From Branchiostoma floridae (lineage: Eukaryota > Chordata > Leptocardii > Amphioxiformes > Branchiostomatidae): a DNA stretch of 64,000 nucleotides. Positions 1 to 64,000 of the stretch are shown here, in pieces (the first letter of the stretch is position 1; each line of letters begins with the position of its first letter). Location of the stretch: NCBI RefSeq assembly GCF_000003815.2, contig NC_049985.1, positions 12,983,567 to 13,047,566 of the forward strand, in the 5' to 3' direction. The position numbers were made by a program, and so were the translations under genes. Under the pieces are notes generated by a model. That model was not told where the DNA came from, ran no database searches, and saw only the letters and a program-made list of their open reading frames with translations.

Positions 1-3000
1 GCATCAAATTATGTGACCAATTTGATCATGAACAATGTCTGAGATAGTATAATACAAGGTGGATGGGAAATAAGATGCTAGAAAGATAACATCTATTATC
101 ATAATACCGGTACGTTTACGACGAATTCTCTAGCCATACTGATTTGACAAATCCCCAACGCATCATTTTCTCCAGTTACATGTTGCTGTTTTAGGTTACC
201 CTTGCCACTTCTTCTGTGTAACTTTTCTGCCACTCTTGTCCTGCTAAAAGCGTAATATCGTAATTGTAACACGCCGCGGAATTACATGGCGAACGGGCGC
301 GTGGTTGGGAGGGGGTACAAAATACCGGTAGGAAGAAACACGGCACAATTAACTGCCGGTATGTACATTTATACATCCTCTGATGTTCCTTCCTTTTCTG
401 TCAGTAAATGCATAAAACATAAACCTGCATGAGCATACAAAATGTCATGAGAAAACGGACGTATACTGTCAAGAATTTTCATTTAACTTCTGTCCGTCAC
501 AACCGCTATGACGTAACACTTCACTGCTAGCGTAGATATAAAAATGGCAGGAAAATGGCTGCGTACGTTCAATTTTGCCCATTCAGTCGTAGATCCGGGC
601 TATTATGCAACGGTTCTTCACACTTTTACATGAGTTGTAGGTCACCAACAGAAATTCAAGATTGTTGTTGAATCATGTTCGTCTTGTGCCGTGAGCATGT
701 GTAATTATGATCTATATAAATTTGGCAATGAATGTGACAGTGTGTTCGTCCCACGACGAGCTGCGTACCCCGAAAAAGATACTGAAAACTTTTGGCCTTG
801 TTGTCTTCGAATGCATTGTTATCGATGCTTTGTAAATGATGTATTGGACACCTAGATGTCTGAAGTGTGCACAGCTCAGAAATAACTATTGTTGCATGTG
901 TAGATCTCTTTAAGTTCCAGTATTTTTAATCTACCGGTATAAGTCTTACTACCGGTATTTTACCAATGCATGTTAACAGTTGAGTAGCATACTGAACAGC
1001 TTACATTTCATAATGTATTGACATCATTAAAATGTCATCAGTTGGTCAAAATAATGAATGCCTTAGGCTGGTCACATAACTGGTATAAAAGGGCCATTTC
1101 TTCCAGATGGAATCTGCTGTAACAGTTATGGTTGGTAGCTCATGCCTGTAGCTATGTTATTGTATGTGGCAGCTCAAGTATATTATTTCAATACTGAATG
1201 AGATATTACTTAATCTAAATCTGAAGAGGTCTGCCATCAAAGCCACTGATAGTGTGATTTGTTTGTATTGACCTTATTTATCTAGGGAAAAGGGACCAGA
1301 TCTCGAGGGTAGAGATGATTTTCATGTCTTAATAATTAGCCAGCAGGATGCATTTTTGTGGTTGTAGGCTTGTGCAAGGGACTGTGACTGTAGGAATGAT
1401 GATGTTGCTGGAAAAGAAAATTGTGATATTTATCAATGGCCACTCTGATGACTCTAAGGGATGTCCCTATAAGACTCGGACTCTAGGTATAATGTACATA
1501 CTAGTAAATAGGCAAACCCAATCAAGTAATGTGTCAGCCACAATAATGGTAAACATTGATTTTTTACTTGTAGAATTGATGAGAATGGCAAAAAGCTAGA
1601 TTGCAATATAAACAAATTTCACAATATTACAAATTTACTCACTGAACAATTTATCGAATTTTGGTAATATTCAAACCTGTAGTGCTTCATTGCTCTCACC
1701 ACTCTGTACAAAGTAGTTCAGGCCCTATAATTAACTATGTGATGTAGCCCAGTACAAATCACTGATTTTGACTGGATGACATAAGCATAAATTTCACCCT
1801 GTAATTTCAAAGAATGAAGAATGTTCTAGAACTCTTTGAAGGACACTGTTACATCATTTGGATGCAGTGGAATTCCGGAACATCATCTTCAAGGTCATAA
1901 TGTCATCAAACCATGAAGAAAACATGGCCATTACTGAAATCTGTTGATTTCATGGAACACTTTCCCCGATGATAATCAAAGAGCTTTCATCAATATACAT
2001 GTAAGCATCAGTCAGTAGGACTATATGGAAAGCCTAAAAACAGCGATTATCTATGGGAGGTGGTTGCAGTGCAATCAAATCATGGAGTAATGTAAGTACA
2101 TGATATTATGATATCTGTAATAATACCAATTAGATAACTTTTAGTGGAGTTGCCTTTTTTTAGTGTTGTCATGATCTGACTCCACTTTATTCTTGGCTCA
2201 AAAGCATGACCAAAAGTGACCACATCAGTATATGAAAAGTTACCCTCTAAAATAAACACCAGCAAACATACGAAGTTGCTTTACTTGTAAAATGTAATGT
2301 AATGTGAATGCATATGCCTGGTTCTGCTTGGCCAGGCCAGAGATCGATAGATATCATCCCTGCACCTTAATGAGAGTGTGTTACATGTATCCCCAGAATT
2401 AATGAGATTGCAGCGGACCATTCAGGACTTACTCAAGATGAAATGCATGTAATGAAAACACCAGTTTCAAAGTCTGGCAAGGGACCAGATTTCGCACATC
2501 TGCTGCATGCAATATGAACTTACTTTTGTGTATCAAGTGTTGTGTAATTTATTTCTCAATGTTTTTATATAGCCTGACATGTGTCAGACTGTCATATGTT
2601 CTTTTTGATATGTAATCTCTTCATCAGAACAGGTCAAATGACATGCTGTTATGTTCCATGTTGCGGTTGACCTAAATTGTACAGATTAATTATTTATGAA
2701 CCTGACTTAGGCCACCTTGAATGCTGTACATGCTTGTACATGTAGAACTATTGGTGACATGTGGTAATTGCAGACATTGTAAAAGTTAAATGCAACAGTA
2801 ATGTTTTACTCTTTACGACTTTTCATTTCCACTTTCTAATGTTACTCAATTTCACACTCGAATTGGTCTTCAGTAATTTGGTGCAGTTCTAGTTACATCT
2901 GTGAATTAGGCTTCTTATAATGATTACAAATTGTTCTACAGGGAGCAAGTAATGAAATAACAAATGTTACTTGACGAAACCACCTTTTTTGGTACAATCT

Positions 3001-3369
3001 TAGGTCACAAGGATATGTCATTTCTTTTCCATGTATGGCTTGTGAAAAATCATTTAAATTTCTGTATGGACCATCAGTCATGTTGTTTGTGTTCCCTCAA
3101 TCATGTTGTTCCATCCCCGGAACCGGAATAGCAAATCAGGCTCAATCAGTGACTAAATTGGACCTGTGTCTTAACCCTGTGGAAATGTTTGTTGCTGATT
3201 GCTGCATGCTCAATGACGTATTCATGACAAGAAGACTTATACACTGATCTGTGTCTTGGGAAGGAAGCTAGCTAGGTCTATGCATCTCATTGTTGTGCAG
3301 CGCGTGACTTGATACAGTCCAGGTGTTGGTAGGTGAGTGATGGCAGGATGATGTTATCTGTTTGTCCAG
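1..3369. other. Non-coding stretch upstream of the first visible PDE2A exon
   Basis: I see no exon here that continues the PDE2A reading frame upstream of 3370. The N-terminal region of about 200 residues known in vertebrate PDE2A is not recognisable, so those exons probably lie before the window or do not exist in this isoform. A CpG-richer patch at about 240-330 and a TATA/CRE-like promoter near 508-543 are the only structured parts. The rest is AT-rich with no long open frame. Confidence 0.6.
508..543 (+). promoter_or_regulatory. Possible TATA promoter with an upstream CRE-like site
   Basis: A CRE-like TGACGTAA lies at about 509-516 and a good TATA box (TATAAAA) at about 537-543. A pyrimidine-rich CA initiator-like sequence follows about 35 bases later, and ATG codons begin at about 544 and 554 in short open frames. 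This could be an internal promoter for a short PDE2A isoform or for an unrelated transcript. No exon joined to 3370 was found to prove it. Confidence 0.3.
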
Positions 3370-6300
3370 ATTGCTACCTGTTACAGCCGGTTGAAGCAGG
3401 TGCAGATGCAGCAAGGCTCGGCCATGTCGCACGCTCCGGCCCGCAGACAAGATTCGGGGACCATCGACACTCAGGCAATACTACAGCTCTGCGGTAATCC
3501 TTCTGTTTTTCCTGTTTCACTACTTGTTGGTATTGGCTTACACTTGATATGATGATGGACAGCCACTCCTTCTGGAGTATGGGGGTCTACAGGTTCAGCG
3601 TCCTTTGTTGACAGGCTTTCCTCGCCTTTCTCTTTATATACACTTTGGATGCTGATGCATGTAATCTACTATGTTAATATACAGAGACTGCAAGATATGA
3701 TAGAGCTATATATAATAGATACCTATTCAGTTGCATGACTACCTCTTTTTCAAAACAAGGAACCAAAAGTTGTGTTGTCTTGATGCTTTAAGATAAGGAG
3801 TTCATAGTATCTATAGTAACTAAATAAAGTTATATGAGAAATGTCACATATTATTTACTTAAATTTTGATGCATGGTCTTTATTCGGTATTTTCCGCCAT
3901 TGCAAAATTTTGTGTCACAAAACATAATGAAGCAGGTTAAATTTTTAGGTACCATTGACCTTCACTGTCACCCAATGTCACCCAAGGTCACTCACGGTCA
4001 CATGTGGTTCGAGCAGCAAACAGAGAGTTTCCCTTCATTTGTGCTCTTTACAGTGTGTGTCTTTTCCCTCATTCCAGCTGACCTTTATGACCAAGATGCC
4101 CCTGCCCTACAACTGAAGGTCATCAGATATGTGAGTAGAATCCTCTTCATTTCTCACAATCACACACATCTTCCAGATGACCTATTTTCTGGTACCATTA
4201 GTGTAAGGTTAGATGTAGGGCAGGGTAATTGACTGTTACTAATGTCCTAACACTATGGTGTGAAAATACTTGATTAAGATAATGCTTGATTAGGTAGGGT
4301 TGCATACCGGTACAGAAAATTCAGGTCCACAAGTCCAGGTCCAGACCTGAACCTCGACCTAGTTATTTGTAAATTGGCGATGCTCAAAACAATGGTTCAT
4401 TTTGCTACAAAGGAATCTGTTTGGTGGAGTATCCTATCTTCATGTAAACAACCATGAACCCTAACTGCCTCTGTTAACTTAGACCAAGTTTGTCTGTAGA
4501 AACTAGAAACTTTAAAAAATGGTTTTGTTCCAGTACACTGTACCAGTACCCACCTCCACTTGAAGGTCTTCATAGGGCAACAAAAGGCTCAAAAAACATT
4601 GTAAAGTAAACTATTATCTCACTATGGAACCTAGATATTGTCAAACAAATTTTTAGATAAAAATATCAGTTCCTTACTATAATAAACTTGTTACCTTGCA
4701 TCTTCTGCAAGCTCTGCTATTTGCATAAGTGCAGTTATTACATACGGCAACCTTAACATTGCTAAGTCATATTATCAGTCACCTTCAACTGGCATTTAGG
4801 AAGGGTCCCTTAAAGCTTAATGCATCAGACTTGAACTTGCCTATACAGCAGAGCAGAGGTTAAATCATGGTAACAAATGTTGTCTTTGATGGAACTTGGA
4901 AGTAAGCCAAACAGATAGAGTGGATCTTAAGTCATAAGGGAGTTGTGTAAGTCAGTGTATTCCCAAGGAGCTCGTAGAGCTGGTATTTTATGGGTAAAGT
5001 TTGTACATTAGGCAGTGTAATTAGGATGGTGATTCTTTTTACTGTCAGAGAAGCTGCTTTTAAAACTTTCTGCTGTATGTTTAGAGTTGTAAATGTTTGC
5101 TGTATGAGGAATTCTAACACAGAGGAAAAGTACCGGTACTATTTTCTGCATTTAAACAAGGCCCCAGAACTGAAATGGATTCAATAGTGAATCAAACAAG
5201 GCCCCATAGGATATGTTCTGGCAGACATGTTGCACTATTGAACCCTTTGCATGCAATAAATCTATGTAGGGCACATAATTAATCTTCAGTGTATAGTCAT
5301 ACACCAATAATGTGACAGACTTACTGAGATTCATGGCTCTATTAAGACCGGATGCTATAGATTATCTTTAATTGTTGCCCAAGAGCTGCATTAATTATAG
5401 ACTTGTGTTGTGTTGGATTGTATTTTCTATACCGGAAATAATGTGGTGCCTTGTGATTATTGAACTCTTCAGTGAGATGTGACCCTTAGTCTAAGGTAAA
5501 GTTGCCGATTTGTGTACAAAATGTATTTGTTATAATGAAAGATAGTATAAAAATATCTGATACAAATGTATCATGTAGCCATAAAAATAGATACAATGAT
5601 ATGTGAAGTACCCCATAATTTGAAGGTAGTGGAAAGTTTAAGGTTGTCAAATGGAGCCCTTTAAGAAATGAAAAGTAAAAACAAAGCAACTGCAGTTCAG
5701 CACCAAGGCCTGAGCATAGTGATTTGGCACCACTAAAATGTGACAGTAGACTTACACCTTAGCTGCTTGTGTGTTTTTCATCACATTTGAACAATTTCAG
5801 AAAATGATAGATGTGTAGCTCACAAGCTACTGCTCCTTTTGCTGCTTACATCTTTCTGGACTGCTGTAAGAGATCCAGTGATTTTGCTTCACCGGACTCG
5901 AGCAGTTCTCAAGGGTGGAGGGCAACCAAAAAATATTAGTTTGAAACCCTAATGCCACCTCAGAATATTCCCATCCTCCTACGCAGGGACATCCTACAAC
6001 GAAACTGCCTGTCTGGATGTACCCTGCTTTCTCAACCGTCACTCTTAGTTCCTGTTGACATCTCCCCCAAACCAGCTGTCAGCCAATCAGAGAATAGGCC
6101 TTATAGTTTTCAAAAGGGGTCTTGCATATATAAGGGTAAGCTTATTGATATCTATAAGCAGGGCAGTCAGGAACTAAGGGTGACAGTTGAGAAAGCAGGG
6201 TACATCCAGACAGGCGGATTTGCTGTTGGGTGTCCCTGCGTAGGAGGTTGAATATTCCTAACATTTGGTTTAGGAAATGCAGCAGCATCTTTCATATTGT

Positions 6301-9300
6301 GTTACTGATCCTGCACTGCATTTTAGTCAAATTTCCTAACCTTATACCCTTTCTGGAGTAACTCTTCATGAAATATCACCTCAAAGTGTGTCAAAAAATA
6401 CCAAAAGTTCGCCATAGATCATGACAGGGAACATGGTGAATATATAATGGAATCAATACCAATATAACAACAACAGGACCAGGGATTGTAAGTCCAGCCC
6501 AGTGACATGTAACAACCTCTTGATCTCAATGTTGAGGAAAGATTTATTTTGCTGTAATTTTTCTGCTCTCTGAGCAGAGTTTTGCCAAGGGCTTTCCTGA
6601 AACTCATAATCCTAGGATTAACCCCCCCTATGGGTCACATACAGTAATGCTTCATCAACCCTGCTTGTGCATAATGGGACCTACCCTCCGCCTGGGAACA
6701 CAGCCAGGCACACGACTGAATTATGGAAAGGTCATGAACAGAAGTATTACGCTGGAATCAGGCCGATTTTGATGAGTGATACAGCAGCTATGCTGTAGAT
6801 ATAACTCATTACAAGAAGGTATCTGACAGTGATATGTAATATTCAGACAGCAATTAAAGAGGAGTAGTAGCAACATATTAAGGAGTTTCCACCTTTCCTT
6901 GCAGCATTTGAAGACCTGATATTTCTAGCTTAAAACTGTGAGGCACACAAAGTCTCGAGATGTGACTGGTTTGTGTATTGATAGCTTACAAATTTCAGCC
7001 TCCTACATTATGGGTTTAGATTTAGGTTCTTCTGTAAATGAGACAAGGTTACTGTTTTGTATCGCAATTCTAGACTCAGAGGAAACTACCCCTGTAAGTT
7101 ATGTCTGAACACACTGTTGTGGCCCTGCCTGCACATACTGGCTATTCTGCATGAAAGCTAATGTATCTTTACAGTATTTCTGATTCTGTGCTGGCCAAAT
7201 GAAGATGCACAGTCATCAACATCACAGCTAGTTTGGAAGAAGTCCAAACTTGCTGCATCAAAAGTTAAACATTTTCAGTTGTATCTATCCCTTATAATTG
7301 GCAAAAAAAAACCTATCCACCAAATTGATGTGTGATACATACTACATATCTGCACAAATTCTTATCACATTCCAGAATTTGAAGTTGTCCAGTGACAGTC
7401 ATTTAGTGCCAGTGGTGCGGACTATATGATGGAACTTAAACGACAGTGTGGGAAACAACCAGACATCAATCACACCTTCACACAATACTCATTAAGACAG
7501 ATGAAGACTCCATAATATTGCAGTTGTGTGCCCATAGCTCTTATCTGTAACAACAAAGTAGCACCTTACACATTGGCCACCAGCATCATTAGGGTCCTCT
7601 TCAACATGTTATGGTGGCTCTGGCAAAATGTGGTTCATGCCAGAATTTTTTTTAGATATTCTCAAATTTCTTGCCATTGTAGATTTTTTTTTTCAAATTG
7701 GTTAAACCATATCATCAGCATTGATTGAAACTTAAGTCATGTATTATTATCTACTTTTGACATCTGATGGAGATTGTTGGCATTGATCAGTGCTACATGA
7801 GCCATCTCAAACTATTGAGAAAGCCCCAACGAAAAGGAAGGACGCAGCTATAACAATATGTAACCATTCCTTAGTACTGTGGGCCTTGTAGGGTCAATGG
7901 CAAGCCCGCTGATACATTCATCCATCTCTGTCATGCCAGCATTATCCCATTATAGAAGCCCTGTCTAACCACAAGTGTTTGCATAATACTTGATGCAGCT
8001 ATTCTCTCTGCTGTTTACGTTTTGTCAGCTTGTAGTACCCCTCTGGGGCAGGGCGGTCTTGAGGACGCATCCCTTTGCCCCAGAACAGAAATTTGCTTGG
8101 TGGGACGGATTGAAAATCTTGTCTACTCTTTAAAAAACAACACAACACTGAACGTCATCACATGAAATTGATAAAAATGTATATTGAAGTTTTTGACTGT
8201 CATTCAACACAAGAAATTACTCACCTCGAATTTTTGGTAGCACCAATTATACCAACACAGGTGCACTTTCATGCTTAGGATAACAAATTATTTTTGTAAA
8301 CGTAAAAGGACAATGGAAATTGACAACATGGGCTCCCAAACAATAAGTAAGACGGAAAAAAATGAAAGCTTGAAACAGCCTTACTTTGGGGACACTTTGT
8401 TCTTCCAAAAGACGCATTTGTCAAACATTTATCTGTGTATTCTGTGTATTTGTTTAATATTGTTTGACCTCTTCATCTTCATGAAATTAGTGGCCGTTAA
8501 GCCAAACACAGTATGGGTTTTCAAGGTTGAATAAACACAAAACAACATAATCAAGTAGAAATTTTGCACGGGTTTAAACAAAAGGTATTCTCTTTTAATC
8601 TGATGTTTAATTTGTAGGAAGATGCCTATAATTGATGACATGTTTTGTGTATTTTGATTGTAGTTACAAAAGGTAACAAGAGCAGAGTGCTGTCTCCTAT
8701 TGCTTGTTGCTGACGACACAGCGGAGTTCTTCTGTCAGGTAAGTTTGATCAAAGATGCTAAGACCACAACAATTCAATTTGTGAGTACTTTCTTTGACTG
8801 AAAATCAACTTATGCTTGACTTGAAAAGCAGCATGAAAAAGATCTAAGGGGGGTCTGTATCTTGGTTCTCCGCCCAGTTTTTAGAGTGATCATGTTTTCC
8901 TCCCAGCCCTTTGTTTTTATCTTTAACCTTTTTCTTAATTTTTGCTAAAAAATATTTGAGAAGTTTCAACCAAGAAAATAAATTTGTGTGGCTAAACAAC
9001 TTTTCACCTCTTGATGACCTTTATTTAACCTATAGCCAACAATAAGACACTCAGGAAATATCACAATAGATCAAAATGAATTAAACTTCTTCATTGTAGG
9101 TGAGAAGTTATCATTTCCTATTGTAACTGTTATAAACCAAGATTCATAATGTTCATGGTGTCTCCTGGCGGACCATAGAGTTGATAGACAGGCATGACTG
9201 ATTTAATGAGGTTACAGGGTCCATTAGCTGTGTTGTCCTTATCGTGGAACACTGCAGCTTAATACCCGGCCATGACAGAAAGTCAATACTGGGTGTTTTT

Positions 9301-12300
9301 TATTCATCAATGAAGGATCTTATATGGGAAAAGTCATTCTCTATAAGATTCCTCTGATAAAGATAATTTACATTTATTTCTTTTACCAATTTGTTTGCAG
9401 TACTTGTAGTACACTCATTTGTTTTTATTGGTACATGAGTTGTAAGGAGATATAACATATGCATTTGAAAATATGTGTAATTGGTGTATAGATGAAGTTG
9501 TATAGCACCTAAATGTATGATAATGATTTCTCATGACCTACATGTATTGTGTGAAGTTTCAGGAGTAAGGGCAGGTTGAGATTCAGTCTTGATCAGCTGC
9601 AAATCACAAGGTCCTCTTTTGAACAGAGTAGAGAAACTTTGTAGGGAAGAGTAGAGAAGCATTGTAGTTACAGTATGTTTTTGATGCATTGAAGCTAAGA
9701 GCTTTTCTATTGGCTTCATTTTAACTAATTTCTCCCCGTTCCATTCCATGCTGATATTAATGCTGATGAACTGTCTCACAGGTGATTGGAGAACATGTGT
9801 TAGAAGAGGAGGTGCGCTTCCCTGTAAGTACTCCATTACTGTCCTACTGGTAGCTTATCTCAAAGTGGTTTGCAGAGCCTTTTGCTCTTAATGATGCACT
9901 TCATTTGATTTGCTCACAAATGATGTCGTACTGACGTCAGTAGATAGCTGATATGCTGGGAGAAGCCAGTGTTAGTTGTCCTTCCTTTTTGTGCTTGAGC
10001 TTAAGTGTGCAAGTTGGCTTCAGGGTGCCAGCCATAAATTAGGTGGAGTTGATAAGATGGAACAAGTGTAAGAGCATAGCGACACAGCCTAATTACTATC
10101 TGTTGTGTGTAGGAAAGAGTTTGGATCTAACATTTTATCTCTATACATTGTGAAACATTTTTTTTGCTGCTAAGAGACTACTACACGTGTTGCCTGTACA
10201 AACTGTAGCTAGAAATAACTTTGCAGAGTGTTTATGTATCAGCATCTGTTAGAGGAAAGTGTTTCATATGTGTTTGAGTTGCTGTAACCTGTATACAAAC
10301 TGTCACATGAAGAAAATCTCAAAATATTGACTCAGAAAAAGCTCAAAGTTGTCAGGAAACATTGCAGAAGGAATGCCACTGGCTATAACAATTTAGTACA
10401 GGAGCAGTCTGTTGTAAGAAGTTTGTCAGGGGCTTGTAGAAATGCTATTTGTACCTCCTTCTAAGATTTTATATGAGAACATCCCTTACATCTTTTATCA
10501 TCGAACTCATGGAGAAATGATAGTCTCCAATAACAGCTCCCCTTTGATGTGCTTGAATGAGAAATTTCTTGTCACAATGGGATCAGTGCAAGACACCGTG
10601 ATCTCAACATTATCACCTGTAATTTAATGCCAGCTTTGTCTACCTCAAGGGCTTCTTATAGACAAATTCTTTCCTCAGATAGAAGTATTGCAAACAGAGA
10701 TCTCATTGGTCCTACTAAGCATTATAACTGCCAACTTTTGAAGCTGGCTGTCAGACTAACAGGTGGTCTGTCTGTGGTGCTGAAACTATTGTAGTTATGA
10801 GAATGTCCCAGATATGGAACAGAGCAGGTTTCTGATGTCTGCGATAAGTGAATTCACCAGAAAAATAACTTTACCTAGATTTCAGTGCCTTTGTAGCCAT
10901 CTGTATCTCTAGTACAAATGTACATCAATCATATCATATCGCATATCACAGCAGACTATAATCAATCCTTCCATCACAGTATTGTAGTGTGCATTGTTTC
11001 ATCCAAATGTTATCTGCTGTCTGTACTTACAAATGTCTGCATGTTATCTTTACTTTAGTCTGCTTGAAAGCTATGTGCATAAGTGAGATAGCAAAGCTGT
11101 ACTATATCAGTACATATAGCTTGGAGTGAATTCACAAGTACTGGTGGAGATGACAAAAATCAATAAAATCAATGTTGCATAAAGTGTATGAACTGATTGA
11201 GTAGCTGTGGGCATCCCGCTTGTGTGAGATAAGGCTGTACATGCGTCATGGAGGGATATGTTTGTCTCAGATATGTCTGTAGACTTCTTAAAGGTGGACA
11301 GAGGTGGAGGAAGACTAAGATGGAAAAGATTTTCAAACATCCTGTTATTATGTAGCCTGTGTATGAGGAAAAACTGGATTGATTGTTACATACCAGAAAG
11401 TTGTACAACTTCCATTCAATTTTGCGGTAGGGAGAAAGTGGAGTGTTTGCAGTGGTTTTGAGTCTGCAGGAGCGCAAAAGTCATATAAAGTAACTGAAAC
11501 CTGAGCGTCTTTATGGACAGGCAGTTGGAAACCACCTACTATCACTGATCTAATCATGTCTACCCTCTGGATACTTAGTACTTGTTGAAAGTATATCCAG
11601 TGTTCAAAGATCGGGTCTGTGTACATTCTGTGCTTTGTAAATTTTTATGTGTCTTCCCTATAACAGGTGCCTCCAATACAGCATAATAATGTACGATATA
11701 AAGTACACACACATAGCATTTAGACAAGGGAGTTGGCAAGGAGAAGACAGAATAAAATTTTCATGGGGGGTCACTACAAAAGCCAAAAATATGAAATCAC
11801 AGGGAATATTTCTGCATTGACAGTTACTCATTGGTATGGCTGTGCCAATATTTTGATTGCAGAGAAACTGTAAATTGTTTGCTTTAACAAACTGTTGGAT
11901 TTTCAGCATTGAAAATGTTTTACTGATAATTTGTAAGCTGCTTATAGAATCTATTTGGCCAGGTAGCAACACCAGTAACCCAATGATGTAAGCATCAAAC
12001 AAAATTGGGTAGTGGACATTATAAAGCCATTGATGAGATCATCACATCACTTTTGATCATATTTTTTGCTTTAAGTTGTAAGGATACACAGACCTTTTGT
12101 CATACATTCTCATACTGGTAAATAAATATTTTCTTTTGAGTCTTTTTACAGTGTTTTTTTTTATATGTCCACGTCCTGTCATCCTCCATACCAATGAAAT
12201 TAGTACTTTGTCGAAATCTCTCTTGTTGCTGATTTACTACTCAGGTAGTATTCCTATCAGAATCCTTATGGGATATTCACCTCGCAGACATCATTTCTGA

Positions 12301-15300
12301 GGCTGCAATTATTCCAGTTGACAAGCTATCAAAATTGGTGATTCATCATCCGCAAAGAATAGGCATTACTACACATAAAAGGTATGCAATTATTTTGTCA
12401 TGTTTGCCTCGGCAAAAGATGGAGGAGGTATCAGCGTTTTGAATAGAGAAGGTTTAAGTTCTGATTTTGTTGCTAAGATCAAGCCAAGGTTAATTAGAGT
12501 GCTTATAGTATTTCACTTCAACTCAACATGAAATTTGATATGCTAATAGATTCCATGAATGTACTTATCTTTTGTTTTGGGTGCCATGTTGGCTTCCCTA
12601 CTTCAAAGAGGTACTTCTTATCAACTTGCAACAGTGTAGCAACATACCGGAACCTTTGATTCTCAAGAGGGTTGAACCGTTGAGGCATATTGAACTGTCT
12701 AATGTAGTTAACAGCTTGGGTTTGATCTTTTATGTGGTGCATTTGATTTGAAGGGTTAAGGTCACCCAATGGTATTTGCTTATGTATACTAGATGATTGT
12801 GTATGCAAGCAATGGAATGAAAATCATTTTACCTTTTGTTCCCACTTATGTTCTCCCAGTTTCTCATTTCCACAAGATTCTATCATTTTTTTAATTTTCA
12901 CCCAACAATAATGAAGAGAACATGTTGTTTCTGCCAGCCCCAAATGCCACTGTGTTTTGTCTGATGATTTTGTCTGAGGCTCATTGTCATGACTGGCATG
13001 ACTCCATCACATCCTACAGAGTTCCTTTGGGTGCCCTTTCTTGCAGCATAGTCCCAGTAGCCCTCTTTACCAGCCTCTAAACTGCTGAACAATGTGAACT
13101 CAGCTACTCTTCCCACCCACCGGTACCCCTGGGACAGCCATAGATGGTTGTAAATGTGTTACAACTTTTGCACAAATGGTTATATTACAAATTCAGTGGA
13201 GATGTTGGTATTTTACTGCTGTTAGGTGGCTTACTGTCAAGAACATTTAGGCCTTGTATGTTGTGTAGATGTCTTTCATGACAAATTGAGATACAGTGTA
13301 TCTGCTGCATGGTTATGAAGGTCTAGATCAAAGAGTACTGAGGGCTTCCAGTTATCTATGAAACCAAGGAGCTTTTATATCTTCGATGGAACCAACTGTT
13401 TGGTTTTTGTCATGGAAATGTTAAAGGTAGCAGAGTAGGAAGAATTGTTAGAGTGTTGTATGAAAGCAGGCCCTTGGTTAGGTTGACTAGGTCGACAAAT
13501 ACTAACTTCCTTTGCAAAACTGTGTTTCTAACAAGCTCTGTTTTTATAGTCAAAGTCTAACTTTTGTTCCATTTGTTTCTGTTCTTTGCAAGATTACTTC
13601 AGCAGTAATATGTCATGAATATTCACTTTGTCTAAAAGCAGCCAGCCTAAGTTAAATACTGTATTGATTGCTTTACATGTACTTAGCTCATAAAGGTTCA
13701 TTAGGTAGTAGCAGAGAAGATGCCTCTTCATTTAACTTTAGCCTGCTTGAGTCTGAAATCCTCCAACTTTTCCTTCATCTCAAAATGACCTGCTTTAATC
13801 AGTCTGTTTGGTCAGCACATTCTTTAAGTCAGGGGCTGAGTCCAGGTCTTACTGAAGACAAATCTGGCAAGGAACAGGAATCATGGGGATATAACACAGT
13901 AAGACATGGGCGGCAGGGGTGCATCTAGATAAGGTCCTCCAGGAACAGGAGTTTTCTGAAGAAGACTTTGGCTCTGACATGGTCTTTGAATTGTTATATA
14001 TCTAAGAGCATATTTTATGCTGTATGTCAGCAACAGTATTAACTGGTCCTATGGTTATGGCAGTGACACTGTTGTGTACAAAGTAGTTTGTGTGTGGATA
14101 CACATGTACATGTATTATATATTCATTGCTCAGTAAGTATGTGAGTTAAGCAGTCGTCCTCATATGAGGTGAAGCAAGCATGATGCTTGTTCTTATATAA
14201 AGCAATGCAGCTTTGCTATGACCCATGTTCAGTCGAGCACACTTTAATCCCTCCTTGTCTTAATATAAGTAAGGGTGTTGAGTTCTTGCAAGATTTGACA
14301 CCTAAGGCCAACCCCATACATTCCATTGACATACTAGAGTATGCTTGTCTTGTAATGTTTGGATTCACCCAATCTAACCAATATGGCAGCAGTATACAGC
14401 CATGCCAGGGAGGCACAAACATAGCATTTTCCTATTCAAGACAACTTCCCTGGTAGATTGGCTTGTCAGGTTGGATTTTAAGGTTGCAAAGGTCGGGTTT
14501 CTCTCCTACAGGGAATCTTTCCATTTTTGCAGGAAATTTGCACTCAGAGAAGATTTCATGGTGGGTGTTCTGTCTCCCTGCTGTCTGCTTCTCCACGGTG
14601 TCGGAGACAAGCTGTCTCCAGACTGATCCCCCTGTATATGGTGCAGATATGTCCATTGTAGATCACCACTTTGTTCTTTAATTACAATGATTTTGACGCC
14701 AGATTTGTAGCAGGGGTGGCACGTATCAGCATGGGACTGAAGGTGTCTGCCATTGATAAGGGGTATTATGGAACAGTACTTCTGTGCAAGGAAAGGAAGA
14801 AATAAAGGGAGAAGTGTTTAGAGAAGACTATATGAAAGTCTCTGGAATGCACCCTGCTGTTTTAAGCCTAGCTATTAATGGCAACCCACAGCAATTGCTC
14901 CTGTGGCAGTGCATTTAATGCACTACTGCATACGAGCCTTGACACATGCTGGCTCTTTTTCAAGTTGTATTGATCAATACAAAATTGGCAAAAATAATGC
15001 AGAAAATATTTGACACTGAATGTCAAGGTTTTGATGGATTGTTTATGACTTTTAATGTGTTAGATAGCTTGAGTGATAATTTACATCATTTTATGCTCAT
15101 TATGCAGATCTAAATTTTATTTGCATAATTAGTAAGGAAAGTTTATAAATCTGCTGTATTCCATAATACATGTAATACTTTCAAACTTGTGACTGGTTAA
15201 CTTAGAAAGAGAGGAATATTTGACATGTCAATTATGCAAATGAAGATTTAATTTGTATCATTTATGAGAAAATGAGGCCCTACAGTTGTCAAAACACAAT

Positions 15301-18300
15301 GAGGGTCAAACTGAACATGTGACTTGATGGAAACAGGAGATGTACTTGGTATATGCTGCAATCACCAGCAGCAACACAAAGATTTACATTTTGATGGAGG
15401 TCTGGGTTAGTGTATAATGAAACCCTGAAGGCAACTCTTGAATCTTGCATTTTCCACCTGACAACCTGAGCCGCTCAGCAGCCGCTGTAAGGAAGATTGG
15501 TTTTGGCAAGAGCCAGTAAAAAGCTTTTAAGAATTAGTGATGTTTGCATGAGTCTGCCACAGTTAAGTGAGGACAATCACTTTAAGGTTCCTCTGAAGCC
15601 AGACATTTGCAAAGGCATCCCCACAGAGTGCAGACAAGAAAGGTAAAATAACTTCATTATAGTCAGCCTATTCATCTCCTAAAGGTGCACTCCCTGCAGG
15701 TGTTTCTCTGCCTTCCAGCACATAATGTAATCAGATTTCAACTCAGTCTACAGTCTTACCTTGTGGAACATAACAATTTTTCCACTTGCTTTACACTCCA
15801 GATCAAATCCGCGATTGATTGCATGTAGCCTCAAGGAATGCTGAGTGCAATTATAGTGGAATAAGAGTGTTATGGTGCATTTTAGAGTGGCTTTTATGCC
15901 AGGTTGATAGCTCTTACTCACTGTGTAGCACACTTAATCGCGACAGCGAACAGAACCTGCTACAAGCAGCAAAACAATGCCTTTAGAGAAGCTTCAAAGG
16001 AAAGAGTCAAAGTGCTCTGTCATTTTGATGTAACATCAAGCTATTATGTTTTCAAGTGATGCATTCTTTAAAAAAATTGACTGGCCTGCCTTGCCCCTGC
16101 TCCCAAGTATAAGGTATTATAGCCATCGTGAGAAGTTGTCAACTTCAAGATTGTGGAGATTTTCTTGAGGGAGTAATTGACTTAATGCTTGGGTAATGGT
16201 TGAACTTTAAAACTCCACGATCTAAAACCATTTTGATGAAATCACTTGTGACAGACTCATAACCCAGTCAACCTCCATATCTTATATTGTGCAGTGGACA
16301 GTGAAATTGCCTCCCTCAGTTTTCATGTTTTATTTGCCATGACTGATTTTGCCTGAAAGTTCACAGCTAGGGGCTCTAAGCCTCTTAATATAGATATTTA
16401 GCATCAGCTTAACTGCTGAAAAGTTAAGCACAGCTTAACAGCTTCCATTTGGATGCTACATTTGGTATCATGTTGTGACATTTTGCTTTATGTCAAGTTA
16501 TAAGTTTGGATGACTACGCAACTACATGTTAAAGATTTTCTTGTACACGTTTTACAAGTTTTGCTGCCCCAACATAGGTATTGGGGATTTCTGTCACAAA
16601 GTTTTTCTTGGGTCTGAGTGATGATAAAGTGTCTTGTTTTTGCTTTTTTTTCAGGCCTGCCTGAGGTGGCTTTTGCCCTTTTCCAGAGTAACTATTATCC
16701 AACAGATTGCATCACCAAATGTCTTTGAATAAACATAACACAGTTGCTTCTCACCACAGATTGATCAGAGCTGCCTGGGTCACATGGTCACCAGCAAAAA
16801 ACCTGTCATATTCGAAGACTTGGACTCAGTAAGTCAAATATCATCAGATGACATTTTGTATGCAAGGAAGCATTACCGTATTAAGGATCAATTTTAGAAA
16901 TGTGAGAAATGATATATATGAAGTTAGGAAAATTGATTTGTACGGAAGCAATGAGAAATAGAAATTAGACACAATACAACAATAGACACAATGAGTGTAA
17001 TTGATTAGTCATAGTAATAGCTGAAAGTGACTCATTTGATAAATTACTCTGACCTGATACAGTGCAGCGCAGTAGGGTTACAGAAATGATATTAGATGAA
17101 CTCAATAGCTGTTGTATTTTGCACTTCCATCCAGAAAGGCAAGGGGGAGCTGCAGTCCCTGGTGCTGCATGTCCAGTTGGGAGAGATCAGATCCATGCTG
17201 TGTGTCCCAGTGGAGAGTAAGGCTGCAGGGAACATTGTGGCACTTGCCTGTGTCCTCAACAAAAGGGACAGCCCCAAGTAAGATTTACCAGATCATATTT
17301 CATGACTTTGGACTCAAATTTATAAAAGATATCACAAGATCAGCCATATTGTTGCTGTGAACAAAAGTTACATGGCAAGCGGGTAGTGAATACATAAGTA
17401 ATAGAATCATTTTTGATACAGATGTAAGTATCATTTGTTATGATATTTATGTAGGAAGTATGTCTGCTAGGAAAAAGTGGGATAGAGAGAAAGAAGCGGG
17501 GAAAAGTGTTGTTTCATAATGTGTAGCAGGCGACATGTACATGTAATTTTCTCCCATGGAAGTGACATACAGTGTTGCTGTGTTGTGTAGGTTCAGCCCT
17601 GCAGATGAGTCCCAGATCAGGACATGTTTCACCTACACATCCACAGTCCTGACCAGCACATGTACATGTAATTTTCTCCCATGGGAGTGACATACAATGT
17701 TGCTGTGTTGTGTAGGTTCAGCCCTGCAGATGAGTCCCAGATCAGGACATGTTTCACCTACACATCAACAGTCCTGACCAGCACATGTACATGTAATTTT
17801 CTCCCATGGGAGTGACACACAGTGTTCCTGTGTTGTGTAGGTTCAGCCCTGCAGATGAGTCCCAGATCAGGACATGTTTCACCTACACATCAACAGTCCT
17901 GACCAGCACGCTGGCTGTGCAGAAGGAGAGGAAACTCAAGTTAGAGACCCAGTCCATGCTGCAGATTGCAAAGAACCTATTCACACATTTAGGTAATGAG
18001 AATTGTTTGTACTGGTACCAAATGCACACTAACTCATAACCTGCACCACAACCAAATGGTAGAGGGAGTTTTTCCACAGTCCAAACTTCCAGTGGACACG
18101 GTGCTGAAATGCCGTCTAATAGATAGGGCACAGTTGTACAAAGTCACAAGCTGCAGTACTGAGGCAAAATGATAGGGAGAGTTGTGTCCTGGTTGAACCC
18201 TCTAGTGCTGAAATGCCATCCAATAAATGGAGAAAGTTTTATAGAGTAATGGGCTGCAGTACTGAGGCCAAATGATAGGGGACGTTGTGCCTTGGTTCAA

Positions 18301-21300
18301 CCTTCTAGAGCTAAAGTGATATCGGATAGATGGAGAACAGTCTCACAAAGTCTTGAGCTGCAGTACTGAGGCTAAATGATAGGGGAAGTTGTGCCATGGT
18401 TCAACGTTCTAGTGCTGAAATGCCATCCAATAGATTGAGAAAGTCTCAAATGTATTGAGCTGCAGTACTGAGGCAAAATGATATCTGGGTTGTGCCCTAG
18501 TTTAACCTTTAAGAGCTGAAATGCCATCCAATAGATGCCACCTCAGTCTCAAAAAGTCATGAGGTGCAGTACTGAGGCAAAATGATAGGGGCCCTGCTTG
18601 AACCCTCTAGTGCTGAAATGCCATCCAGTAGATTGGAAAAGTCTCACAAAGTCACAAGCTGCAGTACTATTGCAAAATGATAAGGGAATTGTACCTTGGT
18701 CCACATAATGCTGAGATTGGTGTAATCTCAAAACTATTTTGTTGTACTCAATTTTTTTTCAAGACAAGTACATGTATTGTAGTCTATATGATTTTCAACA
18801 GAAAATGCGACATGTATACATTTGGTTTAATTTGTATGTTTGAAATTGATAGTTGAGAAGCAATTTTACCCTTCTCCCTGTTGAAATAGGCTTTTAGCAC
18901 AAAATGTTGCATTACGTACATGTTTAGTCAGCTTCTTCTACCTATTCTATGGAAGATATGCCATTTTGGTTAACAACTTGTTACCTTTTTTTGTTTTTTA
19001 CCTCTTTTCAGATGATGTATCTGTTTTACTGCGTGAAATCATGCAAGAGGCCCGCAACTTAACACATGCAGAAAGGTATACTTTCTTCTCTATCAAAGAC
19101 ATTGCAAAAGTTGTGTGTTACAAATGAAGAGAAGACAGAGTATGCAAATGTATTTGAATGTACTAAGTTCATCTATGACAATAGTCAACATTATGTTACA
19201 ATTTTAAACTCTTTATATCCGTACACAAAATAAAGCACTTAGCAACAAGCTTTTGATCAGTCCTCTCATCCTTCTCAAGTTTAAATGACCCGAAGCCTAA
19301 GTCACACATCCAGTGTGATGTCAGCAAAGGGTCAAAGGTGCTTGGAAGTTGGTATCGGCCCCCATCTTGGTCGAGCAAAGGTTGGTGAAACTTCCAGAGG
19401 ACTGATGGAAAGGTTGTTGGTAAGCTCTTTATTTTGTGTGCAGATATAGAGTTTAAAATTGTAAAATGATATGCAAATGTCTGTTTTGTTATCTTAGATG
19501 TTCCCTGTTCCTGGTGGATAAGGGCAGGAGGGAGCTGGTTGCCAAGGTGTTTGATGGAGTGGTAGCAGATGAGAGTGAGGTAAGAGTGGATGGACAGCTT
19601 CTGGGATCTGTATGTAACCTCTGATGATAAAACCTGTTGAACTTAGCATGGCCACGGGATAACAAATTATACATAACCACTCAATGCATAAACACACTGT
19701 TGATACCAGCATCATGACACATATTTTAGGTTGTATTTTGTATCTGATTCCTGAAATATATGATAGGATTCAACTGCAAAATTTCTGAATTGTACAGTCT
19801 GTTGCAAATAGTTGTTATTACATGTACCTTGATGAAAAATGGAGATAAAGTTTATATTTGTCTTTAAATTTGAAAGCCACCTTTCTCTCAGATGATATGT
19901 ATCAATTGATATCTGATTCAGGAGTTTTTCTTACTATCAGTTTTTCTTACACAAATCTATCTCTGTTATAAATCATGTCCTGCTATTTTATCCTGATGCA
20001 AGGCAGGCTATTTTGTTTGGAGACAGACTTTTTTCTATGAAATGTTATGTACTTGAGAATGTGGTAGCATGCTCCATAGTGTTGCCCTGCATGTTAAATC
20101 TGACAGCCTGTCTCTTTGCATGCTCTGTCCCATCCTTTCAGGCTCAGGTAAGAGCACAGATGTTGTGTTGTGTGGTACACCTGTAGCCTAGCAACAGCAC
20201 ACCTGTCGCTTCAGACACGCCTAGCAACAACACACCATGTGTGTCTTTTTATAACAAGGATACAATTCTTACATTCTTTCCATAATTGATGTGTTTCAAA
20301 AATTTGTTATGGTGCCATCTGGAATGAGTAGGTTTTGGTCCTGATTTTCTTTTTTTTTTTGCAATGAACAATGTGCTGAATTTAGTAGCTGCCTGAATAT
20401 TTGTTTCTTTTGGGAACTTCATGCACCATTGTAGATCACCTGATGTTATTTTGACTTGTACCTTTGTACAAAGGTATTTTAGCAAGTGCATTGGAGGAAT
20501 CTTTCCAATCATATTTCAAGAATGCTTTACTGTATTCCCAGATTCTAAAAGCTGAATGGTGTTGAATAAATCAAACAAAATGTTTTCTTCACATTAATGA
20601 GTTGAACTGCTATTTCAATTCAGTTTATCATGTTTTGTATGAGCCTCTAGATTATAGTGTTCTTAATACTAGGTAGGGTCTTTTTCACTATAATGGCAGT
20701 CTTAAACAGTAAAATAAACTTGATTTTAAGTACATGTAGTAGATATGATTTTTGTCACAAACTGTTAATAATAGTTCTCACCTAACACAATGCTATTTTT
20801 ACAGTTATGTAGTACTTCCACATGTAGTGTGATAGCACTGTTTTGGGCGTAAGGGAGTTGACATTTTGTTATCACCATCAATCCATACTGATATTATGGT
20901 TGAATTGTTTCATTTGTAGCAAACATTATGTAGTACTGTCACATTAATGATGATGATGTCACTTTACTATAGATCTTCATCACTTACCAGCACTTTGAAA
21001 CAATAGGGGTGTGTGTGACACATGTTGGTTTGCTACTGTGGTACGCGGTGCTGTTTGCGCTCCACCCCACGCTATGTACTAAAGGCTCGCTGTGCAGGGC
21101 TTCCCCTAATGCAGCACTAAGGACCCTACTCACCCAACCCTCTCCCTCCCCCAACCCAGCTGGAAAAGCTTAGGCAGGAGCTTGGACCCAATCACAGGAG
21201 GTTGTCTGATGTTCGAGTAATGGTGAGTCCGCAGAAAAAACAAAAAGGACAACAACTTCAACCTGCTCTGCTTGCTCTGGCATAACGCTGCAGCTTGTGT

Positions 21301-24300
21301 GAAAAGGGTCTTCATCTTTCTGGGTGCTGGAAATCATCCTGTCTTTTGGTCTATCTCCTTTCTTAAGCTCTTGTACAAAAGCAAATAGGAAACATTGCTA
21401 TGACATTACTTGTTCTGTTTCAAGCACAAGCTGTTCTTATCATCGCCTTAATGTTTTTTTTCACAGTATCAATACATTAAATTTTTGTACATTGGAAACT
21501 ATAATTGCATATTTGGTTGGAGTGCCTCTCTAATTTTGGACACTAAAAAGTTGATTGCATTTTTAATAATACATGTACTGAAAGAAGTCAATGAATAGAT
21601 CATTTTTTTACCATTTATATGCATTTGGTGCTGGAATAGTTTAAGCAAAACTTGTCAGTCAGTCACACTGATTTGTTTTTCAAATATTAAAGCTGACAAT
21701 ACAAAATAGAGATTCTGAAAGAATACATGCAATGATCAGCAAGACAAAATGCAATGACACTGAACACAGCCTAACTAAAAAAAAGTATTTTGAATTCTGA
21801 TTTTCAAATAGATTAAAACAAAAAGAAAACACAAACAGACATTAGAAAATTCCAGTAATTTCTCTTCAGTTTTCCTCTCAACCCTTACGTTTTGGCATGG
21901 ATGCCTCTATAATAAGGTCACCCCTAACCCAGACCTGACTTTGCCACCACCTCACACATTACTGTACTAAAACATCCACGCTGCTCCCTCCCTCCTTTGT
22001 ACTAACAACAATCTCTGCCTTCTCTGATCCAGATTATTATCTTATTAATGAATGAAGACAAATGAAGCTGAACCAATGTTTGTTAAAAGGCATACTCAAC
22101 TCTAGAGTAGAATGCCCTGGTTCTGCAGATAATATTTTTTCTGATTCCAAAAATACAATTGTATTGACAACTTGACATTGACATTATGGATTACAGGTAG
22201 GGGTGGGTACCGGTACAGAAAATTCAGGTCCAGGTCTGGTTCGGGTCCAGAGAATCATGTCCGGACCTTGACCTGAATTTGAATTTGTGATCCACCCAAA
22301 TGCTTTTTTGTCTGTTCTCTAGTGTCAAGATTTTCTTACCAATGTTTAATTCTATGTTCTTTCAATCCTTTGTACATGTAGATATGATTGATTGTATACA
22401 TTTTATCACTATTGTATACAATTGTATACAATGTACAATTGTATTGTACATTGTATCACTTAAATACAGTACCAGTAGGCGTCAAGAAATTTCTGTACTA
22501 ACCTTTTCTTTCCTTCACTATTGCACAGTTCTTAGGCTAGAAGAAGTGAAACATGCATTTATTCTCAATATCAACATGCATTTCTTGCCATTCTCAGTAG
22601 ATTTTACTGCTCAGCTTTGTATGATTTAGAGGTGGAGGGCAAATGACTTAATGATGTTGGCTATATAATGTGAACAACATAATCTGTAGACTCCAGTACA
22701 TGTATAAGATGATAATGGTAACATACCTTCCTTATGTCTCTATTTCCCAGAACATGAATGAGCTGAGGATACCCATTGATCAGGGGATAGCTGGGCATGT
22801 AGCAACTACTGGTGAGTTGAGATGCAGTACTGTGTTGGTCATCTTTGAATAAATGTAGTAAAGCGGTTGGACGTCAGTATTGATGAATGTGTTTGCGGGT
22901 CTTATTTCTTAAGTGTGAAAAGTGGTCTAGTTTTAGCCATATTGCAGCCGTCTGTTGAATTAATTTTTACATGATTGTTCTTTTACCAGGCGAGATTCTA
23001 AACATCAAGGATGCGTACTCCCACCCGCTGTTCTACAGTGGAGTGGACCACAGCACTGGTTTCAGAACAAGGTATGACAGAGAAAGTACAGGTGTCACCA
23101 GTATGCAAAACTATAGAAACGCACATACAGATCACAGATTACCGCACACTTAATTGCACAGAATCCCAAACTTGTGCAGTCCAGCTGGATAACTTCGCAT
23201 TGTCGCACCACACGGATAATTGCATGAAATACGGTGGCAATTGGCTTTGCAATTAAACTATTGTCGGTAAGAAGTGTTAAAGGGGATGTTAAAGGGGATA
23301 TTTAAGTACAACACAGTGTGTCTTACAAATGTTTGTATCTTTTTCCCAGGAATATACTCTGCTTCCCGATCAAGAACGAAGGACACGGTATGGAAGGACA
23401 TCTTCTCTCATATAATTCACAAGGGATAGGTTCAGAAACTCACTGATATGTAACTATCTATAAGTTTGAACTTAAGCTTGTTATTCTATTCATCATTGTC
23501 AGAAGGCATTTGGGTAAGTGTTTTTCTAAGAAACCTGGTACTGGCAGATATAAGGAATACATGTACCTGTTGAAGGACAGTCTTGATATTAAGATCATTG
23601 CTGACCCCTTAGATTGTTCATTGGTTAATAGAGTGTCGTCCTGTAGCTTTTAGACCAGATGTGCCCATGTCTTTTACCATGTTCTATTTGATCTCCCAAC
23701 AATCCCTTTTGCCAACCCTAGCCCAACACCAGTCATCTCCCAAAATGACCTACATGTATACAAGTTACATTCCTCTTGTGTTGGGTCCTTTTTATTTCAT
23801 TTTCAATCCCCACCCCTTTGAGAAGAAAGGTGTCTGATTTTTGTTTGCTGAAGTGTGCTCTCCTTTTGTTCATGGCTTTCACAATGACCATAGACTCTGA
23901 TGTAATAGGCAGTTTTCTCATGGGGGACAACGAAGGTTAGTGTTGATTTCACCAAGTCCTACTGTAGGAAGTGGTGCAGTGTGTGGAGACACTAGCTGAA
24001 CTCCAACTCCTTCTAGAGTCCCAGTCTTCAAATTTGAAGTTTGCCATTTTAGAATGGGTGCTATAAACTGTCAATAGCTCTAGATTTGTTTGCTTATGGT
24101 GTCTCTACAAATTACAATCTAGTACCTTTCTAGCTGTGTCCAAAGATAATTTTTTTTATTCTAAACTACTTGCTCACTCACTCAAAACCTTTTGGTCCGT
24201 GAGTCATCAGGAAAGAAAAACGTGTGCCAAAATAAGTGTTGGTAGGTCCTCTATAACCACAATGTCTCTACATATGCTTGTTAGATAGGCACACTGTCTC

Positions 24301-27300
24301 GCACTACTGGTAGTGTTCTTGGTCTGATGTGTGATATCCTGTACTCAGTTTCTCAGAACATGTGAGACAAACATGTGAGAACTGAATGTTTAATATGATG
24401 TCCCACTAATGTGATGATCTTTCTTTTCCAGAAATTGTCGGTGTGGCAGAACTATGCAATAAAATTAATGGTATGTTGGATTTGTTTTTTGCACTGACCC
24501 TTGTGTATGGTTCCATGTGTGCAAATGTTCTGTTGACAGTGTGATCTGATATAAACAAGTTATGTTTGAGGCACTTCAAGGCTGACATGTTTCCCAGAAG
24601 GCTGCTTCATGAGCAGTAGATGGGAAAATGTGGCCATACTGATTCATTGTATGGATCACATCCTCTTAGCACTCCAAAACTGATCTGAGCGTGTTGATAA
24701 AAACAAACAAGAAAAATTTTTCCCTTCATTATGAAATCAATTGGTCAGGAAGATTGAACGGGTGACTCAGAAACACACAAAGCAGATGGACATGTACCAA
24801 ACAGTAACTTCTAGATCATGTTTCATCTCAGGGCTCGAAATACTTTTAGCTTAGTTGGGTTGATACACATGACTCGGAAATTATGACAGGAAAAAAGGGC
24901 TTTAATGATATTAGTATCCATTTTCCGATAATCTTTTTGAACTTTACAGCATATATTTGCAGTTTCTTTGTGTGATTTACAGTAAAATGATCACAAACTT
25001 TCTATAGGAAGGGACGAAAATTGAACGTACGTGCGGATGTCCATATAATCGCAATAGCTTGGCCTTATCAGGAAATCTTAATTCTTCCTGTCGGCCATGG
25101 TGTTACATTATGTGTTGTGCATGTGCCTGGTTTCTAGTGCAACCTGATAAGTTCACCTGCCGGATCAATGTAAAATCCTGCTCCTGTGGTGGTACATTGC
25201 TGACAATTCCTCTTTAGCCTGTAGGTGAAGTGTGCATACCTGGGGGGATTTGTGGGGCAATGTAATGTACATTAACGTACAGCAACTGTGAAATTGATTC
25301 TTAGTCGGGTTCTCTTACGCATATTTTTTTTCAAATTGCACCATAATCTTCAAAATTAAGTGGGGTGTGATATTGTTGCAGCTGCTACTAACTATCGATA
25401 TTGTGTTGCCATAGGACCATGTTTCTCCACTTACGACGAGGAGCTTGCACAAGCCTTCTCTATTTACTGCGGAATCAGCCTTGTTCATGTGAGTACCGTT
25501 TTCTTGAATAGTGTTGGAGATTGTCAATCATGTTTTGGCTACACATTGCGGACTTGGAAAAGGCACTTTATATGACTTTGCTTCACTACTCCATCCAGGT
25601 GTAAAAATGAGTACCTGAGTTTGATTCGGTAGGTAAAGGCCAGTCAAAGGAGAGGGATGGTATCTGTTTTCCATGCTCTAGACAATGGGTAACAATCCAC
25701 TACCCCTACGGCCTAAAAAGGCTATTGTATTTTATAACTTTCCTAAATCAATTTTGTATGCCTAGTTCTTGATTGATCAGCCATCTATTGTAGACTCCAG
25801 AGATACCCCCGGTACCCTGTCTTTGGTAATGGTTTCACTATGCCCCCCTCCCACCACAGTCCTTGCTGTATAAGAAAGTTGCAGACGCCCAACATCGCAG
25901 CAAGCTGTCCAACGAACTAATGATGTATCATATGAAGGTTTGTGCTACTTCTTGCATACAGGCCTGTGTTGTTTCCTGACAAAATGATTTCTTTGTCATG
26001 CATGGTTTTTAAATCAACAGATTCTCTGTTGAAATGTGTATCAGTGTATCTGTATAGCCGGCATAACTGCCCTGCAGTGTATTAAACACACCAGCTTCAC
26101 AGGCACATGAAATGGCAACAGAATGTTATATCATGCTGAATGACCATATATTTAGTAACTGTCACTGACTTTGTAGATTTTGAATTACGACAAATCCATC
26201 ACTTGAACTTACTGTGAAATTTTGACATTGACATTCTCAGAACTCAGAACCAATTTCTTACAATGTACAACTTGCAACACATGGACTTCAATGTTCAACC
26301 CTACTTTAAATTGATTTATTTTCACATATTTTGTGGAAGAAAGAGAAATAGATTTTTTTGCGGCATTTTATATTTCAGTTGAAACAATTCTAACATTGGA
26401 CAGCATATATTTCTGGTGTCACAAATGATGATGATGAATGGTTTATTTGTAAATACATCACAGCCGGGGTGGCTGAATTACGTATTACTTACACTTAGTT
26501 ACAGGCATAATTCCATTAAAATCTGAATACACATAAAAATTTCACAAATTCAGGAAAAACTCAAGGACAGAACCCATATTTCAAGGTTTACAGTATGTCA
26601 CAACAAGAAGGGCATGACAAAAATGAGTGATTTTCTCCTGACAGGTAAACGAGGATGAAACAGACCGGCTGATAGTCGACAAGATCCCACAGATAACCAG
26701 CATCCACCCAGAGGTCTCCCTCTTCAGCTTCACTCCCAGAGTCATACTTGATGACCAAACCACTCTGGTATTTGTGCACTCATTTTTGTTTCCTTTACAA
26801 GGTTGCTCACTACCTATATAGTCCCTGCTTCCTAGTCAGGCCCTTGTAAGACTTACAGCAGACCATATAATTACATCTAAAAAAAAGATACAAACAAACA
26901 AACAAACAATGGTACTGAAGTTTCTTTACACTCCTTATTGACAGGAAACTTGTAGAAAATTGTTATTCAAACACCATATGAATGTCCAATACTTAGGTAT
27001 GTGATATCATTTTCTGAGGTGTTGTGTTTCAACATTCAGCTCCATTCAAGTTTTTAGTTGCTTCTGTGGCTAGAAGCATTTTCTAGTTGAAACTGAACTG
27101 TGTGGCTGACAGTGGTGTGTTCCAAACCTAACCTTATGGATAATGAGGATCAGATTAGAGGGAAAGAAAGCTCTTTTAGCAATCAGATTGAGTGAGTTAC
27201 CTACATGTAGGTCTATTTTGACTGTATCTCCATGTCGGTAATTTTGTTATATAATGAATATGTTTGCCTTGTCCAAGGTGCTGAAAAAACAACTGCTTTT

Positions 27301-30300
27301 TACTGTCTATTTTTTTTAATACTTAGAGTAAGTTTTTTCCCCAGCTGTATGTTCTGGCAGGTAGTTTGAAATTATTCCATTTGTTTGTTGTTTCATGTTA
27401 TCTGTGTATTGTACAATTCTACATTATTTATGTATTGTATGTCCATCTCCTGTAAGAGTGGAATTGTTTCCCCAATAAACACTGACATGTCCTGATCCCG
27501 TTGCTTGCTTCCCCAGTGCTGTCTTGCCATGTTTGAGGACATGGGGATGATCAACAGGTGGAGGATCCACAAGGAAACCCTTGTCAAGTAAGCAGAACTT
27601 ATCAATAAGCAATAAATCATCATAGAAGAAACATTGCATCATTAACCAATCCTATGTTTTTAATAAGCCGTTATGTACATCTGCACTGCACGAAGAGAGA
27701 ACCGGACATCTCTGTTTTGGGAATTTTTTGTGTGCATTGTAAGATATCAGCAATACATTTAGTAACATTTGCAAGAAACTCATGGATACACCAATTACTT
27801 CACATGCTATTGCTGTGCTTCATGGCATGTCTCTTTGTTTGTGTAGGTTTGTCCTCATGGTGAAGAAGGGTTACCGTGACCCTCCGTATCACAACTGGTA
27901 CCATGCCTTCTCTGTCTCTCACTTCTGCTACCTGCTCTACAAGAACCTACGCATCGACCAGCTCCTGACGTGAGTCTATACACCTCTTCTGGTATCCTAT
28001 GTTTACTGTGTGTAACCCTTAGACAGCCAGATACAATGTTGGATGAACCTAAGTTATGCTTGTGATGTTTAGAGGATATTTGCAAACATCTGCATTTAGA
28101 AAAAAAACTTACTACAAGAATAACATTCTGGAAGTAGAATCTTGTAAGAAGAAGAATCTTGATTTTTTGAAAAAAATGTTGTAAGAAGTAGATATAGAAA
28201 GTTCTCTTGTTTTAAGAAGTTCTTTATGTGTATGTTAAGAAGAAACAAGAAAGATAATTTTTTGTAGTGTGCCCCTCACCTTGCTAATACACATTGACCC
28301 ATTGAAACTTGTCTATGCTGACTTTAGTTTCCATTGTAAGGATACATGATGTATGAGTGATTGAAACCTGTAATAAATCATTGAGAAATGTTCAGATTTA
28401 TGTCTAGGTGAGTTTCTTCTAGTGAGATTACACACAATAGTTCCACCTGTGTTTTCATGGGCCACATTTTCCCTGTTTCTCCCCAGAGACGTTGAGCTGT
28501 TTGCACTGTTTGTGGCATGTTTGTGCCATGACCTGGACCACAGAGGAACCAACAATGCCTTCCAGGTTTCCTCAGTAAGTGGAATGTTCCACAAAACTGT
28601 AGGGGTGAGGTAGAGGTATATGGCATTCTTAACAAACAAAAATAAGTTATATCAATCCTGTGTTTGTTTTGTATCAGAACCCCTACACAAACTGTCAATT
28701 CACCAGGCTTAGTTACGTTTTTGCATACGTGTGCGTGTTGTATTTGATATTAAACACAACGGAAACCATTTATACTATGCATCGGACATGTTGTGAGTTG
28801 ATACTCTTCTCAGCGACCACCTGACCAAATCGACCGCTTTTGCCTGGTCCCCCAGGTGGTCGTCTTTGGCAGGTTTGACTGTAGTTTGTTAAAAATTCTC
28901 AATCAATTAAAAACATACTACAAGCAAATTATGTACAAAATAGAAGGGGACTACTAGCAGTGCATTGATATGGAAAAGAAATAAACAAGAGTGACCCAAA
29001 CTTTTACACTGTAAGATGATTGTTCATGTCTTAGCTGTATGTTGATGATAACTGTATGACCAAAGATGTCCTTCGTATGACATACGTTGTGCTTCTGTTT
29101 CCTGTTTCTCAGAAATCAGTCCTTGCAGCTCTGTACAGCTCAGAAGGCTCTGTTTTGGAGGTTTGTACCCAAATGTTACAATGTAACCATAACCCTGGAG
29201 TGAAGTGACCTTCAGGTCTTGTTATGTGGTAGCCATGAAGTGAAAAGAATCAACTGTTCCCATTTCCACACATTGTTAAGGAAATGATTTTTTACTCATT
29301 TAATTCATTGGATAGAATAGAATAGAACCTGAAACATATAATATAAGAGCATATTGTAGGGAAATTTCAAACCATTGCATTTGCTATGTTATAGCCATTA
29401 TGTGACTGGATTTAATCTTCTTATCGTTCTACTTCCAGAGACATCACTTTGCCCAAGCCATGTGTATCTTAAACACTGAGGGATGCAACATTTTTGAAAA
29501 CCTCAATAAAAGGGTAAGGCAATATGCTACGATATTTGTTGAAACTTGACAATTTTAGATAAACCAGAAAGGTAGAGAGTGGATAAAAATAAAGAGCATT
29601 TCAGAAATCTACTGCAATGTTTAGACAGGTTTCCTGAAATGGAATTTAGAAAGCATGGCATTGCAGTGAGGCCTAGGGAAAAATGTTGTGTTTCTTGTTT
29701 CCCTACCTACCCCTAGAAAAACCAGCTGACCCTAGACTTTATTTGGGTGGGCAGTGGAGTCACATAGCTTCCAGTTTATTCTTATTCAACGTGCTTCTTA
29801 TTGAAGAAAAAACACTGCTTGTCCTATATAATGAAGGATAAATGTATCTATTATGCACAGTGTTCAAGTTTGACATTGAAAGACACTTGCTGTCCTCATG
29901 CATTTCAGTTTACTTTGTTCATTGGTATTGCAGTATGTCACACTAGAGTTTTGGCCAGCCTAAGAAAATTACAAGACTTTAATTTTTCAGGACTGAAACA
30001 GGAAACATTTTTTCCATGCTTATGTGCGTCCGATTTCTTGTTTCAGGACTATGAACAAGCGCTGGACTTGCTCCAGGAGATCATCCTGGCTACAGACCTT
30101 GCACATCACCTGTCTGCTGTCAAGGACCTGGAGGCTATGGCTAAAGGTCAGGTTATGTTGGTTCACACAGTTTGTTAAACAGTTCTCCAACACAAGAAAT
30201 TGGACTTCTGACCCAGTCATTCTGGACATGTAACATTGTAGTCTGGGTGCTAGCATTTTTAGCTTTTAAGTACACCCTGAAAGTAGCACTCAGGCTAGTG

Positions 30301-32467
30301 ACTTTACACATAATATATTGTATTTTGTTTGTTGGTTTGTTTGAACTTTTCTTTATTCATGAAAAGCTGAAATTGGGCTGCATGCTGCTTTTCATTGAGA
30401 TGAGACATGGACTTGAACCCAAAATCAATGTTTTGTAGTTATGTAGTAGCTATCCCCACATGGTACCTAATTGTTTTGTTTAGCTTATTCTGAAGTGCTA
30501 CAATTGTTAGCTTCTGTATGACAAATGGGAACAATATGAAGATAAATCTGACTTCTTTTGCAGAGGGCTATGACAAGTCCAACCCCAGGTGTCACACACT
30601 CCTGACATGTCTACTCATGACCTCATGTGACCTGTCGGACCAGACCAAGGGCTGGGGAACCACAAAGAAAATAGCGGTGAGTTTCCACTCTGCAGCCAGG
30701 GTTTCAAAAGTTCTTGAGAGGTTGAAAGATGATTTCAATGTTCCAGTGGTGTCTCCAAGAGCCTTCCCTCCATCAAAGGGTGGAAATTTGGTGGTTGGGA
30801 TAGAAAAAAAATCATTACAGTCCAAAAATATCTGAACTTCATGGCATGACATAGATGAAAATGTATTATCCTAAAATGACAGATTTAAGAATGAAAATTA
30901 ACAACATGGGCTCCCGAACAATGAGCACGAAAAATAAGTAAAGCTGGAGACAGCCCTGCAATGTCTACATCTGAATACTTCAGCATGGTGAAATTTTTAT
31001 GTCATATGGACAAGGGACCAGTTTGTACTTCCATGGAGCACAAAAACTGCTTGCATTAGATGTCTTATGTCTTAGACTGTTTTATAAGATGTGTTATGTC
31101 TTAGAATGTCCTATGGCCATCTTAGACTTATGTCATTTCTGTCTACATTTGAATGTGCATTGACCATATATGCTAAGCATGTTTGATTGTGTTTGGATGA
31201 TGTACCAGCCTCTGTGATGCAAGCAGTTTTGTGATCTGCAGAAGTCTGCACTAGTCTGTTCCACAAGCTATTCCAGTTCAACTGTCTGTAGATCTAGAGC
31301 TGCTCTGACACCTGTTGGAGTGTTTTAGAACTGACGTTATCATTCATTCTTCATGACTGACAGGAGCTGATCTACCAGGAGTTCTTCCGTCAGGGTGACC
31401 TGGAGAAGTCCATGGGGTACCGACCCCATGAGATGATGGACAGGGAGAAGGCCTTCATTCCTGACCTGCAGATCAGCTTCCTGGAGAACATTGCCATGCC
31501 TCTCTACAGGTCAGTAGGGTGGGGTTGCCATGCCTCTCTACAGGTCAGTAGGGTGGGGGGTGCCATGCCTCTCTACAGGTCAGTAGGGTGGGGGGTGCCA
31601 TGCCTCTCTACAGGTCAGTAGGGTGGGGGGTACCACGCCTCTCTACAGGTCAGTAGGGTGGGGGGTGCCATGCCTCTCTACAGGTCAGTAGGGTGGGGGT
31701 GCCATGCCTCTCTACAGGTCAGTAGGGTCGGGGTTGTAGGGACAGGTTTCCACAGGTTTGAATTCTCTGAATTTTGTTTGTTTATTTTATTTGGATCTAT
31801 TATATTATCATTACATATCGTTTCACTTTCACTTCCATCTGTACAATACTAACATGTATTCAATGAAATGAAATGTAAGGAACGAAAAACCTTAAACACA
31901 ATTTGTAAACAGAAAATTTAACAAAATCGACTGAAGTAATTTAAGGTGAATGGGGAAGTGATCAGAGGTCAACATAGAATAACACAACCATTGAGTGAAA
32001 GCACAACCTCCATTTGAATTTGGGACTGGTGAGATTGAGTCAGCTTCATTTGTAGATGAAGGAAAGATTGGACTTTAGCATGTCAATATTGCACAGAACA
32101 AAACAGGACAGAATCAAAGTTGGACAGACATGGTGCTGATGACAGAACTTTGTATGATTCCATATAAACTGCACCCAACCTCACTGTATTCTGAATGGTG
32201 GATGTACATGTAAATATGATCTGAAGCACTTTTGAAGCCTAACTGTTACTCACTCAACCCCATAGGATCCTGGGAGATCTACTGCCAGGATCAGAGTGTG
32301 TATTCGAAGCCGTCAAGGCGAACCGCGACACCTGGATGCAAATACGAGAGACTGCCAAGCGCAAGCCCATCACCCACGGCAACTCCTTCGACTTCTTCAA
32401 AATGCTTGACGAGGATGATAGCAACAGTCTCGTCAACAATGGGGAGGGGGGCAAGGATAACCAATGA
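3370..32467 (+). CDS. PDE2A: cGMP-dependent 3',5'-cyclic phosphodiesterase, PDE2A type (5' end missing)
   Basis: Hydrolyses cAMP and cGMP, and in the family is activated by cGMP binding to GAF-B. Exons: 3370-3493, 4078-4130, 8664-8738, 9782-9823, 16760-16828, 17135-17277, 17841-17992, 19012-19075, 19498-19579, 22751-22811, 22990-23071, 23350-23387, 24432-24470, 25415-25488, 25860-25937, 26645-26767, 27517-27587, 27847-27969, 28487-28574, 29113-29160, 29439-29513, 30047-30146, 30564-30676, 31364-31509, 32266-32467. Every junction has AG/GT borders and matching phase, giving 754 residues plus TGA. GAF-A spans roughly residues 50-190. GAF-B spans roughly 215-366 and includes [13 protein letters not shown] and the NKFDE-like pair NKING/YDEEL. 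The catalytic domain starts near 434, with metal-ligand motifs [22 protein letters not shown] and CDLSDQ, and the conserved glutamine in DLQISF. Matches to human PDE2A such as [14 protein letters not shown] distinguish it from PDE5, 6, 10 and 11. The first exon enters in phase 0, so more coding sequence lies upstream. Two exon borders sit in tandem repeats (see 17534 and 31491). Confidence 0.95.
3956..4008 (+). repeat. Short array of TGTCACCCAA / AAGGTCA-like units
   Basis: Just upstream of PDE2A exon 2 there are four or five degenerate 10-bp units of the form TGTCACCCAA or AAGGTCACTC. They contain several nuclear-receptor half-site-like sequences (GGTCA on + or TGACC on -). The array is short and may be only a simple repeat. 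Confidence 0.4.
4296..4556. mobile_element. MITE-like repeat, family A (copy 1)
   Basis: The left end GCATACCGGTACAG (from about 4301) is mirrored at 4539-4556 by the inverted form CTGTACCAGTACCCACCT. The segment following the left end (CAGAAAATTCAGGTCCA) recurs at 22205 in another PDE2A intron, also after CCGGTA. The body is rich in GTCCAGG and GACCTG words. The ends are imperfect and no target duplication was found, so this is a non-autonomous element of unknown superfamily. Confidence 0.45.
5972..6249. mobile_element. MITE with ~80-bp inverted repeats and 9-bp target duplication
   Basis: The arms at about 5974-6054 and 6167-6248 are inverted copies of each other with a few mismatches; both begin CCTCCTACGCAGGGACA from the outside. 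The core between them is about 110 bp. The element is flanked on both sides by GAATATTCC (5963-5971 and 6250-6258), a 9-bp direct duplication. Reading through either arm gives a spurious short open frame in opposite directions, which explains the mirrored translations here. It lies in PDE2A intron 2. Confidence 0.85.
8317..8385 (+). repeat. Interspersed repeat family B (copy 1)
   Basis: The stretch around AACATGGGCTCCCAAACAAT, followed by AATAAGTAA and a later GAAACAGCC-like end, recurs at 30890-30960 in the same orientation with small gaps. Both copies lie in PDE2A introns. No terminal repeats were identified, so these are fragments of an uncharacterised dispersed family. Confidence 0.5.
9824..16759 (+). 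other. Large PDE2A intron 4 (about 6.9 kb)
   Basis: This intron separates the exon ending in the VRFP codons from the exon that starts with the IDQSCLG codons within GAF-A. I see no exon, RNA gene or long open frame in it. The only recognised content is a dispersed repeat at 14146-14220. Short open frames here show no resemblance to known proteins. Confidence 0.6.
14146..14220 (+). repeat. Interspersed repeat family C (copy 1)
   Basis: The segment from AAGCAGTCGTCCTCA through GGTGAAGCA to GCAATGCAGCTTTGCTA matches 42102-42193 (AAGCAGTCATCCTCA, TGTGAAGCA, GCAATGCGGCTTTGCTA) in order and orientation, with spacing differences. It is a short dispersed element found in both a host intron and a transposon intron. 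No tRNA-like fold or ends were confirmed. Confidence 0.5.
17534..17908 (+). repeat. Three tandem 125-bp units spanning intron end, acceptor and exon start
   Basis: Units are 17534-17658, 17659-17783 and 17784-17908, differing at only a few positions. Each carries the end of PDE2A intron 6, the acceptor TGTTGTGTAG and the first 68 bases of exon 7 (GTTCAGCCCTGCAG...). Only the third unit continues into the full exon (17841-17992). In the first two units the frame runs out of the partial exon into intron sequence and hits TGA within about 12 codons, with no good donor, so the extra acceptors at 17590 and 17715 are decoys. The near-identity suggests a recent duplication. Confidence 0.92.
18040..18720 (+). 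repeat. Degenerate ~103-bp tandem repeat (about 6 copies)
   Basis: The word CTGCAGTACTGAGGC recurs near 18152, 18255, 18358, 18461, 18565 (as GTGCAGTACTGAGGC) and, degraded, 18660. This gives a period of about 103 bp. Other recurring words are GTGCTGAAATGCCATCCAAT and AAAATGATAGGG. It is a minisatellite in PDE2A intron 7, immediately after the exon that carries the 125-bp triplication. Confidence 0.85.
20142..20147 (+). other. Candidate 6-nt PDE2A microexon
   Basis: CCTTTCAG/GCTCAG/GTAAGA: a 6-base segment encoding Ala-Gln is bracketed by a strong acceptor and a strong donor. It lies between exons 9 and 10 at a phase-0 junction, so including it keeps the frame. Vertebrate PDE2A has no insertion here. 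Chance occurrence of adjacent splice consensus is possible, and transcript reads would decide. Confidence 0.3.
21160..21222 (+). other. Candidate 63-nt alternative PDE2A exon in GAF-B
   Basis: A strong pyrimidine tract and CCCAG precede 21160, and GTGAGT follows 21222. The 21 codons between them read in phase 0 without a stop as a helix-like, charged peptide ([21 protein letters not shown]). Inclusion would insert 21 residues in a GAF-B loop before NMNELRIP, and is compatible with exons 9 and 10 on either side. This region is compact and aligned without a gap in human PDE2A, so the exon is either lineage-specific and alternative or a cryptic exon. Confidence 0.4.
22198..22480. mobile_element. 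MITE-like repeat, family A (copy 2)
   Basis: Starts GGGTGGGTACCGGTACAG and shares CAGAAAATTCAGGTCCA with the copy at 4296. A possible inverted partner end ACAGTACCAGTA lies at about 22466-22477. The 3' half contains AT-rich palindromes built from TTGTATACAA and TGTACAATTG. The right boundary is uncertain. Confidence 0.4.
24829..24840 (+). repeat. Solo end related to the MITE at 61688
   Basis: CAGGGCTCGAAA is identical to the terminal 12 bases of the element at 61688-62072. No matching inverted end was found nearby, so this is probably a decayed or truncated copy in PDE2A intron 13. A 12-base match could also be chance. Confidence 0.3.
26890..26909 (+). repeat. (AAAC)n microsatellite
   Basis: About five AAAC units lie in PDE2A intron 16. 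Confidence 0.9.
28814..28862. repeat. Short inverted repeat (hairpin)
   Basis: CGACCACCTG at 28814-28823 is mirrored by CAGGTGGTCG at 28853-28862, with a 29-base spacer, in PDE2A intron 19. It may be the remnant core of a MITE. No function can be assigned. Confidence 0.5.
30890..30960 (+). repeat. Interspersed repeat family B (copy 2)
   Basis: Contains AACATGGGCTCCCGAACAAT and a GGAGACAGCC-like end matching the copy at 8317-8385. It lies in PDE2A intron 23. Confidence 0.5.
31491..31732 (+). repeat. Seven tandem ~35-bp units, each carrying a PDE2A exon 24 donor site
   Basis: The unit is GCCATGCCTCTCTACAG/GTCAGTAGGGTGGGGG. It consists of the last 18 or so bases of exon 24 plus the start of the intron, repeated seven times with one variant copy (ACCACGCC) and small differences in G-run length. 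Every unit keeps the identical AG/GTCAGT donor. The first, at 31509/31510, gives the conserved join to exon 25. Using donor 3 would add 69 bases (23 codons, no stop); using donor 2 adds 34 and shifts the frame. Confidence 0.95.
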
Positions 32468-35358
32468 CAGGCATGATTCTTGTTTGACGTATAGATTCAT
32501 ACATATCCTATTACTTTTATACAAGTGGAGATAGTAAGAGTACTTTTGGTGGGAGCTGAGCTAATGGAGCTTTAATACCAACAAGTTGTGCCAGCAAGGC
32601 GAAAGGATATAATATCATTTTTATACCAGCTCTGCAAAATGTAAGCACGTGTGTACAATGTGTAAATAGTCAGTGGGAAATATTGAATGTTCCAATGCTC
32701 CAGACGTGGTAACTAGATGTCACAGGTTGTACATGATTAAAATAAACAGTGGTGAGTGTCAGATCATGCTGTTGTGTTCTCTGCCTCGTGTAAGTACAAT
32801 ATGTAACCCACACCAATTCATTTCCTTGGTTAGAATATATTAAAAAACAATGCTAAACTGGAAGATTGACTGGAAAACTTAGTTTTGGGGGAAGGTCTTA
32901 ACCAAAGTACAATCAGTTGTTGGGAGTGAATTCAGGCCTATTCAAGTTTTTCTCCCGTCTCACAATGTCCAAGAGATTGTGTCGCAGAACCATGGAAATC
33001 AACTGGTGTGATCTTAGCAGTTAATGCTGTCAATGTTGTACATAGATATGGTTCTGTCATATTTCACAGCTTTTATAGATTTAGCTTTTAAAAAAGCACT
33101 CTTGTACGTACACACTACAATGTACATTGAACTACAACTTGTCTTAGAACTGAACATTTTCTCACCCTGTAAAAAGTTTGGTCCATTTTATCTGTTGTCT
33201 TGTATGTAGTATCACCTTTGGATTCCAATGAAGATTTGATGTTTGCCCTTTGCTCTTATTAACACAAACCACGAAGGAATGATTATTCTTTTTTTTCTAC
33301 CAGTTAAAAGTTCAGCTGAGGAGATATTTGTACTTGAACACATTACAAAGATGAATGAGACATGGATTTCCTGACTGCAGTTTTAACTTACAAGTGTTTT
33401 TACATGAGCACATGCTGTGAATACAGGTGAAGGGTGGAGGGTAAGTTAATGATTAGCTATATAGAGATGCCGTATTTGCTGTGAAATGCTAGACTCTGCA
33501 TTACAGTGTTATTTTTCTGCTGCTAGATCATCTATATGTCCCCCTTTTCTGGTGCAAGGTCTGAGTGCAGCTCAAAAACAGTAACTCTACTGTACTTTTC
33601 TTTGCACTTGCCAATCACCTATTGCTTTTACTATACTGTTTTATCAATGCAAAGATATGGAAAAAACCTAGCCAACACAAGGCGTGTTTATCTTCAACAT
33701 AGTAACACCAATTTGGAAGAAGTTCCCTGTACTGTAGCATCCTGAAAGTAAAGTGTTCAAAGCTGACTACACTGTACCAGCAGTGAATAAGCTTCACAGA
33801 TGTCAGCCATCTCTTGCCATGCATATTACTTTGTCCAACCATACATGTAACGTTAGTGTGACTAGTTCACATCTTTCTAGTACAAATACATGTATTTACA
33901 TTTTACGTAGACAAACATGAAAAGCAACCTTGCTAAAATAGGAATTTTTTTATGCAATTGGGAAGCAAATGTGATATTTCAGATGTGTTATAACAGGTCC
34001 TTTTCAAGAGTATAGTCTGAGTACAACTGGAAATACAGAATGGAAAAAGTAACAAGCTTAGATCTCAAATATCCAATACACTTGCAATGTTTTTCTGTTT
34101 TTGGAAAAGAATTCATAACAGGATTGTTTGTACACATGTACCATTTCAAGTCACTGTCAGGAATTTTGATGTCATATGAACATATATCATACCCAGGGTA
34201 CCAAACTAAGATCATCTTTTATATAGATCCTGTGTAGACAATAGATATTAAAGTGGTGTCACATGCATTGATTTATAGTTTTTACCTGTACAAATGTGTA
34301 AGGCTAAGTGTGTTGCATTTTAAATTGTTTTGCTTTGCTGTAGAGCTTATGTTAATGTAAAAGAAAAACAGTATATTATCTTGTGTCCTCTGCAGAGCTT
34401 TGTATTTGTAGCCTATTACGTTGATTGACATTTGCACATGCCATATTGCAAAGCTCTTGACCATTCCAACTTAGTGTGTATTTCTTGCATATACAAATAC
34501 AACTCATTCTACCTCCATGGGGAGCATGGTCTGACTCTGGCTGGTGTCATTTGGTTGTTGTAACTCCTGACTTAGTATAGCACTAGGTCTGTGTAATGGT
34601 CGTTATACCCTGGACAAAAGGTCTGTATTGGTATACCCTGGACAATAGGGTGCAAATTGGCCCTTTACCAACTTGGTCCAGTTAACACGGCCCAACCTCA
34701 ATGTGTTAAGGTTTGGATATGCTGTAGGGTGTTGGTATAGTAACAATAAGTTCTTCATCAAATCGATTCAGACAAATTTTAACAAAGGAGTCGACCTGTT
34801 AACCATTGTGTCAGCACCATGGTGTGTGGCGCATGTAACGTTAACGTTGCTGTTGGTTGTTCTCGGCTATTTGATATGTTCAAAGACGGTTAATGCTGTT
34901 GGAAACTGTTTTGAATCAGCTACAGAAGAGTTGGGCTGTACCCGGAACCGTGCCCTGTATAGAACTGCACGGGAAGCCTGGCGGGCGGAGCCGCCGACAC
35001 GGCCGGACACAGCCACAGGATCACACAGGCCTCTGCTTGTTTTGATTTAACTTAAACTGTAAAAACTTGCGTGGTAGTGTTTCATTGACTGAGACCCCAA
35101 TTCATCACATAGGTGATACTCTAGATCTAGCTCACATCTTCGTCAACATTGTACCGAGTGGCAGCGCACAGTGTGTTTGTTTACACAAGTTGAACGTGCA
35201 TCAACTTAGTTGGCGACTGCCATGTTTGTTGACACTGTTGCATCCATGAAAACCCCTCCCCAGTTATGTACGGTAGCACACATCTTTGTACGTCATTCTT
35301 TTAAATGTTGGCATTGGCTTTTACAACAAGAAGAACAAATTACGTTCTGTAATGTTCA
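32468..35358 (+). other. PDE2A 3'UTR and downstream intergenic region
   Basis: No convincing gene. A GC-rich patch lies at about 34930-35010, but the open frame across it (34673-35050) has no recognisable domain and begins in AT-rich sequence, so I treat it as non-coding. Repeated words such as ATACCCTGGACAA (34606 and 34632) indicate small local duplications. The right limit is the transposon target duplication. Confidence 0.6.
32741..32746 (+). terminator. Poly(A) signal, likely PDE2A
   Basis: AATAAA lies 274 bases after the TGA stop and is followed by a GT-rich stretch (GTGGTGAGTGTC, then GTTGTGTTCTC). It is the first canonical signal after the coding end. Confidence 0.6.
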
Positions 35359-35367
35359 TAGCAGGTG
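35359..35367 (+). repeat. Left target-site duplication
   Basis: TAGCAGGTG, identical to 47822-47830 in direct orientation. It abuts the first base of the left inverted repeat. Confidence 0.88.
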
Positions 35368-35399
35368 CAGGGGGAATTTGCATATATCCCATGATGCAC
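35368..35399 (+). repeat. Left terminal inverted repeat
   Basis: 32 bases starting CAGGGGGAATTTGCATATAT and ending CCCATGATGCAC. It contains the octamer ATTTGCAT. A TATA box and the HIRAN gene start codon follow within 50 bases, so the terminus may double as promoter-proximal DNA. Confidence 0.92.
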
Positions 35400-35410
35400 C
35401 GCGGTCTCAA

Positions 35411-35449
35411 CTATATATACGCTCGAGCCGTGACGTCATCATTTGAAAA
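35411..35449 (+). promoter_or_regulatory. Promoter of the HIRAN-like gene
   Basis: ACTATATATAC (about 35410-35420) is a TATA box, and a perfect CRE palindrome TGACGTCA lies at 35431-35438, ahead of the ATG at 35450. The spacing implies a very short 5' leader, with transcription starting 10-60 bases inside the transposon's left end. Confidence 0.55.
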
Positions 35450-38238
35450 ATGGCGGGTTCCGGTGATGGTAGCATCCCGGGAGCTCCCGTAAACACAGTG
35501 TTTACGGTTGAACCAAAGCTGTTGCAGGACGCTCCAGAAGTTTTACTTTGCTGTGTAAACACTCACCAGTTCCCAATCCATTTCTCGGGGGTTTCGTGCA
35601 TCGAAGTAGTTACACGGCGCTGTCACATAGCAGTACCGGGCGACCCGCCGTCAGTGCGCCGGCTGTGCTTGATGCCTGATCGGAACCTGGATAGCCTGTT
35701 CGCCGGGGTGACTTCCCCAGTGAAACTACGGATCAAGTCGAGTTCTACCATTCATGTAAGGTTTACTTTATTTCGTAGATCTTTTAGGGACCTTCAGTAT
35801 TTTTGATGGTTCGAAACAGGAATAATTGTACAGCAACAGAAAGGCTACGAATTATAGGGGGCATGTAACGTAACGGTAACGTACAAATTTTATCGACTTT
35901 GTCATGTTTTCCAGTGGCACTATATTCCTTTTTAACTCTGATTCAAATCGAGTTCTATTATAGTTTTATGTACTAGTATTTGATAGTTATTTCTTCATTT
36001 TACATCACCACCGGCGATTGTTTTGTTGTCGAGTATTTTCACAGAAAAAAGGTACAAAGTGATGTGGGACACATGTAATGTATTTTCAGCGTTGAGTCAG
36101 TAACGTTAACAGCTAACTTAATCGTTAATGCTTTTCCTTTTGCTTCAAAATATTACTGGGTATTTGAATAGGATTGAAAAACGTGTATCATGTGAAAGGT
36201 AATTTTTCCCAGCCACTTTATTTGTAAAAATTATTTGCTGTCAATGGTTTTAGTTTTACATCATTTCAGTGTTTGGGTATTGGAAGGGGATAGTTTTTTT
36301 TTACTGAAGACTCGCTAGCAATATTCAATTATCTTTTAAAAATACAAATACTAGAGTTTCACGACCCCATACCTTTGTCAAACAAATCTATCTTTACTAA
36401 TAGTAGAAATCATGTCTGTCTGAGAATTGAGGCATTTACAAAAACTTGTTTCTCACTACAACCATTGTGGAATGGAACATGTTGTGAAGTATGTACTACA
36501 TGTATAGGGTAGAAGCCCCCTTGTTAGGTAGCTTTAAATAATAATGCTTGGAACTTGGAGTTAAATAGAAATGGCTTTCTTTCAACACAATTGGTTAGCA
36601 TAAAGTGTTGTGTTATAGTGACATATTGGTTGATTGCTGAATAAAAAGTTCTAAACCGAACTATGCGGCTCCAGCTGTGTCTCAGAGTCTGAAGGATGTT
36701 TGCAGTGTAACTGTAAGACTGTTGGCTTGAGGACCGGTAGTTCCCCCAGACAATGTTATTGCCGTAAGTTACTTAGTTTGCACGATAAAGGGATTCAGTG
36801 TGCATGGTTTTGCCCCAAGATTTGAGACCTTTGACCCATACTCGAAGGCCTAACATGTTAGCACCATGTGTGTGTTTCAACATATAGTTAGTGTGGTGTG
36901 ACTGTGACAATCTTTAGAAATATTTACTAGTAGTTACTTTGCTACAATCTTTTTACTAGTTTTGGGATATTCTCTCTGTACGTTGTCCTTAATAACTGAT
37001 ATACGAATGAATGCTGTATACTCTCAACATTCAAAGGTCATAACTTAAAGAATGTGCATTACTTGAATTAGATTGTAGAAATCATCAAGTGGTAGTGGAA
37101 AGCCATTTGACTTGAAAAAGGTGTGTCACGGATTTGGATAGCTACAGATTTTAGACGATGTGACGACAAGATCATGCGGTTTGCGATGCTGCTGTTTTCA
37201 TTTCTTCTGCTGTTTGCGTTACAAAATATGTCAAGACATGTATCAATTAGCCATGCCCTCAGAAGTAGGACCTGGCTCTGCCCCCAGACAAGTGATGACG
37301 AAAAATCATGTTTTGGAATGGGTCACGTCTTGGAATGCAGCTGGCATTCAACTTCGTGTTAGTTCAAATCATGTTTTGGAATGGACGGAGTTTTGGAATG
37401 CAACAGGGTTAACTAATGCAGTTACAGAACAATCATCTCCAAGCAGATTCTGCTTTTCTTACAGTTCGAATGCTCTAAAGATGCTGATAGGCAGCAGGCC
37501 AGAGGTACCCTTCTTTGGGACACAGAGATACTGCCAACAGACAGTGCAGCCTTCATACTTCCAGCAGTGACGACAGATATCCCGGCTGACTTACCGTACG
37601 AGACAGACATTCAGCCTGTAGACCCCAATCTACCATACCCTGACCATTGCAACTGTCAGATGTCTGAATCTGTACAGTCACCTCCAATACTTTGCGACAT
37701 GCAAACAGAGTCACAACTAGACCCTCTTGTATGTAGCTTGGAGGACTTGCATTTTTCTTCAGATGGGGGGGAGTCGGATGACCAAGATCTAGATGCAGAG
37801 TTGGAAGAAGACGAAGACACAGATAACCATGCTGCAAATCGTATGAGTGGGCAGATTTTTTCTGTTGTTGGCTCTACGTGGCATACTAGTTGTCAGGCTG
37901 TGCTAGATAAGTGTGAAAAACTGAGAAGGGAGGGAGAAGATGTCAAAGTCCAGGTAGCCTTTGAGCCCACCAATATCAAGGATAGGAATGCCATCGTGTT
38001 TGAAATGTTCATAGAAAACACTTGGCAGATAGTGGGTTATTGCCCAGGCCCCAAAGTCCCCAAACTGACAAGAGCAATGAGAAATGGTTTCATCACTGAG
38101 ATTGCGATGCACAAGTTGACACATTCCTTCTGCTTCCCTGCAAAGAAATTCATGTACAAAGTTCAGGTGAAGATTGTGAAGAGAGGGATTTGGGAAGGCG
38201 ATGCAAAAGACTACAGGTTCAATTCGGTCATTGTATAA
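35450..38238 (+). CDS. HIRAN-like domain protein encoded by the transposon
   Basis: Two exons, 35450-35755 and 37465-38238, join in phase 0 (CAT/GTAAGG donor; TTTTCTTACAG acceptor) to give 359 residues. The ATG at 35450 is the first after a TATA box. Residues 1-102 form a cysteine- and valine-rich N-terminal region I do not recognise. Residues about 202-224 are very acidic (Asp/Glu run). Residues about 230-346 resemble a HIRAN domain, with VVGST, then FEPTNIKDRNAIVFE, then WQIVGYCPGPKVPKL, matching the family pattern EPxNxxDxNAI...VGY. In HLTF and related proteins the HIRAN domain binds free 3' ends of DNA. No helicase or nuclease motif is fused to it here. It converges with the SANT-domain gene inside the same transposon, so a role in handling transposon ends is plausible but inferred. 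Confidence 0.82.
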
Positions 38239-38429
38239 AAAGTATAACGAGGCAACAACCCATCAACTCGATTTGATCTGTAGTTTTATTGGGAATTTTG
38301 TTACTCGCTTGTGCCTTCACTCTTAACTTTCTGCCCTGACTCACTATATTATTAGTGGAGGGCGATACCACATTGCGACTGCAAAAAAAAGTGGTCGCTG
38401 GTTGGATTAGGCAGTTGGTTGCTGGGAGA

Positions 38430-39010
38430 AAGGCAAAAACTGATATCTTATAAGGTCAGAACCCGTATAACACTTAGGACTATGTCTATACATGTTCTCC
38501 TCTTTCCTGACTTGCAACAAAATAACATCTTTTATGAGTATCATTGAGTAATAAAACTTAAGGTTCTGAAGAAAACAAAATCTGAAGAGCATGCCTCATA
38601 AGTTCAATAACTAGTTTGACAGTTACAATAACTAGTTACAATAACTAGTATAACACTTGCAACAATGTATATACCTGAGTTCTCTTCTTTCTTGACTTGC
38701 AACAAAATAGCATCTTTTAAGTATACATTCAGCAATAAAACTAAAGGTTCTGAAGAAAACAATATCCGCAGTGCTTGCCTCATATATACAATAACTAGTT
38801 TGACAGAAGGATACTTCAAAGCATAACTAGGCAAAAACCTGTATAACACTTGCGACAATGTCTATATATACCTGTGGTCTCAAGATCAAAAACTGATTGT
38901 CATATAAGGTCAATACCTGTATAACACTTGCAACAATGTGTATACCCGAGTTCTCTTCTTTCCTCACTTACAACAAAATAGCATCTTTTACAAGTATACA
39001 TATACAGAAT
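38430..39010. repeat. Degenerate tandem duplications between the two convergent transposon genes
   Basis: CTTGCAACAAAATA(A/G)CATCTT recurs near 38513 and 38696, and as CTTACAACAAAATAGCATCT near 38967. It is accompanied by recurring TATAACACTTGCAACAATG, ATTCAGCAATAAAACT-like and CAATAACTAGT words. The period varies (about 180 and 270 bp). The block occupies the shared 3' region, and its AATAAA words could supply polyadenylation signals for the + gene. Confidence 0.7.
38550..38555 (+). terminator. Poly(A) signal, likely for the HIRAN-like gene
   Basis: AATAAA lies about 310 bases after the TAA stop. A second copy occurs in the next repeat unit near 38733. Confidence 0.45.
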
Positions 39011-39287
39011 AAAAAGTAAACATACATAAAATAAAAGACTTAGATATATACAACAGTGGTGACAGGTGGAAACAAGTGGCTACAGGCACTTTCTTCTGTA
39101 AAAAAACAAACAATGCTTGGTACCATGACTAAAAAGTACATTTATATCAAAATCTCACTCATCAAAAAATCGGGCAAGTGGGGTAGGACATGAGCTTGCC
39201 CAATCAGCACTTTCACTTGGCTAGGACAATAAAACTTTTGGACTTGTCTAACCCTGGATGTGGATATAACAGTTTAAAAGTAATCTT

Positions 39288-42200
39288 CTAAACAGGTGGC
39301 AAGCTATTTGGGACCTCAGGCAGTGGCACTTCTGGTCTGTGCAGTATCTGCCTGATGGTCCCCCTGTTCCTGACCGGCAGGACACCCCTTGCAGTTGTGA
39401 AAATCGAAGCGTCTTCCCTTCTACAAGTGCGCAGTCGGTGGAGGCGCAGACGACCATCCTCAGGGTCATCATTGAAGGATGGGTAAGTGTCTTCTGCTTC
39501 TCTGAACCTCTCACTGATTGTCCAGTAATAGAAAGGCAGGTCCGGGTCAATTCTCTTTGAGAATTCCCTGTGAAAGACAAATAAATAATTACAAACCTGT
39601 TCAAGTGAAATAATACATGCCATGGACACAAGAATTGTGCCCATACTGCCCATAATGACCTGTCCACAACTGATTTGTAATGTACGTCGCAAGTACAATG
39701 TGAGTACATGAAATCTTTCAATAATTTTACAAAAAGACCATACTGTAAATGTTTGAAAAGATACTTAAATACCTGACTTCTGTAGGCCATCGAGCATGCA
39801 ACTCCTTGAGGGTAAAGGTGTTTCCCATGTGTCGGTGAAGTCCAGCAAAGAAACACTCTACATCGTCTGTCGTGCTCGCTCTTGGATGCTCTTCATAGCC
39901 AATTGTCGCACTCTCACTTCTCCGCAGCTCCATTGACTCGATATTTGTTGTGACCGCGATGAGGGTTTCTCGGCTCCACCCAAGTACTCCTCGACCGAAC
40001 CTAAAAAAAGCGACCAGAACAAAGATATTCATTTCACTGGGTCTTTAATCCATCTAGGCATTCTCGAGTTATACTATTTGGTAAAGCCCCTATCTCACTG
40101 GATTTGCAAGTTAAAGAGAGCGGTTACTGCATTTTTTATATCTAATCATATTCATTGTGTAGGGTTTTCTTGCCTGTTGATGTCAAGAGTTGAGAAGTCT
40201 GGGGGGTAACGGCGCCATGGGGGGGAACGGTGATATGGCATCAGCTCATCAAGGATCATGTCCATCATGGCTGTGTTCTTCTCCTTCCTCTCTTCCTCTG
40301 AAAGCCCTCGGCCATCAGCTGCTTCATGCCATCCAGCAACGACTTCGATATAGCATGCTTCCCGGTGATACCCTCTGTGTCGGAGAAACCTGACCATGTT
40401 GTAGGACAGCAAGATCTCTGCATCGGTGACAGACTGCTTTCGGAAACCAAACAGGGCTGCCTCTGTTAGCCCTGGCTTGGGCTCACCATCTTGCGGATGG
40501 AGCGCTTCTTCGAGAGCATGGTGGTCAAACCACCGGGGAGGCTCTTTTCTGAGGTGACCAGCAATTCTCTTGAGGAGATGGCAATGATCTTCTCTTCTGT
40601 GAAGGTAGTTGAGGCCGTCTTTCTCTGGGACATACATGTGGTGTGTGAAATCAACCCCCTCAGTTCGAAGTTCCTCTATTCTGAGACGGTATCTGTATGT
40701 GGCCATTATTGATCGCAGCATGTCAGCCATGCACTCAGGCGAGTTGGCACGGAAGGTTGAGGGGCCACAATCTGGGGGCACGAGTTGTCCACGCAGTCTT
40801 ACTACAGCATCCTCCTCTCTCATCTGCTCCACTGTTGTGAGTTTGTGGTATTCTTCAATCACTTCTGGTGGGATAGCCTTCTCCCTCATCTCTGTCAATG
40901 GCATGCCATTGTCATCCTCTGCACAGTGAAACCACAATCATCAATTAGTACAAACTGATGGGGAGTTCAGAGTCTATTGTGACATAAGCTGAACACATTT
41001 GGTTCGACAAGGGCAGAATTTGTGAGAAGATACAAGATGGCTTCACCATATTCCCCCTGCAGAATATCCCTGAAATCAGGTGAATTTGTTGCATTGTAAG
41101 TGTACTTGGGCCAAAGATATATCACACGGATAAAACATACTAATGTCAGTGGTACTGCACAGTCTGATATAATAGAGAGGCCAAACATTAAAGTCAAGTC
41201 AGCAGAGAAAGAAACTAACCTCCAACTTTCCGGAGTGACTTCAGCACAGTGTCAGAAGCCATCCTCCTGACACTGTCTTTCACCCCACGAATGATTTCAT
41301 AGAGATGAATAGGGCGCTTGTTCCCAAGCGTCCTTAGGGAGTTGAACTCTCCATCCGTAACATCACCTGACAACAAATCACAAAGCACCACATCACTGAT
41401 AGATTTGCAAAATGAAAAAGCTCTAAATGGAAAATTAGCTTTGAGTACCTAAAAAAGCCCCCAGCGCACAGGCTCTAGGGCCAACCCACTAGCATTGCAC
41501 CAGAATATACCAATGGTCAACACCTCAGCAAAGACTACAGTCTACAAATGGACTTTATCATGAAGTTTCGTTGAAATGTCTCAATAAAAAAGACAAATTT
41601 TCCTATAATGGATTTTGTTCAGCTTTGCATCATTCAACAGAAGCACTGTCATATTACAAAAAACAGACAAGAGTAACACTCTACTTTTACTTTTGTGCTT
41701 TAACTTCAACTTTTGTCTTTACTATGTTTATAGTGGAGTTAAGCTTCACATGTAAAGGATAGACTCTTACCAACAGGTATCAGTCCCAGCTTCTTGGCCT
41801 CCTCATGGCACTTGTCCAGGAACTGCTGGAGGAACTGATCCCGGATACTGTGATATGGAATGAGCAGGATTGGCACAGCATAGGGCTTCTGATTTCGTCT
41901 TTCGTCAGACACCAAAACGACCAATGCATGATCAGCAGCCACTCTCTTCTTCTTGAAGAGATTGTGCAAGTAGGTTTTGTTGTCTTCTCTCAGTTCCACC
42001 AGACATTGGGCCACACGGCCAGGTTGAGGGGAAGCAGTTCCAAGAGCTGCCAGCAGCCTTTCATACCTACATAATATAGAAAGCATGTGCATGAAGGTAA
42101 AGGTAAAGCAGTCATCCTCAACTGATGTGAAGCATAAATTGTGCTTTTTCAAGTAGCTCAGGTACATGTAGTTGTGCAATGCGGCTTTGCTAACTACTTG

Positions 42201-45200
42201 ATTTATATAACTATGCAGACAGAAAATTGAAGTCAATATTTCTAAAAGTCACCTTTCATAGAAGGCTTTGGCCTGCTCCAGAAGGGTATTGTACTCTACC
42301 CTGTCCCATGCCAGGTTTTTCAGCACATCTGTAGATGAGTTAGCCTGCTCGAATTTCTCCTTATACCTCTTGTTTGCTGCCTCAAGGCCACCTTTCAGCA
42401 GATCAATGTCTTCTCCAAGATCCTGAAGGAGACTGAGGAGACAGGCCTCTAGATTGCGTGGCACGCAGGACTTCCCAGCTTCCCTGACAAGGACCATGCG
42501 TCTGTCGTTGTCAGCCCTTAGCTTCTCCAGGCTTCCATCCCCAAGATCAACGTCTCCAGCCCATTTGCCCTTTGTAGATGTCTGCAGGGCAACCTTCAAA
42601 TCACAAGCATCAGCCTTAAACCAGACACGTGCTCCTGGCTTCATCTTGGCAAAGGATTCCAGTGCAGCGATCTGTATATAACAGAACAAACTTTACTGTA
42701 TACTAATCTGATATGCATAAAATAGTAAAAGTTTTCCCAACGTCCATGTCTATTCTTTAGTAGTGTGTCTACCAAATGAAGCTCAATAATTTCCATTCAT
42801 AGACATCACAAGGAGCAGAACTGCTGATACTAGTAGTATTATTGCCAAGAAGAGAATGCCTCTGGAACAATTTTTCTCTTTTTTTTGAAGGTTTGCAAAC
42901 TCACATGGATACTGGAGTTGCCATCAAACTTCTCATTCTGTGCCAGTCTGTACATGGTGTCCAGGGAGGGGGCGGCGACATTAATATGTGCCTGTCAGAG
43001 AAGGAAGAGAATCATATGTCAAATAAGACATGACAAGTAAAAAAAAAATAGACAAAAATTACACAGTAACAGAACAAGATGTACTTTCTTCAAATGCACA
43101 GTATTTAAGTGCCCCTAATTCTTTCACAATTCATGTTATCATACTACTCAAGGTAAATATCACTCTGAGCCAGCCTCCTTAGTACTGTACTAACTTAGGG
43201 AATCTACTGGAATAACTAAGTATGTCAAATACATACAAAATGGAATTGAAAAGGTATCGCTATTATGGCAAATATTCAGATACTACATTAAGTATATGGA
43301 CTGGTTATCATCACAATTGAAAATTTGTGAAACATAAAAGCCATCTTTATACATGTAGTAACCTTCAATGGGTCCAAGTCAGTGCTTTCCAGGCCACTCC
43401 ACCCTGGCCCCCGAAACAGCCTCAAGAACCTGGTTGGAAACTCAGCACACATGCTCTCCAACCAGCTGGCATAATCTGGAGAAATGCTGACCTACAGAAC
43501 ATACATGAGTACCATTGTATAAATTAATACCATAACAAGTTGGACATAACACTGTCTCTTGCTATGAAGTCTGCAATCTTCATCATATCTGATATCACCA
43601 TAGATAATTTGTTCACACCCTCCTACCACAATGAACAAAGTTCCTGATCACACTTCTAATTGCCCAACACTACATGGCTTGGGGCCTGGCTAATTGCACA
43701 GGAAGATGGTAGCAAAAATGAATTGGGGTTTTTGGAAAACCCTGTCCAGTCCAGACAGGGAAATGGGGCGGAAAACCCTGTCCAGTCTGAAAAGAGGGTC
43801 TGCATAGGGGTTCCTGGCAATGCTTAAAAGTATTACTTCAGACAGCACTTACACAGCATAATGAGTGACCCAAAGGTGCAATATGCATGCACACAAAGTC
43901 AGTTCTGTCAAATGCAAAGTACCCAATTAACACTTATCTGGTAGGACATGAGGGGAGAGAATTGTCAATCAAACAATGGATAGTGAGTGTCCGTCAATTT
44001 CGGGTTGTTAAATAATGGCAATACATTACAAAGACAGGCTTTGAAAGGTTTTCTTTAAATGATAAGTGCGCAGCACTCATTTTGAGAGCTGGTCTGTTTA
44101 AATCCTGGTTTAATAGAATGACTGCGAAAGGTTTCAATATCAACACGACTTTAGTACACAATGTTATAACATTACAATATATTTTACAATGCACTACAAT
44201 AAAGCCGAGATGGCATTTTTCAAACGATAGTACAAGTTGTGAGCTATATAGAACTATGTATCCTTTTAAAAATAATGTGTTTTATTTGCAAAATTATGCC
44301 GTAAGGCTAATAGCATGTTCAGTCTCAAAGACTTAAAGAGTAGACGTTTTTTATATGATGAGAAGTAACAATGATGGATGATTTTTGTTAAGTAATAATT
44401 TTTTTATGACATTGTGCCACACTTCAAGTTGATGTTATTTCTGTGCTTAGCCGTATTAAAGATAAAAAAAAATGTTGTTGTATACTAGTACTTAGTAGCT
44501 TACACCGTATACCCCCATGCAGACCCTCTTTTCAGACAGCTTACAATGTATACCCCCATGCAGACCCTCTTTTCAGACTGGACAGGGTTTTCCGCACTCC
44601 GGACTGGACAAGTTTTTCCGAAAACCCAAATGAATTGAGGTAATTAGTTACAAAATTAGACAAAACTAGCCAAAACAACAAACAAAAAACTAAGAAGGCA
44701 TTCTTTACTGGAAATGCCATCATTTTAAATTAGTACATCAGATAAGTATCATTATATACTGATGCTAACCTGATGTACATTGGTGGCACTGAAGAACTCC
44801 ATCTGGTATTGTAGTAATCCAAATGGCATCCTGTCAATTTGGAGCAGAGGGGTGGAGGTGCCAGGCCTGTTGGTGCTCAAGATGTGGGCAAACTTGTACA
44901 GGATGTTGGGCTTGTTGTGTTCTTGTAGGGTGGACATGGCATTGATGGACTTTGAAAAGAAGTCGGTTGGGTATGTGGAAATATTCTTTGCTGTAGCTAC
45001 AACTGAGAACAGTTTATCACCAAAGGATAGAACTGAAGATGATTGAACGATTTGAGGAAGCAGCATAAGCATGAAAGAATCAAATTCTGATTGGGTCAGG
45101 GCCTTGCAAGAAGACAGTACTGTTGTGACATCATCCTGGCAGCTATGTTCAGTTTGTGTTTGCTGGTCCACAGTCAACTTCTTTGTCTGGCATCCCCTGC

Positions 45201-46307
45201 TGACTGTTTCTTTGGTTTTCTTTGCACGGCTGATTGAATTCGTCTCAAGACCAAAAGACTTCACAGCAGCTTCAAGGGATTCGTCGAATTTCGTCCTCCA
45301 CTTCCTGCACCTGTTCCTCACTGTGTTTGCTGTGAATAGAAAGAGAAACAGTGTGTCACTGAAGAGAAACCTTTGCTATTGACAAAGTATGACTTCATAT
45401 CCCAACACCTTGAGGGACTACACTCACACTAAATGTGAGAAATAATAGAACTTCTTTTGATTTCTATCAGTTCTAAACTTGTTGCAATAATCTATCAAGG
45501 TAAAGACAGCAAGAGCCATTGTTTTTCACTGACCTGAAAGAAGTTCACTGCTCCTGGTTGCCGTCTTGATTGATGTTGCAGCCTCTGTCCAAAAGGGACT
45601 GTTAGCGTGCCTCATTGGCCAGGATGCTGTGTCAGTGACATTTTCATCCTGATCAAGGTGGCTTAGATCCAAAAACTGGATCAATGCCTTGTCCTCCTTA
45701 TCAGTCCACTGATGGTGTTTCACAGGCCGAGGGGACTTGGCCAGTTGAATCTTTGGGGTGAGCATGTGCCCCAAAGATCGTGTTATCTGTTGCAAATACA
45801 GGATACATGTAATTTGTAGCAAGGAGAAACTATAGCAAAGTTTGCTATAGTTTAACTGGTACTGAGTGTCATCATCAGTCTTGGCTCACCAATCTTACTC
45901 GACTTCTGAATAGTTTCTGCAAGGAGTCATGATGTAATAAACATACTATGAAATTACATCACATCAGTGCACTATGAAATAACATCACATTAGTGAAATA
46001 ATTGTATTAATGGTATAATTGACAACAGTAAAACTGTCCTTAGCCTGTAAGGTCATCAGTGAAACCTAACAATTTGTAAATTTGCTACATCCTGTTGGAC
46101 CATACCACAACAGCCAATGATGATCTTGATCGAGGAAACATTTTCTGTCTTATGGCAATTAATCACCTTAGGACTTAGGAAAGAGAGAGGTCGGCGAGCT
46201 CCTCCATCTTTCTTTCCATGTTTGTGCTGCCTCCTCTTCCCAGACGGGGTGTGACCACTCCCGCCAACATGTGGCCTCTTTTGGGGCGTTGATGGAGTTG
46301 ACATCAT
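39288..46307 (-). CDS. SANT/Myb-domain protein, putative transposase of the 12.45-kb element
   Basis: Coding exons in order: 46307-46167, 45786-45534, 45329-44770, 43491-43363, 42991-42905, 42671-42253, 42066-41771, 41366-41220, 40918-40174, 40000-39773, 39567-39288. Every junction joins in phase, giving 1094 residues ending in TAG. Ten of ten acceptors are AG; nine donors are GT and one is GC (AG/GCAAGA at 40173). The ATG follows a strong acceptor (TTTCCCTCAG, exon start 46309), so a non-coding exon lies upstream. Residues 1-67 are basic and low-complexity. Residues about 70-150 form a SANT/trihelix-like DNA-binding domain ([16 protein letters not shown] ... [10 protein letters not shown]). 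The middle (390-630) has helical, coiled-coil-like character. The C-terminal part has compact motifs such as [17 protein letters not shown] (written RREDHCH here), [14 protein letters not shown] (about 964-977) and [13 protein letters not shown] recognise no named transposase family. The acidic TTDDVE cluster could hold catalytic residues, but this is inference. Confidence 0.82.
42102..42193 (+). repeat. Interspersed repeat family C (copy 2)
   Basis: Matches 14146-14220 (AAGCAGTCATCCTCA ... GCAATGCGGCTTTGCTA). It lies in the intron between exons 6 and 7 of the putative transposase gene, so it inserted into the transposon or was carried with it. Confidence 0.5.
43726..44628. mobile_element. 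Nested 0.9-kb MITE in a transposase intron
   Basis: Inverted arms of about 90 bases lie at 43726-43815 and about 44540-44628. The outer ends read GGGTTTT(T/C)GGAAAA, and the inner parts share CCTGTCCAGTCTGAAAAGAG and GGGTCTGCAT. It is flanked by AATGAATTG on both sides (43717-43725 and 44629-44637), an 8- to 10-bp duplication depending on how the A-run is read. The right arm contains an extra local duplication of the segment with ACCCCCATGCAGACCCTC. The 0.7-kb core has no convincing coding content. It sits wholly inside intron 3 of the putative transposase gene, so it does not break the frame. Confidence 0.85.
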
Positions 46308-47788
46308 GACTGAGGGAAACAATATTGGACAGTCTAAGATGATTTTTACCCTTTTATAGAATATATTTCCTTGAGGTATTTCAATGAAGTTATTGATGAC
46401 ACTTTGCTCACTTTGGGAGAATGAGACACAGTTATTGAACATGTCAATAAAGAACCAAAATTAAAGCAAAATGTACCTTTAACATTACAATTTAGGATAA
46501 TTTTCTATCTATGGATGTCCCATAAGATATAAACTGGTCTGGTATGCAATTTTTTTCTGTTTCATTGGCAAGGATTAAAAACTCTCCAAAATAAACTATG
46601 ATATTCATAAACATCACTGCTAACCTGGGGAATCAACAATAATCCATAAATTACAAATCTTACACACCACTGCACCACTTGATAACTTACAAATTCTGAC
46701 AGACTCTCAAATTATGAAACTGAAAGACTAAAACTACTTTTTGACAAGATTTATTGGTCCAAATATCAACGACAGTACGTATATGACAGTGAAGGTGAAA
46801 ATGTAGATCAGACTCCTTCGTATAACTCACAAGCAAGCCTAACCAGTCAATAATGACAAGATAGGTAAACAAGTTCTACGGCTATGTGATCCCGATCGAC
46901 CGTCTGTTTAGCGAATATTAAGCCCACAAACGCCCACCCTTGAAAAGTCTGTGCTACATAAATCTAGTTCTTTTGCAAGTACAGTAATACGTTCAGGTTG
47001 GGCTCTCATGAGTTTCAAGTGAATTCATCGACCCGAAGTACGAAAATCCATCTTGGTAACTTCCGCCTTTGCGACATATACGATACCCACTCACCTCCGC
47101 ATTTTAAGCGAGTTTCCAGTCCAACCAACAACATTTTCCGTTTGAATAGGTTTTCCCTGAATGTCTGCTAAGTCCCTATACTGTAACAATCTTTCCAAAC
47201 TTTCTAAATTGCTTTAGGAAGGTAAAACTACGGCGCGTTCGTGTTTGTTTACGTGTCCGCCATCTTTTCTTTACCGGCTTATTTGCATATGTTAATGAGT
47301 TTAAAGGGCCTCCGCGCGACTGTCAGGCGTATGTAAACACGACCAACCATGCGATCCTGCGCGGCTGTTTTCGTGATCTTCCTATGAGTGCTTTTTGGTG
47401 CTTTTCGTTTTTTTAGACACACAATCAATCTACCATACGTAAACTACACTTTTTTTTAAAAAGCACCACTATTTGATTAACCAATGCGGAAGATTTGATA
47501 GCACTATATGCAAATCTCCAACATGCGACAACGGGATTTACGCATGAGAAGTCTATCGGCATTTACCTCAAAATTAAACATGTTCCTCGGGTATCACACA
47601 CATCAACACTTTTCATGGAAAACTACAATTCCCGAACTCTAAAAAATGACGAAAATTACCCACCTAATTCTCTTGGCTGCTGTCCAACATGGCCAACATC
47701 TTGAAGATGCCCATGCCCTACATCTTGGGCTTTGCAGTTCCGGGTTTGCCGGCGTTCGCGCGGAAAATCGAACGCGATCGAAAGTAAA
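46308..47788 (-). promoter_or_regulatory. 5' leader and promoter region of the putative transposase gene
   Basis: Read on the minus strand, a YY1-like AAGATGGCGG lies at about 47257-47266, and a strong donor GAG/GTGAGT ends a likely non-coding exon at 47095. The strong acceptor at 46309/46310 then opens the first coding exon two bases before the ATG. ACTACAATTCCC at 47622-47633 resembles a ZNF143/THAP11 site. ATTTGCATAT, part of the terminal repeat, recurs at 47281-47290 and, inverted, at about 47506-47515. No open frame here looks coding. Confidence 0.55.
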
Positions 47789-47821
47789 GTGCATCATGGG
47801 ATATATGCAAATCCCCCCTTG
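47789..47821 (-). repeat. Right terminal inverted repeat
   Basis: 33 bases. Read inward from the right end it begins CAAGGGGGGATTTGCATATA and ends CCCATGATGCAC, matching the left terminus with one extra base. Confidence 0.92.
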
Positions 47822-47830
47822 TAGCAGGTG
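47822..47830 (+). repeat. Right target-site duplication
   Basis: TAGCAGGTG, direct copy of 35359-35367. Confidence 0.88.
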
Positions 47831-48045
47831 GTTTGGGGGCAATGACATGGTGACATCTAGCGGTTTATGAAATTATTGCAGTACCGCGCCTCCGTAATGT
47901 TGCAGTACTGCAGCTGATTGATAGAAGTCGCTTTTGATCCATGCAATGGCCATCGCATTTGCTTTGCATGGCGATGCCATCTTTCCACTTGTCTGAGGCG
48001 GGAGAAAGAATTTACTATCATTTTAGTGATAAGGTAAAGGATGAC

Positions 48046-48160
48046 ACCAACAGACCTGTCCCTGGTGCTGAATGATTACATCCACACCGACAGGCCTGTC
48101 CCTGGTGCTGAACAATTAACGTTACATCCACGCTGACAGACCTGTCCCTGGTGCTGAATG
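48046..48160 (+). repeat. Three tandem ~46-bp units
   Basis: ACAG(A/G)CCTGTCCCTGGTGCTGAA recurs three times (near 48051, 48089 and 48135), with TTACATCCAC(A/G)C spacers. This is a short minisatellite just outside the transposon. Confidence 0.85.
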
Positions 48161-48766
48161 TTAACGGGAGGTAACAAAAGTTCGGTAACTGTTGGATGCG
48201 CATGGCTTTTGCCATCGTAACGTTACATCTTACCATAAACCCATCAAAAACAAGCTTAGCTCTTGCAGCGGTCATATGATTGGTTGAAGCTGTAACGTTA
48301 CAGATATGTAACTGTGTATATAGCATTTTACGGAACCTTTTTGCACTGTAGATGGACACTGCTCACATGACCGCATGTGTTGCAAGCGTTAAGAGTTTTG
48401 CAGAACAGGTATGGAATTCTACAACTGTGTTCAGATTTTTCTTGTGTCACAGAATAAAATTGATTACAGTCATGCAGATCACAGATCCCTTTTTCCTTCT
48501 CTTCTGATTGAAACTAAAGATCAAATTGTCCCATTCAAACACAAATTCTGAGTTTCACAGACAATTTTTGAAAAGTTGAAATTTCTACAAATGTTGCAGG
48601 AAAGCTGGGATAAATCATCCATGCATTCTTTTTTTGCGGCAGTGATGGAGAAGGAGAGATTCTAGCTACCATCTGGTGTTCTTGTTGGTAACAAACCAAT
48701 ACATGAATCCATAAGTCATGACCTTAATATCCAACTACTTTAGCACTTGAAGTCATGAATTTACTG

Positions 48767-48772
48767 TTTATT
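48767..48772 (-). terminator. Possible poly(A) signal for PDZD11
   Basis: AATAAA on the minus strand, about 390 bases after the PDZD11 stop codon. Confidence 0.4.
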
Positions 48773-49163
48773 TAAACATTTATAATCTAGCAACAAAATC
48801 ATAAGAAGGCAACATAATAAGACATCAGACACAACAGCAGAAATCTATCAAACAAAATAATTTTCATTTTAAAAATGCAGGGAGGACATCAGCCCTGTCA
48901 GACTCCCCTGTGTGTTGACACAAGGAAGTTCCACATCAAACATTCACATCAGAAGTACAAGTACTTCTAACCCCCACAAGAAGCAGAACATCAACCATCA
49001 AACAACATAGTAAGTGGAACATAATAGGCACTATGGTTTGGGTCACATGTCTTGGTGTTACCAGTGTTCATGGCTCAATGTATTTCAATGTGCCTTCCTT
49101 TTTAGTACACAGCAAAGACAGGTAAATTACATCAATTTTATGATTACATACAGATGTCAAATG

Positions 49164-52021
49164 TTAGAGTTGGGGCTTTTTACGGCTGGACTTCTTTTTT
49201 GTTGCTATCTGTTCTGGCGGTGTTTGCGTTGGCTGTGGTTCTGTGTGTTCTTGCCTGTTGTCTACCACCTCTGTGCCGTAGGCCTCAGTCCGTCTGATCA
49301 TCTGATTATAAGCTGCAAATGCAACAGACAAAATGTGTACAATTGTGCTTACGAAAAATCACAGTATGGATGTCTATGTTGTAACTTCTGAAGTACAATG
49401 TATTGTATATGTTTTTACTCAACAGGATATTATATATTTTGCTATTTCGATTAGTAAAATTTATTCCTTCCCCACACCTTTACAGATACTGTGGAAGACT
49501 ATAGAAAGACATTTCAGACATACCGTAAGGGAAGTACTTCACGTTCAGCTGCAGCTGTTGTGCAGATGCCATCACTCCCACTGCCTGCAAGGTGCAAGGT
49601 AGCAGACAGGCATTTAGGGAATTCAGTTTAGTTTTAATTTATCTTTTAACTTAAATTTACAAAAGCTGTCTCCTCAAGTAAGATGTATGATTTTTTTTTA
49701 AAGAACATTGTACTTTTACTTTACATTCATGGCAGAACCATAATCGACAAATGAGTACATGTATAAGTTAGCCTGTTCTATACTGTGTTGTCATCAGGTT
49801 GTTAGGGAAGCATACATGTGACAAGGGGGAATCTCCAGATCATTATCAGCCCCTGGCTGATAGTGCATCTAATTAATCTTGATAGTTTTAACTAATTTTG
49901 ATACATGACTTTGCACCTATCTTCCGATGTAGTGGGATAAAAAAGGCAATAAATGATGACTTACTGCTTTGTGGTCCATCTCCTCAAAGTTAAACCCATT
50001 TGCAGATAAGATCTGTAAATTGCAACATATGACTACATGTAAAATGTCCAGTCCATTGGTTATCAATCTCACCTTCCCATATTCTAAGTAAACATTCTAC
50101 CTGTATTTGATGACAATAGATTTTGCTACTTTTTAAGTACATCCTTATTATATAACCAGTGTAGCAAGAAACACTTATAACAGGTTGTTACTTTTCTTTC
50201 ACTTTTGATGCCTTTTATCATGTTTGTTTGGTGTCATAAACTTTAAGGATTTGAAAATCCTTTGTTATGCCCTTCCAATTCCAGGTATGTTCAATTGTTT
50301 GCAAGTCCCTTCTGACTAAAGTCTCCTTTTTGTCATCCATGAGTTCAAGTAAGAGTCAGACCTGATCTCCTTCCTTCAGTCCTTGACTCTCTGCATCCGT
50401 CCCAGGATCCACCTATAGAATGAAACACAAAGTTATAACTCTTACACAAGGTCATAGCATGGTATCAAATTATAATGATCTAGATACTGCAGCAGATATC
50501 TTTAAAGAAATGGCAATGACAAATAAAGTTAATTTGTGTCTGGCCTTCTTCTAGATCTACATCAAATTCTGTGTTTTTATTACTAGTTGTATATAGCCTT
50601 TTGTTCTTCAGAAAACTTTCTCTAAGATTTGGGCAACTAAAACCAGTGTGGGTCCCATCTCCCTTCTTACCTATCTTTTTAATATGAGAAATAGACTGTA
50701 GAAATAGTATCAGGCTGGAGAAAACTGTGATGATAATCTTCCACCATGTCAACATATCAAACTGTTGGCAGTTGTGATGAATGGATATACAATCATGTAA
50801 AGCTAACCTGTGAGATGAAGATGCCTGTTCCAAAGTCTTTCCCTCCTCTGGCAACAAACCCCAGCTAAAAACAACAATCAAGGTATTACATGTGGTCTCT
50901 TGTTCCTAAAAAGTTTCAAACAAAATTTGCAAACAGGATTTTATCAACAATCATCAATATTTACCAACATTGATAGCACCAGGTCATTGAGGCATTGTGA
51001 AACCTATTAAGGGATGTTAGGGAAGACTTAGTCTGATAGTTTGGCCCAACTTTAACTGTTGAATGTTGACCATGCATTATTATTGTATGCTCACAAGTGG
51101 ACATTAAGGCCTTTTTAGGGACCTGTAAGTCTGTGACAGATAAAAAAGTCTGAATCAAGTTTAGGTTTATCTCTCAAAAGTATATTTATTACTAGTATGT
51201 TTATTGAGAAATGCACTTTTGCCAAGATTGCCTCTAATCATATATTTGCCCCTTTCAAAGGTGAAGCACTGATGCATCGTATTTTTGACATTTTAAAACA
51301 TGGTACATGTACATACAATGGAGGACCAGTACTCCTGGTAGTGTATTGGTCATGCTGACTTCTACACAAATGAAATGTTTTAATTTGAATGATTCCCTTC
51401 AGCCCACCTGATGAGTGTCTGGGTCTCTCCTGATCTTGAGAGCTCGAGGCAGGGCCGGGGTCAGGTCACTGCTGTAGTCAGGGTGGCTGGCTTGCTGGAA
51501 ATAAGGTCAGGTTGTGAGTCTATGTTAGCCTAATATGGTACACCTGTTGTTGCTTACCATCAGTGCACATATCAATGTTAACCACGACAATACATGTAGT
51601 TTGAACAACATGATTTGACTCCTTTTGTAAAAGGCATCCAGTGTATCAACCAGACACAATGTATGTGATTGATGACTCTGACTCAAGTTCTCCTTCTAAA
51701 AGATAATACAATTTAACACAGCAGACTTGGGAACAAAACACTATGATAAAAATTGACGATTTACACACACCAACTGTCTTCACCAAAAGGCTAAGGATGA
51801 TAATATAGCATTTTACAACTGGATGATTCAGTAACAGCCCACAACATCAACAGTCAATGTCTGTATAGAGAAGACTAAGATCAAAGTACACCCTGACTTT
51901 TCACTACCCTCATGTTTGATTGGAATGTACAAGCCCTGACCTCCTCAGGTGGTATCCACGGTGGGGGGTGCTCGTACTGGGGCAGCATCACTCTGATCTT
52001 CCTCTCCGCCATTATCATCAT
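49164..52021 (-). CDS. PDZD11: PDZ domain-containing protein 11
   Basis: Exons in order: 52021-51941, 51494-51408, 50864-50808, 50412-50362, 50012-49965, 49584-49524, 49312-49164. All junctions are AG/GT and phase-matched, giving 177 residues. The N-terminal part (VMLPQYEHPPPWIPPEE, then HPDYSSDLT) matches the PDZD11 signature of a proline-rich segment before the domain. The single PDZ domain spans about residues 50-130, with carboxylate-binding loop LGFVARGG and the motifs GIFISQVDPGTDAESQGL and GDQILSANG. It ends with VKYFPY, as in human PDZD11 (VRFFPY). The C-terminal tail of about 45 residues is longer than the human one (140 residues in total) and ends in a basic run (KKKSSRKK). PDZD11 in mammals binds membrane pumps and PLEKHA5/6/7 at cell junctions. 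The start is uncertain among three nearby ATGs (52021, 52018, 52012). Confidence 0.9.
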
Positions 52022-55000
52022 AGACAACCACTGTACTGGCTCAGGCTTGGAATCTCAGGAAGGACCTGTAGCTGGAATTACAAAAACAAAAATTCATGCA
52101 TTTACCAATCATATTGTCCTACACGTTGCATCATATATATCTTGCATTTGTGTATATATACATTGAAGCAAACCTGCAAATCACTTCTTTAGCATCGTTT
52201 TTAATGATAGAAACAAAGAGAACAGTAACAAAATCCCCAGAGAGCTGTACTTTGGAGGCCCTCCATTAAAGGAAAGTTTCTAGTGATTGTCCTGACAGTC
52301 ACAATGCACAGGTGCTGCTACGTCAATATTTGACTTGTGACTCAGTGTCAATATTGAGCCAACCAGTCTTAATGAAATAATGAAAGGAAATCTGACAATG
52401 TACAACTTTGAACAATGGCATGGCTGCAATATAAGATGATTTCTAAGTGTATTCAGAGATGCAACATACTCCAATGCTTCAATTAACCTGCTTTTCACAG
52501 CAAAAATGAACACCATATGCAGAGGAAAATGTGCTGACAACCTATTCATGAGACAAGCTATATAAGGGAGACTGTTAAATGTCAAATATGTTGTTTGCAG
52601 CTGTAAGCTTGTTCACATAGCATGCCATACAGGTGAGGTATGCACACTTAAAGCTAGTAATCATGTCCTCCAACTACATGCACCTTGTGAGCACTTTGTA
52701 AGAAGTCAACACTATCAGTCATTGTCATCCAACTGGGCAGACTTAATCCCAAAACACATACTGTTTCAATCAGTTATTTTACAAAACCAGTTGGTAACTG
52801 TTACGCTCTACAAATAGCATGGTACTATTTTTAGAAACCAATACAGAGAGAATGCAAACGCTGTCATTTCAGAGCTATTACGACTGGTGCAAACATCACA
52901 AGCTCTAACTGTAAAACGTGCCAAAAGTTATGTTTCACTCATTCAAAGAAAATGTTGAGTCACATACATACATGGGGCAGTATGCAGAAGTTATGGACTT
53001 ACCTAGCAAACAAGCACAAACTGCACGACAGGCTAAGATGGAACATTCCGAGCATATCCTGCACCAATCAATAGTACTTCAGAAAAGAGGGACTTACTTG
53101 TGTGAAGGTCAAGTGAGGTATGCAAGGTGCCCGGTATCACTCACTATAGAAACCTGAAAAGGCAAACACAAGCATTGTTGAATTGTCAACTTATTTCCAA
53201 AGCAAACTGACAGCCAAATAGAGAATGTTCCCCACCTGAAAGTTCTGCTTGTCCTCTCTGGATAGCAACTGAAGGTAGAATGTACTTCAGGAGGAAGGGG
53301 GAGGGTTTGACTTAGTAAAGGTCACAGTGCAAAGCATAGGTGTGAAGTGGTAACAGAATCTCTTCTAAAGCGTTCTCTCTGCTAAAAGTGGTTTCATGTT
53401 TTCCACCTCTATTTTGCCTACTCACCTGTTCTGGCTCATATTACATGTCCTGTTGGGATCCTAAATATTTTAGCAGGGAGAAATAAAGACGGAGGGAATG
53501 ATTGACCAGAGGACCCGGGATGGTATGAAAACAATGCAATAACAAATGCCATTGGTACTATGGCAACTTTCTCGCTATTGACATACCCTGTATGGGTGAC
53601 TGCATATGGATACATAAATGTCCTACTGCTGACCTTTGTAGGTCTTAACAATGACCTAAAAGAAATGGACTGAAAAGTCCCAGAGCTGCACTACAGTAGT
53701 TTTGCCATGTTCTATTTTTAATGCCAATAGAATTTGGCAGGGGGTATATAACTTTCCTTTTAAGGGCATGTAAACAAACAAAAAAAAGTGAACCAACTTC
53801 TTTTCTATACTGTTTTAGGTACATTTCAGGATCCATTGGAAAAGTTCATTGACACCACTGACACTGAAATTACGTTTTTTTTTTAAATACTGCCATTCTC
53901 TAAAAGATATATGTGACTAATCAAACAAAAACAGATTGACAATATTTCCTCAACAATGCATACGTTTTAATCAATCTCAATTGATTTTGGAGAGCAAGAG
54001 CATGCAGATATTGGACATCTGAATTTGCTGTATAAAACTCCTACACATACATTGTCATTGATTCTCCTCCACCTTGTATACACATACATCATGTCACATT
54101 GCAACTTTAACTTTACCACCAGCATTTGAAACTATCTACTAGTACACTTTGGAACAATACATATCTATTATGGATTTAAGATGACATGAAAATGACATTG
54201 AGATATGGATAAAATCTTGTGAGAAACTATAAACAGTGACTTAAAACTATGGTAGCTATGTAATCTGAATTGATGTGAACTGACTGTGGCAGTAATGATT
54301 TCAGACCAAACAAATCAAACACATAGCACCTGCTATGTAAGAAAGATTATTTTGGAGAAGCATGGAACCCTCAAGCGTGCTATGAGATAATGTTGTAGCA
54401 AAATTGCAAAAAAAGACTTCACTGTTTTAACTGTCTCGTGTAATGTCATGAAATATATTAGCATTAACACTGAAACCTGGATTGAATTAGAAGTTGAAAA
54501 AGTCATTTCACACATTTCTGTCAACATCAAAGGATCAAAATATATGATAATGGTTCAGCATTTTACATTACTTAAAACCTAAGCTAGTTATTACATGGTG
54601 CCATGATGTGCATTGACTTACAGATTATTTTACATAAGACACGATTATTTGCTGTTTCAAGTTTGAAGCTTACGTGTTTGTTTCATGTCTTGTACAGCTC
54701 ATGCCAGCTCATCTTTATCTTTGGGGTACCCTATATCCGTTGTTTGTAAAAACAGGGTGTTTAGAGATATCAAGTCAAAATACTGTATTGCAGATTGAAA
54801 GCACGTTTGTTGACTTGAAAGCCCTTAATACCATGCTTTTAAAAACAATGTATATAGGTTACTCCGTAGAAAACGGTGAACTAGCGTTAAACATATGCAG
54901 CATTGCAAATATCGCTGCAATAACGCACCTACAATTTCAAGGTCTAAAACACGTTGAAATGTAAAATATAAACACCCTGTAGAAAACTTACAAAATTGTT

Positions 55001-57242
55001 ACATTAAACACAGAGAATACAATTAAGTTCATTTCAGTATACACAACTTCCTAAAGCACACATGTTCTATGCACACCTAACCCATCAGAAATCCATTTAG
55101 AAAAGTTTTGCAGCATCTATCTTTTAACGCTTTGTAACATTACATTCTTAAGGCCAACTGCCAGTAAGAAATAGTCCATGAATAGAGTAACTACAACTTT
55201 AGACAAGGACAAAGTGGGCAACATACAAGCATTAAATTCTACACAATTACTGCAGGGACATTAGGCACAATGTACAATTACAGACTTTCACACTTCTTTT
55301 ACAATGAGCAGCTTAAGGTTCATTTGTGTACATGCATAATATTCATGTTCAACAACTACAATACAGTAGACATATGGAAGCTTGTACACTTTTAGTTCAT
55401 CACAGTATTCAGCCCAAATTCCCACAATTAAACTTCATGGGCACCTTTCCACAAGCAAGAATGGTATATCTAAATGAATTTGAAGTTTAAAAAAAAAAAT
55501 AGGGTCTGATACCATGATCATCTGAACATTGAAATTTGAAGGTATCCAAGCCCTTTTGTGCCATTGTAACCAGACAAAAAATTAATATAAGAAATGTATG
55601 AATAACTTTTATACAGCCCTTTTTTATAATGGAGCAAATACATTACACCTACATGCACAAAATTTTAAGAAAAAAGGAGAATGGTAGGAATCATTTATGC
55701 ATGGCTTACTGTAAATTGATTTATGTTTGCAAGGATAAATTTCGTGGTAGGAGCGGGAAGGATTGTTTAAGGGTGATTTGAGTTCACGGTTGAAACAATA
55801 TCAGAAACCATTATGGCACATGGCCTAGAAATGAACACATTTCCAGTAGGCCTCCTTCTGATTTAATCCTAACAGTTTCTTCATCATACTTGAAGAAATG
55901 ACATTTATGACATTGATAATGAATCAGAAGATATTTAAAGGGTTAATATCGTCTTTATCTGATCAATGAGATATTATGCGGAACAATGAATGAACTTGCA
56001 TAATAATTGGCTCCTTGCCTTGTTTTGAATGTCCAGATCCGACAGATATGCCTGTAGTGTGACTCCCCATGCACTGATCTGATTCTCAATCGATTCTCCT
56101 GTCGATTTTTCAACAGATGAGCACATAGTCATTTGCCGAAGTGGCTTCGGCGATCTGTTTGCCTGAACTGCATGAATGTTTAAGGTGTAGGAGGGGTGTG
56201 CAAATCCTGCACTGATAATGATTTCTTAAACAAATGGCCGTGCCACGAATATGAGTACATCGACCTTAACTGCGCCACTGGATTATGGCCTGTATAAATT
56301 GCCATGCATGTCACTTTTCAGGGGTTTACAAAGTAAAGTACAAAATGCTTCTTGTGCTGAAATACTGTATAACGTAACGTATTTTGTTCAAGCACACTGA
56401 CAGACAGACCTGAAAACAAAGCTTTCTCAGCAAAGGTCAAAAAAAGGAATGTGTTCAAGGCATGAATGTTTGTTTAACAGATCATGATCAGTGTAGAAGA
56501 AGTCACGCACAGGTATATCTGTTAGATCTGAACACTTGCTCGGTTCTTGGGCATAGGGGGGAAGGAGGTACGACAACACTCCTATTCAGGGAGTCACAAT
56601 TTTGCGGTAGAAAGATCAGCGCAAAACCACCGCGAATATTAAAAGTTTTACAGGGATTACAAGTCATGATGGAATGAAAGATTAACAGGCATCCATTGTC
56701 TAAGGATCCTCACAGATAAAATGGAAAGAACATAAAAGGAATGGATTTAAGGCAATTTCTGAGTACTAGATTAGTACAACAAAACTGACATTCAATATGA
56801 ATAGATTAAAGCTACATATTGAATGTAAATGAAAAGGCACCAGAACAGTTAGGTATATCATGTGCTCTAAGTTTGGTAATACTGGTACATACATGTATTG
56901 TATGTAGTACAGGAAGATGTCTTACTTCACTGTTACAGTAGCCTCACCCTTGCCAAGGGTTTATCATCTTATTACAGGGTTACTCTGTAACAATTAATTT
57001 GTATTTTTACATTTCATAAGAAACCATACACCACAATTTGTGGTGTATGTAAGCTAGAATAAAGCAAATGTTGCAGAAAACAGGAATCCAGTACCTTTTC
57101 TGCAGTCCAAGCCCTGACATGATGGTGAGGTGATCTAGTTTACAAATGAAACTTGTATAACCATTGAAACTTAGCAAAGTTAAATGACAATTTTAGCAAT
57201 TACTGTTTTGGCTCAAGACCTCTGGGCTGCTTACATTTTGCC
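52022..57242. other. Intergenic region between PDZD11 and APAF1
   Basis: This 5.2-kb stretch should contain the PDZD11 5' leader and the APAF1 3'UTR, but I recognise no coding exon. A candidate MITE lies at 54752-54980 and a small perfect hairpin at 56135-56151 (GCCGAAG/CTTCGGC, 3-base loop). The 96-codon open frame at 54674-54964 overlaps the MITE and shows no protein-like character. Confidence 0.55.
54752..54980. mobile_element. Possible 229-bp MITE
   Basis: ACAGGGTGTTTA at 54752-54763 is mirrored by TAAACACCCTGT at 54969-54980, a 12-bp perfect inverted pair. The right side continues to CACCCTGTA, as in TA-flanked mariner-type ends, but the left side has lost the matching T. No clear target duplication was found. 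Confidence 0.4.
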
Positions 57243-60200
57243 TCACTTTTTCTCTACCAAGTTCAGGATGTACAGGAAGCCTGAGCTGTCGATAGTCACA
57301 AATGTTTTAAAGTCTTTGGATGCTTGCAGAGATTTCACAAAGCTGCCCTTGATGTGGAATGTCTGCAGCAGTTTCCCATCTACCGTCCACCACTTCACAT
57401 TGTTGGCTGCGGAAACGAGCTGTTTTCCATCGCTGGAGAACTGCAGGCCTCTCACCCACACTCCGCCCCCAGAGTGGTGATCACAAGTGACAATTTCTTC
57501 TCCCTTCTCTATGTCCCAAACCTTCACATAACCAGCGTCATCGCCAGTTGCTAAGATTGAACTGTCCAGGTTGAAGGCACAGCTACGGATGCAGTCCACG
57601 TGTCCCGTGAACTTATGCAGCAATGCTCCATCTTTTGCGTCCCAGATGCGGACGGCACGATCGACAGATGTGGATGCTATCTTTGACTCGTCAGGAGACA
57701 GGTCACAAGATAACACCCACTGTTCGTTTTCGTCTTCGCACGAGAATTCTTGCATGCCCCACATCATGTCCCAGACCTTGATGGTCCCGTCGTAGGATGC
57801 AGTCAGAAATTTCTTACGCTTAGGGCTGAACACTTTGAGGTGTCTGACTGATTCCCTGTGCCCAACACATTCAATAGAAGTCTTGTTCTGTAGTTCCCAG
57901 ATCAGAACCTTGCTGTCATCGCCTCCTGTGATCAAAACTCGACCATCGCGGGAAAAGCTGCAGCATCTCACCGCCTCGTTGTGGCCTACCAGCTCACGGG
58001 ACTTCACTCCGGTTGGCGTGAAGTGGAGAAGCTTGACGACTCCGTCCTCACAGCCGTACGCCACCTTGTCTCCACTGGGGCAAATGCAGCATGCCCTGAT
58101 CCGCGACTTTGCAAAGGAAACGTCAGACTGATGCACTACTTCAGCCTGGTTTCCCTTCATCACACGAAGCGTGTCGTTGTTATCTGGGGCTATGATTACG
58201 AACGGATCCGCATCAAAGTTCACATCAAAGTCACGTTTCAAGCCCATGTAGTCGATTCTTTTTGCACCCTCAACGTCCCACAGGATGACCTTTTCATCTT
58301 CTGATGATGACAGCAGTTGCTTCCCGTTTGCAGAGAAGGCAACACAGTATACCCACATGGTGTGGCCATAGTGCATGGCTACACACTCCGTGCTCTCTGC
58401 ATCCCACAGGTGTATTGAGAAGTTTGACAGTCCACCAGCTATGAGGCTACCATCAGGGGAGAAACAGCAATGCTGTATGAAAGTTGACTTGTGGGCTTTG
58501 CAGACTCCTAACTTTTCTGCTGTTGTTGCGTCCCACACATGAACCTGGTGATCAGCACTTGATGCCACCACGTGACTTTCAGGCTTAAAGCTGCATGCCG
58601 TTAAAGCTGACCTGTTGTGTCCGCTGTAAGTTGTAATCTGTTTGGCTGACTTTGTGTCCCAGACAACAGCTGTGCCATCTGTGGAAGCAGATACAACAAG
58701 GCTTCCATCTGTGGAGATGTCGCAGCATCTAACCGAGTCTGTGTGAGCTGTAAATGTGTGGAGCTCTGCACCGCTGATGCTGTCCAGAATCTTCACCAAA
58801 CCCTCCCCTGAGCAGCATACCAGCTTGGTGCCGTCTGGAGAGTACTTGACAGAAAACACGGGGAACATTGAAGTGGGGCTTGGGTCTCGTGATCGGGGCA
58901 TCAGTGGAGGATCGGTGAGCCTTCGCCTGCCAGTACCAAAGGAGGGTGTGCGCGTTGGTGTTCCACAGGGCGTGACACGTTTGAAGGCGTGAAACGTGTG
59001 CATAAGCTTGCCGTTAGCAGCATTCCATACATGGATTAACCGATCTGCAGCGCAGGACACTATGGTGGCACCATCTGGGGAAAATCCGCAGCAGTACACC
59101 ACATCTCTGTGGCCCTCTAGGGTCAGCTGCACCTGTCCTGTGTGGGCATCCCATACTTTGATACTGCAGTCCTCTCCACAGGAGGCCACCCGGTTCCCAT
59201 CGGGAGAGAACTTGGCAAAGTGCACGCCACCACTGTGGACCTTCACAGTCAGCTGGGTGGGATCTTTCACTGTGTCCTTCCCACTCCAGACAAAGTAGCA
59301 GCTGTCATTCTGTGTGGCACGTGAGAGGGCTTGCTGGTACACCTCAGACTTGCTGTACTGGTTTAACCCCAGCTGAATGATGTCAGGGAAGGGGTCTTCA
59401 AAGAACCGGTGCAAGTTAGTGCGGAGGAAGCTTTCAAAGTCTCGCAGTTGCTGTCCACGATTCTGACATAGGATTTTCCCGTGCTTGACGTACTGTTCAA
59501 CAAGGAAGGATGGGCCTGTGATTTTGACCTTTGACCCTACCCAGTCCAGGCTTGACAGGATGCTACAAAGGTCATTGACCCTACCTGAAGCTGCCAAGTG
59601 ATCCTCCATGTGCCAGTGGATGTACCCATCATCTTGTAGAGTGTGGAACTCACCTTTGCAGACTTTCTCATACCTGCTGACAAGTGTCGCATGTAACGAC
59701 TGCATGTCGTCGCACTGTTCCTTCAGATAGTCCAACTGAAGGTCGTGGACAGTGTAAACAAACGTTTTTTGTTTCTCATCCCAACTTTGAAAGGCTAGAG
59801 ATTTCTTACACAGTTCATCCATTGTGTCCTCTACAAATTCTATCTCTTCTGCCCAAAGAATGCTCAGCACTTGAGTAGGTACCAAGGTGTCATTGTCAAA
59901 TACAGCGAACTGTTGGTACAGATCACGGATTTCTGTGTCAAGATGGTCGACACTGATGGCAATAGCTTCAGCGAGGGACTGGTATTCGTAGGGAAGTGTC
60001 TTCTTGAACTTGCTCATCTTCTTGTTTTGTAGGAGTTTCAGGTAATACTGCCATCTGTTTGGGTGGTCCTTTAGCAGGGCACCTATCATGCAGATAGCCA
60101 GGGGGTGCCCCCCACACTCTGTGTAGATCTGGCCAGCTTCTGGTGGGAGATCTGACACTTTAGTTTCTGTCCATGTGGCCAGGACCTCGTCTGACTGCTC

Positions 60201-61061
60201 CTTGCTGAAGCCTTCTCTGATGGGGACCATGCTGATGTTTCCTCTCACTGCATCTGTGACACTGGAGTCTCTGGTGGTGACCATTGTGCGACAGCGAACG
60301 TCAAACATCTTGGCATCCCTGGCTGTCCACACATCGTCTAGGATCAGAAGGGCTCTCGGATGCTGGTGGGTGAAGAGAAGGCGCAGCCTGTCTTTGGCTT
60401 CTTCTGCATTTCGAGGCGGAGCTTGGTGCTCCTTATCTAACAGTGAACATAGGTTTTGCATCTTCATAAGCAGCATTGGTTTGTCTACCTGTCCTAGGGA
60501 CACCCAGAAGACGCCTCCTGGGAAGCACTCTTCTAACAGTTCTTGGTCTCTCACTACTTCTGATGCTAGAACGGACTTGCCTGAACCACCCATGCCATGC
60601 ACCACCACCCATCCTGGCTCGTCTTTCAGCTGCTGAAGAGCGTTACGGATTTGCTGCGACTGTACTGGCCTTTTGATGAATACACGGGGCCTGGGGGGCA
60701 CCCCTCCTTCTACCAACACCGTCTCTACATCAATGGTGCTCATCTTACGTTTCCCCCCATTTTGAATCTTTTCAAGCCTATCACTAGTGGGGAGATCTTT
60801 TGCTAAGAGTTCAGCCAGATGTGAGTACTGATCTTGGAGTGACTTGTAGAGAGAGACAAAGGCGAGGTTCCCACGAGAAGGCAGGATGTCCAGGAGTTTT
60901 GCTGCGCGTCTCTTGGATGTAGTTTCTGCGAAGATTTCTTCTTCATCGTCCAAAGTCAGGACCTTGGCACTGAGAAGGGGGTTGATGACGTGTTGGACTT
61001 TCAGGTCCTTGATGATTGACACCCGATTCACTAACAGGCTGCTGCGTGCTCGCTCGTCCAT
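57243..61061 (-). CDS. APAF1: Apoptotic protease-activating factor 1 (apoptosome scaffold)
   Basis: A single uninterrupted frame of 1272 residues from the ATG at 61061. The codon at 61082 in the same frame is GTG, so I take the first ATG, which aligns with the human start (MDERARSS against MDAKARNC). Order: CARD, about residues 1-90; NB-ARC, about 120-400, with P-loop HGMGGSGKS at about 155-163, Walker B LLILDDVW at about 238-245, sensor TTRD at about 262-265, and the GHPLA motif; a helical region to about 600; then two WD40 blocks with many WD-ending blades up to the C-terminus. Human APAF1 is 1248 residues and matches throughout. In the family, cytochrome c bound by the WD40 domains triggers dATP-dependent assembly and caspase-9 recruitment. 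Two features are unusual. The whole coding region lacks introns. A Pro/Ser/Thr/Arg-rich insertion of about 42 residues (about 693-735) lies between early WD40 blades. Confidence 0.95.
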   Translation of the reverse strand: MDERARSSLLVNRVSIIKDLKVQHVINPLLSAKVLTLDDEEEIFAETTSKRRAAKLLDILPSRGNLAFVSLYKSLQDQYSHLAELLAKDLPTSDRLEKIQNGGKRKMSTIDVETVLVEGGVPPRPRVFIKRPVQSQQIRNALQQLKDEPGWVVVHGMGGSGKSVLASEVVRDQELLEECFPGGVFWVSLGQVDKPMLLMKMQNLCSLLDKEHQAPPRNAEEAKDRLRLLFTHQHPRALLILDDVWTARDAKMFDVRCRTMVTTRDSSVTDAVRGNISMVPIREGFSKEQSDEVLATWTETKVSDLPPEAGQIYTECGGHPLAICMIGALLKDHPNRWQYYLKLLQNKKMSKFKKTLPYEYQSLAEAIAISVDHLDTEIRDLYQQFAVFDNDTLVPTQVLSILWAEEIEFVEDTMDELCKKSLAFQSWDEKQKTFVYTVHDLQLDYLKEQCDDMQSLHATLVSRYEKVCKGEFHTLQDDGYIHWHMEDHLAASGRVNDLCSILSSLDWVGSKVKITGPSFLVEQYVKHGKILCQNRGQQLRDFESFLRTNLHRFFEDPFPDIIQLGLNQYSKSEVYQQALSRATQNDSCYFVWSGKDTVKDPTQLTVKVHSGGVHFAKFSPDGNRVASCGEDCSIKVWDAHTGQVQLTLEGHRDVVYCCGFSPDGATIVSCAADRLIHVWNAANGKLMHTFHAFKRVTPCGTPTRTPSFGTGRRRLTDPPLMPRSRDPSPTSMFPVFSVKYSPDGTKLVCCSGEGLVKILDSISGAELHTFTAHTDSVRCCDISTDGSLVVSASTDGTAVVWDTKSAKQITTYSGHNRSALTACSFKPESHVVASSADHQVHVWDATTAEKLGVCKAHKSTFIQHCCFSPDGSLIAGGLSNFSIHLWDAESTECVAMHYGHTMWVYCVAFSANGKQLLSSSEDEKVILWDVEGAKRIDYMGLKRDFDVNFDADPFVIIAPDNNDTLRVMKGNQAEVVHQSDVSFAKSRIRACCICPSGDKVAYGCEDGVVKLLHFTPTGVKSRELVGHNEAVRCCSFSRDGRVLITGGDDSKVLIWELQNKTSIECVGHRESVRHLKVFSPKRKKFLTASYDGTIKVWDMMWGMQEFSCEDENEQWVLSCDLSPDESKIASTSVDRAVRIWDAKDGALLHKFTGHVDCIRSCAFNLDSSILATGDDAGYVKVWDIEKGEEIVTCDHHSGGGVWVRGLQFSSDGKQLVSAANNVKWWTVDGKLLQTFHIKGSFVKSLQASKDFKTFVTIDSSGFLYILNLVEKK

Positions 61062-61687
61062 GTTTGCAGGTTTCACAGGCACTGGCTAAAGGTCATATCA
61101 GTCAGCAATCTGAAAATTGAGGAACAAAGTCTAAATAAGTTTTGCTGTCCATTTATAATGTACTTAATGCACATCAGATCAGTGTTTCTGCAAATAGTAT
61201 AGTCTAATGGTATTGTCATGTATAATTTTCAGTGCATGACTTACAATGCATTCCAAGAATGGATAATAGTAATAATATAAATGTAAATGACATTACCATG
61301 TTGATTCATTTTACAAAGACAAACATGTAATACTAATAGCTGAGGAAAGAAACATGACATCTGTTTGAAAGTAAATGTACACTGCCACAGATTGAGAAAT
61401 TGGCAATGGCTACACCCCATCTCCTATATGATAAAAACCTATTCACACTGCGTGCGATTTCTTTCACTTACCAAATTTGTGACAGTTACTGTAAACCTTA
61501 TCCATTAGGCTAGGCATATCAGTTCAATAATACAAAGGTTACAATATTATAAGTATGATGATTAGGTTGCCCTCTATGTACCTTGACTGTGAAACCAAAA
61601 CCTAAAAGAAATTATTATCACAATCTCTCACTATCTCTTTTAAATAAATGCTTCAAATGTCATGCTCATACACCTTCAAAGTGTATC

Positions 61688-62072
61688 CAGGGCTCGAAAC
61701 ACTGGGGATTTGTGCACCTAGGTGCACCCAAAATTGGGGCTGTGCACCCAATTTTTTTCTGTGGGTGCACAGGGTGCACCCAAATATTATCATAGGCTTA
61801 TGTATGTTAAGATGTCAATATACTAAGTAAACACCATATTCTTGACGTCTATGTGTTAGACAGACAATAAAATGACTGTCATAGTACTTCCGATTTCTGA
61901 AGAGCTCCGTTAAAATTACTAGTACTAATTTAGTAGGTTTGCAATTAGGTTATTCTGATATTCTACTTCATCTGATATGGTGCACCGTGCACCCAAAAAT
62001 ATTTTGGTGCACCCAATTTTCTAGGTTGGGTGCACCAGTGCACATATTCCCAAAAATGAATTTCGAGCACTG
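61688..62072. mobile_element. 385-bp MITE with GTGCACCC-rich arms and 5-bp target duplication
   Basis: The ends CAGGGCTCGAAA (left) and TTTCGAGCACTG (right) are inverted partners with one mismatch. Both arms are built from repeated GGTGCACCCAA words. The direct repeat GTATC flanks both sides (61683-61687 and 62073-62077). A 12-base match to the left end occurs alone at 24829. Confidence 0.75.
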
Positions 62073-63870
62073 GTATCTTTCAGACTGATAACCCTCATTA
62101 CTACATGTATTTTCTACCTTAGTACTACCCATGTACTAGTTTATAAGGAGAAAATATAATGTTTCAGTACATTTCCCACAATGCACACTTCACCGACAAC
62201 TGATGCTAGACCGACCGTCATGCATTGCATGACCCGAGAGTTCACTATGACGATGACGAAACATCCAAAAATGGGGACGAAACATCCAAAATGGGGACTA
62301 AAGGACTAGGGGATGAACGGACAAGGGGACGAAAGACCTGATATCGATATTATATACAACACAATGTTTCCTATTCACAGGAATTATTCCTTTTTACCCA
62401 CATTTGCTCCTCGGCATACAAAGTGAACCCTCTACAACGAAAGGAAGACAGAAGCATGTCTGCAAAAACTAGTCTGCCTGAAATCCTTCAGGACCCAACA
62501 TTTCTGCTAAATCATGTGCTTCCTGTGGGAGTACTAAGAAAGCATGACTCCTCTAATGGCTGCTCTGCAAACAGTCAACAGACGTATGTCGTCATGAGGT
62601 CTAGCAGACTAGCACTGCCCTTGCATACAAATCTATTCAAGACAACGTCAAACAATTAAGTCATTATGCTAATTGTTTAATCCTAATGGATCAATGAATT
62701 GCAAATGCATGTTGACATAATTTTAAGTGACAGTTGCATTCAGGATGAATCATGAGTGTTTAGATTCTAGAGTGCTTTCATTTTCAAAGGAAACACCAAC
62801 TAGTCCAGACATATTACAATACAATACCGGTAAACAAACAAAACTTTCAAATCCTATAAGCTACTTACAGGTAAGAAATATTGTCCCCTAACTTAAGTCA
62901 CTAATGTTGACACAAGATCAAAAAGTTTTGCTGAATTTGCTATTCATGTCCCTGAACTACATTAGCAGACAGTTAGGGGCAAATCAATATGACCAACCAA
63001 GGACGTCCTTGATATGACAAAGATTGGCCAGGTAGGCTGCTTCTTGGTGTAAAGCAAGAAAAAAATCAAGGAGGTCAGGCATCAGACTTGTCGTCATGGT
63101 AACGGGGGAGAAAAACCTGTTTGATTTGTCGTTCAAGCTAGTTTGACCACTCCAGTCCATTGAATATAATTTTGTGGTTGGACATTATTTGCAATTGACT
63201 GCACACAGCTGATCTTTAATTTTATTGCTTTGAGGCGAACATATTCGTCTGGTTTGGCAAACAGAAAGCACATATTGACAATCAAGAATGACAAATCAAA
63301 TGATATAGGAAAATACACCCCTAAAATACCTGAACTGAATCTCTGAATTGCTGTACATGAACAGACAAATTGTCCAGAGCTGCAACTGGGGAGATGAAGC
63401 TTCTTCAACTTGTTCAAGACATCTTGACATGACATGAATCGTACTTACTTTAAAGCACTGAAAATAGGTACTTTCCTATGATGATATCATACTAACATTT
63501 ATAGAACACACATACCTGTTCAATGACGCTTGTTGGCGTTGGTTTAGGGGGATTCTAAAGCGGAAATCGTGTCATGTTTACTCTAACTCTACTCTTGCAT
63601 GAGACATTTCGACAGACAGCCTTGATCAACAACTTCTAGGTCAGGGGTCATACCGCATGGGAACGATAGCAGCGTTCTACGCCATCAAACATGATACTAA
63701 TAATTAGGACCCTTAATGCCATTTATTTCTAATACAATAAATATATACAGTATTTTGCTACAGATTTTTGGTGCTATTTTCTAAAATTACGCCTCATGAG
63801 TTTAAAGTAACGATTTTCTTTAAAGTGCTGATGCGATCTCTAAAAGTTTCCCACAATGCTCCGCGCCAAT

Positions 63871-63884
63871 CTTCTTCCTCTTTC
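63871..63884 (+). promoter_or_regulatory. 5'TOP-like pyrimidine tract of RPS3A
   Basis: CTTCTTCCTCTTTC lies 15 bases before the ATG, as expected for the first transcribed bases of a ribosomal-protein mRNA under TOR-dependent translational control. There is no TATA box at the usual distance, which is normal for this class. Confidence 0.65.
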
Positions 63885-63898
63885 ACGAAACCCCCAAA

Positions 63899-63960
63899 AT
63901 GGCGGTGGGCAAGAATAAACGTCTCACGAAAGGAGGCAAGAAGGGTGCCAAGAAGAAGAT
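63899..63960 (+). CDS. RPS3A: 40S ribosomal protein S3a (eS1), first coding exon
   Basis: The ATG at 63899 opens MAVGKNKRLTKGGKKGAKKK, identical to the N-terminus of animal RPS3A/eS1, a 40S platform protein. The exon ends in phase 2 at 63960 with donor AT/GTAAGA. The remaining exons lie beyond the window. The gene is transcribed away from APAF1. Confidence 0.93.
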
Positions 63961-64000
63961 GTAAGACGAAAGAAACATCTAGATCTATGCAATAGATATC

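Follow-up and report, generated by a model that had tools for sequence, protein, structure and literature searches.

Boundaries and Ends of the Element

The window, i.e., the whole 64,000-bp stretch of Branchiostoma floridae DNA that was analyzed, contains a complete DNA transposon of 12,454 bp (positions 35368–47821, unstranded), which carries two convergent, multi-exon genes. It is bounded by a left terminal inverted repeat (TIR) of 32 bp starting with CAGGGGG (35368–35399, + strand) and by a right TIR of 33 bp ending in CCCCCCTTG (47789–47821, − strand). These CA...TG ends are identical at 30 of 31 aligned bases, with a one-base offset after the terminal CA. The element is flanked on its left (35359–35367) and on its right (47822–47830) by the 9-bp direct duplication TAGCAGGTG, which has no third occurrence on the + strand of the window. 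A complete 12.45-kb transposon with such ends and such a duplication is what the original prediction had proposed, and all of it is borne out, as the same boundaries are found in other copies and as two paralogous empty sites each display one TAGCAGGTG without any insert. These copies and empty sites also rule out a chance inverted repeat.

Other Copies and Recent Mobility

When each terminal 142 bp is used as a query, at least 13 matches are obtained in the 513-Mb genome, that of the window among them. Among the 12 other left-end matches listed, 8 start exactly at the first base of the element, 2 at its second base and 2 deeper inside. A 9-bp duplication is present in seven of the eight two-ended copies, each time with a different sequence; this count leaves out four left-end matches (three on C6 and one on C226) and the unpaired right ends (C2 at 9.26 Mb, C6 at 27.14 Mb and C302/C5). 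The exception is the C9 copy, whose left flank consists of 9 bp followed by Ns, these 9 bp differing from the right flank. The flanks of the C302 and C5 right ends are reverse complements of each other. One internally deleted copy, 758 bp long, is likewise flanked by a duplication of its own. Other full-length or deleted copies with different 9-bp duplications, one of the checks suggested with the original prediction, are found in the genome, and the empty sites found there are paralogous ones.

One other copy, on C7 at 12.79 Mb, departs from that of the window by 6 substitutions, along with insertions at 3 sites, in 12,454 bp, and both its genes are intact, with coding sequences identical to those of the window. 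Its flanks and its duplication are unlike those of the window copy, which rules out that the two copies on chromosome 7 arose by segmental duplication. The coding comparison of the C9 copy reveals no stop, its codon changes being synonymous in 8 cases and nonsynonymous in 2, and in the C1 copy a single base is deleted from the transposase (C15, C2 and C168 were covered in part). As the C7 copy has 6 substitutions only and both genes intact, mobility is recent, and our results support a recently mobile, autonomous DNA transposon. Among the divergent relatives, the ends of the C1b one were not found, 29 kb having yielded no pair of TIRs flanked by a duplication of 9 or 10 bp; in the C233 relative, the left end is diverged and the right end was not found.

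Structure and Conservation of the Transposase Gene

The gene on the − strand encodes a predicted, highly divergent transposase of 1094 amino acids in 11 exons. Exon 1 (46167–46307) contains a tentative start codon and exon 2 (45534–45786) a segment that looks Myb/SANT-like by eye, the Pfam Myb family being matched at E 0.31 only. They are followed by exons 3 (44770–45329), 4 (43363–43491), 5 (42905–42991) and 6 (42253–42671), the last one carrying D411, the putative first catalytic Asp. In a partial model, exon 7 (41771–42066) is predicted to form strands and a helix before D633, which lies in the TDGE motif of exon 8 (41220–41366). Exon 9 (40174–40918) harbors the REDHxH motif (D788xxH791) and is followed by the donor of the single GC-AG intron, the nine other introns being GT-AG; exon 10 (39773–40000) harbors the DDVECFF motif with E974, and exon 11 (39288–39567) ends with the stop codon. 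The divergent C233 relative backs this model over exons 1–6 and 6–11, with exons 7 and 9 seen in part only. Both reading frames of the element are open, so that the two intact, convergent genes originally predicted are indeed present.

The transposase is under purifying selection, with a dN of 0.19–0.58 and a dS of 1.3 or saturated when compared to four relatives. Its motif residues are conserved: among the rows covering each position, window included, D411 is kept in 4/4, TDGE in 6/6, DxxH in 9/9 and the putative catalytic E in 4/5. The spacings between D411, D633, D788 and E974 are 222, 155 and 186, and the order D, D, [C/D]xxH, E is conserved, as in the DxxH-bearing DDE transposases (hAT/P/MuDR/Kolobok/Dada group). 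From this residue conservation, the transposase would belong to that group.

In a Pfam search with a limit of E 10, where the HMMER filters nevertheless discard most matches weaker than about E 0.1, no transposase family exceeded its cut-off. A sequence search of the PDB gave no match with the transposase protein and two thymidine kinases (E 0.35–0.39) with its profile, and nothing below E 0.35 was obtained when the HIRAN and Myb-like regions were included as queries. The partial model of exons 6–7 (mean pLDDT 71) gave 886 Foldseek matches at E ≤ 10, none of them at E ≤ 0.001, and the best 50 of these 886 were mostly helical proteins; the exon 9 model has a mean pLDDT of 62. Scans of viral contigs and of genome contigs retrieved no relative. 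Pfam, PDB and Foldseek searches gave no significant support for an RNase H fold, which is thus putative in this transposase.

The HIRAN-Type Second Gene

The second gene, convergent to the transposase gene, comprises two exons on the + strand (35450–35755 and 37465–38238) and encodes a protein of 359 amino acids. Exon 1 shows 73% amino acid identity in the C233 relative, and exon 2 contains, in its C-terminal part, a HIRAN-like stretch. The window protein itself matches Pfam HIRAN at E 0.018–0.11, below the cut-off of 24.7 bits, and matches DUF6691 slightly better, at E 0.0083–0.039, as might be expected of an unrelated accessory protein merely resembling HIRAN. We consider such a protein improbable, as the counterparts from the C1b and C13 relatives exceed the HIRAN cut-off (24.9 and 28.9 bits, respectively) and align with the window protein (E 5e-15 to 6e-14 and E 0.004 to 0.04, respectively), as well as with each other (E 2e-6 to 2e-5). 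By sequence, the second gene is thus HIRAN-like, and the original view that both proteins lack any known motif does not hold.

The HIRAN gene is linked to the transposase gene, which it adjoins in convergent orientation in three of the five divergent lineages examined (C1b, C13 and C233); it was not detected in the stretches retrieved next to the C10 and C308 relatives. A genome-wide HIRAN search reported two matches, one of them beside the C13 transposase, the gene of the window being absent from its output.

Affiliation of the Element

When compared via Pfam profiles, duplication length and published descriptions, the element fits no named superfamily tested, and it may represent a new one. 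It could alternatively be already catalogued in Repbase or Dfam, e.g., as an unclassified lancelet element. B. floridae is a well-curated species. A 2014 study reported at least 40 known autonomous transposable element superfamilies in lancelets (PMC4284660). Still, no such element is described in the openly readable listings, abstracts and passages of the transposon literature, and we regard prior cataloguing as rather unlikely, although it is the strongest of the alternatives.

Somewhat less likely again is membership of the P superfamily (P element/THAP9), as a highly divergent representative devoid of THAP and GTP-binding domains and generating 9-bp instead of 8-bp duplications. The DDE triad and the D(2)H motif, a P signature (PMC8230255), are shared, and the 32/33-bp TIRs are similar in length to the 31-bp TIRs of P (PMC7776569). 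Furthermore, no transposase family other than PF21787 (TNP-like_RNaseH_N) was reported within the core. PF21787 is matched in 3/5 relatives (best E 0.049) and in 6/6 search pieces (E 0.0069–0.13 unscrambled), every match covering the segment that ends at D633, and aligning A4 with lancelet P transposases by hhalign leads to this same register.

However, no PF21787 score (E 0.0069–0.24) reaches the cut-off of 24.6 bits, and equal or better scores are obtained with unrelated families, namely Hikeshi-like_C in one member (E 0.00069) and pPIWI_RE_REase in one construct (E 0.0011). The highest PF21787 score (E 0.0019) even comes from the piece whose first-D segment had been scrambled by hand, and for this reason the match of the first-Asp segment was not used for D411. 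The hhalign E-values against P are 0.49 and 0.33. The observed profile score is reached by 18/300 shuffles, in a test that excluded the C233 row because of its length and used 15 columns of the C13 row; in separate tests, it is reached by 11/400 shuffles for the stretch before D633, 234/400 for the first-D stretch and 56/300 for the whole core, and by 28/1000 for P compared to 64/1000 for the Mutator-like control. A first attempt at a gap-free end ("glocal") alignment, of doubtful scoring, had shuffles above the observed value in 377/400 and 284/400 cases. The lancelet P profile had no match in the PDB at E ≤ 0.001.

The duplication is of 9 bp, not 8, in 7/8 two-ended copies and at the empty sites, and no THAP, GBD or RNaseH_C match was reported by Pfam (limit E 10). 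As calculated from residue numbers, the motif spacings of 222/155/186 contrast with 73/36/192 in P, the DxxH lying 36 residues after the second Asp in P and 155 here. The lancelet element also differs from P by its large core inserts, its HIRAN-type gene and its size (12.45 kb vs. 2.9 kb). P is the nearest, though unproven, lead for the affiliation, through an RNase H similarity that stays below threshold and covers the segment up to the second Asp.

A divergent Mutator-like element (MULE) is very improbable. Maize Mu typically makes duplications of 9 bp (PMC2774946) and the C/DxxH motif is common to MuDR (PMC10045372), but no match to the MULE family PF10551 was reported for the transposase or its relatives, although this family as a positive control detects 27 stretches in the genome, none of them inside the element. 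The TIRs are short, 32 bp vs. about 215 bp in maize Mu (PMC2774946), and a HIRAN-type gene sets the element apart from MuDR. The score of the profile comparison with lancelet MULEs, for which 3 of the 6 MULE loci fetched were used, is, as stated above, reached by 64/1000 shuffles.

hAT shares a C/DxxH-type DDE and a CAGGG-type left end, to which that of the element had been likened in the original prediction, but hAT duplications are of 8 bp, vs. 9 bp here, and no hAT family, including the dimerization domain, was reported by Pfam (limit E 10). The KDZ transposase domain has its own Pfam family, and KDZ/Zisupton is rejected as no match to it was reported and because Zisupton duplicates 8 bp, vs. 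9 bp here; Merlin, whose transposase is IS1595/IS1016-type, is rejected as no Pfam match of this type was reported. Dada is alike in its C/DxxH-type DDE, and Dada-U6_DR, with a transposase of 1402 aa, is predicted to comprise 11 exons (PMC3706591), but Dada makes 6–7-bp duplications in small RNA genes, Dada-U6 being without TIRs, and is ruled out by 9-bp duplications at seven different targets. Kolobok, also with a C/DxxH-type DDE and, in some lineages, accessory proteins (PMC9587614), duplicates TTAA and is ruled out by the 9-bp duplications.

Proposed Mechanism

We propose an autonomous cut-and-paste (class II) DNA transposon, a reading to which, mechanism included, we give a probability of about 0.8. 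The transposase would bind the 32/33-bp ends, the Myb/SANT-like segment near its N-terminus being the probable contact. A DDE core of the RNase H type (D411, D633 and E974, with the DxxH at 788–791) would then (i) excise the element and (ii) transfer its 3′ ends onto target strands with a 9-bp stagger, host repair leaving the 9-bp duplication. Two inserts would split this core: a helical one, about 120 residues long, separates D411 from the strands that precede D633, and about 150 residues separate D633 from the DxxH. As for the convergent HIRAN-type protein, its most likely ligands are single-stranded 3′ ends or fork-like junctions arising from excision or strand transfer, and it could thereby assist transposition or steer repair.

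Status of the Lineage and Significance

Judged against Pfam and the literature, an undescribed superfamily is plausible, and the lineage is probably separate at the superfamily level within the DxxH-bearing DDE group. It is best filed as a new DDE lineage, divergent at this level and equipped with a HIRAN accessory gene. One more specific possibility, at somewhat less than even odds, is an undescribed eukaryotic superfamily whose hallmarks would be duplications of 9 bp, CA...TG ends, a DDE/DxxH core with two inserts and a regular HIRAN partner, which would hold free 3′ ends or fork-like intermediates and bias repair toward copy gain. As only 24 superfamilies of eukaryotic DNA transposons are counted in Repbase (PMC12730594), a lineage at such a distance is uncommon.

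Since at least two intact, nearly identical copies exist at different targets, the transposase is directly testable. The DxxH group, to which P, hAT and MuDR belong, would gain a branch with this lineage, and the linked HIRAN gene leads to a specific, testable hypothesis, namely that a transposon may supply a factor of its own to deal with free 3′ ends or forks.

Boundaries and target sites

The transposon lies at 35368-47821 of the window (C7:12983567-13047566) and is 12,454 bp long, bounded on both sides by TAGCAGGTG, whose two flanking occurrences are its only ones on the + strand of the window. Its left end is CAGGGGGAATTTGCATATATCCCATGATGCAC and its right end, read inward, is CAAGGGGGGATTTGCATATATCCCATGATGCAC, these inverted ends being identical at 30/31 aligned bases. 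When the genome (513.4 Mb) was searched with the joined window flanks, two empty sites were found on the same chromosome, one 86% identical to the joined flanks and gap-free across the junction, the other 77% identical and gapped, each with one TAGCAGGTG and no insert. Both boundaries and the 9-bp duplication are thus supported independently of other copies. The original prediction had proposed looking for an empty site in another haplotype; these two loci are paralogous, not allelic.

Queries made of the terminal 142 bp gave at least 13 matches for each end, window included; the 12 other left-end matches start at the first element base (8), one base later (2) or further in (2). Eight copies have both ends and seven of them carry a 9-bp duplication, different each time: TAGCAGGTG in the window, GATTCCGCC on contig C1, ATCGTGGCC at 12.79 Mb and GGGCCGTAC at 16.6 Mb on C7, GGACTGACC on C2, TATTAGGGC on C15 and TCACGTGAC on C168. 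Copies with different duplications, which the original prediction had proposed to look for, are present. In the remaining copy, on C9, the available left flank is 9 bp followed by Ns and does not match the right flank. C2 and C15 have the duplication at their outermost ends, with an extra internal end and a 100-N gap in between, which we read as two haplotypes scaffolded together, and the two C168 ends have opposite orientations on the contig, probably an assembly fault. The short 16.6-Mb copy, an internally deleted derivative of 758 bp, is a non-autonomous form, as expected for such an element.

The 9-bp targets are 62% G+C, compared with 40% in the window, seven sites being too few to claim a preference. 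The left end and HIRAN-type gene of the C15 copy (L056) are those of a diverged subfamily, at about 76% nucleotide identity. The right part of this copy matches the window element at 97.7-99.6% identity; another left end and the N gap separate the two parts, and the copy can be read as recombinant or misassembled.

Age and intactness of the copies

Over 12,454 bp, 6 substitutions and 3 insertion sites separate the window copy from the 12.79-Mb copy, the coding sequences of both genes being identical. The latter copy is an independent insertion, since its flanks and duplication differ. In the C9 copy the frames remain open, and its codon changes relative to the window number 8 synonymous and 2 nonsynonymous; the corresponding counts are 7/5 in C15, 5/10 in C2 and 2/3 in C168, all three partially covered. 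One transposase exon has a one-base deletion in C1, and one exon has two 2-base insertions in C168.

Transposase intron 3 contains a nested 903-bp repeat (43725-44627) with GGGTTTT-type inverted ends and its own 9-bp duplication, AAATGAATT, at 43716-43724 and 44628-44636. Its inner 862 bp are shared by the 12.79-Mb, C1 and C9 copies (28 bases being deleted in C9), so the repeat predates the last spread of the family.

The transposase and its putative catalytic core

The transposase gene (46307-39288, - strand) was modelled by hand from the sequence as 11 exons encoding 1094 aa, with a tentative start codon; of its ten introns, the one following exon 9 is GC-AG and the other nine are GT-AG. This model is supported by a divergent relative on C233, which aligns to exons 1-6 and 6-11 (exons 7 and 9 in part). 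Compared with four divergent relatives, dN is 0.19-0.58 and dS is 1.3 or saturated.

Counted over the rows that span a given motif (the window among them), KxDxxD[LI]K with D411 is kept in 4/4, TDGE with D633 in 6/6, EDHxH with D788xxH791 in 9/9 (two of them, C6c and C6d, near-identical) and DDVExF or DDVEAFI with E974 in 4/5, the relic C6b having a gap at the motif. D414 is equally conserved and might be the catalytic residue in place of D411. We infer an RNase H fold. For the C1b relative, exons 6-7 were modelled with AlphaFold (mean pLDDT 71, below 50 in the first-Asp segment). The model shows helices, then two strands and a helix, in agreement with a predicted helical insert that separates the first Asp from the later RNase H strands; Foldseek returned no match to this model at E <= 0.001.

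In the C233 relative (L029, L074), the last transposase exon and adjoining 3' region share 91-97% identity with the window element, compared with about 56-81% at the protein level for the remaining exons, which suggests exchange between subfamilies. Many decayed transposase fragments lie within about 2 Mb of contig C6 (about 25.6-27.9 Mb), together with several MULE fragments, perhaps in a repeat-rich, low-recombination region.

Possible relationship to the P superfamily

Pfam-A reported no family for the full-length transposase at a limit of E 10, HMMER filters dropping most matches above about 0.1. Among five core relatives, the P-element RNase H family PF21787 was the sole transposase family reported, in three and under its 24.6-bit cut-off (best E 0.049). 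It also appeared in all six search pieces of the core, five of which had the helical insert omitted or replaced (E 0.0019-0.13). As the best score came from the piece with a hand-scrambled first-Asp segment, the signal is confined to the stretch ending at D633. These matches, all sub-cut-off, would favour a divergent member of the P superfamily, but unrelated families score well too: Hikeshi-like_C reached E 0.00069 in one core relative, and in two of the six pieces pPIWI_RE_REase scored higher than PF21787 (E 0.0011 and 0.03). With hhalign, P transposases of the same genome (L058-L060) gave E 0.49 and 0.33, and 18/300 column shuffles reached the observed score. A second shuffle test gave 11/400 before D633, 234/400 for the first-Asp stretch and 56/300 for the whole core, and a third gave 28/1000 against P and 64/1000 for a MULE control. 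Pfam detected neither a THAP nor a GTP-binding domain in the transposase, the duplication is 9 bp instead of the 8 bp given for P (PMC7776569), and the D411-D633-DxxH-E974 spacing is 222, 155 and 186 residues, compared with 73, 36 and 192 derived from P residue numbers (PMC8230255). The P superfamily is the nearest lead, and membership is rather unlikely.

In the partly accessible literature on transposons no such element was met, coverage being thin for subscription journals and Repbase Reports, so that this is weak evidence; the retrieved titles on HIRAN with transposons or transposases did not concern transposons.

A linked HIRAN-type gene

The second gene (+ strand, two exons, 359 aa) is convergent with the transposase gene. 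Its product matches HIRAN below the cut-off (E 0.018 for the domain, 0.11 for the protein), slightly behind DUF6691. Its counterparts adjoining the C1b and C13 transposases reach 24.9 and 28.9 bits, over the 24.7 cut-off. A whole-genome search with the HIRAN profile gave at least two matches, one adjoining the C13 transposase, and missed the window and C1b genes. In C1b, C13 and C233, three of the five lineages examined beyond the near-identical family, the second gene follows the transposase gene on its downstream side in convergent orientation. Near the C10 and C308 transposases no such gene was found, and there the fetched DNA may be too short or the copies decayed. This linkage belongs to the family rather than to one copy.

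Between the convergent genes, short direct repeats of three families (41-81 bp, 2-4 copies of each) are interleaved at 38453-38990; the 3' region of the C233 relative contains many repetitions of similar sequence.

Short inverted ends, a fixed-length duplication, a deletion derivative and a putative DDE-type transposase make up the anatomy of a cut-and-paste element. In HLTF, the HIRAN domain binds fork-like junctions as well as single-stranded DNA and, per other reports, recognises 3' ends (PMC4666394); P-element cleavage yields 17-nt 3' extensions (PMC7776569). We propose that the HIRAN-type protein might hold 3'-extended ends, or forks at strand transfer. The element is filed here as a lineage of DDE transposons that stands at superfamily-level distance and carries a HIRAN-type accessory gene.
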